Source of the DNA: Manduca sexta
Lineage: Eukaryota; Arthropoda; Insecta; Lepidoptera; Sphingidae
DNA: 64,000 nucleotides
Direction of reading: 5' to 3'
NCBI RefSeq assembly: GCF_014839805.1
Contig: NC_051140.1
Span: 16,778,448 to 16,842,447, forward strand
Under the pieces are notes generated by a model. The model worked only from the letters and a program-made list of their open reading frames with translations, did not search any database and was not told the DNA's origin. Of the stretch, positions 1 to 64,000 are shown piece after piece (position 1 is the first letter of the stretch; every line of letters starts with the position of its first letter). The position numbers were made by a program, and so were the translations under genes.

Positions 1-44
1 ATAATGGGTTTTGCTGCTTAGAATCAACCTGGAGTTTTGAATTA

Positions 45-180
45 GTGCGCGATATAACGTTAGGCTCGCCCACTATCACATTTGGGACACAATACACTTG
101 GCAAAAATTGAGACACTGGTTGCACCTCTGCCTACCCCATTCGGAACAAAGAAGAAACGTGTGTTTACTGCATACGAAAA
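45..180 (+). mobile_element. SINE fragment (family C), 3' part
   Basis: The segment with the landmarks TAGGCTCGCCC, TTGGGACAC and GCACCTCTGCCTACCCC matches the body of a short interspersed element. The same element recurs in reverse orientation near 25.2, 31.5 and 49.0 kb. No coding capacity. The family assignment rests on similarity between copies within this window and on general familiarity with lepidopteran SINEs. Confidence 0.55.
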
Positions 181-3100
181 TTAAAAATTAGTTTTATAGT
201 TTTGTAAATCATCATTATTCAACATGAAAACTTGTACTCCATATTTTTTAGGAGATTAAACTTACGATTATGCGAAATATTGTGAGTCATGAATGTGTAA
301 AAGAAATATCTTGTGTGTATATTTTCGATACGACAGATAAAATAAAGAACATTATATTCTATACAAAACGCTTTATCCAATCAATATATTTTGAACACGT
401 TCATGGCTGTATAAACTATGATTCCTTTTCCTTCCCTTCTCGGGAAAATGAAATTCAAATTTGGAACATAAGTAATATTTATAGACAAATACATTTTTTA
501 AATAAATAAACCAAACTAAGAAAATGCCCTATCGCAATATTTTAAAACAACACATTCGTCTCGAAAAGACTGAAGTCACGGTAAACGTCCTCGTATAATA
601 GAGCTCTTTATTCGCAATATGGTAATCACAGTAAATCAAATATAATAAGTTCCTTGTGATTTCAATTGGCGTTATATCAATATGAAGGTTTTAAAACAAT
701 TAAGGCAAAGTCTTTACTTTTTGCCTTTCCTTTGAAAGGCCCGTATTTACTACATTTTATACATTGTATAAATACATCCAATGATACATATTTACTCAAT
801 GATAATGATAAAACTTTTTATGAGATAATCTTAAGATACTACGTTAACCAAGATGTAACTCAATATTTGCGATATAAATACATAGAAAAAAGTTCCGTGT
901 TTTTTTATTTTTAAATGATATCGGTACGTTTTCCTTTGTACAATTAATTTATGCGCATGTACTTCTAATAATTATTTGCAAAGCAATGTTTTTATACTTT
1001 GTAATTATTATTTTGAAAATGAAAATAATATATTAGTTTGAAAAACTCGTACGCCGATAAAAAAGTAAATTAGCCGTAACAGAACAATTCTAAACGCCAC
1101 AAAAAACACATTGAACACAAAAATCGGCATCATTAAACATACCCGCAATAGAAAAAATAAATACTTACAAATAAAAACAAAAAACCGATCGGGAACACTA
1201 GGCACAAACACTGCAAAAATATATATTTTTTCCTTAGTCTGTTTCTTAAAATACGTTTGAGGCGGTGAAAATATTTGAAAATCGAACTTTTTGAATTTAG
1301 CAAAGCGTGCGTCCGTACCGGTGGCAAGTCGCGGAATGATAACACGCTGCGTTGCTCGGAACGTATATCAAGTGCCCGAGCGTATACAATTTAACAGGTG
1401 TAGGAGTAATGCTGACTTATATTATAGCTGCAACTGGTTGCTATAAAATTACATTGTCATCCTATGTGGGAGATTTTAATATTTGAACTGACAGGCTTCA
1501 TTACTCAGCGTCCACTAATTAGTGTCGTAGTCGTTATAGATCCTAACGTTCAGGAGACAGAGTTGCGGGTTCGTTGGGGGGTAATTAAGAAAACTTATTA
1601 TTTAATTGTATTATATTTTCCTAGTTGCTAATGTATTTTTTAATTCATGGATAATATGTACATTTATTTTAAATATCCCATGACTATCAATGGTATTTTA
1701 GTTAGAAATTATATTTTTCAATTTCATGGATAATATGTACACTTATTTTAAACATTTAATGACAATTTTTGAAATTAATATTATCTTTATAAAAATTATT
1801 CGTCTATAGAGATAAATTAATTTCTTAAAAATTTTCACGAGTAGTAAAATATGGGTTAAAATTATATGATATATTACAATTTACAAGATAAGCTAAGAAA
1901 AACATTCCGAGATATCTGCCTCAAGATAAACTCAAATACAGTTTCCTTATACTACATTATCAGGCACGGACTAAGGCATTATAAAAAATAATCTGTTCAA
2001 CTATTGTTAAAACAACAGTACTGAAATATACAACCGAGAAACAGATAAAAACCATTCCAGACAAAATTATACACGCTTTGGCAAAAGAGAATTAACTTAG
2101 ATGATTATTTCCTTTTTGTGAAAACATTTCTTGCAAGGCCAAGAAATTGCGAATAAAACTTTACAGTATCCATACGATCTAATACAAGTCATATCTTGCA
2201 AGCGAAACACGCATAGTCATTTCACAAGAGGACATATTAATACCATAATGACGTCACGCATCACTATGAACAATTCATAATCAACGATGACTTTGCATTC
2301 CTTCCGTAGGGTGCATGTCCGGAGCGTCTTGTGCAATAAGTATGACGTATACACAACATCTACAAAACACGTTTCGTTAGGTAATTATAAAGATTTTTTG
2401 TTCAAAACCTTTAAAGGGTGCGAGCGATGAAAATCATACAAAAATTGCATCAGTAATGTTGCAATTCATCAACGAAGCAAAAACTTCATGAGGACAATAA
2501 AATAAAAACATGTGGAGAATTCATGTGGAGTTCTGATCATATGAAAAAGAAAAACAAGATAATTAATACACCGAGTAAACGACCACTAATGTAGGTTATT
2601 CTTAAAATTATTAATTATAGAACATAATGGGTTAACACAATATGAGGTTGTGGAATGTTGTTGCCCGATTGATCCTCAGAATTAAAAGTGATTCAAGAAT
2701 TCCGCAAGGTATCACATTTAAATGCCTTTCAGGTTTTAGAAACTCTGTATTGCACCTGAGGAAAAACCTAATTTAAGTATTAATTCCTTGAAGAGATCGA
2801 ATCAATTAATACCTACATACAAACATAGACTTTTATTCTGCAATATTTTTCATTGTTAGTTGATCAGAAAACTTTTAAAAGGTACCATATTATAATTGCT
2901 TTAGATACCTATATCATATGTACGCTTCTATAATGTTTTTTTTTTTATAAAACATAACAAGGTTTACGCTATGAAATGTCCTAATTTCATTGTGAGTCTC
3001 ATCAAAATGATTAAATCCAGTTAGGAAATTAGTATTGGAAAACAAACAAAAAAAAAACACTTTTAGGTTTTTGGAAACATACAGATATTCATGTTTGGAT

Positions 3101-3739
3101 TTGTCCATTTTATAAATCACAGACATTTTAATTTGAGTATTATTTCTTTTGTATACAACATTAATTAAATTGCATAATTACAAATCGCATTGCGCAACAT
3201 CAACATCCCATGTAAAATCGTCATGTCTTAGATATTTAGGAATATTCCTACAAATATCGACCCACATCAATTCGTGTGAATTTAAATTCTGAGTAGGCAT
3301 ATCCCATAAACCACGCGAAAATTTATCGTTAACCTCAAATCAGTAGCTTCCTCACAGATATGTCTGAAAACAATATCTTCTACACCAATAACGGTTTAGG
3401 CCAAAAAAATCTACACTAGTTAGTTACCAACGTACCTACCTAATCTATCAACCTATTTACATCGCAAAAAGGGCAATTCTATTCATTATCATTTAATGCG
3501 CTGGACAAACGGAAAATACGTAAGACTAAAATAGTCTTTAGTCTTTTCTGTATGTTTTGCATCACGACGTTTCTATACATTTTGTATGAAAGGGTCACGG
3601 AATAGACATATGTTCGCGCCCCGGCCGCCTCTTACGTCTTTTCTGTCTGTCCAGCGCATAAGAGCCATATTTTTGTAACCAACGCCGGGAAGCGTGATAA
3701 ATTCCTGCGTTTTTAATTTTATCCTAGCTCGAAAACGTC
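181..3739. other. AT-rich intergenic DNA, no gene recognised
   Basis: The open frames here are short, low-complexity and without recognisable domains. A less AT-rich patch lies at about 1290-1390 and could be a promoter or untranslated exon of an unseen gene, but nothing supports that directly. A short direct duplication at 1641-1760 is listed separately. Confidence 0.5.
1641..1760. repeat. Direct duplication, about 30 bp, 78 bp apart
   Basis: The string CATGGATAATATGTAC followed by (A/T)C/CTTATTTTAAA occurs at 1646 and again at 1724, with nearly the same sequence. It looks like a local duplication in AT-rich DNA and has no evident function. Confidence 0.6.
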
Positions 3740-3810
3740 GGTACTCATGATGAGAACAAAGGGACATAGGGACAGAGAAAGCGACTTTTTTTTATACTAT
3801 GTAGTGATTA
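3740..3810 (+). repeat. Interspersed repeat tail ending TATACTATGTAGTGA
   Basis: AAAGGGACATAGGGACAGAG, AGCGACTTT and TATACTATGTAGTGA form a module also present at 22060-22110 in the SPATA6 gene. This is the 3' end of a very common insect interspersed repeat. The preceding 150 bp (3590-3740) is probably a diverged body of the same element. Confidence 0.6.
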
Positions 3811-3832
3811 GCGTGAAGGTTTGTGACAATAT

Positions 3833-3898
3833 AAGGATCCTTTTTTATTCCTTTGAATGACTCTAATGAATCATTCAAAGGAATAAAAAAGGATCCTT
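3833..3898. repeat. Perfect 28-bp inverted repeat (hairpin), 10-nt loop
   Basis: Arm 3833-3860 starts AAGGATCC and ends CCTTTGAATGA. It is the exact reverse complement of 3871-3898, with loop CTCTAATGAA. The arm contains the head sequence (TTTTTTATTCCTTTGAATG) that also precedes the family A repeat at 56.83 kb, so the hairpin is probably an inverted duplication of that repeat's 5' end. Confidence 0.9.
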
Positions 3899-4182
3899 GA
3901 TCAGCAAGATCGTCCGATGATAAGCGATACGACCCCCCATAAACGGTAGAAAATACCATCCAACACTTTGAATTTCAAAGTATTGTTTGGCATTTCACTG
4001 CGCTCGCCATCCTGAGACATGATATGTTAAGTCTTAATATGTCCAGTAGTTACACTTGCTTCAATGTCCTTCAAACCGGAACACAGCTATGACTACATAC
4101 TCCTGCTTGGCGGCAGAAATAGTCATTGCGGTGGTACCTACCCAGGCGGACTCTGACATATGAGTAATCTACCGCAGTAAAA
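3899..4182 (+). repeat. Interspersed repeat family A, copy 1
   Basis: The copy contains the family landmarks GATAAGCGATACGACC, TTTCAAAGTATTGTTTGG, CTGCGCTCGCCATCCTGAGA, TCCTTCAAACCGGAACACA and GGTGGTACCTACCCAGGCGG. Five copies occur in the window: 3.9, 10.6, 34.5 (-), 54.1 (-) and 56.8 kb. They are about 230-300 bp long with no conserved ORF. I do not know the class. Confidence 0.85.
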
Positions 4183-6080
4183 TACTTATGAACCTCAGCG
4201 ATAACAGACACAGCTAAGCCCCTGCCTACCGTAACACCTTGCCTATTGTCGTATCTACGGTCCCAGTCGTTATTACACGGGAGTCATTATAACGCGTCAG
4301 AAACCTTACAAGTGGCTGATAATTCCGATACCGGACTTAATTGATCAGATGACGTATATACCTTGTCATATATCAAAACTCTGGAATGACTGGTCAATTG
4401 TTAAGCGATCCAACCGATTCCGAGTAGCCATTGTGAACTATGACAATGATTTAATCACTCAATTGTACAGCAAACTAGTTGGATAAGCTCTTGTTTCCTG
4501 TAATACGATTTTGTGACGTCCTTACTGATACACAATAGGTACAGATCTAAAGCCGTAGTTTCATTTCGAACAAAATATTTATACTGGATTGTTCAAGGGG
4601 AAACTTAAAAAAGGTGTTCAACTAAAAAACATTAATGGGTTTAAATATTTCATAAAATTTTCGCAAATCATTAATTTTAACCGTTATGACTGTATTCATA
4701 ATTCCAAAAATAACACATTTTTATGTAAATTTACTGTGAACTATTTCCAGAATAAATCATGAAACAAACAAATGAATCAATTGTAAGTTGCCACGCAAAT
4801 AACATCCATAATTTATAAATTTATTTACACACGTTTTATACATCAAAGTATGAAGGCGATATTAATGCCGAAGGTATTCTCTATCAGTCTACCTTTGGGA
4901 GATGCAGATATTAAAAAATATAGGTGGCCGTAATGTTAGGATATTATGCCCCGGTTGGAAAGCTTTAAGTAAAGGAACGGGGACGGCGAGATAAAATATC
5001 TCTTTTCCAAACGAAGTGCATCAGGACCTACGAGATGCATAGGTAGAAGGAGTCAACTACATCACTGCTTATTATGACAAGAAATAACGAAATAATTTGC
5101 AAATAATATTCTCCATATAACGCATAAAATCAACACACGGTGGGAAATTTACAATCGCTTTCTACACGCGAGAGGCGTGTTTGTGAAAAGTGAAACTGTT
5201 ATCGATGCATTATAAAACAAACCGTCGAATCGGCCATGTCGGTGACGTCGAATGCGCACGCGCCGCTACATGCCAAAAGAAGTTACATCATAATAATAAT
5301 GAATGTAGTTGACATGTGACTACATGAGACATCTTTACAATTAATGGCAATTAAAATGTCGTACAAATGGATTTATATTTGAGACATGCAATAAAAGTCA
5401 ATGTAGCAACTCGCAATGGTGATTGTTCTGTTCTATGATTTCCTACACATTTTTTACATATAGCACCTTCAGCAGAAAAGCTTATTTTACAATTTTACAG
5501 GGGAGGACATTTTTTACATTTATTCGCTTATTACAAAATTTCTACCTGTAGTAGGTTTAAAATCTTTATAAAATGAATACGACAAATCTGATCTGTTAAT
5601 AAGCAACTAACACCAAAAGAAATAATTAAAGGACCTCTCCTGTATAATTACCCAATAAGCTGTATGAGGCTTGTTGCGACTTTGTAACGTGAATTCAACA
5701 ACGGTGAAAGTTAAGCAAATACTACAGTTTATAAATAGCCACAATATCAAAGGAATTATGATAGGACAGTATTGCCAAACTTTATTAAATAAAACTGGAA
5801 AATAATTCTGTATATAACGTGGGTGTGGTATACCAATTATTTTGAGCGAATAATTTGAAAAGGCTTTATACAATGAATTGATTGCCCAGCTGCCGTCCAT
5901 TCCGAGGGTGTCACAACAATGTATTAAACAAACACAAACATAATGTAATGGCGGACGGCCCCTGGCGCCCGCCTGCGACCCCTTTTAAGAACAGACTGGC
6001 AAGGGATACCGTGGTGAAATTCTCAAAACGCCCTCAATCAACAGAACGGACACGTATGATACCTTTCATCTCATCTCTCA
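4183..6080. other. Intergenic, no gene recognised
   Basis: The sequence is AT-rich with only short frames lacking similarity to anything I recognise. A CpG-containing stretch at about 5165-5275 stands out in composition but has no supporting coding signal. Confidence 0.5.
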
Positions 6081-6206
6081 TCAGCCTACAACTGTCCACT
6101 GCTCGACATAGGCCTCCCCTAGAGCGCCCCACGTTGCTCGGTCCTCCGCTCTCCTCATCCAGCGTCCACCGGCGATCCTGCGAATGTCGTCGGACCAGCG
6201 AGTCGG
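6081..6206 (-). mobile_element. RTE-like LINE fragment, C-terminus of the reverse-transcriptase ORF
   Basis: Read on the minus strand, 6197 down to 6081 translates as a 38-residue tail beginning WSDDIRRIAGGRWMRRAEDR and ending EAYVEQWTVVG, then a stop. This W.DDI..IAG..W...A.DR..W....EAYV.QWT pattern is the usual extreme C-terminus of RTE-class non-LTR retrotransposon polyproteins in Lepidoptera. Only the 3' end is present, so it is a dead 5'-truncated insertion. Its plus-strand shadow yields a spurious Pro/Arg-rich frame. Confidence 0.75.
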
Positions 6207-7475
6207 TATGATACCTACTTTAATTAAAACGTAGGGCAAGACGGTTTCAGCTCAAATAGTCAACAGTACTCGGGTTATCACGCGTCTGTCCTCATTAACA
6301 CAGCAAAAAAGGTCGTTACTCTCGAATGTCAAAAGCATGATAATATGATTACGTAAATGATCAAGTATAGATGTGTTATGCCCTAAAAAATCAAATGAGA
6401 ATAATATTCCGTTAGCACACATACACATTCTTGACATTGACGTGTCATGTAAAGGATTAACTCTTCTGAGATTAATCCAAACCAGCACGAAATAAAATGA
6501 CAATCTCATTTAAACGTAATGTTTTAAACGTCTCAATTAGGGCAGTTTCGAGTCTTCAAATTGCGCATCCTAATGACATATCTATACATCACTGGATTAC
6601 ACACATTGCTGTAGTACGAAATGCTTAAATTATTTGCTATCTGCTTCGAGGTCCGGCTGAGATGTGAGGTCAAATGCCGTAACAATTATCTGGTTCCAAA
6701 TTTAAAATGATTATATTTTATTATCTTTATCGGTTTGCAATATTATTTTATTTTTAATTAATGTTTATTTTATGTAGTAATATGGTAGTCCTTAGAGTTC
6801 TTTTTTTTCCTTAAGGCTTCTGGCGCGTTATTTTCCTTTCTAAGAATAAAATATAAGTTAAACATATAATAAAGAATTTATTTTGTATGTGCCTAATATC
6901 TAAATCCAGCAATTTATAAGTTTACTTCGAAGGAAGGTCGAAAAAATTTTACATTCTTAGGAAATTAGGGAAATATGAAATTATTAACACGGAATACTGC
7001 TAATGCAAGTTTACCAACTTTATACCTAACACAATACCTGTAAGAGCCGATGTTTATAAATTCTGTTCACTCATTAGCTATATCATTACACGTAAACTGT
7101 TCAACTATTTACTACACGTTAATCAGCCAGAACTTCTGTAATCTCGTAGGTAAGACAAGTGAATACACACTTCCGCTCCTATCCCATAGGGTAGGGTTTC
7201 CAATATTTTCTTTAGTGCCACTCCTACAACCCAGTTTTCTTAAATAATTATAATTAAAGAATTCGCACGCTTATGAATGGGCATAATAAGATATTATAAT
7301 GTATACAAACAATGAAAAAGATAAGATATCTCGGCGTAACCACTATTTGGGTCAACACCAGTTGGATTTGCTGATACTAAGGTCTTGACGCGGATAATGC
7401 TATCAGAAACAAACTACGTTTAAGCACATTTAAGAACAGGCACTTAATTATTTAATAAGATAATACGTTAATCAT
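6207..7475. other. Intergenic, no gene recognised
   Basis: AT-rich sequence with short uninformative frames. I found neither repeats shared within the window nor splice-supported exons. Confidence 0.45.
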
Positions 7476-7800
7476 CGATATATATGTACTACGTACTAGA
7501 TTTGGCATTCCGAACATTCACTGCGTCCAACTGAATTGAAATGTCATCCATTCAAACTGACTTTAGTATGGTATCAATATTGATGCTTGTGATTGTGTAC
7601 GGAATGGCGCTCATCATATAAAAACGCGAGTCTAAGTGCAAACCTGGATGTGAATATAAATATCAGTCAAATGAGTAAAATTATTTGTTGTTCAAGTGAA
7701 TTAATAAATTATAACAGTGACTTTTTGGTTGCCATTTTAGTTCAGATGTTGAACAAATTGTTTATATGGACGTTCGTGTCTATAGAATATAACGTCAATG
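7476..7800 (+). mobile_element. About 325-bp non-coding transposable element, copy 1
   Basis: This copy is near-identical in order to the reverse complement of 57636-57964, over its whole length. Shared landmarks are TATGTACTACGTACTAG, CATTCCGAACATTCAC, GTGTACGGAATGGCGCTCAT and TATGGACGTTCGTGTCTATA. The second copy is flanked by 11-bp direct repeats, which defines the ends. Here the flanks share only TTAAT. No coding capacity; a short non-autonomous element is likely. Confidence 0.8.
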
Positions 7801-10564
7801 ACATTAATTTGTTATTTAATGTCTATTTATATAGCTCGCGGTTGCGGCCGCTTTAACGTCTGTAGGTACTCAGAACAAAAAAACAGCTAGCGTTTAGGGA
7901 TAATGAATCTTTATATTAGGGAAAATATTTTCAGAGTTGGAGCAGTATTTTCAGAGCTCAGTCTTAAAAACAAAGCATACACTGGATTTTTAAAATCTAC
8001 CTATACATAATACAACAACAAATATCGATTTTTCTATAACTTGAAAGAAAATAATAAAAAAGAAAGGGACTGACTAAAAATTTGCCAAACACAAAGCGAT
8101 TTTTAGAATTCTTTTTGTCTGTTGTTTGTCAGCGCACATCTCCGAAACGACTTAATTGATTTTTATGTAGTTTTTACAGATTGTGTATAATTGGGAGCAA
8201 AATATAGGCTTTGTTTCATGAAAATCGGATATCGGAAACAACTTATCGTCATTTAAAAATTTTGCTATTTCCTTTGAAAATATTTCATCTATCAATCGAT
8301 GAAGTCCAGGGTATTAACATAAATTAAATATGGTACAATTGTTACTTTGAATTAACCGCTGAACTCTAGATACATTTTAGCACAGAGATAGACCATATCG
8401 TGATTTATCTAAAACGGCTATTTAATTCAAATATTTACCAAATAGATGGACAGTAAGCTTTTGTTCCGATAAATGACTCGCTAAAAACTATATAAAAATT
8501 ATCTTACCATGGCTTGTCGGTCATTCTGCTGCTTCTAGTAGTTCTGTTGCCATCTTCGTCTTGATGTCGTCACACCTGCAAATGCGAATTATATTTAATA
8601 TTGTACAGCGTCATTTCGACACTGTGTTACTAAATGAAACCACACACTTATTTTCTTCAAAATGATACTTTATAATAAGTCATAATAAAAAGTCAAATGA
8701 TACTTTATAATAGGATATAATAAAAAGTTATAATAACTGGAACCGTAAATGTAAAATAAAAAAGTGAAGGTTTCGAACAAAACCAAAATCCACAAAGAAA
8801 AATTACGCCCTAATACCACTACTACTATTCTAAGAGAATTCGTAGCGATAACATCACGCTTTCAGTCAGAAATACACTTACGAACACACCATATTCACCG
8901 TATAAACAACAAAATGACAAAGTAAATCAGAAATGACTAGGATTTTTTGTTAAAATATCCGTTACTCACGTATGATATTCGGCACAAAAAAGGCGAGGAG
9001 AATAGAAAAGAAGTATGACGTAGTTTTATTTCTTATCGCAACGTCAAAATTACCCTGTATATTATTCCGTTCTATCCTATGTAGGGTCGGCACAATATTG
9101 ATATATGATGATCCAGTTATAAAAGTCATAACCTCCAAGATAAAAGTAAAGTGAATCTAGAAGTATAACCTCAATATTTTTAGGTATTAGTTGTTGGTCT
9201 ATCTATATAATGTGGGATTAGTTACAAAATAAAACTTTATTTTTCAAATAATTGCATTTTAATATTTTTTCTCTCTGACGTCTTTAGTCTGTCGTTTCCA
9301 AAATTCGTCTGTCATTCACACTACTCTCTTTTTATCCCGCTCACACACTTTACATTCCATTCCAAGCATCGCACTAACGTTCCATTTCTACATAATATGA
9401 CCTATAGAGTGCTATATCTATGATTTAAGGTCTTATAATAAAAGGCATGATATTAATGGGTGTTTAATTAATGTAACAATTTTTATACTATTTCTTAAAA
9501 TTTTTATCATATTCCAACAAATGAGTGAGGTAGATAAGTAATGTCCACCACCCACAAATACATAAAAAGAAACATGGGTGACCTGCTAGTTAGGTAAAAG
9601 AATAGGGATTATAAAAGACAGGGAGAGCGCTTGGGCCAAAGGAAATATCACTACTGATTCTGAACTCCACATCCTGTGAAACGTCCAGTTGGAATTGTTC
9701 TAGACAATCTGAATCACATTCAAGTAGATAGTAAGTAGTCAATCAAGATGTAACATAACTGACCACTGTCAAAGAGGAAGTCATTTGCGACCGCCTCTTA
9801 TCCTATCATCTTATAGATAAATGAATTCGACTCTTACGTCTTAACAGGGATGAATTTGGGATAATAGACGGGGGTATAAATTAGAAACATATTTTATAAT
9901 ACCCAAAATACGTCACAGGAATATTGTACAACACTAGTCTATGCTTCAGATATTAGTTAATTGGATTAAGATGAATTGATTATTGGGTAATAATGAACTA
10001 GATTGTACAACCATAAATAAATGTAAGCGACGATATAATTTATTTCCTTTCATCATTATTTGAAAGCTTTCAAAGGTCATATAATTATGTTAATCATTTA
10101 ATTTTGGAAAAACAGACTTGTTTTTAGTCTTCAAAGTTTATTTTTATATATACACAAATATTTTCTGTGTAATCAACATGCAACCGAAGCACAAATTTCG
10201 CCATATAAGTCAGAAAATATCAGTTGAGCAGTTGACATTTCATTTAATATCACTCTACATTACATATTAGTGTCAACATAATTCTTGCGTAATTCATTCA
10301 CGTTTTTTAATTGCAGAGAACTGATAATATATTATGGCATTAACATTTTTCCTGACGTTGGACCCCCATATTTTTGTCTGAATACACATCTGTACGTGAC
10401 AATTGGACAATTGTGCGGTAGTTGAACAAGTACTGTTTACTATTTGACACCAAAAGCCGGGTCAGACATTGAAATGACGTATGATTTACAATTGCTTAGA
10501 GATCCGTAGGAGCATGAATGACAAAAATGAAATCGCTAATAACTCTTTCATTGCAATACCAACA
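7801..10564. other. Intergenic, no gene recognised; one local duplication
   Basis: A direct duplication of about 35 bp (ATGATACTTTATAATA...ATAATAAAAAGT) lies at 8661-8732. The stretch at about 8040-8290 (CAAAGCGATTTTTAGAATTC and GAAACGACTTAATTGATTTT) reads like a common lepidopteran interspersed element, but no second copy is present in the window to confirm this. Confidence 0.45.
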
Positions 10565-10797
10565 ATAGAAACACTATCCAACACCTTGAATTACAAAGTA
10601 TTGTTTGCTATTCCCCCGCGCTCGCCATCCTGAAACATGCCATGTTAAGTCTCTTGTCCAATAGTTATACTGGCTGCAATGTCCTTCAAACCGGAACACA
10701 ACAATGACTACACACTGCTGCTTGGCAACAGAAATAGGCATTGCGGTGGTACCTACCCAGGCGGACTCACACATATGAGAGACCTACCACCAGTAAA
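10565..10797 (+). repeat. Interspersed repeat family A, copy 2
   Basis: The copy runs from CACTATCCAACACCTTGAAT through CGCTCGCCATCCTGAAACAT and TCCTTCAAACCGGAACACA to CACATATGAGAGACCTACC. It is collinear with the copies at 3.9 and 56.8 kb. The minus-strand open frame across it is not conserved among copies. Confidence 0.88.
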
Positions 10798-12570
10798 TTT
10801 ACAATTTACAAATCTTCACTTTACAATATCTTCCTACATTTTACAATTATAAATATTTTTTTTATAATTTACAATGATACAAAAATTTAAACAATATTAA
10901 TTTAAATAAAAAATTCTTTAGTCAAATCGTGATTAGATATAATCTCATTGTACTTGAACTTTGCGCAATTTTAGCGCTATACTGATAAAAATAATGTTCA
11001 TCACTGTTATCTCTATAATAATTATGGAGGGTGATTGTACAAACTCAGCAGGCTATTATAAACTAAGTTTAAGTTACCACTTATCATTGGTATTTTTCAT
11101 AATTTTATCGCTTCTTGGGTGATAAACATAGGCGTATATTGAGGAGAAGCTGGGTTGTAGCCACCTCAGAAGTTCGTGGTGGCCTACCAATAGTTTTCTT
11201 TAAACGAATGAACAAAATTTTCAAGTCTGCATGTACATAGAAGTCATTAATGGGTCATATATATTTATAAAGTTGGCTTAAACATAAGAAATCATTAACA
11301 CGTGTTAAAAAATGTTGAAATCTTATAACAATTGAAGAAAAAGATATATCGACGTAAAAAACATCAAGGTATTTTTTTGACATGTAAGCAACGCTTGACA
11401 ACTGACATATTCACTGACACTACACACGCGCAACGTTTCAATGTGTTATACGCGCCAGCTTTAGATAACACTATAAGTATAGAGACAAATCTATAAATAG
11501 ATTTAAGTTATAACTGACCCCCATCTCTTAAACTGCGCGCTACATCTCTTATCTTTTAATTGCCAAACAAAATTCTTATCACAACGTTCATGAATATGCG
11601 ACCAAACACTGCGATTATGTAAAGAATTTATAATTTTTAGTAATTTCGGACAAAGTAAGCATATATACTCACTTTATTAAATTACTCAGATCTTCACGTG
11701 TCAGTCAGGCCTTACTATAATTGGGGCCATAAGGTGAACTCTTGCAAGAGACTTGATCCACCGTTATATAGTCACTTTAAACAGCTATAGGTTCACTATT
11801 CGCGTCTCTCTGTTAAATATTATCTAAATGCGGGCATTAGTTGTAAAATATAAAATGGCCGACATAGCCCGCCGAATTAGCAAGTTGAAGTGATAATGGG
11901 AAGTGATATTTTCGCCGAATCAACTGATTTTATTTCAATAGATTCTAGAATACACACCACAATTGTCTAAGCACTGAATTGCCCGAAATATCTACCGGAC
12001 TGACCGCCTGAGACATTACAGGAACCAGATACTTATAAATGGACAGAGAACTGTCAGAATTGACCTGATCCTTGAAAGTAGGATAGATGAATGACCTAGA
12101 TTTGCGTAAATAAGAGCTTCAATTTCGGATAAATTAAAATGAAACCAACAGGGATCATTACTAATTCATCTTGACAATATAAAAAAAAATTACCAGGCCG
12201 GCGTCTGCACATTAAACATGTTCTAGAAAAACTAATATAGGAGGCGTTTATTAGAGCAACAGAAACCAAAACTACAGTTATTAAAATGATTGTCTATCGG
12301 TATGTTTATACACGCATGCCGGAAATACTACTGCATGGAATTTAAAGCAGTTTTCACCGATATAATGCGAGAAGAGTAACTTAAAATGTTGGCTCCATTT
12401 TATCCCAAGAAAATATAGAATGGGACTTACATTACGCAAAAGCTTTTTCACACGGGCGGGACCGCGAGCAAAAGCTAGTCTAATATAAAAGTGCATAGCA
12501 CACTGAGTACAATGTTTGTTAATATGAGAGATTCTACGTTTCTTCAACTCAGCAAATGTAGATCAGTTAT
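10798..12570. other. Intergenic, no gene recognised
   Basis: AT-rich DNA with no recognisable exon, RNA gene or repeat shared within the window. Confidence 0.45.
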
Positions 12571-12842
12571 ACTCAATCTGCGGCCCGCTAAGCTTTTCTA
12601 ACTGACCCATTTCACTTCAAAAATTTCACTCAAACTAAAGAATATTTTCCAAAGATCACTTGAACTATGTGCTAACTATAAGAGCAAAATCATTTATTTG
12701 ATTGTGAATACTTTTATTATAATAAATAAAACGTTACATTTTAATTCCGTTTTAAGATACTAAATAGGTTAATGAATTTATGTTGTGGCCTAGGGCACTA
12801 TAACTAAGACGTGTTTGCGGCCCGTATAAGAACCAGGTTGGG
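12571..12842 (+). mobile_element. Possible hAT-like non-autonomous element
   Basis: The left end ACTCAATCTGCGGCCCG and the right end GCGGCCCG...AACCAGGTTGGGT are approximately inverted relative to each other: ACTCAATCTG against ACCCAACCTG when the right end is reversed. GCGGCCCG recurs near both ends. This resembles hAT-type miniature elements with subterminal repeats. An 8-bp target duplication was not identified, so the call is tentative. Confidence 0.35.
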
Positions 12843-14819
12843 TCGACTGGTCTAATTTATAAATAAAAACTCACATATGCCCATTACCTCAATAGTGACT
12901 ATTCTATGGGGGCCCAAATTAAGAAATTTATTCTGTTCTATTGTTAATTCGATAGTCGCATAACTAATTCAACACCTTTTCGAATATAGTTCAGTTTAAT
13001 TTGGAATATTCATTTGATTTTGTAATTTTGTACATTGCAGCGGTTATTACGCGAAGGAAACGCGTAGAAAAAAATCTAAATGAATGCGTTAAATTTATAC
13101 ATTGTGTTTGTCGTTAAATTGTGATAAATAATTATTATTACAATTAATAATTAATATTATTAACTTCCTGGAGAGGGTTTTTAATCGCATAAATATCACA
13201 TTGGTATCGTATACATAATATATAACAGCATTTTATTTACAATATGACTAAAGATACTGTCTGCGCTCCTATACCATCTCATAGGTACTTCCCTAAACAG
13301 CTCTCCAATCTATACTAATAATATAAAGCTGAAGAATTTGTTTGTGCGAACGCCCTAATCACTTGAAAATCGGTTGAATTCAGTTTTCAGTGTTTTAATT
13401 AATATGTATGGGCAGCCGTGACGCCTTTCTACAGACAAGCTACATGCTTATCTCATTCAGTTAAGTATAAAAACACATTATTTACATGCATGTACACATG
13501 TCCCTACACGTGACTGCCACGGACATTTTAACCCGTTTCAAAATTGTTAGTAAATATTCAATACTTAATCACACTGTATACGGGACCTTTTATCGCATAC
13601 TGTTGATTAGTATGCAATGGCTACAATTCGGTCAGAGTAACGGTCATTGCCGCGGTCCATACGCCAAAATATTTACAAAACTGTAAATATCGGTATGAGG
13701 TTTTTTAAAAGTATATTTTTTTCAAAATTAATTTCACAAAGAACTTATTTGTGTTTCCACATCACAAGAAAGAGGTTTTTTTTTACGCGTACAAATAACT
13801 ACACTGTCCTGAAAGGTAAAGGCAGTCTATTCAAACAGCCTAATAATATCTTATCGCACATATAATTAGAATGGCAAATTTAATGAAGATATTATTTGAA
13901 TGGTGATGCATTAACCGTGAGTGATTAGAAATTTGGCACTCATAGACCAAATACAGAAGTAACTCGAATAGCACGGTTCCAACGGAAATTTTATTCTTGT
14001 AAGACAGTACAGGCGGAACTATGAACACGATCTAGTCATAGTTATTATAAACATATTTTATATATGGGTGTTGTAATCTCTGTTTTTGATGCATTATCAA
14101 TTGTTATTTAATTGTCACGCCGCGAGAGCACGTGTTCTCGACTCGTGTTTATTTAATTCATTTTATTTACCATTCCTGCATTGCATGGGTATAATAGATA
14201 AAAATTCTAAACATCTAACTCTTAATATTATTTAAACATACGCGAGACATATTAAATTAGAACACTTGTGTGTACTGAACTGACTGTGTCAAATCCTCGT
14301 GTAGGACTGTTAGTGCATTTATGTACGAACTTAAAAGGTCGAAACTGGTCGGCGATTCCGACTACTTTTGATACGTGAGTAAAACCGTGTTGTTTTCGAC
14401 TAATTTCATCTAACTCTTAACTACGGTACTGTAGATTTCATGCAAATTTGCGGGTGTTAATAACTTTACCCGCATCTGTGCCTCCTATCTCCAGTGGTGG
14501 GTTTAGGTAGTGGCGAACAGAGCAAACAGCCTTCGCAGAGTTTCCGTCCTACGCCCAAAGATCAGAACAACGCTTAAGTTAAGGCGTTTACGGCCTGTCC
14601 CCCTTTATTCTCTGATAATATCTATGGCATTGCTTGTCCCTAACTTAATATTAGCAGTTATATTATTCACTAGGTGTTGCTCGTGGCTTTGTCCGTGTGA
14701 ATAGCCTTTCTTGCTACAAAGGTCCCCAGAACACTGGCGCGTTTTTAGTGTCATATAATATTTATAAAAATCAGATTTAAATAATCCATTATTTCCCATA
14801 AGACCAAACTAGTAGAATA
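12843..14819. other. Intergenic; one repeat-like head, no gene
   Basis: At 13312-13385 the string CTATACTAATAATATAAAGC, then GAATTTGTTTGTGCGAACGC, is the typical beginning of a widespread lepidopteran repeat. A 5' TATA/poly-ACA-rich tract follows. The remainder shows no gene. Confidence 0.4.
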
Positions 14820-14945
14820 AATAGTAGCCTATGTGTTAATCCAGGACATAACCCATGTGCCATATGTCATCCAAATCCGTTCAGCTATTTCTGCGTTTAC
14901 TTCTAACAAACATCCAAACATTTTTACAAACTTTCATATTAGCTG
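14820..14945 (+). repeat. Interspersed repeat tail (CCGTTCAGC module)
   Basis: TAGTAGCCTATGTGTTAATC, CATCCAAATCCGTTCAGCTA and ACTTTCATATTAG form the 3' tail of a common insect retroelement. A related tail (AAATTTCATCAAAATCCGTT, CAGCTTTTTATGCGTTTAC) lies at 28010-28105. Non-coding. Confidence 0.55.
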
Positions 14946-16967
14946 TTAGCAAGGTATTTGTTGAGGTTTAGCTGGTGATTCTTTGATGGAATGGTATTTA
15001 TTTACATAAGTAAAAAAGCTTAATTTTCGTTCGATTTATTACAACAATAAGAACTTACAATAATAAGAACCAGCTGTAAAACAAAAGGCATCTCAGTAAC
15101 CAGAAATGAAAAATCAATTTCCAGATTTTGTGGGACCATCGGGCCAGCCTAAGTTCTGATACCTCAGAAACAAACCTTGCATCTTATACTCCTTATGTCA
15201 GTATCCTCGGTGTTAAGTGTTGTGACCTCTCACCAGCCTTAACCAGTGATGTTACCCCATCAATCCCGACTGTTGGCCACCTTTATGGTGTTGTATAGGG
15301 TGGTGTCAAGTGTGGCGCTTATTGGTTTGAACCAACCTATTGTGTGACTTTCATATGCTTGTTTGCTCCATGCTTTGCATCTTATATCACTTTTGTAAAT
15401 AGTCTGGTACATGAACTGTACGTATTTTGATCTCCTTAAGACACAATTTCACAAATAAACAAGCTGACGTCTCACTTAGTTACCTACTCAAATATTTACA
15501 AATGATAAACATGCCTGACCTATCAAATGCAATGAAATAATCCATTGACTTGACACTGATAAATTCCTTACATCATGCATGCTATTAATATTTCTATTTG
15601 ACCTCACACATTCTATCTATTGGGGTCATCTGACTATGTTTTGTATGAAAACATAATATTATTGATTTATTTTCAAATGAGTTTTCATATGTAAATAAAA
15701 ATAATGTTAAGTACATTTAAAAGCTATTTCCAATATGAAAAATAATTAAAGTATTTTAAGGATTATATCTGTGGTTCCAGGCATTAAGGTTTATGTATAA
15801 ATTGGCATATTCTTGCTGAATGTATATTCATTATGTGTGTTTAGTAAATCAATTTATAATTCAATATGTCTTAAAAAAACAAGGGTGTTCTTTAAAGAAA
15901 GCTTTTCCATAGGAACAGTGGTTATACCCTTACGCCTTCATCTCAAAAATCAAGTTTTATTGGAATATAAACATTTTTAAAGCATGCATAGAAATTTTAT
16001 AAAGGATTTACTTTGTGAAACAACCAATTTTTTTGTAAAATTTTAAAGAAATGCCATACATTAATATACTATCAACAGTAAATTATACTATCCGGCATCT
16101 GTCAGTATAGTTGAAACAAGTGAAGGTCAAATACCGGATTGTTATCGACTACAGGTTTCATTTCTAACAATGAGTAAAGCAGGGAAGTTGGTATTGAATA
16201 AGGGGGAGGCACGAGACTTATAAAAATGAAATGTAATACTCAATCGTATCAAACTTTGTCCAATATGATAGTAAACACATGAATCGAAACAAAGATATAA
16301 TCAGCTGATATCATGAAAATATAGGTATAAACTGTTACGGTTGAACTCACCATTACGGGATAATTTCGAAAGACCACTACATGATAAATATAACTATATT
16401 ATCAAATATTTATCCCTAAATTGCTCACATTATCATTTACTTTTATGGAAATAAAATTAATGTAAAATATTATCAATAAATCGAACATGACACTGACATA
16501 AAACAATAACTGTCAATTTGATGACCAAAATAATGCGTTTAGTTATTGTCCCTGTTAATTAAATAACGAAATGTATCCATACCTATTAAATAAGTGGCAA
16601 TATAAATTAAAAAAAAAAATTGCCTACATTATTGAATGAACAATACGCATATTATTAGATGCACCTTGAATATAATTTTATCTTTAGATAATTTAAGCTA
16701 TCGCGAATATATTGTTTGTAGAATTTGTATATTTCTTACTTTTGTAATGGTATTCCTCCCTGATTAAAACACTGTTCAGCCTAACGTGGATTTTTGTTTA
16801 CAATTTTATAACAATATATATTTTCATCATTTTAAAAAAAAAGAATGTCAATATGTAAAAACAATATAAGAACAGCTAGTGGCATCTATCTGTAATATAT
16901 TTTCTTCTTTGGTTTACGTAGATGGCGCTAAATATAAAATAAAAAGTCCGTTTCAGATACCACTTAC
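14946..16967. other. Gene-free DNA downstream of the photolyase
   Basis: AT-rich. A stretch of ordinary composition at about 15120-15370 has no intact frame and may be an old element. No exon recognised. Confidence 0.45.
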
Positions 16968-16973
16968 TTTATT
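16968..16973 (-). terminator. Likely polyadenylation signal of the photolyase
   Basis: AATAAA on the minus strand lies 62 nt beyond the photolyase stop codon and is the nearest canonical hexamer. This is positional inference; no transcript data are available. Confidence 0.45.
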
Positions 16974-17034
16974 TCCTATTTAACAATTATTATAAAAAAA
17001 AAACATTATTTCGTTTGCTTAAAAAATTACATCT

Positions 17035-18860
17035 TCATGATCTTGGCCTTTTTACAGCTTTTTTCTCTCTGTTAGCTTTGTAGGCAATATTCATTTTTTG
17101 CATATTTTCTTTATGGATTTTATCATGATCAACAATTCTTTTAGGGTAATCAACTCCAATTACACATCCAGCAGCAGTCTGTATTGATTTTGGAGCTTTC
17201 CAAGGCTCATAGATAAAACTACTGGGAAACTTTTTCAACTCTGGCACATACTTCTTGATATACAGCCCTTCTTTATCAGTTTTCTTCCCAAATGCAACAG
17301 GACTGTAAACTCTAAAATATTTATAGAAGAAGGCTGAAGCAGACAGCCACATCCAATTACCAGCATTTAAAGACCAATCATAATCAAGGAGGTACTCTTC
17401 AAACACTTTGGCTCCCTCCTCCCATGATATCCATAAATCTCCTCTAGTAAGGAAGCAAGCTACCATATGCCTAGCTAAATGGTGGATCCAGCCTTCTTGT
17501 TTTAACTGCCTCATTATTGCATCCACAAAGGGGTAACCGGTCCTACCCTCAGCCCAAGCTTTTAAATGCTCCTCATTTTTACCCCAAGGGATCTGCATGC
17601 ACAGAGGATTCCCAACCATTTTATCAAAGTTGTTGGTACCTGCACCTGCGGTATAGTAGAATTCTCTCCACATGAGTTGCCCTAATAAGGAAACAGGAGG
17701 CAATGTGTGCTGTGAACCTCTTTCCACCTCCTTTAATTTATGGTAAAATAATTTAGCTGATAAACAACCATGACTTATGTATGGACTTAGAACTGTTGTG
17801 CTTGGTTCTATACTGTTTGGTGAAGAATTGGGCTTTTCAAATTTACACACCCATTGCTTCTTTGACATATAGAGATTGAGTCTTTTTATGGCCTCAGTTT
17901 CACCACCAGGGTATTTAAGAGGCTCAAGATTGGTGTCATCTATGTCTAATTCATCAAGACTAGGTATATTATATTTATTTGACTCAAAATCTGGTGGTTT
18001 ACATTCATCAGGTACTGACTTTGTTAACTCAATGCATTCCTTAACTGGCAAGTCATTGACTAATGATAGAAATTTCTGATAAGTCAAAGGGACTGCTCCA
18101 TTATTATTTTTTAATACCCTGTGTACATCATACACGGTGTGTTGGACTCGTTTGTTTATAAAAATCCCTTTTTTCTCAGCAATTTCTTCAATAAACTCAT
18201 CTTGTTGTACAACTTCTGGGTCTATGTCAACTTGGCAAGTAATGTTCTTAACTTGCCATTTTTCAAATAGTTTTGGCAATTCTTCCATGGCATTACCTCT
18301 TATGATATAAAGCCGACTGTTTTTATTCCTCAAGTTCATATCCAAGTCTTGTAAACTCTGGAGTAGGAAACGTAATCTGTTTAAACCAACTCTATTCTTG
18401 ATATTTGGGTCTATCACATATATGGGTCTGAGGTAGTGTTTTCGATTTTCTGCCTGTAACAAAAAATATTGTAAGAAAAATACAATGGAATTAAGAATGC
18501 CTCCTTTTCTTGAAGTTGGTAAATAATATTATATTAAATGTAAAGTATATGGTCATGCATAAAGCAGTGAATGAAATAATTTACACTATTATTATAATAA
18601 AGATTTGTAATTCTGTGCATATGATTTTAGTGGTTATCTTTGGAATTATTTGACCGATTAAACACAGGATGTTTCATATGTTGCATTCATTCTTTTTGAA
18701 AAAGATCTTATGGGTAAAATTCTGTCATATAAAGGTACAAGGTTATTTGATTAAACATGCGCAAAATTCTCACTTCGTTAATTGCGTTTCGAAGTGCGAG
18801 GTTGTCATGGATGCGTAAATCTAAACGAAACCAGTGGATTACTGTCGGAACTTTTGTCAT
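17035..18860 (-). CDS. phr6-4: (6-4) photolyase, two exons, complete
   Basis: Exons are 18860-18774 (29 aa, starting MTKVPTVIHWFRLDLRIHDN) and 18453-17035 (472 aa). They are joined in phase 0 over a 320-bp intron (GTGAGA donor, TTACAG acceptor), giving 501 aa. The protein uses FAD and blue light to repair (6-4) pyrimidine photoproducts in DNA. An N-terminal photolyase Rossmann domain is followed by the FAD-binding helical domain: LMWREFYY, GRTGYPFVDAIMRQL, EGWIHHLARH, NAGNWMWLSASAFF and FRVYSPVAFGKKTD. The two catalytic histidines of (6-4) enzymes are present at 354 and 358. A basic tail (KKAVKRPRS) may be a nuclear signal. An in-frame ATG 18 codons upstream exists, but the family's usual short leader before HWFR favours the chosen start. 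Similarity to Drosophila phr6-4 is strong. Because the His pair and full FAD domain are intact, a repair enzyme is more likely than a circadian cryptochrome. Confidence 0.96.
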
Positions 18861-19507
18861 TTTGACTTTATCTACACTTATGTTCTCACTAAAGCTACAG
18901 AAAGTTCTTATCAAGTTATAAAATAAAACGTTATCATTTCAACACCAGAACAAAAGATAAAATCAGTTATCAGCCCGCGAATTTTGACACTTAATATTAT
19001 TTTTTTGACAGCCCTACATGTCATTTTTATTTTTGTTCTGTAACACTAGCACCATAGAATTACTCCGTATTCATACTTGGTTTAGGAATTTTGAAGTATT
19101 GTACATTAATACCCGAGTTTATTATCAATATTGAAGAATATTTGCAACATTAGGGACATTAAATAAATAAACTTCTAACAAATTTTAAATCGTCCGCGAT
19201 TTTAGTTGCATCTATTGTTACTATGGCAACAAGGACGCCTGCATTTTTGTCCAATCAAAAAATGCATCGCTTTACTTTACGAATATTTAATTGGTTTAAA
19301 ACTCAAATGTGAATTTATTAGCTAACAGAATTTGTGATTTATTTGACAGATTACGGATTTACTCATAAATTAAAATAAAAGTTTGTAAACATTGACAACA
19401 AACTAAAAATGCTTTTGAATCCGAAATAAATATTCTAAATCAAATTTGTTGATAAACATGAAATAGTCGTAGAGGGTATAAAAGCAGCAGTAATATAATG
19501 CTGCATA
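18861..19507. promoter_or_regulatory. Bidirectional intergenic promoter, photolyase / SPATA6
   Basis: The two start codons face away from each other across 647 bp. The interval holds an X-box-like motif (19217-19230) and a CCAAT sequence inside a 9-bp-arm inverted repeat (19240-19266, TGCATTTTT / AAAAATGCA). It also holds a TATAAAAG at 19477-19484. The TATA lies only about 24 bp before the SPATA6 ATG, so a conventional start 30 bp downstream would fall at the ATG. It may therefore not be the operative promoter. Shared control is inferred from geometry only. Confidence 0.55.
19217..19230. promoter_or_regulatory. X-box-like (RFX) site upstream of SPATA6
   Basis: GTTACTATGGCAAC fits the X-box arrangement of two half-sites, with a perfect right half (GGCAAC), a 2-nt spacer and one departure from GTNRCC in the left half. 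It also fits the looser insect pattern RYYNYY-N(1-3)-RRNRAC. It sits 277 bp before the ATG of a sperm-flagellum-associated gene family, a typical place for RFX control of ciliary genes. Confidence 0.5.
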
Positions 19508-22500
19508 ATGCCCAAAATTATAGAACTTACAGTTGAAATCGAAGTGCAAAGGGTAAGTACGTAGTACATTTCTAAAACAGATTTACGATTTGTTTGGGCA
19601 TTGACATATAATTATCGCGGTAAAATCACGCTGCAAGTTTTTCCTACATGACTAATAGAGTCAGCTTGACTGGAGTTGTATAGGAAGTATGTCGGGTATC
19701 CGGGTATCCACCGAATTTAACAGTGACTCAACCTTCGTATAAATTATCCCTGTTTTTCCTGATATTGCGATATTTACTTACCCCATACGCTTTCTGAGAT
19801 ATAAGAGATTATGTAAAGGATTACAAGTCTGTCTAGTTTAATAAAGTATTATCCTGAATTCTGTCTAATTCCAGGTGTCATGTCCTGGAGTATGGCTCTG
19901 TCAAGATGGGCGTGTCTCCCTCACAGTATTTGCCTTGGGCACCAGTTACCAGACCTGCTTGCTGCCTCCACTATTTCCTCTCATGTTCAAAGATGTATTC
20001 TACTTCCGCAAGAGATTTCAGGAAACATGTGCACTTAATAATATTTGTTGTTTGTTGAGTAAGTATTAATGTCTATTTTAAAGCATGTTATCAAACTCTA
20101 ACACATACAACTGAAACCAATCCTCCCTAAACAAGTACTAAATAATTTAGTATTGCTAACATCTATCAGTTACCAGCACTTTGATTCTTCAATGTCACTT
20201 CTTCCTAACACTTTTAGTTAAAAATTTTATTATAATCTTTAACCCAGCTGAATACAGATTTTTTTTTCCAATTTAAGCATATACTTTTGTGAGGCTTCGT
20301 ATTCAATCTTAATTTTTTTACTAAACAATAAAAATGGTCTAATTGCAGAGGATGAGACCATCTACTGTGAACTGGTGCAGTGGAGTGAGGATTGCATGGC
20401 TGGTGAATGTTCAATCCTGGCTCAGTACCTGGGTGCTCTCAATGACGTCCTGTTCCCTCCCAACATGTGTTCTAATGATGGTGTAGACCTGCTCATGAGG
20501 AGATCTAAAGAGTTTCCAGTAATTACTTTTTATTATTGACTATTTAATATAATTAATGGTTCATTAGATACAGTTAATCATGAGAACTTCGGGGCTTCAA
20601 TTATTACTTCTTGTTATTTTAATTAATATGCACAGGTTATAATAAAAATAAAATCAAATAAAATCTGATACAACCAATAAATATATTTTCAAACCACTTC
20701 CAAAAATCTTAAAAAGATTTCAAGGAATGTTGTCCTAAAAACATCATAAATTATCGTAGTCATATTGCTTGAAATACAACAATGATGCTTAAAATAATAA
20801 TTTTCAGGGCATCCTGTCGCCTAAAATTGAGATAGGAACGAAAGTGCGCATTGATGAAGTGTGGAATCAGCCTTGCACTGGTCTGCCGAAGCCTGTTAGG
20901 TGCGGCTGCGGCACCAAGGAGAGCGAAGCGAGGCAGAAGCAAGTGTGTCATACAGCCAAGTATCACAGGTTACATATCTTACTTCTTACCAATGTTACAA
21001 ATGCAAAAGTTTGGTTGTTTGTTAGAAGTTTGTTAACTTCTAGAACTTCATGCACTGCTGTACAGTTTTGTTTGTTTATTTGCCAAGTGGGTAAATCACG
21101 CCTTAGATTAACACATGGGCTATCATTTAACCCGGTAATTTTCTCCCATAGGAAATAATGTAATATTTTAAATAGATAGTACACAAGGTGTTAAAACCTG
21201 CCATAGTGACTCATGTAAGCAGCCGCTGGCATTGTACAGGTGGTGCATTGAATTGTTTCAGTGTTTTAGGGGGGAAAACTTGACGTACCCGCGAGCAACA
21301 CCTAGTACATAAACACATACACAGAAAACTCACTTTTTAGAGTTTTATACTATTTTGGCTGGCTAAAGAGTACCTACAGTATTGGATATCTATATATAAT
21401 CTGTTATTGTTCCATCATATTCTTGTTTGTCAGAGTTATATTTTTACACTGTAGTTGTCTTCAGATGCAAATATTTAGTTTTTTTCATAGTACCTAATGT
21501 GGAAATTGATGTTAGATCTTTAGAAATAGCTTTATACTTCAGAAACAAATGTAACACATCAAAGCGTCCGCAGTCGCGCTCGGGGTCCCGTTCAAGATCC
21601 GGCGGATCAAGGTCTTGCTGCAGCCTCAACGTGGTGGAACCTGAACCAGTCACTTGCAAGTGTCCCAAGTGAGTTCAATATTTGAGTTTTACCCACATAA
21701 GCGGTTGTTTAGTCTGCTTGTTTCTACTTAGCCAATGACTTGTGGTGAATGCTATTTTTTTTTTTTTTTACGGAATAGGGCAAAGTAAACTTTTATTTAA
21801 TTTTAATACTAGCAACCCGCCCCGGCTTCGCACGGGTGCAATGCTGATACTAAATACACTACAGAAAAACTGTGCACGTTGTATATAAAAACATAGCGGC
21901 CCGCTCTGGCTTCGCGCGGGTATAACATAACAAAATAACAGTATTTCTCCACTATTTAATGGATGTTATTATACATATAAACCTTCCTCTTGAATCACTC
22001 TATCTATTAAAATAAACCGCATCAAAAACCGTTGCGTAGTTTTAAAGATTTAAGCATACAAAGGGACATAGGGCAGAGAAAGCGACTTTGTTTTATACTA
22101 TGTAGTGAAGATGAGGTATGACGTCATCGCCCTTGAGATAAATATTGATGGGAGTTGCTAGTCACTATTCACTGTCTTGAGTTCTCGACAGGTATTAATA
22201 GATAGGTAGGAGCAAAAGAACTCCTTTACCACATTTAATGCACATTACCTTTTTACCCGACTACGGCGTAGAAAGGAGTGGTAGGGATTTTTAAATTTGG
22301 AACGGTGTAGTCCAGTGACGAAGTCGCGCGCGTCACTGTTCCGCTCGCCGCGCGGGAGTGCGTCGCGGCGCTCGCGCAAGTGTCGCGAGTACAGCGTGTA
22401 CCGCGTGCACACGCCACACGCGCCGTGGCGACAGCAGGACATTGTGCGCCCGCGCATTGATAGTGAATGTGATGACGTGCCGAGGTGATCAGCGGAATGA

Positions 22501-23207
22501 AATTATGTACTTACACTAAGAGTAACTCGTTTGCAGGTTATTTTATTTAATGTACACTAATTAGTTCTAAAAATATTCATAGATAGATATTATGTAGAAA
22601 TTTTAACATTTAGTACATTTATATGAATACATAGTAAGTAATGTGAAATGATACAGAATCGTGTCATAGTACAAGTTAACTTCTCCTGAACCCTCTTAAT
22701 GTCATCAGATTAATTCCTATTGTAAATTGTATTGTAGGTATTGTACTTATCATTATGTAGAGATTGATAAAACAGGAGGAGTCTTCGCAGAATTTAGCTT
22801 TGCAGTCATATAGATAATGTTTATGTTTTGTTACATATTGTAATACTTACTAGATCTCTTCAATGATTAATGGCATGCTGAAAAGGCAAGTGAAGATTTT
22901 ATCTCAATCGAATAGTTTTCCTATACCAATTACTGCGCGATTTTACAATCATTTTTATTGTAAGTTTTATTAAAATATTGTTTTTTACAGATATAATCAT
23001 GAAACGGAAAAAGTCGACGAAAGCCCATTCCCAGATCGTTTGCAGAAAATCATTCTTGAAAGTAGGTACATAGACAACGACGGGTACGTTCATAAGCCCA
23101 CAGAAAGAGTTAGCAAAGTGAGCAGAGGTAAAATAACACCGTGCGTGTGCGAAATATGCAGGAGATATCACGAATTATTTCATAGAGATTTAAACTCAAA
23201 CAGTTGA
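19508..23207 (+). CDS. SPATA6-family protein, seven exons, complete
   Basis: Exons are 19508-19552, 19875-20058, 20349-20518, 20808-20968, 21543-21668, 22311-22484 and 22991-23207. All junctions agree in phase, giving 358 aa. The N-terminus (MPKIIELTVEIEVQR, then VSCPGVWLCQDGRVSLTVFA) and the segment with YQTCLLPPLFPLMF and DVLFPPNMCSNDGVDLL match the conserved N-terminal domain of spermatogenesis-associated protein 6. That family is needed for the sperm head-tail connecting piece in mammals. The middle is Cys- and Ser/Arg-rich. The C-terminus ends with a compact Cys/His cluster, CVCEICRRYHELFH. It is shorter than the roughly 490-aa mammalian protein. The ATG follows a TATAAAA and has no upstream in-frame alternative that I could see. 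Minor frames at 20851, 21427 and 22245 are shadows. Poly(A) candidates lie at 23523 and 23584. Confidence 0.9.
21812..22110 (+). repeat. Interspersed repeat in SPATA6 intron 5
   Basis: The element starts with ACTAGCAACCCGCCCCGGCT and TCGCACGGGTGCAATGCTGA. It ends with the AAAGGGACATAGGGCAGAG, AGCGACTTTG, TATACTATGTAGTGA module shared with 3740-3810. An internal partial duplication (AGCGGCCCGCTCTGGCTTCG) repeats the head. It is a widespread insect non-coding repeat, inserted in sense orientation with no apparent effect on splice sites. Confidence 0.75.
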
Positions 23208-24399
23208 TGAATACTACTACATTCTAAATTTAAAATTATAGTTTATTTTAATATGGATCAAATGTTGTTTATGGATTAATATCGATTTAATTTCAAATCG
23301 ATTCTTTAAAGTTCTAATGTCAAAATCGATTATGTTTTTCACATATCATTTATTCAAACATGCATTCTATTGTTTATGTAATCTATAATAGTCAACTTAA
23401 TATTTTTATGCAATACTTTTGTACCTAAGTATAATATTAATTTATGCGCTGTTAAATATTTTGTGTTCATGTTGAATAATTTTATTAATATAAATCATTG
23501 TTGTAATTAGAGAAATTAGATGAATAAAAAGCGATAAAAATCATGCTGCTTGTTTAGTTTTCTGCTTAAAATATGCTTTGAGCAATAAACACTTTTACGC
23601 CTTACGAAAGGTCGCAATAATTGTATCCACATTGCCTTTAAATATCCTTTATCCCTTGCTTTTATAGTAGGGGGTGTCAACACCCATCTTTAAACCAGGG
23701 CGGGGATTAAGAAACTTAATTAAGACAACAGAAATTTCATGTAGCTCATCCAAATAATTAAAACAACAATTAAAACAAACAATAATTGAAACCAATTCCA
23801 AGTAGTCCTCATGTTGAATCAATCAGGTGCAACTGCTCTCCCCGACCTCCCCTGGATGCACCTATGAGTGCAAACCGGTCACAATGAATAACACAAGACT
23901 TGAATTTTAATGTATTATTCGTAAAGTGGGTTTAGTCCTAAAATCTACCAGGGAATGAGATTTTGATTTAATTTCGTGAAGAAAATAGGTATATCAATAT
24001 ACAGATCCAGGAGGCAGGACTACATGAGTTCAGCATACTGAACACACCATGTCATAGGAAAGTAGTGCGTGCGTGATTGTCATAGGGGCATTTTTTATCT
24101 GTGTCAATCTCACACTCGAGGAAAAGGAATAAAACAAGCCACAATTTTTATTAATATATTTTTAAATACATTACATAAGCTTACATTGTTCTTATTTACA
24201 TTTACTTCTCTTTGTCGTTAAGGTCCCATCGTATGGATGGGCCTATAACGACCCGAGAAAAATACACAGGCAATAGCAACAGCTATCCCAGCTATCCCAG
24301 AGCAATCATGTTTTCTTGATGAGTTACTTAAATTCTTTGGTACAAATTATCTTATGAATACTAAGTTCATATGTAGGAACTTACGTACATCTGTTACAT
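23208..24399. other. SPATA6 3' flank, no further gene recognised
   Basis: AATAAA hexamers at 23523-23528 and 23584-23589 are plausible polyadenylation signals. Beyond them the sequence has no exon-like frame. Confidence 0.45.
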
Positions 24400-25135
24400 A
24401 TTCGTATTAACAATGAAATAGATACAGCGCGCACAAAGTTGGCAAACAAAAAGCGCATTATAACTACTCCAATGTCGGCCCTGGTCGTGTGGCAGCGGCA
24501 CAGCGCCGCGGAGCCGCGAGCCCGGCCGGGCCGTCGCCGCGCTCTCTGCCGGCAGTCCGCAGCGAGTGATGCCAAATGGAATGCTGTAGCACAACGCGAA
24601 CACGCTTCACTCAAGTCTTTATTCGGTTGTGGAAAGTCTTCTCCGGTGATCGTATCCTAATTTAAAGCTTATTTTCCTTATAAGTTACTGCACGAACACG
24701 CTTAACACTTAAGTCTTTGTTCGCTGATTATAACTAAACGTTCCTCCACTGCTCTCAAAACACGGCGGTGGTCTGCCGCGTACTCTTCGTATTATAGTGG
24801 TAATCCAAGACATTCTGCTGTTGATACAGGCATCACTAGGATGGCTGTTCCCACAGCAGAACGTCTTGGTCGACGTCGTCATCTTTTGATCCCTTTAATT
24901 GTTTGGTCCGTTTGAGACTAGCCACCCGACTCGCACTACGAGCTCTTTTATACACGAGTTTATCAATGTGTGCATCGAATGTTCTCGATGTCAGCTTACA
25001 ATGGGATCCACCAATCAGAAGCGTTCCACACATCATTTCTCGGAAATTCTGTGCATATTTGACCAATCACTGTAAAGGGCAAAGCGACGAGGACACATCA
25101 CATGACCAAGGGGTTTTAATGTTTGGGTAATGAAG
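24400..25135 (-). mobile_element. LTR-like segment, copy 1 (putative solo LTR)
   Basis: On the minus strand the order is a CCAAT-type ATTGG pair, a TATAAAAGAGCTC box (about 24950), and the paired strings TTCTGCTGT...AACAGCAGAA. A GC-rich stretch with CCACACGACCAGGGC (about 24475-24490) follows. The segment at 30.05-31.03 kb has the same order on the plus strand (ATATAAAAGACC, TTTTGCTGTCGG...GACAGCAGAA, CCACACGACCAGGGC). No gag-pol frame is adjacent. A solo LTR is the simplest reading. A gene promoter or first exon is the alternative, because the CpG-rich part would also suit one. Confidence 0.38.
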
Positions 25136-25199
25136 TACCGAGTTTGGTTAACTGTTATAAATGTATCAAAATGGCATTATTTATGTACAGGTACAAGTT

Positions 25200-25390
25200 T
25201 AGATATATAGCACATACTCACACACACCACCACCACATACTATGATCCTCAAAGGAGTAGGCACAGGTGTAATTAGTGTACTCACTTTTCGGACAATTCT
25301 GCCATACCGGGAGTTCAAACTCAAGACCTGAGCACTGTAACAGTAGCCGTAGCCTAATACAACAGCTATCTCATCCCTACAATATAGCGA
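25200..25390 (-). mobile_element. SINE family C, copy 2, tRNA-like head
   Basis: Reverse-complemented, it has a tRNA-like head with a B-box-like GAGTTTGAACTCC, then the GTCCGAAAAGTGAGTACACT and CACCTGTGCCTACTCC body. This matches the reverse-oriented copy at 31.5 kb with an internal deletion. Confidence 0.55.
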
Positions 25391-25814
25391 ATTATTACGT
25401 AATTACACAATATAAGTACACTTTTTGTAAGCTTAGTAAATAAATAAGTCAAAAAGCCAGTCTAATATATAAATAAATTTCTTTATCGCACAAGCGAACA
25501 AAGTTGCACTTATAATACGTTAAAACAATGCATAAGAATAATTGTTATTACTACTAAATTATTTATTAATTTAGAGTAGATCATACTAAAATTTTCCATT
25601 ATAAGAAAATATTCACAACTGAAGTTAGGTACAGTTGTATTAATGATCATCTTTAGATCCAATTAATTCTTGGCATATCCCGCTTTAGGGCGCCCATGCT
25701 GGAAGGTAAGTCCTCTATTGCCTTGAATTTAAAGATTGAGACATTTACTCATCAGAAGTCCTGTTGTCTCAATCAATAGTCTAGGAATCAGTCTAACAAG
25801 ATCCCATATATCGC
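25391..25814. other. Intergenic, nothing recognised
   Basis: AT-rich sequence without exon or repeat landmarks. Confidence 0.4.
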
Positions 25815-26062
25815 TTTTTTTTTCTACGAGTACGACAAAGTGAACCCACAGTGGAAGTTCTATACAATTTCGACTGACGAAAGATGATTATCCCTCGACA
25901 GTCGGCACAATTATGCCAGCCTGTTGGAATCGAATATATCCAGGCTGATCCCGGAACGCGACACACTTACGTGGGCCGCTATGTCGGGTTTTAACACCTT
26001 AAGTACGGTGGTCGCTATCCAGGCGGATATAAAATAGATCATACCACCAGCAAAATCCATAG
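25815..26062 (+). repeat. Interspersed repeat family E, copy 1
   Basis: Landmarks are GATGATTATCCCTCGACAGT, CAATTATGCCAGCCTG, GAACGCGACACACTTACGTG and CGGTGGTCGCTATCCAGGCG. The same order is found at 60.53-60.78 kb and, truncated, at 63.83-63.95 kb. No conserved coding frame; class unknown. Confidence 0.7.
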
Positions 26063-26197
26063 ATCCAATATAATTCCCACCAACTCTGTAATAGTCTTTG
26101 CACCTCGTGAGCGCCAACTTTAAGAGAATACCTGTAAGGTGTACATACTTCAACCATATTACAGTACCAGGATCCTCACGTGTTAGTTATTATTCTC

Positions 26198-26480
26198 CAC
26201 GCAAGCCTTCCATCCACACCAAATTTCGTCGAAATCTGTTGTGCGGTTTATTTTCTCCCCCCTTTAACTGCCCTAAGTTAGGGGTTAATAAAAATTAATA
26301 TGCCCCATTCATAATTAAGCTACAAGAAACATCCATGTCAAATTTCACAACAAATGGTTCGACGGTTTATCTTCATTCCCCTTTTAATTTCATTATTTAG
26401 GGGATAACAAAAAACTGAATACGTCATATTTATTTTTAAAACTGAATATAGTAGATACCCCCATACCAGATTTCATTATA
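26198..26480 (+). repeat. Retroelement-tail-like repeat with internal periodicity
   Basis: Two similar blocks follow each other: ACCAAATTTCGTCGAAATCT...TAGGGGTTAATAAAAA and TCAAATTTCACAACAAATGG...TAGGGGATAACAAAAA. They are about 110 bp apart. Such CAAATTTC-containing periodic tails are typical of insect RTE-like and SINE tails. Confidence 0.45.
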
Positions 26481-28009
26481 ATTATATTAGCTTTATTACT
26501 GCCTACTTTTAACAGAAGGTAATTAATTCTAAAATAAACCTGATCATAGATGATATATACCTATATATAGACCTAATAAATACCTATGTTCCCATATGGA
26601 ACAAATACTTTACAGCAAAATATAAAAATAACAGAACGGATATATAATAAAATGAACGGTGTATAGTATGCATTCGCCTATATTTTTAATGACAATTTCC
26701 ATTACTTTATTATTTTATGTCAATACATTTCAATATAATAAAGGCAAACGCGATAGAATGACTAAAGAAGAGATCTCTAGTTAGAGCTTAAAAACACTTG
26801 ATTTTCGGCATGTTAATTGTGCTTATTCACAATGACGTCAAAAGTACTCTAAACCAGTATGAGGAAATTAATTCAAATATAAAGGAAAATCGTACATTGT
26901 CTATTTTTAGGTCCTGCCTAGCCCCGTGATGTGCAGGCTTAAGTACTATTTAGTGCTAATGTAAGTGCTAGACATTACAAAATTGCTTCGAAATTCGCAA
27001 GCATTTAATGAGCGGCAATGCTACACAATGTTCTATTGTGCTCTTTATCCCGATTTCTTAGTTTGAATCTAGTAATGATGAAGCTTTAGCCTGCGTGTTC
27101 CTCACTTTACCGATTAATAAATTCTCAAAGTGGCTACTTACGCTGACTGATTCTGGGCGGTAGTGGTAATTGTAAGTTCCTCGCGATAACAATAAATATG
27201 TAGATAACGTCCCGTGACCATGAAAGCTGCAGATTTTGAAACGTCGAACTAGTTTTGTTTAAAAAATTAGATAATTTATTTTGTATATATTTATCACCCC
27301 ATTGGTTTGATGGCAGCGAACCTTGGTGTGGACTATGATATTCTAGATTTGAATCCCAGATCGCGAAACATGTATTTGTGCGTTTTTTCTATTTAAGTAT
27401 AACACTAAACACAACCAATATTAAAATACCCGATGCAACGTTGGGTTCGCAGCCTCTTGTCCCTTAAGACAGATATAAGATCGACGATATGGGGTTACCA
27501 CTCACTAGTAGAGCCCTGCCTGACCCTTTAGACGTGACGTGAGCTTATCTACCTACAGATATAAATAGTAAATTTTATATTAACATATTCTATGATCCAT
27601 GGTCTTTTCTTTTGTAGTTCGTAAGCTAATTACTAAAATCCTACACAGAAGTTTCATAGTATTGTTTGATTTCAAAATTTATTTCAATTTTGTTATGAGT
27701 TGCAACCGAGCTATTACCGAGACAAAATCAATACTTGCATCGCTGTAGACTTGTTTACAAGAGCCAATAAAACAACTAGGGAAATATCAACCAATCACGA
27801 GCTTTCCCTACATAAATTTTCCCCAGTGTCTGTATTCTGTACAGACTCGAGTGTGAAAAATCTTCGATGTCGAAAATCATTTTGATAGAAATTAGACATT
27901 GGAATAAACAAAAAACAGATCATACCGTAATAGGTAGCTACTAACTTGATGAATTTGCATAGTATGACTAGATGTAGCGAATATGAACATCCAGAACATG
28001 GTCTATCCG
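26481..28009. other. Intergenic; one tRNA-like SINE head
   Basis: At 27298-27366 a tRNA-like string (TTGGTTTGATGGCAGCG... then TAGATTTGAATCCCAGATC) suggests the head of a degenerate SINE. No gene recognised elsewhere. Confidence 0.4.
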
Positions 28010-28105
28010 TGTGCCAAATTTCATCAAAATCCGTTCAGCTTTTTATGCGTTTACTTCTAAGAAGCGTACAAACTTTGACATTGTTAATATTAGTAAGAAG
28101 TAAGA
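28010..28105 (+). repeat. Interspersed repeat tail (CCGTTCAGC module), second copy
   Basis: GTGCCAAATTTCATCAAAAT, CCGTTCAGC, TGCGTTTACTTCTAAGAAG, then TTAATATTAGTAAG. This is the same type of tail as 14820-14945. Confidence 0.55.
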
Positions 28106-28309
28106 TAAGATAGTAAGATATTATTTTGCGCATAGAGTTGCGTACAATTTGTACACCATGTTGTCTACTAATTGTTGGCAGTATGGAATAATCTCCTAAA
28201 TAATAATGTACTTATTTATAAAAATAAAATATCTTTTCCTATGAAATTTATTTTTGTTAACTGTCTTACCTCACCCTAATAACCTTGGATATTAAAAATA
28301 CTAGGGGAC

Positions 28310-28690
28310 AATGACATATGCTTAGTTTAGATCGTTCTCTGTTTGGGGACACTTAGGGGGAGACCAGGGGAAGTAATTTGTGGCACTTTCTCGCCCTAGT
28401 GGACAGTGGGAAGAATTTTGTTGCACTATCTCCCACTGAAAGACAAAGAGAAAAAATTCTTGCAATGTCCCCCAGTAGGAGACATCAAACCTTTTTTCTT
28501 ATGCACTGGAGAATAAAATGAGAGGGTATAATCGCACTCTCCGGGCTGATACGAACTGAGGAAAAAATCGTAATATCGCTTGGAGACCTGGGATTTGAAC
28601 CCAGAACCTCGGAGCGCTCTCGTATAGCGCACGTAATACGTAATAATTACGCCACTGAGGCACTCAAAAAGTCTACACTTGTGATTTTCC
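28310..28690 (-). mobile_element. tRNA-derived SINE-like element
   Basis: On the minus strand GCCTCAGTGGCGTAATTATT is followed by GAGGTTCTGGGTTCAAATCC, resembling a tRNA A box and B box. A non-tRNA body continues to about 28320. The spacing and lack of a cloverleaf exclude a functional tRNA gene. The frame across it is not a gene. Confidence 0.5.
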
Positions 28691-30044
28691 GATTCAGAAA
28701 TCAAACCTAGCACGTCGAAGGTTTCACATCTCAAGTTAAAAATTAGAAAAAAATGTGACAAGATATTACTTTTACTAATTATACAATCAATACTTAAAAG
28801 TGAGTTCACACAATTAAATATTTTTTTGTTTCAATCTTCCTACACCTAAACTCGAGACAATTATCTACGAATCTAAAAGTTTTGTCTTCGCTGGAGGATC
28901 CTATCCGCGACCATTTTAAGCTCTTTTAGCCACTAGCCTACCAAGGCGTCAGAAGCCTACAGCAATAAATTCGGCAAAACTATAAATTCGCCTGTTATGA
29001 AGGACCTATCTAGAAATACACATTTAATTATTTTATAGAATGTTCTGGAATATGCTGACCTGATTGCGAAATACAGGTACTACCAAATTTCTAGGAACTG
29101 TGGAAATTCGACCAATAGCGCGAGGGCTATTTGCACAGAGACGGAACATACGAGAGGAAACGAGATGCAATTTATATTAGGGAACGGGATACCAGCCCTC
29201 ACGCTGATTCATCAAAATATAGTTTTTATTTGACAAAACTATTCAAACGAAATTCAGACGAAATGTTATAGATTGGGACATTAATTTATCCTTTCTTTAG
29301 AAACATAAGTACATTTCTATCACAGCTGTCTCATATTATGATAGGATAGAGGTATATGTAAATATGACACCCGTGGATTTTAAAATCTTCATAAAATTAT
29401 CATGCGATGTTAAACGAGTTTATTTTTAAATAGTCAATAGATGAATAAAGTAAACAAAAAATAACTAGGCCATGGCTTATATTAAAAGTATTTAAAATAA
29501 AAATTGTATGAACACAGAAATAACTCACTGAATTAAGTAATGTTAGATATATGAATTACCATACCATTTGGTTAATATAACAATAAATGTTTTCTTTTTT
29601 AGAAAATTTTGTACGTTAGGCAATTATTGCAACATTTCATCAAAGTTCAGTATAATTCGATATCGAACTGTAAAAATAATGCAATGCATTTTAAATTTGT
29701 TTTATTTAAAACAGTTAACTTCATCGAAATAACTTGTAACATAACTTGGTTACTGTCACGATGCAAAACGGAAAAAAATACGATATTTCCAGAACGGCAG
29801 TGCTTTTGGAACCAGTCGAAAATGCAATTTCGTTATTCGTTGCAGACCCATAAAGTTTAGTAAAGGTTTACTAGAACTTTTGAAAACTACTTCGGTAGGA
29901 ACCAGGCTATGTTTGGCCACACTATCTTATTAAGTGGTTTCAAATAAACGATAAAGCAAAATCCTTATCAATTGTTATTTCGAAAACTTCTAATCAAGTC
30001 CAGTTTTCCTATAAAAATCCCAGTGATTTTATTATATTACACAT
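28691..30044. other. Intergenic, no gene recognised
   Basis: AT-rich with short frames only. Confidence 0.45.
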
Positions 30045-31030
30045 TGCCTGACGTTGGTATCCCAAAAATAAACCTTGAATCTGTGCAAGTGATTCCATTC
30101 GTCAGATTTTGCACACTGTGGAAAATCCACAACTGTGGAAACAAGATGATTGGTGCATCCTCAATGCAGGTATTGATCGGTGCTCTGCGGGAACATATAA
30201 AAGACCTCGCGTGGCCAGGTGCGTTACAGTGCTCGAAAAGAACCACGGCGTCGCGGATCGTCAGTGAAGACCATCACTTTTGCTGTCGGCATAATACTGG
30301 GAAATAATTGTGTCGACAGCAGAACTTATTGGCCGAGCACTGTGGAAGCACTGACACGCGACACAACACCTCTAAGTGCACGGCGCAGAAGACCAGACAG
30401 CCCCCCGCTGCAACATCATTGATCACGATCTGGCGAGCCCCCACGCTAGATGATGATCAACCAGTTGCCGCGCGCCCTGCTACTGCGCCGAGCCCTCAGA
30501 CTCCTGCAATCAATTGATTTGGCAGCACTGGCGCGCCTGCCTAGCGCTACGAAGACCTCCATACGAAGTGCTGGGCCCGCAGCCCGGACCAGACTTCAGC
30601 ACCGTGTCCACGTGCCTTCGCCACACGACCAGGGCTGCACCGAAGACCATTTGATTTAGCCGCACAGTTGTTGGGTGGCCCTCCAGATCTCAGTCACGTG
30701 GTCCGGCCTGAGTTCTGACCCAGCAGCTGTGTCCACGCTACACGACGAGGACCACATCACCAACGATTAAACCGAGCCTTCGTTGGTGACCTCTAACAAG
30801 GCGCAAATACAATGCCTGTTTCCATTGACTGTTCTTTAATTTAAGGAGACCTTGTGTAAGTAGTGGGGTTGGAGGCGGGGAAACTAGTCATCTTTGGGTG
30901 ATTCCTTTAATTAATAGAACGGAAAGATGAAAGCGGGCTTGACTTTAGAATAAGTTAGATTAAGATGGTGTACAAATAGGTTTAAGCAAAAAAATAAATA
31001 ATAAAAAAATAACAACGTGTCTTATTTTTG
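30045..31030 (+). mobile_element. LTR-like segment, copy 2 (putative solo LTR)
   Basis: ACATATAAAAGACC at about 30196 is followed by TTGCTGTCGGCATAA and GTCGACAGCAGAACTTATTG. A GC-rich tract with CCACACGACCAGGGC and a T-rich end near GTGTCTTATTTTTGTTATCA come next. The order mirrors 24.4-25.1 kb in the opposite orientation. Several short plus-strand frames (30219-30659) overlap in different frames and lack domains, as expected for non-coding GC-rich DNA. Exact LTR ends and a target duplication were not identified. Confidence 0.38.
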
Positions 31031-31504
31031 TTATCACTAAAAGTGTGAAGTCCTTAATACGAGAGTCTTAAATACATTCACTCATCAAACATATATAAAT
31101 AGAAATTGCATCATTACACATGTACATACCTACTTATTTTAATAATACAATGGATAGAATGTTAAACTAGAAATAAAATAGTCTACTACACAGTTTACAC
31201 CATTAGCTCCACAAACAGAAATTAAACACAATAATTCATCACTTACCACATACCGTTAATTTCAATTGCCTATAATGGTCCATTCCCAGGTCCGTCAATA
31301 GACCATAATATCTACTTACACGAGCTAAAATATTTATGGGTTGCCCTAACATGATTTTTCCCGAATTTAATTTTAATTCCATCTTCTAGCAATAGACTTG
31401 GCACAGTCGAATAAAACATTGGTGTTAAATAAAGGCAAGAGGCTAACAATGATAAAGCCTAAAATTATGTATTATGGTACCGATATGATGTTACAGATAT
31501 TATC
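31031..31504. other. Intergenic, nothing recognised
   Basis: AT-rich DNA without landmarks. Confidence 0.4.
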
Positions 31505-31775
31505 AACTTATGCACACACGCATTTTTTCCCAAAGAGGTAGGCAGAGGCACAATTAATGCACCCCATTTTTAGCTATGTATATTCCGTCCCATGATATGA
31601 TAGAGAGGGAACCTATCGTCATATCGGTTACAAAGAAATTTCGGCCTAATACTGAGCAGAACTCAATATCGCTTTTCCCGACCTGAAATTTTAACCTTTG
31701 ATTTGAGCGGAAGTCGAATCGCATATAATAGAGCAGTTACACAATGAGGTATTTCTCGGCTAAATGTTGGCAAAG
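31505..31775 (-). mobile_element. SINE family C, copy 3
   Basis: Reverse-complemented, it reads CTGCTCAGTATTAGGCCG, GATATGACGATAGGTTCCC, TCATGGGACGGAATA and TGCCTCTGCCTACCTC. This is the same body as at 45-180 and 48.96-49.10 kb, preceded by a degenerate tRNA-like head (GATTCGACTTCC). It is the most complete copy of this family here. Confidence 0.65.
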
Positions 31776-32515
31776 TGTTGCTTATGGGATAAATGTATTT
31801 GTTAACATCTGGGCGACACCTTAACATTGCCAACTACGATGGAGTTTGTTCTTTTCAACACAAAAGGCAAAGGTAAAGTAAAATCGACATTCATAATTAA
31901 AATATTTTTTATTATATTATTCGGAAGATATGGGTAACTTAAAATTATATTTTCTATAATTATGTGATATGGCTCCACTTTTAATATCTAAGTATTTCAA
32001 CTTAAACATTACCACATTAATATAAGTATTAATTAATTGACATAAGATAGATTATTGACTGAATGTGATTTCAATCTTACAACATTCTTTATGAACGCAG
32101 AATATAAAAATAATTTTAAATAATAACCGATTACATTAATATCTCGATTAAACAAATGTTTGCCATTTTCATCGATTTTCGATTCAATTTTAAAAACTTT
32201 TTTTTATAATACCTAATAAAATCGATAAAAATGTTTAGTAACAATAGTTTTACTGTAATGAGCATACCGTAGGCAGTGTTACACAAAAATGGGAACAAAA
32301 ATCTTAAGAACTATTTAATTCATTACTTTATTTATAATCATAATTAACATGATTATTTTTGTATCACGATATTATTTACATAATTATAATAAGCCTTTAA
32401 TTATTCTTCTACCTACTACAAATAGAAAAGTGAAAGCAATGAAAAAAGCATTCAACAGTCTAAACGTTTCGAAAACGAAACGCGAAGAATAAGGAAACTT
32501 TATTGTTGTGGTCCC
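31776..32515. other. Intergenic, nothing recognised
   Basis: Strongly AT-rich sequence. No exon or repeat landmark. Confidence 0.4.
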
Positions 32516-32740
32516 TCTTAGGAGTACAGAATGCTCATGCTCAGCAGTGGGACAGTATCAATAGTCCATATAACCCGATCCCTGCCGGCTTCCCTTTCAT
32601 AATTCATGTTAAATCTGATTATCATTAGGGTAATTTGCCGACCGTATTTATGCATATACCTATATGTTGTGTCGGGTTTGGAAAACTTCACCCTCCACCA
32701 CTGGAAAGTATGTTAATACAGGGCTGATATTATATTGTTG
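32516..32740 (+). mobile_element. SINE family B tail interrupted by repeat family F
   Basis: CCTCTTAGGAG...GCTCAGCAGTGGG is the left half of the SINE B tail, and TTAATACAGGGCTGATATTA at about 32712 is the right half. Between them lies 32553-32705, with AACCCGATCCCTGCCGGCTT and TTCACCCTCCACCACTGG, which also occurs on its own at 56.39-56.59 kb. The interruption shows that F inserted into B. Confidence 0.65.
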
Positions 32741-33453
32741 TGATATAAAATACGTCTGTTCAGACAGTGTTCAGTTCACTTGATTGGATTTAAAATTATT
32801 CCTATTAAACTCTACTATTTAATGGCTGTGCGAATTCTAGCGAATATTCGAATTATTTGAATTTTCAAATATCGACACAATTTATTCGATTTTAATTCCG
32901 ATCGCTATGAACACATGTTTTGCCCAATATTTTAACGTTCACAGGATTTGAATTTATTTAAATCAACATTAATTATTGAGAGAATTAAATTTTTTAATCG
33001 AAAATATATAAATACTGGAAGACTTTCAGTCTATATTTTATTATGTAATTTTTGTACATTGCATTCTTTTCGTTTTAAAACAATTTTCAAAGTTACTTCA
33101 TTACACGCTTACATTAATTAAATTATTTTTATTTAATTTTCTTCTATGATCGAAAATAGGAGATTTGACTACTAAAAATTATAATACAGTACGTAATTTT
33201 TTTAATTTTATGCAGTCAAGTACCCTATTTCTTCTTTTTATTATATCTTTCTTCCCTCTGTTACTAAAATCCACCAAAACCACCGAATAGTCATTGCCAT
33301 CAATGATGAAATTTGTCCATTTTAGCACACTACCTTGAACCGTGGTCCTCAAAAACGAGTTTGCATTAACCCATCCCATTATGTACTCATTCTATACACC
33401 TTTCAATTATTCACAAGGTGTGTTGACAATAATACATTTTCTTTCCCTTTAAC
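32741..33453. other. ABCG 3' flank
   Basis: AT-rich. A minus-strand AATAAA at 33128-33133 is a candidate polyadenylation signal about 320 nt past the stop. No other gene recognised. Confidence 0.4.
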
Positions 33454-36400
33454 TCAAGGCGTATTGGCAGTAACCTTGTGCCCCTTCATGCTCGTCCTGG
33501 CTTTGCTCTTAGCGTACTTACTGCAGTCAGCGACGAACGCGACAACAGCTATCAAAGCGAAGACCGCGTAGAACACCGCGAGGCATATGAGGAAGCTCTC
33601 CTCGTTGTGTTCCCAGATGTGGGAGGCGCGGAGGTACTCGTAGTTCGAGAGGACTTGAGTTCCGTTCGGCGGCGGGCACGGGGACTGGACTATTATGTCC
33701 TGGTAGGGTCTCTGTGGAAGAATATTAAATTTTGGAATTTTGTTTATCAAATTAATTGGTTATTTATTTGACAGGATTGGAAGTGATTGTGCTTTATATT
33801 GGTTGAGCTGTATGAAAAGTTACATGCCTAGTAACTGAAATGTGTTTTCATGAAAGAACGATACCATTCGGCCAAGAACGGTAATTTATGCTGAAGAAGT
33901 AGCTCATTTCACAGTCCTATCAAACTATAGATCCAATCTCAATCGTATCTATAACTGTATTTGTCTCATTAAAAACCTATTCTTATTGCCTCTAAGAATT
34001 CATCCGCTATAAGCATCAAAGAAAACCTTTAAAATCACCTAAAATCAATCAAACAAAACAAAACAACACCAACCTGTTTATTGGTACATCTGATCTCCTT
34101 ACTAATACTAGTTTTGAGCGCGACTTCGCTCAGCTCCTTTCGAAGCACTTCTGGCAGTGTCCACGTCGATGGCGACACATACTCCAGCCAGCGCAAGTAC
34201 TGCGGTATGTCTAATCGGTGTAACATCACGCCGTTCACTAGTGTGCTGAGGAGTAGGCAGAGACCCGCCAAAATAGCGGCCGTCTTCTCCATTGGTATTA
34301 GGAATATTAACGCCCGACACAGCATCTGTATGCTGATTAGATAGAGCACCATGTAACCTGAAAGAGAAATGGTATTGTTAAAGAATTTTGAAGTAATTTG
34401 ATATGACAGTAATTTGAAAGAAAAAAATCGAAGCTTAACCTGCGTCTAGTGGCAGAAGAAGCATTTTTCTGCCGTCAAGCAGCAGTGTGTACTGTGTAGT
34501 CACTGTTGTGTTCCCGATTGAAGGACATTGTAGCCAGCGTAACTACTGGATATAATAATACTTACCATCTAATGTCTCAGTATGGAGAGAGCAGTGGAAT
34601 ACCAAACGATACTTTGCAATTCAAGGTATTGGATGGTGTTTCTACTGTTTATGGACGGTCGTATCGCTTAACATCAGGCGAATGTCAAGCTCGTCTTGTC
34701 ATTCATAGCAATAAAAAACAAAGAAGTAGGGAACCTATCAGAACTTACCCAACCGATATGGTGATTACAAACATAATAATTTTAAAGTATGCCAACATCT
34801 TATCATTTGATCATCTTTTAAATCTTTCAGTAGCTAAGAAGACTCAGACATACCTAAATAAATATAGAATCCGTCGAAGGAGCCAGGCGACTGCGCGTAC
34901 AGGCCGGTCATGGCGTAACTCGGCACCAGATACGCCAGCCACGTCAGCACCGATGACCATAACTCGAGGAATTGCTGTAAAAATAATGAGGGTTGTATTG
35001 TAAACCCTCTTCTAATCCGCAATTATCTACTGACATTTTCAATAAATGATTCCAATCGCTTTTTTCGAACTATATCAATAGAGGACTAATCAGGTCAAAG
35101 TTTCTTTTGACACATATAAATGAGTTATTTTGATTGGTTCATTCTCGGCATCGGATTGAAGATTGAAATTGGGCGCGTTTATTGACAATGGATGTTACCT
35201 GCATAGTGAATAAAGTGCAATACTTGTATGTCCATCTTAAACTCCTCCTTTCATATGCCTTTTCTGGCATCATATGCCTTTAAGCAACATTATAGGCTAA
35301 CAAGTTTAGATTTAGATATTATTAGTTCGGAGGACCAATTTGTGTTCGTAGGACCAAAATCAGCACATCTCTAACACTCTCCTACAGATTCTATAGTTAC
35401 TATTGCGTTATTAGAGATATAAACATTTAAGAATAAACGACCTAATAGGTCTAGAAAGTCACTGGAGACCGTTCTCAACAGGCTCATATTTAAATACTTG
35501 GAAGAGGCCTACACGCAACAGAGGATATGGAGATTATCATGGTGAGGAACTGGAAAGTCACTGGATTTCTACAGGTTTATCTTTAAATACTTGGAATAAG
35601 CCTATATGCAACAGGGGATATGCAGATTATCATGGTGACGAACTGGAAAGCCACTGGATTTCTACAGGTTCATCTTTAAATACTTGGAAGAGGCCGATAT
35701 GCAGATGAGCATGGTGAGCAACTGACATCGAAGAGTATGAAGACGGTGCGCGAGTAGAGGCCGGCGCGCACGTCGCGCTCCACGTGCGCGCGCGCGGCGG
35801 CGGCGTCGCGCGCGCCCCACAGCAGCACCGGCCACGCGCACGCGCACAGCGACGCGTAGTGGAACCCCACGCGGTCGTTCTGCGACAGCTGTAAGTATAA
35901 CATGACGAGTTTTTATTAAACAACTCAAGTGACCCGTTCAAATCAAAATTAATTGATTGTTTTGGCAAAAGTTTATTTGGTTACGCCTCTGGTGTTTCAG
36001 AATACTTATTTTTTGGGTTTTTAAGAAAAGTCCTTATTGCTGCTCATACCTTATTTTAAACGCTCCTTTTCCTCGACAAACATTTACGAATTTTGACTTT
36101 TTTCAAAAAGGATACAAAGGCAAACACACTTCACAATTTTGTTCACGAAGGGATAGGCAGGCCTGCAAGTAGTTGAACCGGTACTGGAACTTGGTACGTC
36201 ATAGATGTGCAGTATCGTATCGCGCAATACCACTACACAACCGAGGGAGTTCAAAATAATACAATGTGAAATATAAGTACAATACCTTAGCATCGGTGGT
36301 CGGCAGGTCCCAGAATATGGTGCCGGTGATGATGGACATAACGGCGGCTATCAGCACTCGGGTGATCACGTTCGACAGCGTCGTCATCTGCGTGTACACC

Positions 36401-39400
36401 AGACTCTTCCTATGAAGTCAAAATGTTGGTGTTAATGTGCGTATAATGTTCATAAATCAAAATTATTTTTAAAAGGCATAGCATATTGGAGTTTATACCG
36501 AAACCTGTATTGTTTTTACGTTTAGAAAAGAAGGCATGAAAATAACATTTTTTTAAGATTTCCGTGTTTCTTATTAGTTAATGCGGTATTTAAATTCATC
36601 TTGCTTTATACTGTAGTTCGTGTAAATTGTTTTCTAATATTTATATATACGTATGAGATCATTTTCACATTGCGTTAATAAATTAAATTACATATATCAT
36701 CTATTAACGTATATTTTCATCAAATATCCCAGTTATACGTTTCGGATTTTTGGTCATTGTGTAGTTTAGTTCGAATTTGACGTGTGCGTTTATGCGTAAA
36801 ATTTCTATTACTTTTTATTGATAATTTTATTTTGTTTGAAACAATTTTTTTTTATTTTACGTCGAACTTATTGTTCGTTAGTTAGAAGATTATAATAATG
36901 TAGTTTCGTTTAGAAGCACAGTGTCAAAATGTTCGTGTATTGAGAGCGACTGACTCGAGCAGCGCGAAGGCCTGCAGGTGTGCGCGGGCGCGGCGCGCGG
37001 GCGCGGGCAGCGGCACGGGCGGCGGCGGCTCGAGCGCGCCGCGCGCCGCGCCGAACACGCCCGCCAGCGCCTCCACGCGCCCCGACGACTCCAGCAGCGC
37101 CGCCGCCGACAGGTCGTCCAGCGTCACCAGGTCCACTGCGCAAACAAACCTCCACACAGTTACGACATAGTCAGGATAACTGCACAAACAAACCTCCACA
37201 CAGTTACGACATAGTCAGGATAACTGCACAAACAAACCTCCACACAGTTACGACATAGTCAGGATAACTGCACAAACAAACCTCCACACAGTTACGACAT
37301 AGTCAGGATAACTGCGCAAACAAACCTCCACACAGTTACGACATAGTCAGGATAACTGCGCAAACAAACCTCCACACAGTTACGACATAGTCAGGATAAC
37401 TGCACAAACAAACCTCCACACAGTTACGACATAGTCAGGATAACTGCACAAACAAACCTCCACACAGTTACGACATAGTCAGGATAACTGCACAAACAAA
37501 CCTCCACACAGTTACGACATAGTCAGGATAACTGCACAAACAAACCTCCACACAGTTACGACATAGTCAGGATAACTGCGCAAACAAACCTCCACACAGT
37601 TACGACATAGTCAGGATAACTGCGCAAACAAACCTCCACACAGTTACGACATAGTCAGGATAACTGCGCAAACAAACCTCCACACAGTTACGACATAGTC
37701 AGGATAACTGCACAAACAAACCTCCACACAGTTACGACATAGTCAGGATAACTGCACAAACAAACCTCCACACAGTTACGACATAGTCAGGATAACTGCA
37801 CAAACAAACCTCCACACAGTTACGACATAGTCAGGATAACTGCACAAACAAACCTCCACACAGTTACGACATAGTCAGGATAACTGCGCAAACAAACCTC
37901 CACACAGTTACGACATAGTCAGGATAACTGCGCAAACAAACCTCCACACAGTTACGACATAGTCAGGATAACTGCGCAAACAAACCTCCACACAGTTACG
38001 ACATAGTCAGGATAACTGCACAAACAAACCTCCACACAGTTACGACATAGTCAGGATAACTGCACAAACAAACCTCCACACAGTTAGGACATAGTAAGGA
38101 TAACTGCACAAACAAACCTCCACACAGTTAGGACATAGTAAGGATAACTGTACAAACAAACCTCCACACAATTATGACATAGTAAGGATAACTGTACAAA
38201 CAAACCTCTACACATTTATGACATAGTAAGGATAAGTCCACTGCACAAACAAACCTCAATACAGTTAGGACATAGTAAGGATAAATCATGGCTACTATAG
38301 TCTGTCCAGAACCGTCGTGGGATTTGATGTCGCTCATGTGCTTAATTACCTCTTTTTAACCGACTTCAAAAAAAGGAGGAGGTTATCAATTCGACGTGAA
38401 TGTCATTTTTTTTTTGTTTAATCCTAGTATGTTTCTAAACAAAATTCCTTAAAAACAACACGCAAGATCATTTATAACAAAGCAATACGACATGAGGATA
38501 ATACGACGTTTAACATTTACCAAATGGCGGGGAAGGTTTTTTTTTGTTTTTTGTGTTTCACTAATGCTTATTTGTGTTTCAATATTAGCTTGTTTTAGTG
38601 ATTACTAAAGAGTGAGGTGGGGCGAGAAAGGTCCGCTATTGGATACGTTGCCCACTCGCCCTTGGCGGGGAAGGGTTACTATGTTAAAATCGATAGTTAG
38701 TTCACTTTTCGACCACGACGGTTCTCTTTCTGAACACACAGTTACGACGTATCATGCAAAATTCAATATATTATATCTTAAATGGCTTAATAAAAAAATA
38801 TAATAAATTATTTAAACAATAACAAACTCACAATAATAATCTGATGGATTTTTAAAAGCTGGACAAGGATAATCTATGGATGAGAAATATGGCAACATGT
38901 CTCTTCTGTACCCGCTGAACATCGTCCTCCCCGCAGATATCAACACAACCTGGAAAAACAAGAAATTTAAACAATCATGTTCTTACTATAAAACATACAA
39001 ATACACCTAAAAATATAATAGTTTTTTCTTTCATACTTTTATATACAGGGTTAATATTTTTTCTAAAAAGAATATATTTGTTTAAACTTTGTATTATCAC
39101 GCATTATAATCCCGACCATAAACAATATCTCTCAAAAATCGTTCTAAAAATCTAATTTGTGAATAATTTTATAGCATATCAAACTTACCTTAGTTAGCAT
39201 CGCGAAGATCTCATACGTGGGCGGGTGCAAGGACATAATAACCACGCGACCTGAACTCGCCCAGTTCCTGAGGTATTCCACCAAGAAGAACGTGTCGAAG
39301 ATGTCCATCTCCTTGGTAGGCTGGTCCAGGATCAACACCGCCATGTCCAGGAGAAGCTGACACGCGACGTTCAACCGACGTATCTCTGAGCGAGTGAGAC

Positions 39401-42400
39401 GGCCTACGTTCGTGTCCCTCACTTGCTCGAGGCCTAACTCTTCTATTAACAGGTTTATCTAGAATGACATTTGACGGTTAAACACTAACAAACATAATTT
39501 AGAAACAATATTCGTAACACCAGTGACGAACTTAGATCTATAAGTTGGAAATGAGCAGATATTGACAGACACAAAAAATTACTAGACATACCATCAATGA
39601 AAAATAACTTAATAAGTTAAAGAAGACTTAGATGACGCTAACTCTTTTTGTATATGAGATAATATTTTCTTATCAGGAATCTCTATACGTCTATATCACA
39701 AGTCACGACACTCACCCGATCTCTATCGTCCATCTTGACCTGGCCGTGGTTGTGTCGCGGCCGGCGCAGCGCCGCGTGGAACCGCAGCGTGTGCTCCACC
39801 GTCATCGAGGGACACAGCGACGTGTCGTTCCTGACGTACGCCGCCACCTTTCTGAGTGTAGACGATGCCACCGGCTGCCCGTTTATCACTATGTCTCCTG
39901 ACAGTTTCTGGAAAGGTGTTATTTACGGGATTAAAGAGGATTTTTAAAACAGATATCATATTAGTAGGTGATACGATGCAAAATATTCGGAAGTTCGTTT
40001 TCCTAATAGTATATCTATATATATCTTAGATGAGAAGCAATTGCAAAAGAAAACTAAATTAATAACTAATATGAAACATCGACATAATTACTTTATCATA
40101 CATCACATCTTCCACCCATGATAAAGCGTTAAAATTTGTTTTTTTTTTCTATTAGACATTGGAAAAAGAACTACAGATCAGTGCATAAATCTTCAAAGAC
40201 GGGCTATGTTGAGTAGTGGACTACTTATCGCTGATGATGAATACTTATGATAAAATGAACACACAAGACAGCAATAAAGTTGTCCTTACTTTTCGAACAC
40301 CAGCTAAGACGTCAAGAAGACCGGTGGCTTCCTGTTGTGACGTGGCCAACACCGCCAGTATCTCTCCAGACTTCACTTCAAAACTAAGCCCTGACACCAG
40401 CAGCGTCGACTTGTTCTCCGGTGATGTTATTTCTAAACTGTTTACCTGCAAAATTAAGACTGGATGTTAACCTGTTTATGAATTTATTGAAGATAAGTAA
40501 TTTAGTTTCTTTTTTGCAAATGAATATGTATCAACTGAGCAACTAAGTTAATAAGCAGTAATTCGAAACCGAATGTATTTATAAATGTTTGTAACAAAGG
40601 TATTGTTATTAAGTATTTGCTGACGGCATAGTTTTATTATGTATTTTTAAAGTGCTTCTTTCATCAATTTAACTTACATAATAATTAGGATAAATGTAAG
40701 CGGAGTGCGTGTATCCATCGAGGTGGTCTCCAGGCCTGAGGGTGGAGTGTTTCCTCGACTGCGCGACGGACATATGGCTGCCCGCCTTCGACATGCGCCC
40801 GCCCAGATGAGATGACGGCATTAGGTAGCTGGGGAAACCAATTTAAACACTAAAGTTAAGTTTAGACTAGCAAGTTCTTGCAGCAATATATTGCGAAAGA
40901 CTTTAACTACAAATTAATAAATTCGTGTGGATTTACATCCGTCTCCATTACGTCTAATAGCGACTAAAATATTCATTATAGCTCATTATTCGTTGATAAA
41001 TTATCTACCTTAACATTACCACAACATACACTATAATGTTGAATTTCCTATCCTTGACCTATAGTAAAATCAACCTGCGGCAATGACGTAATGCCCAAGC
41101 CTTTAGCACGACTTACCTATAATTTTCGTTTACTTCTGATATTTACAATTGTACCATTTTGAATTGTAATCCTAATAACACCAGTATACACTATAAAACA
41201 GACGAAACGGCCTTCCGTTTTGCACGACAATTCAGAACAATGTGACTGTGGTGCGTAAAATTTTACACACATACATATTCGTACTCCATTGGGATTAGTG
41301 GGTTTGTAATTATATTCTTTTGTTAGTTCGTTATGACTGCTCGTATTCAGGAAAAATAATTAGTTAACTAAATATACTGGATATGAAAGATCGCTGTCTC
41401 ATTATTCCAAGGTCCTATGTTAATTATGACTGCAAAAATGGGATTAAAAGTTTTCATGTCGGTAAAAATTAGAAAAGGCAATTCATGGTTCCCCCTTATT
41501 TATTTTCCGGGATTATTGAAAATTATCATTGAAAAACACTTACAATCATGTTACATATAATTAAATCTGCATATCTAATATAAAATAAAACCTTGTAATA
41601 GTGATCCAGCGAGATAATTATATTGATGCAATCTTTTCAAAAATCAAGCTTTGTAGTTATTTTAATGTTAGTCCTGAATCTGATAAAAGAAAAACGATAA
41701 AGTATTGTTAGTCATAGTAAACTAGCTAAGATCATTCCCGCTTTCCAATAGCGAGCTGTTGAAATCTGATGCATCGATGGGTATTCGTCATATCTATAAT
41801 AACATTATCTATATACTAATAAGTAACCTCCTCTATCACTGTATTACTCACATTCAATCAGTAAACCGGCTCACACAAAACTGATCATCCTTGGTTTCAA
41901 AGTCCGTGCACCACAACACTATTTACTTTGGTTGAGGGACAGTAGGTGGTGGTCTTTTCATATATCTTAGTCTATTTGTCCGCGAGGTAGCTTCTAGGTA
42001 TATAAGTGATGACCTTACCTATGATGATCACCATCAGGTACAAAGTCAGCGACGCTGTTCCGCCTATTGGAGTACTGGGAACGGTGGGGTCTTGCATCTA
42101 TTCCGAGAAGGTTGGCCTCGCTGACGGACTTGTGCCTAGAGTTTACCCACTGTGGTTCGCCTCTGATGCCGGCTTGCTGCATCGCTACCAATGGCACACC
42201 TGTGCCAGGCTGAAAGACATAGAAAATCATGAATTCAATACATTTTATTTCATCGATAATTCACAAAAACGAGATCCAAAGCAAACAAAACCCAAGGTAG
42301 ATTCCGCTAGATGATTTTTATTTCTAAATACCTATAACAATATCAAAAATCAACAACACTCACTTGATACGATGGATGTAAGTTCTGCATTCTGAAGTCA

Positions 42401-43808
42401 GGATCAGAGCGATACTTTCTACTGTACTTGTTGTAATTAGTCGTCGTTTCGTTATCTGAACTGTCATACCCTGACGAAGTTTCACGAACCCCTCGACTTT
42501 GCCTGTGTATCCTTTGAAAACAATTAAATTCTTTTAAGCATTATCGTTTCGAAAGGATTTAACCATTAAACGCACTGAAAAACGTTAGTACTAGTAGTTA
42601 ATTCTTCTTCTCTGCATTTAAAAAAGATGGTCCAAGAAATCTACCCACTTAGTTTTAATTTTTTTAAGATATCCTTCAAATGTTATCATACCTGGGTGCT
42701 GGTTTCATCCCGCTCCCAATGGAGGTCTTCGGTTTGGGCGTTCCCGATCTCTGGGAGCCATTGTGGTTCGGTGGGAATACTCGAGGTAGACCAAACTTGA
42801 GGTATGTGTACATGTTTGAGCCGAGAGCTGATCTGCAAAGGAATTATAGCTAGAATACATTACGAAAGAAATAAGTACACTTGCTGACAGAAAAATCTGG
42901 ATATAATTAAGTTCAATGTTCTTCGTTATAATAGTAGTAAAAACACAAATACATGCGGTTTTTAACAATTAAAAAGTAATTAATTTGAAGATGACCTAAT
43001 TTAATATTAATCTATAATTTATTACAAGTAATAACAATCATAATAATTTGTACAGTTGCTTTAATCTACAATCAATTACAATGATAATTATATGTATAGT
43101 TGTCATGGGTATTTGCAGGTTGGAGTAGTATTGCTACGATCAAAATTTGAGATTTTTTCCCCCAAGTTGAAAGCTCGCTACGCCCATGACAACTGTAAAA
43201 CCAAAATAGAATAACATACTTGGGTCCATATCGAGGGTGTGAGAGGATCGACTGCACGGTGGTGTCTCGCAGCTGGAAGTTCCCGTAGGGCAGTGGGCTC
43301 TTATCCGTGCTGCCAAGAGCACTGTCCGTGAAGTCGGAGTTCAGGTTTTGCCTTCAAGAACGTTAATTGATTTAGCAACGCGAACGGTCAGTAACAAAAA
43401 TGTTAAGGTTACTTGCTCAATGTCTTTCTTCCTCAATTTTCCTTAATTATTGTTGATTCGAGTCGAGTCACAAACATTTTAAATTGACCTTTGATTTAGG
43501 ATTTCATTTATGAATTCAATTTCGATATTTAGATAGAAAAGGAACTTATTTTATATTTTACCCTACATAAATGTTAACTCAAATAGTTCTTCGATGACTT
43601 TTTTAAATTCAATCTTAAATTTTTTCTTAAATGTCTCTCTATATTCTTCTTTAGTAAGAAAAATTTCATCGACGTGGTAACCATTGTACCTGTATATGGA
43701 CCAAGCGTGCAGATCCTCGGAGTGCATCCCTCTAGGGTCTTGCATCAGCGGGTTAGAGGGAACCGAGTACCGCCGCTCCCCACCCAGGCCGAGAGCCGAT
43801 TGTGACAT
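33454..43808 (-). CDS. ABCG5/ABCG8-like half transporter with degenerate ATPase motifs, 16 exons
   Basis: Exons (minus): 43808-43690, 43351-43220, 42832-42692, 42511-42364, 42209-42019, 40828-40678, 40445-40290, 39907-39716, 39458-39189, 38949-38832, 37135-36955, 36409-36286, 35888-35727, 34974-34854, 34357-34074, 33711-33454. All phases agree, giving 915 aa. Residues 1-294 are a long polar Ser/Arg-rich N-terminus. Residues 295-500 form the nucleotide-binding domain, and six membrane segments follow from about 600. Motifs are eroded: Walker A is LATSQQEATG (327-336) instead of GxxGxGK(S/T), the Q-loop is YVRND, the signature is VGRLTRSEIRRL (428-439) instead of SGG, and Walker B is LILDQPTKEMD (E to Q). 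The H-loop His488 remains. The conserved NPSDYYLDL bridges exons 10 and 11. Family members work as plasma-membrane heterodimers exporting sterols or lipids. The ABCG8 rather than ABCG5 type is inferred weakly. Exons 11 and 13 are strikingly GC-rich. Confidence 0.93.
34465..34712 (-). repeat. Interspersed repeat family A, copy 3, in ABCG intron 14
   Basis: Landmarks in reverse are CTGCCGTCAAGCAGCAGTGT, GGACATTGTAGCCAGCGTAA, GAATACCAAACGATACTTTG and TCGTATCGCTTAACATCAGG. It lies wholly in the intron between exons 14 and 15 and gives rise to a misleading plus-strand frame. Confidence 0.85.
35123..35200 (+). repeat. Half-copy of fold-back MITE, ABCG intron 13
   Basis: TTTTGATTGGTTCATTCTCG, ATCGGATTGAAGATTGAAAT and GCGTTTATT match, with divergence, one arm of the element at 62222-62383. 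The other arm is not clear here. Confidence 0.45.
35450..35726. repeat. Tandem repeat, about 92 bp x 2.7, abutting the donor of ABCG exon 13
   Basis: CATGGTGA anchors recur at about 35539, 35631 and 35710, with GAACTGGAAAG(T/C)CACTGG and TTTAAATACTTGGAA in each unit. The last, shortened unit merges into the exon 13 donor region. The exon-side unit has GAGCAACTGACATCG (plus strand), where the others have GACGAACTGGAAAG. The array probably grew out of the splice-proximal intron sequence. Confidence 0.8.
37136..38290. repeat. Minisatellite, 26 units of 44 bp, at the acceptor of ABCG exon 11
   Basis: Units begin at 37137 and repeat every 44 bp up to 38193. A last diverged unit starts at 38242 after a 5-bp insertion. 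Plus-strand landmarks are TGC(G/A)CAAACAAACCTCCACA and CAGTTACGACATAGTCAGGA. The first 20 or so units are almost identical apart from one G/A position, and the last five diverge. On the gene strand each unit contains GTGGAGGTTTGTTTG(T/C)GCAG, the acceptor of exon 11. The exon starts right after the first of these. No spacers separate the units, so it is not a CRISPR array. Confidence 0.97.
38350..38425 (+). repeat. Common lepidopteran repeat (CCGACTTC...GGAGGAGG)
   Basis: TTTTTAACCGACTTCAAAAA, AGGAGGAGGTTATCAATTCG and ACGTGAATG are repeated almost exactly at 59280-59345. A short repeat of unknown class in ABCG intron 10. Confidence 0.65.
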
Positions 43809-46361
43809 GTTCTGCTTTCACACCTCACTCTCGACAACCTTATTAAATAATGCAATTTTAGTACCAACGCCCAGTTAACACAGGTCTTTATATCATAAAA
43901 CTCATTTTTGTCCTATAATACTTGAAGCTAAACACGAAATTTAAGAGAAAGTTTCTCATTCTGTATTTTATTCAACTAAATGACAAGACAAACAAGTCGC
44001 TCCTGTCGTTCTAAGTGATGAATCTGCTTAAACAATAACTTTTACTTCCAGAAGTTAAGATTTCAAATCATTAATTAGCACTGCACTCTGCTCGTCCCTC
44101 ATCAACCACTCTAGAAATTCGATATTCATTTTCAAAATAATTATTCAATTTACTGATTACATTCTCTAAAACATGGCAATAATATACCAATTATTATAAC
44201 TGGAATACCTTTAAAACTGGAACGGAACAGAGTCTATGACTGGTTGTTGACAGAAATAAATAATGATGTATAGGTATCCAGACACTTGCATACTAGAGTT
44301 CTATCCTGTAATACTGATAATACTCTAATTTCCACTTACCGGTGTCATCCTATTTGACGACTTGTTTTCTTATATCTGCACATCATCACTCCGTTTTGCT
44401 TTTTATATTCATCTGTAAAAAAAAAAAATATTCTTAAACTTTACTAATAATATATTTAAACCATCATTACATATAAAGAAAAAAGAAATCTGAATTTCAA
44501 ATCTGGTTCGCATATTTGGATACTGAGTTATCGTGTCTAGACTAGTTTGGTCCTTAATATCAAACCTCGGATCTGTAACATTTTTTTTTTATGTTGCCAG
44601 TTATTCCACCTCTATTACCCTGCGCTAATAGACGCAGTAATAAAAAAATAAAAAAACGAAATGTTTACTCATAAGAGACTAACAAAAAATGACCCAACAG
44701 TTGAAGATAGATATTATCAAACATAAAGAACGGTACTATGAAATGCCTTTCTACTCAAGTTACTGCAACTACAATCTTTCATCATAACATATTTATATTT
44801 AAACCTACATAATATAATTATCAGTTTATTGAGTATTAGACTATCTATATCATAAAATAAAAATCACAAATTGCGTAATTCCTAAACTCATCACGACTGG
44901 AGTTTTGACGATCGACATTGGCCGTATCCTGGCGGACTGTAGCGAATCAAAAAGGTCGCTGGTACAAACGAACAGTACAGTAACACCGGACGCGAATGCG
45001 ACGGTGACTGGCACATGGCACACCCAATCTCACCATCTCATTGTATGTTACGCAAATGTCAACTCAACACTGAGTTATGAGCGTGATGCATAGATAGCGT
45101 TCGCTCGTGTGTGATGGTGCGATATTTAACCGAAGGTTTTCTTGCTTTCAAACGTGTTTTTGTTTAACGGTTAAACTTGGGAAATTGTTACGTAAAGTAA
45201 ACTTAACCTTTCGCTGTAACAGTTTGAACTAGACCCCCGGCGAAAAACGCCTATAACAAGCCGTGGGATTGTGTATTGTTCTCTCCAGAACATCAGGGAA
45301 ATAACATTTCTTCTCTATGACACGCTAATGAAGATTTATACGAGACGTGTAGAGTGACGTGTCTATTATAATTGTAATAATTTGATTTTCGTGTTAATTG
45401 GTACCACATGTCAATTATCTTATAGATACACATTAGCAGTCTTACTTATACACTTGTTTAAGCGCTAAGAGGAGGTAAAGAATTGCTTAAATAGCTGTCA
45501 AAAAGATCACCGGTTTCCTAGTTGAAATCTTATTAAGAAGCAAGATGGCGGGTTTTGACTTACAGCTGATCGAGTAAATTTGTGTTTTAACTAAGCATAG
45601 CTTTGCGAAATTTTTATAAGTAAGACTGTAGATTGTAAAAGTGTAAAGGAAAAAAAATCATATCTAATAAACTACATGTAGTTGTAAAAAACATCCTTAA
45701 AGAAATAAATATAATTTAGAACAGGGGTACCCATTTTTAAATAACGGCATGTCACTAAGCCGTCACGTATATTGGACACAGTGTACTTATCACAAAAGTA
45801 AACTTTGATTAATATTTGTTTGCAAACGGACAACGGAATCGTGCGTTCTTAAACAAATTGCAACGCAAGATATAATTTTCATTGATAACAAATATAAATC
45901 GCTTAACTTAAAGGGAAGAATTATTCTATTACACCATAGTATAAAAACGTCTAGATATACAGTTACCACTACGAAACAAGCCATTTTCCTGTTAAGATAT
46001 TTTCGCTCTAATTTGTGTTATTTTACGGCGAATTTACTGACCCTAATATAAGTACTGAAAATCATCTATATAATAATACGTGAAGAAAAAACTTGATATC
46101 GCTTTTTAAGTATATTGCACGCACGGAGTGTAAGATTTGGTATAATTAAAAATGAAATGTGCGTATAATTTGTGTTATCAATATAATAAATTCGATGGTC
46201 GAATTTCGATCACTGGACCGCCACTGATACTAAGGGAGTATATAAATTACAAACAACTTGGATATTAATTTTCCTTCGAAACTATTTCCCATACTATGAT
46301 TACAAGCATCTGTAACGGGATTCTAGTACGAAGTGAGTATCACAACTTATAATCTACTAGC
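43809..46361. other. ABCG 5' flank, with a possible upstream first exon
   Basis: A strong minus-strand donor (ACCG|GTAAGT) at 44340/44339 follows an ATG at 44348-44346. Joined to an acceptor-like AAAGCAG just before the annotated ATG, it reads Met-Thr-Pro-Asn-Met in frame, so translation could begin there. A CpG-containing region at about 44900-45100 may be the promoter or leader exon. The frame on its plus strand has no known domain. The rest is AT-rich. Confidence 0.35.
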
Positions 46362-46520
46362 TTTCGCCCCCGGCTCCGCCTGTGTGAATTTTTTTTCCGC
46401 GGTAAATATTTTCCCAGGATTAAAAAGTAACTTACACCACTCAAGTAGCTTCCTATAAGTAAAAAAATAATTCAATCGGTTTAGAAGTTCCTGGGATTAG
46501 CACGATCAAACAGACTCTTC
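46362..46520 (+). repeat. RTE/SINE-type repeat fragment
   Basis: CTAGCTTTCGCCCCCGGCTC and CGCCTGTGTGAATTTTTTTT are followed by AAAAAGTAACTTACACCAC and AATCGGTTTAGAAGTTCCTG. This is the classic beginning and body of a widespread insect repeat. Confidence 0.6.
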
Positions 46521-46774
46521 ACGGCTAGGGTAATCCATTACCAAGTTGTTCCTTGCTGTGTTTTGCTTCGCTGAGTTTCGTGGGCTATTAATCTTGCACA
46601 ACATATTGCTTCAAAAACTCGCTAATGTAAAGTAAGCTTATTAATAATTATCAACTCACCAATCATAGCAAAATAATCTGACCATCATTTGCTTTACATA
46701 TCTCTGAGCAGCTGTTTCATAACCTAATTCTTTAACATTCGAAATGCCAACAGTTGCACATCATAAACAGAGAG

Positions 46775-46895
46775 TTAAGACGACATAGATGCCATGATGT
46801 TGCAAGCCAGTGTGCCAATAGGCGAGGTACCGGTCCAGCCCCCAATCAGTCGATTGTAACCGCTTCGGAAGTCGCAGACCCTCACCCCGATAGAT
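46775..46895 (-). other. Short coding-like remnant, unidentified
   Basis: One minus-strand frame ends at a stop at 46775-46777 after CDFRSGYNRLIGGWTG and then ACNIMASMSS. It looks protein-like, but an in-frame stop closes it about 37 codons upstream and no start or acceptor is convincing. I do not recognise the family. It could be a terminal exon or an old retroelement or gene fragment. Confidence 0.2.
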
Positions 46896-48694
46896 AGCGT
46901 GTCTTACGCTACCGGTTCCTCGACATCGCGTGTTCATTAACATAATTGCGCGTGAACATATTGTTTTTATCGCAAAACATGAGTAAGGTTTCATTGACGT
47001 TCCGTTTGTTGAGAATATTATAAGTTTGATGCTGTTTATGTTTGCAAACGTTTGATAGCTTTTGAGGATGTGGATGATGACAGATAATTGGAATGAAAGT
47101 TTGAGCCGAAAGCCACTGAAAAAAGTATAAAGCTTATATGACCTGCATATAGTTTTGAATCTGGGTGTTAAGGTCGAAAGTTCATTGAAATCCTTGGTAC
47201 ACGGGAATTATTTTCATTATGTTGGTTTAGACTGTGGATTAGACGTGTGACTTTTGTATGGAGGAACTAATCACAAAATACAGAAGGGCCAATTCCTAAA
47301 TTTAATAATCACTTCGAGGGTTTTACTTTAGTTTTATGAACGTACAAAGGGGATCCACCATATCATAATAAGTAAGCTATTGCAAAACTAATTACACCCG
47401 TACAACATCGTAATAATTCACAATCAAAATAAATGCTTCCCATCTATAACTTTATTTTTACCTTCACTAAATTATGATTCATTACAAAACCGTTATTAAT
47501 ATATCGATTGCACATTTGTCAGATTCGTGGGTGTCGTTCTCTTTGTATGCTAATTATTAATTTGATATTACCCACGCGTTGCCATGCTTGGAAGCAAACG
47601 AAACTGAAGAATGTTATATAAAAGAGGCTTGTTTGTTATGTGTGATGTGGCGTTAATGTCTTTTGAATAACCTGGTTCGGAGTACAGAGCAGGGTGTAAC
47701 AATGAAGTGCTATAACCGTAGCTTTCACAATATAAAGAAATAATCCAATGCTTGTTATGCTATGTAATGGATTTTATATTTCTTAGGTTAGATCAATTAC
47801 GAAGGTTTTGAATAGTAATCTTCCTTCGTGCATGGCCGTAGCTTTTGGCTTTCTGGAGATATTGAAATGATTCAACGTTTCTTTTTCTGTGTTCTAAAGT
47901 ATTACTCTTCCTAAAGTTAAGTTAGATTACATTACGACAGTTTTAATTGCCGATCTTCCGTCATGTATTACTGGCCAGATAACCAGCAAGAAGTACCAGT
48001 TTCATTAATGCGTTTAGGGTTGGGTTTACGGTATGTAAGTTACATTACACAATATACATTGTCAAAAAACTTGGATCACCTCCATGCCAATCGACACTCT
48101 TTTTTTAAAGTTCCTGAACCAAAAATGTTTAGTTGTTACAACAACCCATAAGTCCATAATTCTTTAAGCTCTGTGGAATCACATACCATCTGTCTTTAAA
48201 ATTCACTGTCCATAAAATGCATAATACATTAAAGATACATAAGCATGCCTACAGCAGACTACAAAAGGAAACGCTGATTTACATATTTTTACATCCAGCC
48301 GGACAATGTCTGCCCGGGAAAAGACAACGAATACAAGCATTAAAATCCAGTTCAATCTCGCTCATACCAGTTTTACCCAAGTTTTAACATACATTTCGAG
48401 TTTGCAAAGTATATTCATGTGCTCGATCCATACATAGCGCCTAATCATTTAAGAAGTTATGCGCAAGCTCGCCCACTTTATGTAGTGTGTCCTCCAAACC
48501 ACCATATTTAAGATTAGTACGTTTGTTCAACAAATTAGAGACATTTTGAGAATTATTATCCGTTTATTTTCTTAGATTGTTACTAACTGACCGACAATAA
48601 TGACACTGTGTCAATGTAGATCTAAATAAAACATAAATTTAACGCATATAAAATACCTACTAAAGATATTAATTAAAGAAGCGATATGCTACCA
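46896..48694. other. Intergenic, no gene recognised
   Basis: Only short frames with no domains. No repeat landmark shared with other parts of the window. Confidence 0.4.
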
Positions 48695-48850
48695 GGAAGT
48701 TCAACGGACGGCCAAGACGAAGGTCGCGTATCCAATCAAAATCGCCAGGGCACGTACCTCTGACTTTTCGAATATGTTGTGTTCATTAATAATTAATAAT
48801 TATCGCTCTAGCGGCAAAGGAAGATATCGTCAAAGGACCTGTTCCTATAG
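48695..48850 (+). mobile_element. SINE family B fragment
   Basis: ACGGCCAAGACGAAGGTCGC, GTACCTCTGACTTTTCGAAT and AAGGAAGATATCGTCAAAGG align in order with the middle of the full SINE at 55.05-55.48 kb. The tRNA-like head and the tail are missing. Confidence 0.6.
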
Positions 48851-48954
48851 TTCTTAACAGATGAGAATAATAATTTCAAAAATATAACATAAACTCTGCC
48901 TAGTTAGAACATCGACGTAGATGAAAGATATAACTAATACACACAAACACTCCC

Positions 48955-49100
48955 GCCTTTTATACCCGAAGGCGAAAGCAGGGGCGTATCTGGTGCACTT
49001 TCCTTTTGCCGTGCGTATTACGTCTCATGATGTGATAGATGGCAAGCCTATCGCCATATCCGGCATAAATTCCAGACTCTGGGCGAATACTTAATATATA
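48955..49100 (-). mobile_element. SINE family C, copy 4 (3' part)
   Basis: In reverse it contains GGCGATAGGCTTGCCATCT, TCATGAGACGTAATACGC and GGGTATAAAAGGCGGGAG, the 3' half of family C. The head is missing. Confidence 0.6.
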
Positions 49101-51192
49101 ATAATATATTATCTTATTAATGCAAAATGCTTTATAAGTACTATCAGTATCATTAAATTAAGATATTCATTATCTATCTTTTCTTTTTTTTCTTATTAAG
49201 TAATAAAATAGTATATTACACACATAATAAACCTACATAGTTTCACTCAAGAGAAGAAAATAACAGCAGTAAAATTAACACCGTTTAAGTCACATTAAAC
49301 ATAGAAAGCTCGCATATTACGTAGATGGTTTTCTTCTGTGTCAATAGTCGATTTTACTTTCATACGTTACTTTTACTTTATTTATGCTAATATTAAAAAT
49401 CCGAAAGTTGTTACATTTTAAATACGAAATTAAGTAATAGTGCGAAACACTATGCTATCACGGAGAGTAAGATATTTAAATTGCATACGTACGGTTTTCC
49501 TACGTGAACTAATTTATTATACTCATTATTTTTTATCTTGAACTTAAGTGTTAAACACAGTAGTAAAATTGTTCAATTTTCTCTCTTTATTTCATCCCAT
49601 GATTAGAAACGAAAAAGTTTAATATAGTAAAGCCTCAACTTTATGAAATTCAAGTTTAAAATTATTGTATTGATCCGTGATTGACCTGAGTATTTGTAAT
49701 AATTGCTGTCGATGAGAGGAACGAAAGGCAAATTATTCATTAGGTTTTGCCTTTGTTATGTAGTATACTTAAACATGTGATAATGTATATTTATTTAACA
49801 CTATAAAAAATTATAGAAAGAAATATTTTACACAGATTGGAGCTATACTGGTCTTGTTTTTCTAGGATATATTCCACAAATCTCTTCAAGCATACAGTAT
49901 CTATAAGCAATTAGAAGTAATAACATAAGGTAGTGCGTGAGTCGGAACGCACGCATTTTCCATTACGTTCAAAGTTGCACGCAGATTTCTGTATTTGCAG
50001 TAAATGCTAACTAGGGCTACCAGCGCACAAAGCTTAGATCCTATTTAAATTTTCATTTTACATAGTATAGCAATTGATAGTATTTTAAATAGACTCCATT
50101 GAATTAATCTGCGATATTTTTGCCACAACAAAAGTATGTAAAGTACAAGAATATTAAAGCATGATTTATCAAACTTGTATAAGACAATTATCATGAATCA
50201 TGAAAATTAATTATGCAAAACTAGATCGTGTGTTTTAATTTGTTTATTGAAATGTATGAAATATATGAGTCATAGTTTGGCTTCACCGTTAGAAGGTTTA
50301 ACGTTATCAACTAATTTATGAAACGAAATGTAAGAAACATGTCTTTATTTAATAAAATAAATTTGGAATAATTGGCAATAGTACTCGAGTCTACCTTGTG
50401 TTTTATATCATGGAAAAAAAAAAGATTTTAACAATCTAAATATTAGAAACATTGAATACTATTATATTAAGAAATAAAAACTAACTGTAAAGTATAATAT
50501 TTAGAACCTTCATATTTTTTTTTTTTTTTACTTAAGACATAACAAAATATAACCGGGAAATTAAAAATGGCACAGTACTTTCTTCATTATTACATAGTTT
50601 TTGCTTTCCTAAACAGCAATCTATTTTAGATTCCATCAGCCCTAAGCAAGGCTATATCGAACAGAGCTCGGGGTCCAGAGTTATTTTTACCCAAGACGGT
50701 ATGCGGCCCGGCGCCTGTGGTTCGCTGACCCTGCCATTACGATCATTGTACTCGCTTGAAGGCTTGCAATGTATGTTAGAATAAAGGGCTACGGATATCG
50801 TCATATAAATATAAATTGAAGTTTTATTTGCAACAATATGAAGCTTATATCAGAGTAGGAAGGCATAGATTGCATTATCAATTTTCACGATGTAGAAATT
50901 ATCTACTTCATTAATCTCTTCACGCAATTAGTCAATATTATTGGCCTGTCCTTAGTTAGCCCTAAATTTGACCCTTACCGTTTCATTATTACTCTTAGAT
51001 ATGTATTGTTATTTTATTAATTACATATGTTTTATTATGTGTATTATTTAATAGGTTAGATTTATCTGTATATCATAAAAAAATGAGTCAACTTAACAAC
51101 TTAATTAACCGACATATTACATCATCACATATCCTTTTATGCAACATTATGTATGTGCTTATTTGTAAGTTATTTTTATATTCGCATAATCC
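49101..51192. other. Intergenic, no gene recognised
   Basis: AT-rich. A patch of ordinary composition at about 50630-50780 has no intact frame and could be an old element. Confidence 0.4.
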
Positions 51193-51380
51193 ACATCTGG
51201 GCCCTTATTCTGTATGATATAGTGTAAACGCGTAACGCGGCCGTGTCATGTTATCTTCGAGAAATGTGCGTGGAATGGTATTCTGTAAGCCAAGTTTCTA
51301 TAGTCCTAAACATGATGCGTTGTGTTACGTGCTTGTTACGCACTGTCAAAATAACGTGCGGGATAGAGAATAACGCCCCT
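51193..51380. mobile_element. MITE-like element with GGGCCCTTATTCT / AGAATAACGCCCC ends
   Basis: The left end GGGCCCTTATTCTGTAT and the reversed right end GGGGCGTTATTCTCTAT form imperfect terminal inverted repeats around about 160 bp of non-coding DNA. This end sequence is typical of a lepidopteran miniature transposon. No target duplication was confirmed. Confidence 0.5.
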
Positions 51381-54143
51381 GTAGTAATTAGAACTACGTT
51401 CTGTATTGTTGATTAGATCCGTTTACTAATCTTTTAATTATGCTGACATTAAGACTAATGCTAAGTCTGATGTTTTGCAATACATTTCGTGTCTTATCCT
51501 GGCAAGACACCGATCTATAAGAGAATGAATAAACTTGCTCCAAGACTCCTTAACAAGACATAAGTGATCCCTCTCTCTATACCTAAGTACAGTCAACTAC
51601 AAAAGTAGCTGAACACATAACAGGAATATTATTAAGTATAAAATAAATGTTAATTGTTTAGTAACTGTTGTATCTAATGACATTGTAATTTATACTTTAA
51701 GTAACCACTTACTGAAGTAAACAACTGGAAACAGGAGACGGCGCCTGCGCACAAGATCAATGTCGCACCTTGGGAAAGGTCTGCGACAGACAGAAGGCTA
51801 CTGTGATCATGTTTTTAATAGAGTGCATTATGTGCACTAAGGAACATAGAACAAACAGGATTTGTCCACGGTATCATCTTCAATTTCATATAATGCGATT
51901 AATTTTAATCTTTATTTTTCATTTAAAAAAATTTCATGCACGAATCATATTTATTTCAAATAAATGTCAAAAGACGTTTATCTTGTTGTATGGCAACCGA
52001 AAATACAATCTATGCGCTGGAAAACACGGAATCGTGTTTTATCGATGCCGCTGGTAAATTGTGTAACGTGACTCCACAAACGGCGTCGTCTGTTTATAAA
52101 CATTAGCTACTTTGTAAAATTCTAAAGGCAAGTATAATTCCTCGTCTTTTTGTATACAGTGCCTGCTATGCATCATTAGATACTTCCCCTCGCCAACCTT
52201 TTAGGGATGTTTGCCGTCACTATAATTAAAGGACACGACTGAGAGACAATGTTGACACAATAAAAGATGTGTTTTTATGACGAAAAATGTGTTTTTATGA
52301 CGCAGGAAAAGGTTATGTGAGGTTGTATTAAATACTTTATTTATTATTTTTATTTGACCCTTTGTACATATGGTATACAGGTGAACTTAATACCATGGGC
52401 ATCTACCCAGACAACCTTAAGGAGGTGTAGTGGGAACGTAGACAGGTGCACAATAAAAAAGAATAAATAATAATAGGAAATAGAAAAAAAACTTCGCGTT
52501 TAAAATCAGATTTATATTTTCACTACCTACACTCAGTTCGTAAAAGGACAAGTTATACACGTTATATGATACTAAAAAAATCAAAATTATACCCCATCTG
52601 ACTACATGATTTCTTAAATAATCTAAGTTGCAACTTTAAGTCACGATTATTTAATTGATTATGAATGAATGAACTATGCGCCTCCGCATACCACGTTTAA
52701 GAAAAATTCTCACGCGATCGGCACCAATTATGAATTATTAAAGGGAAATTGTGTCATGTTCGCTTATAAGACAATGACGAGACAGTACGCGATTTCCATT
52801 AGCGTCGAAGGTCCCCGTAACGCAACTGTGACTAACGTGCATTTGATGCGGCGAGGTGCCATCCTTGCTCATTGTTTGTGTTACGAGATTTTTCGCATTG
52901 TCAACCAGTAACAATGTTTGGGTATTATGATCAGCATACTGAAAGCATAACGAGAGAATTTTCCTTTTGTAACTAGAAATCTGAAGCCTACGTTTTAATT
53001 CAATAAATACAAATTATAAGCAGGTAATAGCTCCCTGGTCGTGGACCTAAATAACCAAATTTCTTAGGTTCTTCAAAGCCTTTGCATTTTGCTCTAGTTT
53101 CTTGAACATCCCATCATCTCTTTTGTAATAGATTTTAGATTATTTTTCAAAATATCTAAACCACGTTCCGTAGTCAGTTTTAAATGATTCAAAAGCTTCA
53201 ACAAACTCTTATATTCACATTCGTGGGTTCATACATTGTTGGCCGTTAGTTTTGCGGGTGCAGTTGAAAGGCCACCACCTACTGGCGAATATGACGAACC
53301 CGTTTCGCGGAGTCTTATTCACCGATGACTAATGCAAAGTAAATCCTGTTGATGATTGTTCTTAGTAATATTTGCGACCATATTAAAAGCTTAGTTATGC
53401 AAATTTACTTTATGAAACAGCCTAATGACTTCAGTGTTAAAGGCATTTGTATTTTGTAGTTTATACTGAAATTAACAATTTATATTATATTTTTGAAGAT
53501 TACACATACAGTATTATTTTATGTGGCAGGTTCGAAAGACTTCGAAATTCATAACGACGCTTGAAAGACAAACATATCCAAGCAACAATGAACTTTTATG
53601 TAAAGCGTTTTAAGTTTTGATTTGAATAACATAATTCATTGCAATTAAACTAAGTATTTAGTTTTAATAAAAAATTACATAAAACGATACAGAAACGCCT
53701 GGAATTATAAGTACATATATTAAATATGTACATATGTAACTCATTGGCGGTATATTTGTCTCTAAGATATGATTGTTTTCAATCGATACTCGGCATATTA
53801 TATTGTTATCGAAACATATTGTGTAAGCTTTAAAGTATCTACTGTGTATAAACCTTTAAACTGCATTTCCTAACATGCATATTAAGCAAAAAATCATTGC
53901 GTTATGTTTTTCTAAGTTGTCTTCCTTGATTATCCTTAAAGTTGAAAGCTCGGCGATATAATACATTGAAAATATTTTTCATCGCTACAACGCAGCAGAC
54001 ATAACACGTGCGTGTCACAGATCATACTCATAAGAGCATTGCCAATGAAAAGATCTCGACAAAAAAAATGGAATATTTAATAATGGGTGTAAATTTTATT
54101 TTATTAAAAAAATACTTATATTGTTTTATTATAAAAATAAGTG
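51381..54143. other. Intergenic, no gene recognised
   Basis: An 80-codon plus-strand frame at 52669-52911 has somewhat protein-like composition but no recognisable domain or exon borders. A small tandem duplication of TGTGTTTTTATGACG lies at 52265-52305. Confidence 0.4.
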
Positions 54144-54418
54144 TTGGTAGGTCTCATTTGTGACAGTCAGTCTGGGTAGGTACCATCGCAATGTCTTTGT
54201 CTGCCGCCAAGCAGCAATGTGTCATGTTCCTATTTGAAGAACATTGCAGCCAGTGTAACTACTGGACATAGTAAGACTTAACATCTCATGTCCCAGGATG
54301 GCGAGCGCAGTGGAATACCAAACAATACTTTGTAATTCAAGGTGTTTGATGGGGTTTCTATTGTTCATGAGTAGTCTTATCGCTTAACATGAGGCGAATG
54401 ACAAGCTCGGCTCATAAT
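54144..54418 (-). repeat. Interspersed repeat family A, copy 4
   Basis: In reverse orientation it shows GTCTGGGTAGGTACCATCGC, CATTGCAGCCAGTGTAACTA, CAGGATGGCGAGCGCAGTGG and GTCTTATCGCTTAACATGAG. The copy extends across the whole family body. Confidence 0.85.
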
Positions 54419-55049
54419 AAAAAAAAAGAAAAATATGCCAGAATCGTGTAAAGTGGCAATCCATAGTTCCTGCCTACCCCTGGAGGATAGAGTCGTGATA
54501 CTTTAAAAACAATTGAGGTTTAAAAGACTTGTCCGCTTTTAGTCCAAATTTACCCGATCAGCTATAAGTGAAAACCACCATCTTGCCTCCTAATAATGTT
54601 TAAACTAAGAAACCGGTGATGTTTTTGACTACTGTCTAAGCCACTCTTAACACTAAAACAAATTTATAAGTACGGCTGTTAATGTATTGTATTTAAACAA
54701 AGCTTAAGTGATCGTTTTAGAGCTAGTCATCAGCTCAGTGAGCGGTTTTAACAAATAAAGCTCAATGGTAAAACCCATATGCTGTGATTTGACATCACGT
54801 GTTATCTGTTTACTAAGTAATGAGACCTTGACAAATTATTATTTTTCCTCGAAGTGACGCACGTATGAGGAGAATATTTCTATTATTTGTTCAGCAATAA
54901 ATTGTACAAATATTTGCTCAATTTGGAAATGTCTGTTCTGCGATGAGTGCAGCCTCAGGTACATCAATGACTTTTTTTTATAAATAACTCACTTTTGTCA
55001 TGTGATAGGTTTTGAATCATCGAATATTAATTCCCTTTTTGTGAACTTA
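54419..55049. other. Intergenic, nothing recognised
   Basis: No exon or repeat landmark. Confidence 0.4.
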
Positions 55050-55480
55050 CAAGAGCGTCGCCAGCCGATGGCCTAGGGGAAGGGGGCAATTAATGTGGAG
55101 AATAAGAATAGTATTAATTGTAGGTAAAGTCAACAGCGAAGAAGCGAGAAGCGGCGATAGTCTAGTTGGGTGTGGAACGGACTGCCAAGACGAATGTCCG
55201 CAGGTTCAAATCCCATGGGCACACACCTCTGACTTTTCTAAAAATCATGTGTGTATTCTTTGTGAATTTATCGTTCGCTTTAATGGTGAAGGAAAACATC
55301 GTGAGGAAACCTGCACATCTGAGAAGTTCTCTATAGGAATTTCTAAGGTGTGTGGTCTACCAATCCGCACTAGGCCAGCGTGGTGGACTAAGGCCTAATC
55401 CCTCTCAGTAGTAGAGAAGGCCCGTGCTCAGCAGTGGGCAAGTATATAATACAGGGCTGATATTATTATTATTATTATAT
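55050..55480 (+). mobile_element. tRNA-derived SINE family B, full-length copy with ATT tail
   Basis: A polymerase III A box (TAGTCTAGTTGG, about 55158) and B box (GGTTCAAATCC, 55203-55213) are spaced as in a tRNA. The body has CACACCTCTGACTTTTCTAA, GGTGAAGGAAAACATCGTGA and CCAATCCGCACTAGGCCAGC. The tail is AATACAGGGCTGATATTATT with an ATT repeat. Other copies are at 32.5, 48.7, 58.6 (-) and 59.9 kb. The long open frame across it has no coding meaning. Confidence 0.85.
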
Positions 55481-56389
55481 TTAAAGTCAAGAGCACATGT
55501 TCCTCCCGCTTTAACAATAACATAGAGCAGAGCGTAATTGACCGTACGGAATATTAGGAATGGAATTGGTGAATTCATTCGAGTAACGATGTACGCGAAT
55601 GATAGATCAAGCACGTCAAGTCAACTTAGAACTTTGGCTGCTTTACATTTGGCTACTTTTTTAGAATCAGCTGTCCCTCCTTGGCAACGCCCGTGTATTT
55701 ATTTACTAATATGTATTCCTGGCGATATTACAGTTTTATTTGGTCATATTAACACCACATACGATTGTTAGACTCGTGCAAACATTTGTTTGCGAATGTT
55801 TTACCACTGAGGTACAAAGCCATTCAAAAATAAAATTTGAATGGAGTTATTAGTGGTTCTTCCTAAACAAAACACATTGAATGAAGCTATTTGGTTGAGC
55901 AGTGGAATCTAACAATGCGGACTTAGGCTTACCAAACACGTGTGTGTTTGGCGGATAAAAAGGGGTTAAAAAAGGCATGTACCTTGATCGATATCGATAA
56001 ATATTTTATTTGCTATCAAATTTTATTATTATTGTCCAACTTATTATTAGACTAAAGATTGTATTGTTAAACAGAAATTCTTTTGATCAAGTGCTGTAAA
56101 CTTTAATTTATATAATTTAATCGATAGCATGAATGGTCATGATCGACCATTGTCTCACAGGAAATTACATTTAATGGGTTTCGTATGGAAATTGAGATTT
56201 TATTAACTCAGACCAATTCTCTTGCTGTAGTAAACATCCAGATTAACATTCTCCTATGGAAGATTTATCATATAGACCCTAGAGCAAATAAACTTTGGTA
56301 ACCACACTGTATCCCTTCCTCCCATGACCCTTTCTATATTGCTTCCATTAGATGGATTGTACAATAATTTGGGCAGGTAATCGTAGCGA
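55481..56389. other. Intergenic, nothing recognised
   Basis: Short frames only. I searched here for the missing C-terminal exon (KNSWG region) of the cathepsin gene and found none. Confidence 0.4.
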
Positions 56390-56590
56390 CTAATGCCGTA
56401 GGATCCATAGAACCCGATACCTACCGGCTTCCCTTATAGGTTCATTAACATTTGTCTTAGTTTATGTTTTTGTCAAATTGGCCGAGATATGTATAACTAA
56501 GGCAATACTTTTTGCCTCGGGTTGCCTTTTGAAAAATTTCACCCATTGCCACTGGTAGCGACCATCGAGAGTGACACCATCCATCCACCA
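56390..56590 (+). repeat. Repeat family F
   Basis: AACCCGATACCTACCGGCTT, AATTGGCCGAGATATGTAT and TTTCACCCATTGCCACTGG run in the same order as the insert at 32553-32705. Non-coding, unknown class. Confidence 0.6.
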
Positions 56591-56825
56591 TCCCTGGCTG
56601 GTAGACTTAACTTCCATTGCATTTAACATTCAGTATATATTTTTAGAATTAATATTTCACCTAAACATCGATACTACAGTTTGTCACGCTAATTGTTTAC
56701 CACTCTACTTGTTTAACTAATCAATGGGTACAGGTGTAAACACATAGAATGATATCTTTATGAATGAATAAACGTGGTCCATCACTTTGAAGGACTATCA
56801 TTCTGAAAGTGTGATACCGTTGGAT

Positions 56826-57125
56826 ATTTTTTATTCCTTTGAATGGCGAGACGAGCTTGCCGTTAGCCTGATGGTAAGCGATACGACCGATAAACAGTAG
56901 AAACACCTAACACCATGTATTACAAAGTATTGTTTGATATTACACTGCGCTCGCCATTCTGAGACATGAGATGTTAAGTCTTCCTATATCCAGTAGACAT
57001 ACTGGCTACAGTGTCCTTCAAACCGGAACACAACAGTGACTACACACTGGTGCTTGGCGGCAGACATAGACATTGCGGTGGTACTTACCCAGGCGGCCTC
57101 TCACATATGAGAGACCTACCACCAG
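56826..57125 (+). repeat. Interspersed repeat family A, copy 5 (most complete)
   Basis: The copy begins TTTTTTATTCCTTTGAATGG, continues CGAGACGAGCTTGCCGTTAG and ends CACATATGAGAGACCTACC. It shows the 5' head that forms the hairpin at 3.83 kb. It lies about 120 bp beyond the point where the cathepsin-like frame stops. Confidence 0.88.
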
Positions 57126-57284
57126 TGGAATGTCAATATCCAGGCATGAACCTTACATTAGAAGAAATCGGTGGTGTGACCAAGCGGCAAGCGTTCAGTC
57201 CACTAGGGTCACTATCCAGTAGCGCCTCGTGTGAAATTAATTAAATTTACACCATATGAAATATGTAATAAGGTTGATTGTTAC

Positions 57285-60214
57285 CTTTGGCCCCGTATCC
57301 GACGATGAGCACTCCGTGGTCCAGATTTGAGGGGTTGCAGAGCATCCTCCATGGATGAGATATCCCACCCATGTAGAACTGCATAGCGTTCGCGTTTATA
57401 CCTGCCGAATACAACGTTATATCATTTTTAACCGATTTGAAAAAGAGGTTTACTCGATTCATAAAATAATTAATGCTCACATGAATTTATTGTCTTAAAA
57501 ATTTATGGATTTTTACTTTATACGATATTGTGTTTGTTTTTTCAATGTATAGGAGGAAATTTGAAAATAGGAGATACATGGAAACTGTCTTTGGAACGGT
57601 TAGGCTATTTATTGAAAAATTTTATTGGTCAAAGGCATTGACGTATATTCTATAGACACGAACGTCCATATAAACTATTTGTTCAAAATTCGAACTAAAA
57701 TGGCGACCGAAACGTCACTATGATAACCTATTTGTTCACTTGAACAACAAATAATTTTACTTATTGACTAATATTTTTTATTCTTATCCAAGTTTACACT
57801 TAGACTCGAGTTTTTGTATCATGAGCGCCATTCCGTACACAACCACAAGCTGCCAATATTGACCATACTATTATAAAGTCAGTTTGAATAGATATCAGTT
57901 CAAATCAGTTGAACACAGTGAATGTTCGGAACGCCAAATCTAGTACGTAGTACATATTATATCGTTGGTCAAAGGTGAATTGTCACACTTGAAAAAAAAT
58001 ACTCTATCAAAATACTCTTACAAAAATAGTCTATCATGAACTCTATGGCTTCGAATTTCCAAACACTATCCTAGTAAGAAAATCTATAAATCTATATATA
58101 TATGGCGTGGTCACGCGGCGCGGTGAACGGCTGGACCGAGTTATCAATTTTTTTATTGTGTTTGTTATTGTCAAGAGAAGGTTCCTATGAAAGAAAAATT
58201 CAAAAAATAGCGCGGAAAATTAGAAAATTTACGAAAACTTAATGAAAATATTAATTTTATATAACTGTCAATTGTTTGAAATAACTGTCAGCGATTGACA
58301 GAATGCGCGCTGCAAATTCATAGTTAAGACGGGACAACGTCTGTCGGGTCAGCTAGTACCATATAATTATAGCTTTTAACGGTAGGTACGGAAAATACAG
58401 TAAGAAATAAATACTTTTCAAGATCTATTAGTTGCATTATCGGTAGCAACAATATTTAACAAATAACTTTAAAAAGAACAGGAAAAGGACATATAGTTAA
58501 CATTGACTGTAAACACATTATATTAACTTAGGTGGGTATCTTATCTATTTGTCTATCTAATTTTTTTACAGTTTTTGCTCTGGATTCCGTCTCCGTATAA
58601 GATTCAATATTCTAAGCCTGATAATACCGGGTCTATATACAATACTTGCACTGCTCAACACGGACCTCCTCTACAATTGAGAGGGCCATAGTCGACAACG
58701 GTGGTTCAATACGGATTGGCAGACTTGACATACCTTCGAAATTCTTATGGAAAATTTAAGATAGGTTACCTCGCTATGGTTTCTTTCACCGTTAAATCGA
58801 ACGAGAATTGAGAATACACAATAACTGCGACAAATGTGCTTTGAGTTTTGAAGGTCCACACCTTCGTCTTGGCAAGCGGTACCAGTCCGAACTAGGTTAT
58901 CGTGTACTTATAACACTTAATACTACAGATTGTTCCAGCCAAAAAGGCAGAATCTAATCTATGATCCCAGAAAACACGAAACAATAAAGAATATCTTCAA
59001 CTTCAAGATAATTGTAAGACAAGCAGGAACTAAGGAAAGTTGGAGGCAATCCTTATAGAAGAAAGAATGGCGTCAATAGAAATTATTTTCGTGAAGTTGG
59101 CCTTTTGAATAGGAAATATTTACTTACTCCAATTGTAGACGTAAATAATTTGCATTTTATTACCATATTTCATTAATTAGTTACACATAACAGCTGTTTT
59201 ATCGCGGAAATAATGTAACAGAGGCATGTACTTTACTTACAAGTGCACGTTTATTGGAACAGATGTTTTATTTTTTATTTTTGAACCGACTACAAAAAAG
59301 GAGGAGGTTATCAATTCGACGTGAATGTTTTTCACTTTTTTTTTCTTTGTTACAATAACAATATTACATTATTGTAGAACAGTGGAAACTGGCATTTGAT
59401 CACAAACATTTAATTATATTTATCAAATTGTAGAACAGTGGGAACGTAGTTACGAAACGTAGTAAGAAAGCTGTAACGAGAACTCTTTGAAGGATTACAT
59501 TATCCATAGTCACTAACCACAGAACAGCTGAACATAAGCGTACACGGTCATTTTGACATTGCGTTAATAAATGAAATAATCCACCTGTGCTAACATTGTG
59601 CCAAATATCATCCATGAATACCGAATGTTTTCACTAAAACCCCGGTTTGCTTTCCTCGTGTAAAATAAAAATCACTTTTTATTGAATATTTATTTTAGTC
59701 AAAAACAACACGGTTTTACTCACGTATTTGACTAATTTAATATGTCTCGCGTAAGTTTTAATAATAATATTTATTTTGTTCGATACTTACACTTTTTATT
59801 TTACATCCACGGTTCCAGTAACTTATTGTAAAGTGGTATTTCTAAGAAGTTTAGTGTCTGGTTTTATTTAGTAACGGAATGTCAAAATGATCCTGTATAT
59901 TCCACTAATGATATCCAGACCTGCTAGGCCAGCGTGGTGGACTAAGGCCTAATCCCTCTCAGTGGTAGAGGAGGCCCGTGCTCATCAGTGGGCAAGTATA
60001 TAATACAGGGCTGATATTATTATAAAGAACCTTACCGATAGAGATGGGTCCGTGCTTCACCAACCACTTGGCCATGTCAGTCTCGTTAGAGGTGATGTTG
60101 ACAGCGCCGCTGATCTGTACCCTCGCCAACGTCTTATTGAATGAGCACTTGTCGTCCGAACCCTCGTAGGGATAATCATCTTCGGACTCCAACCCGCCGA
60201 GCTGTTCTATTGCC
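57285..60214 (-). CDS. Cathepsin F-like C1A cysteine protease, two internal exons (partial)
   Basis: Exon 60214-60036 encodes AIEQLGGLESEDDYPYEG through AKWLVKHGPISIG. Exon 57401-57285 encodes INANAMQFYMGGISHPW through NLDHGVLIVGYGAK. They join in phase 1 with canonical GT-AG signals. The order (GGLE.EDDYPY, GPIS.GINA..MQFY.GGI, LC.....LDHGVL.VGYG) is that of the papain-fold R domain of cathepsin F, a lysosomal endopeptidase. The catalytic His is the H of LDHG. The Cys-containing exon must lie beyond the window. The Asn (KNSWG) exon should lie below 57.28 kb but was not found. If the donor at 57284 is ignored, the frame continues GNNQPYYIFHMV and stops, with PYYI aligning to the PYWI before the missing KNSWG. 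The gene is therefore partial and possibly broken. Confidence 0.82.
57636..57964 (-). mobile_element. About 329-bp non-coding transposable element, copy 2, in the cathepsin intron
   Basis: It matches 7476-7800 in reverse orientation throughout. The 11-bp direct repeats TTGGTCAAAGG at 57625-57635 and 57965-57975 flank it exactly and look like a target site duplication. Confidence 0.85.
58083..58356 (+). mobile_element. Helitron-like non-autonomous element
   Basis: It starts TCTATAAATCTATATATATA and ends GACAACGTCTGTCGGGTCAG, then CTAG before T. A TC 5' end and a CTAG|T 3' end, without inverted repeats, fit Helitron ends. The pattern is common in Lepidoptera. The expected subterminal hairpin is weak. 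Confidence 0.5.
58608..58912 (-). mobile_element. SINE family B, reverse copy
   Basis: In reverse it shows TACCGCTTGCCAAGACGAAG, GGTGTGGACCTTCAAAACTC, GTTCGATTTAACGGTGAAAG and GCCAATCCGTATTGAACCAC, collinear with the full-length copy. The head is lost. Confidence 0.7.
59280..59345 (+). repeat. Common lepidopteran repeat (CCGACTAC...GGAGGAGG), copy 2
   Basis: TTTGAACCGACTACAAAAAA, GGAGGAGGTTATCAATTCG and ACGTGAATG match 38350-38425. Confidence 0.65.
59925..60026 (+). mobile_element. SINE family B tail next to the cathepsin exon donor
   Basis: TAGGCCAGCGTGGTGGACTA, AGGCCTAATCCCTCTCAGTG and AATACAGGGCTGATATTATT end about 10 bp from the exon border at 60036. The intronic bases after the donor are thus SINE sequence. 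Confidence 0.8.
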
Positions 60215-60254
60215 CTGCAAGTTACATTATGCAAAATAAATAATGTTGCCATGT

Positions 60255-60785
60255 TTTTTTACTGACCCCGCAGTCAACACCGAGGGAAGCTTGTGAATGG
60301 GATACTGGGATCCCCTTAGCGACTGCAGACCCTGGAGGAAAGTTGGGAGGGAATATATGGGGAATATGTGAAGGAAGGACAAGGAACACTCTAAGAATGA
60401 GGAGAGGGTAGAAGACCAGGAAATGTTCGTGAGCCCTTATATGCTACAATGTGAATTGGCAACCATAAAATGGAAACCAAGCTCAGAAGAATTGATGGGG
60501 AGGGGGCTAATGTTTCAGTATTGTTCTACCAATTCTTTTGTTTTTTACATACGGACAGGAAAAATAGACTTCATTGCATCTGATGTTAAGTGGAGTGGGT
60601 CCAGGTAATGTTGACTGAGCAGATGATTACCCCTTGCTAGTTGACAAAATTATGCTGGCCTGAGTTTTGAAACCGGCACGCGATACGCTTACGTGGACTA
60701 TTACGAAGGGTTTTACACATCGTATACGTTGGAAAATGTCCCCGCGAATACAAATAACTTCCACCAGCTATTATACTGTTGTTTA
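60255..60785 (+). repeat. Interspersed repeat family E, long copy
   Basis: It begins CTGACCCCGCAGTCAACACC and continues through GTGGAGTGGGTCCAGG, GATGATTACCCCTTGCTAGT and ATTATGCTGGCCTGAG to TACGTGGACTATTACG. The second half aligns with 25.9-26.06 kb. Non-coding. Confidence 0.6.
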
Positions 60786-61126
60786 ATAGTCCATGAATCA
60801 ACTTGATCACGCCAAGATATAATAAATCAAATATTTAGATATCCCCGTAAACTACCACCAAACTGTTCTGTAATCTGGCAGTCGGGACGCCATAAAACTG
60901 ACAAAATTGATAAAACCAAAACTTTATCAGAACCATTTCACAATTCGATTAATTGGTTGTAAAATTGGGGCAAATATTTGTATGACTGCAAATGTTTGCT
61001 TTGAGACCGATAACTCGTATGTACAATTTAAATTTCCAACACACAAGACTGTCGAGGTTGAGATTGTAGTTTCTAGTATAAGGGGTTCCCAAAATCCTAT
61101 ATGTAATGTGACTGTTCCGTAAGACC
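60786..61126. other. Intergenic, nothing recognised
   Basis: Frames exist on both strands over the same bases but neither has a known domain. Confidence 0.4.
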
Positions 61127-61511
61127 AATAGGGTACCGGACTCTTTTTGTTCTTTACTATTATCAAATATTTACATAATATAAATTATAACACAGAAGGA
61201 ATTATTAAAATCCGGTAAAAATCAACAAGTTATAAGTCTTTGAATTTCGAAGGAAGGGGTAATTAACAAGAAACAGAAAAGAGACGAAATATCCACATGT
61301 AACGTCATCGGGAATTACGACGCGTGCGAAAAGAGATGAAGCGATATCCCCACATCGCGCCCACTTCTGCACATTACAATATTTTAAATATGAATTACTC
61401 GCTCATTTTTAACCAATTGTTATGCAGTTTTCGCAGGAGTGCTTTTCGTATTATTAACCATTACATATAGAATAATGTACAAAATCAAGCATAGGCCGGT
61501 CCCCTATTATT
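61127..61511 (+). mobile_element. MITE of about 385 bp, left copy of an inverted pair
   Basis: It begins AATAGGGTACCGGACT and ends AGGCCGGTCCCCTATTAT. Reversed, the end reads AATAGGGGACCGGCCT, giving imperfect terminal inverted repeats. It is the near-perfect reverse complement of 62686-63078. Confidence 0.88.
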
Positions 61512-62221
61512 ACAACACAATAATATCTATATTTGTATTCAATTTACGATATTCCCAACATGGAAAAAAAACATATTTATGCGATTGACTTCATGTAGTG
61601 TAAGTAAACAGTACAAATAAAATCAGTATTAATGATACGAGAATTTCATTCATGTTTTTTTTTTTGCTTTGACGTAACTATAGCTTTGAATGAAGCTTGA
61701 CCGTCCTAATATGGTCACTGTTTTACAAAAAAAATCTAATGAAGTGACAGATTGCTGTTTTATTTATGAAAATTTGAGCTACCCTCTGCCTACCCTAATC
61801 TCTCTTTTCCATGAATTAGGCAACGCATACTTCTTGTGGATTGATTTGTTATTTATGGGTAATAAAGATAAAGTCAAGTGAAACGTCCATTTTAAGTGAA
61901 AGGGAAAAAAATTCGAGTCGCAATTATTTGTCCCGGGTTTGCATTCGACAATCTTTCCAGTACATACCAACATTAATATGTTAAACGAGCAGTAAAGTAA
62001 TAATTTATTTTAGTAATAAGTCGTAAGTCTCTTATATTCAAGTATGTCAGAGTAGGTATTATCGCGTTACCTATTTTGCCTCCGAGTATGAGTGTAATCT
62101 GTTATTCTGGTTAAACGATATTGAACCTTGTGTAAATACATATAACCTCTAATAGGTCAAGGCGATGAGCATATTAGCACATGTAGTACTTTGTTATTTT
62201 AAGTTCTTTTATTACTTTACA
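61512..62221. other. Spacer between the MITE copies, nothing recognised
   Basis: AT-rich, short frames only. Confidence 0.4.
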
Positions 62222-62383
62222 GCCGTTTTAAATAAACGATCTCAATCTCAATATCCAATCCGATTCCAAGAATGAACCAATCAATTAACTCGTCAGTACG
62301 CATGTCAAAAAAAGCTTTGTTCTGATTGGTTCATTTTTGAAATATATCTAAAATAGCGATTGTGATCGTTTATTTAAAATGGC
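62222..62383. mobile_element. Fold-back MITE of about 162 bp with 28-bp terminal inverted repeats
   Basis: The left end GCCGTTTTAAATAAACGATC and the reversed right end GCCATTTTAAATAAACGATC match in 25 of 28 positions when extended. Inner strings AATGAACCAATC and GATTGGTTCATT are also inverted, so nearly the whole element can fold back. It contains no gene. Confidence 0.85.
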
Positions 62384-62685
62384 GGTTAGTAGGCAAACGT
62401 ACAAGCCCTCTATGTTATTGTAAATGGGTTTCCATGCTTATGGACTTTACCAATCCCGGAGGCGCAGTCAAAGCGCTCCGTACAATTACATAATATTACT
62501 TTTAAAGCAAGCTTGGTACATAGCAGTTGGAAAGTGTGTAATTTACCGAAAAGGAACCCGACACTACATATAGGTACTAATAATCATAAATATGGTCTGC
62601 GAACCATTTTAATGAATTACAAACGGGAAGCCGGCTAGAATCCGGTTGTATGGTCCTATCGCCACTAGTATATAGGAAACTTCTA

Positions 62686-63078
62686 TAATAGGGGACCGGC
62701 CTGTGCTTGATTTTGTACATTATTCTATATGTAATGGTTAATAATACGAAAAAGCAGCACTCCTGCGAAAACTGCATAAAAATGTTCAAAAATGAGCGAG
62801 TAATTCATATTTAAAATATTGTGTAATGTGCAGAAGTGGGCGCGATGTGGGGATATCGCTTCATCTCTTTCTTTCGCACGCGTCATACTTCCCGATGACG
62901 TCACATGTGGGTATTTCGTCTCTTTTCTGTGTCCTGTAAATTACCCCTTCCACCGAAATTCAAAGACTTATAACTTGTTGATTTTTTACTGGATTTTAAT
63001 AATTTCTTCTGTGTTATAATTTATATTATGTAAATATTTGATAATAGTAAAGAACGAAAATTAGTCCGGTACCCTATT
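62686..63078 (-). mobile_element. MITE of about 390 bp, right copy of an inverted pair
   Basis: It begins ATAATAGGGGACCGGCCT on the plus strand and ends AGTCCGGTACCCTATT. Internal landmarks such as TTGATTTTGTACATTATTC and GGGCGCGATGTGGGGATATC mirror the left copy. Confidence 0.88.
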
Positions 63079-63830
63079 AAAATGACTATAACTAATGTAC
63101 ACATGAGTATTTTGCTCAATCAGAGATTAAGTGTTTTATAAGTCGCGTAAAGCGTTAATACAACTTAACGGCTACTTGATTGCATTTCGCTTTTAATATT
63201 CAATATTTGTATACTTTTTGACCGTTGTCAGTTATTTAATTATAACATAAATAGTATAATTTTATTTTTCCGTTTTTTTATTTAATACTTAATGAATATA
63301 TCGACTGGACGCACCTGAGCAGCAATTTTAATTCCACTATTTATCACCTCTCCATCGTATTATTGAATTTTATACGCCTAATACTTAATTACAATTCGCT
63401 TAACCAACGAGCCCGTATAAGAATCCATTAAACATCTTTTTATTGTTAATAACCTAAAAAAATGGTCCGCAAAATTGCACGTTTTAAAAACAAACACACT
63501 TGTTCCTGTGTTTTAAAACCATACGCCTCATTGACAATGACAAAGTTTGCCAAAGATTACGGGCCTTCCCGTATGCGACACATGTCGTAAACAACCAAAG
63601 GAAACAGCCGAGAATAACTAGTTCTTAATGTGTTTGGAATTATTTTCCAAAACATTTCATATTTAGATCGGTTGCTACTTCCAGCAGTTTTGAAAAAATG
63701 ATCCGAAATCGCTTTATTCAATCCACCGCGAAAATGGACTAATCAAATATTTTTACATGCTTTCAAACGACTTATTTTGATTAGTTTCATGAGTTTTGAA
63801 GTATGAAGATCGAGATTGAGATTTTTTTAT
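63079..63830. other. Intergenic; weak MITE-like arm near 63.75-63.83 kb
   Basis: TTTTGATTAGTTTCATGAG and AAGATCGAGATTGAGATTTT resemble a diverged arm of the fold-back MITE. Nothing else recognised. Confidence 0.35.
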
Positions 63831-63955
63831 ATATACGGCAGATACCGGAATGCGACACACTTAGGGCCACTATGGCGGGTATTAACACCTTGTGTACGGC
63901 GGTCGCTATCCGAGCGAATATAAAATATATCCTACCACCTGCAAATCATTTATTG
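63831..63955 (+). repeat. Repeat family E, truncated copy
   Basis: GCAGATACCGGAATGCGACA, CACTATGGCGGGTATTAACA and GGTCGCTATCCGAGCGAATA match 25.95-26.06 kb in order. Confidence 0.7.
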
Positions 63956-64000
63956 AGATCAGGCTATAGGGCTGATTATTAAATAACATTTGCATTGCAT

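Follow-up and report, generated by a model that had tools for sequence, protein, structure and literature searches.

A 26-copy array of acceptor-region repeats abutting exon 11 of a Manduca sexta ABCG8 orthologue, probably a mirage-type minisatellite

The ABCG8 locus

The window, a stretch of 64,000 nucleotides of Manduca sexta DNA, contains on its minus strand a transporter gene whose exons were assembled by hand. The best database match of the 915-residue model is a hypothetical protein of Manduca sexta (P0001, 96% identity), which is itself a predicted protein. Many moth proteins among the matches listed are named ABCG8, and the best match in the PDB is also ABCG8. Two Pfam domains were found in the model, ABC_tran at residues 312-458, followed by ABC2_membrane at residues 597-803. 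The succession of an ABC nucleotide-binding domain and an ABC2 membrane domain, together with ABCG8 as the nearest named relatives, identifies the predicted gene product as that of an ABCG8 orthologue. The features needed for the following sections are:

33454..43808, minus strand: predicted ABCG8 orthologue, hand-built model of 16 exons, 915 aa, one open frame
38832..38949, minus strand: exon 10, leaving one base (T); donor TATT/GTGAGT
37136..38831, minus strand: intron 10, 1,696 nt, of which the array occupies 1,149 nt
36955..37135, minus strand: exon 11, 181 nt; donor CGA/GTCAGT

The residues at the junction of exons 10 and 11, DYY/LDLVTLD, are identical in all 12 aligned orthologues, one of them a Manduca sexta protein; the 12 were taken from 120 listed and all are predicted proteins. 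Since the junction is kept in 12 of 12 orthologues, position 37135 is supported as the start of exon 11, and the predicted orthologous proteins are consistent with regular splicing of exon 10 to exon 11.

Exons 11 (36955-37135) and 13 (35727-35888) appear very GC-rich by eye in a genome that is AT-rich. The product of exon 11 is a linker rich in proline and alanine, which is variable among moths. Two ABCG8 entries, P0038 of Bicyclus anynana (746 aa) and P0039 of Eumeta japonica (706 aa), are without a listed PF01061 membrane domain, which may reflect either annotation faults or real short forms.

The array in intron 10

The 3' end of intron 10 consists of tandem repeats, recognized by TRF as a single array at 37135-38284 with a period of 44, 26.0 copies and 97% matches. 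It is divided as follows:

37136..38284, minus strand: the array, in which the acceptor region is repeated 26 times, each copy with a branch-like motif, a short T/G-rich tract and CAG
37136..37179, minus strand: copy 1, the genuine acceptor of exon 11 (...TTTGCGCAG); junction conserved in orthologues
37180..38059, minus strand: copies 2-21, decoys whose mutual differences are solely T or C at -5
38060..38284, minus strand: copies 22-26, diverged outer decoys, each departing from the consensus by 2-5 differences; this part contains the 5-nt relic described below

The 44-nt unit at the 3' end of the intron is TTATCCTGACTATGTCGTAACTGTGTGGAGGTTTGTTTGTGCAG. Read on the gene (minus) strand, all 26 units finish in TTTGTTTG[T/C][A/G]CAG, so that the 26 tandem copies of the exon 11 acceptor announced in the original prediction are borne out by TRF and by the motif alike. 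Exon 11 begins directly after the first unit, as had been claimed, with 37135 adjoining copy 1. The motif GTGGAGGTTTGTTTG[T/C]GCAG, which had been ascribed to every unit, is present in 23 of the 26, whereas copies 24, 25 and 26 differ. Successive units are spaced by 44 nt in 24 of 25 cases; only between copies 26 and 25 does it amount to 49. Position -5, occupied by T or C, is the only one that varies within copies 1-21, copy 1 included, and copies 22-26 are those most distant from exon 11. For a 7-unit period, permutation yielded p values of 0.0059 (lag 7), 0.019 (any lag) and 0.14 (runs kept).

In a search of the 470-Mb genome with a tool that scores best candidates only, no match to the unit was found beyond the array. 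The same kind of genome search revealed a single copy of exon 10, with no further copies, and one full-length match of exon 11, with no second full-length copy; its 10 other partial matches (72-80% identity) are GC-rich look-alikes. A second haplotype in the assembly was considered, and none was seen by the exon 10 or the exon 11 search.

An assembly error, by which the copy number or the whole array would be artefactual, is suggested by the near-identity of the units and by the short-read polishing applied to the genome (PMC8022704), which can blur unit variants. The Nanopore reads, with an N50 of 9,156 bp as given in the available part of that source (PMC8022704), are long enough to span 1.15 kb, the window is without any N, and a collapse artefact would not be expected to give diverged outer units or the 5-nt relic. 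An artefact is very unlikely; what is doubtful on this account is the exact copy number only.

The exact abutment of the array on exon 11 has to be weighed against the frequency of such arrays. A sample of 200 kb from 20 contigs (500 N) contained four arrays of at least 500 bp with at least 5 copies and a period of at least 10. Given the 25,256 genes of Manduca sexta reported in the part of the genome paper that was available (PMC8022704), chance alone would place one end of approximately 40-80 arrays genome-wide at 2 bp or less from a splice site, a rough estimate that assumes random placement and 4-8 introns per gene. With 40-80 coincidences expected, abutment on a splice site alone is no proof of function. 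The repeat itself is far beyond chance; that it terminates at a splice site is less noteworthy.

Splice signals within the units

Each of the 26 units ends in CAG and contains a branch-like motif, which is CTGAC in copies 1-21 and CTTAC in copies 24 and 25, whereas copies 22, 23 and 26 possess two such motifs, CTTAC and CTAAC. The branch A lies 35 or 24 nt before the final base of CAG. The tract is weak: between -24 and -5, pyrimidines occupy 11 of the 20 positions. At a constant offset, every one of the 26 units moreover contains a donor-like site that the original prediction had missed and that is new here:

37150..37152, minus strand: donor-like GAG/GTTTGT, example of copy 1; gene-trained score 6.24

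Among the 3,930 GT of the gene strand, the site ranks at the 95.8th percentile, and in a leave-one-out comparison it outscores 5 of the 15 real donors of the gene. The scoring models are small, having been trained on 15 donors and 14 acceptors. With the acceptor model, the genuine site of exon 11 scores 0.07, the lowest value of the gene's 15 acceptors (next lowest, 0.98), and the decoys score 0.07-0.53, 17 of 25 slightly above the genuine acceptor and 8 of 25 equal to it. Since the decoys score as high as the genuine acceptor or slightly higher, site strength is not what discriminates between them. The stronger statement, that the decoys surpass the genuine site, was dropped; the gaps are tiny (0.07 versus 0.07-0.53) for a model built on 14 acceptors. 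A stronger AG, with a score of 5.23, is situated upstream of the array at 38364.

The low score of the genuine site, the lowest of 15 in this small model, would suit a scheme in which the repeated weak acceptors cooperate, jointly attracting branch-region factors in aid of the weak acceptor next to the exon. Arguing against this scheme is that the branch-like motif of every unit meets its own AG first, such that factors recruited upstream would favour the decoy AGs. Cooperation of this kind is very unlikely.

Consequences of decoy use

All 25 decoy acceptors lead to a premature stop. The phase had been predicted correctly: exon 10 leaves one base, and with 24 of the 25 decoys six codons, FILTMS, are read before the stop, resulting in a protein of 545 aa. 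Copy 26 used as acceptor gives 37 codons and then a stop (576 aa). The decoy-derived proteins retain ABC_tran and lose ABC2_membrane, in agreement with the NBD-only product that had been foreseen, so that truncation as the consequence of decoy splicing is a sound prediction from the reading frame. The decoy stop codon lies 208-1,220 nt ahead of the exon 11/12 junction, and at this distance decay of the decoy messages is likely. The 50-nt rule for such decay derives from mammals, and insects may differ.

The donor-like site adds a second route to truncation. Since it outscores 5 of 15 real donors in each unit, poison exons within the array are plausible, formed by the acceptor of one decoy and the donor-like site that a later unit provides. 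Their predicted length is 30+44m nt, a few being 5 nt longer, and all 325 possible pairings truncate the protein, at 545-666 aa.

The Walker A region of the Manduca protein (exons 7-9, 39189-40445) reads ATSQQEATG, versus GSSGCGRAS in the ABCG8 of the PDB, so that the nucleotide-binding domain looks degenerate; on its own, the truncated protein would hence probably lack ATPase activity. A protein corresponding to a decoy isoform, 500-640 aa in length, was not present among the best 120 of 1,098 hits to the 545-aa product, a weak negative as the search covered predicted proteins clustered at 90% identity.

These consequences could be put to use if the number of units set the amount of full-length ABCG8, the decoys diverting messages either alone or as poison exons with the donor-like sites. 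Truncation by all 25 decoys and all 325 poison exons and a genuine acceptor that is not stronger than the decoys speak for such a rheostat; the weakness of the decoys as sites speaks against it. We consider it unlikely, also in view of the comparisons made below. Slightly lower still is our estimate for the more specific form, in which the array would be a heritable ladder of poison exons, any two units bounding a stop-carrying exon, and its length would determine the share of unproductive ABCG8 messages.

Selection of the exon-adjacent copy

The original prediction envisaged a spliceosome that scans from the branch point across up to 25 decoys. This picture needs correcting, as every unit possesses a branch-like motif ahead of its own AG, and scanning from one branch point would reach the AG of that unit first. 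With motif and AG paired in each unit, the choice must be made at the selection of the branch region, before scanning for AG.

RNA hairpins that hide the decoys and leave the genuine acceptor open would be one means of selection. The array RNA indeed folds better than shuffles of the whole sequence (z -3.80), but its fold is ordinary when compared with 1,000 tandem arrays of shuffled units (z +0.18). Moreover, the predicted openness of CAG is 0.004-0.016 for the genuine acceptor, compared with 0.006-0.046 for the decoys (mean of copies 2-25); the genuine CAG was less open in three of five settings, equally open in one and more open in one. The local hairpin is also stronger at the genuine copy, -16.6 versus -10.2 kcal/mol. 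Masking by hairpins was therefore rejected in silico, unit-shuffled arrays folding equally well and the genuine CAG being no more open, and it is the least probable of the readings considered.

The likeliest discriminator among the acceptors, we infer, is exon definition. Exon 11 has a length of 181 nt when copy 1 is used, 225-313 nt with copies 2-4, and 1,286 nt with copy 26. Together with its own donor, exon 11 would define the 181-nt exon at copy 1, which would then be used in most messages; the decision would fall when the branch region is picked, and the decoys would be mostly silent. Occasional use of a decoy, most plausibly of copies 2-4, would result in early-stop messages that are likely degraded or give rise to an inert fragment. 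Cells probably tolerate the array, the length of which could nevertheless influence how often the ABCG8 message is assembled correctly.

Origin of the array

The additional 5 nt that separate the outermost copy from its neighbour indicate how the array may have arisen:

38236..38240, minus strand: TGGAC, located between copies 26 and 25 and matching the opening five bases of exon 11; it raises the spacing here from 44 to 49; probable relic

Copy 26 continues with TGGAC and then TTATCC, and exon 11 starts with TGGACC, whereas in the other units CAG is directly joined to TTATCC. As a T is common to all junctions, the match to exon 11 amounts to four additional bases and occurs solely at the junction with the extra 5 nt. 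The TGGAC, which was not contained in the original prediction and is new here, is likely a relic of the founding duplication of the boundary. The founding tandem duplication would have taken the 3' end of the intron and five bases of the exon; later rounds would have amplified solely the 44 bases of intron delimited by TTATCC and CAG, and would also have homogenised the copies on the exon side. A dispersed repeat as the source of the array was rejected on the basis of the best-candidate genome search, in which the unit matched this array alone. With no match elsewhere in that search, the unit probably derives from this intron.

In the most plausible reading, to which we assign a probability of roughly 0.7, the array is a near-neutral minisatellite of the mirage type, grown from an intron/exon boundary within intron 10 of ABCG8, and the exon-adjacent copy is chosen by exon definition with some leakage. 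The sequence itself shows the 44-nt unit and the relic of the exon, inner copies that are homogeneous and outer ones that are diverged, an array that adjoins exon 11 exactly, and the effects of the decoys on the reading frame.

Comparison with known systems

Mirages are tandem minisatellites of intron/exon boundaries described in amphioxus (PMC3087553, PMC3902484). According to the available portion of the first report, their inner units are homogenised, the edges are excluded and the length is unstable, and in the amphioxus globin gene BflGb6 one haplotype contains 6 units and another 3 (PMC3087553). The Manduca array is likewise a tandem minisatellite of a splice boundary, with the genuine boundary at its end; AG/GT signals occur in many mirage units, CAG and the donor-like site in all 26 Manduca units. 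It also displays the homogeneous inner copies and diverged edge copies that in mirages reflect concerted evolution with exclusion of the cluster edge. It differs from BflGb6 in its location in an insect gene, in its 26 copies as opposed to 6 and 3, and in its unit, which is intronic apart from the 5 nt of exon origin that follow a single copy; in BflGb6, exon sequence is part of the unit. On the features examined, namely boundary-derived units, splice signals and a homogenised interior, the array appears to fit the definition of a mirage, the exon part being minimal.

As far as can be taken from the accessible parts of the two reports, Adh3 data and globin RT-PCR suggest that mirages leave regular splicing undisturbed (PMC3087553), and no disturbance is reported for the Adh and TnC mirages (PMC3902484). 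This argues against control of ABCG8 by unit number. Support for such control comes from the VNTR in intron 18 of human ABCA7, composed of 25-bp units whose first two bases form the exon 18 donor, with 23.7 units in the reference and a polymorphism of about 12-427 units (PMC5954066). The length of the VNTR correlates with skipping of exon 19 and with reduced expression. Single-unit retention is also observed, but in the part of the study available it does not vary with length (PMC5954066), which again weakens the case. Both arrays are intronic, reside in an ABC transporter gene, start exactly at a splice site and resemble each other in reference copy number. The Manduca array, however, is on the acceptor side rather than the donor side, so that it ends at an acceptor where the ABCA7 array begins with the donor GT, and the sequences are unrelated. 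By analogy, the described cases point both ways, mirages appearing not to disturb splicing and the ABCA7 VNTR appearing to matter. Tuning of ABCG8 by copy number is possible; a ladder of poison exons, if real, would be an insect equivalent of the ABCA7 VNTR on the acceptor side.

Dual-specific splice sites of polyubiquitin genes offer a further parallel, as described in the available text (PMC10809524), in that repeated units can hold both acceptor and donor signals. Unlike the polyubiquitin coding repeats, the Manduca array is intronic, and its donor-like and acceptor sites occupy separate positions of the unit.

Earlier descriptions of boundary minisatellites concern amphioxus and, for the donor side, a gene involved in human disease; no description of a comparable array in an insect was found in the titles and abstracts of the mainly open-access literature searched. 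With 26 near-identical acceptors in a laboratory insect, the array would make it possible to test directly how the spliceosome chooses among identical sites and whether copy number tunes the output of a gene. If splicing is normal, it demonstrates the strength of exon context over local site sequence.

Further observations in the window

Next to the array, TTAACCGACTTCAAAAAAAGGAGGAGGTT is found at 38350-38400; it is presumably similar to the tail of a retroposon common in moths. A nearby piece of the flank, 38296-38334, matches one other contig at 93%. The ABCG8 gene contains a second tandem array, in intron 13 (35478-35703; period 93 bp, 2.4 copies), which starts about 23 nt into the intron from the exon 13 donor, the donor itself not being repeated; the plus strand is open across this array, with 31-residue repeats. 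Elsewhere on the minus strand, at 57247-60258, reading frames recognized by eye resemble a cathepsin of the papain family.
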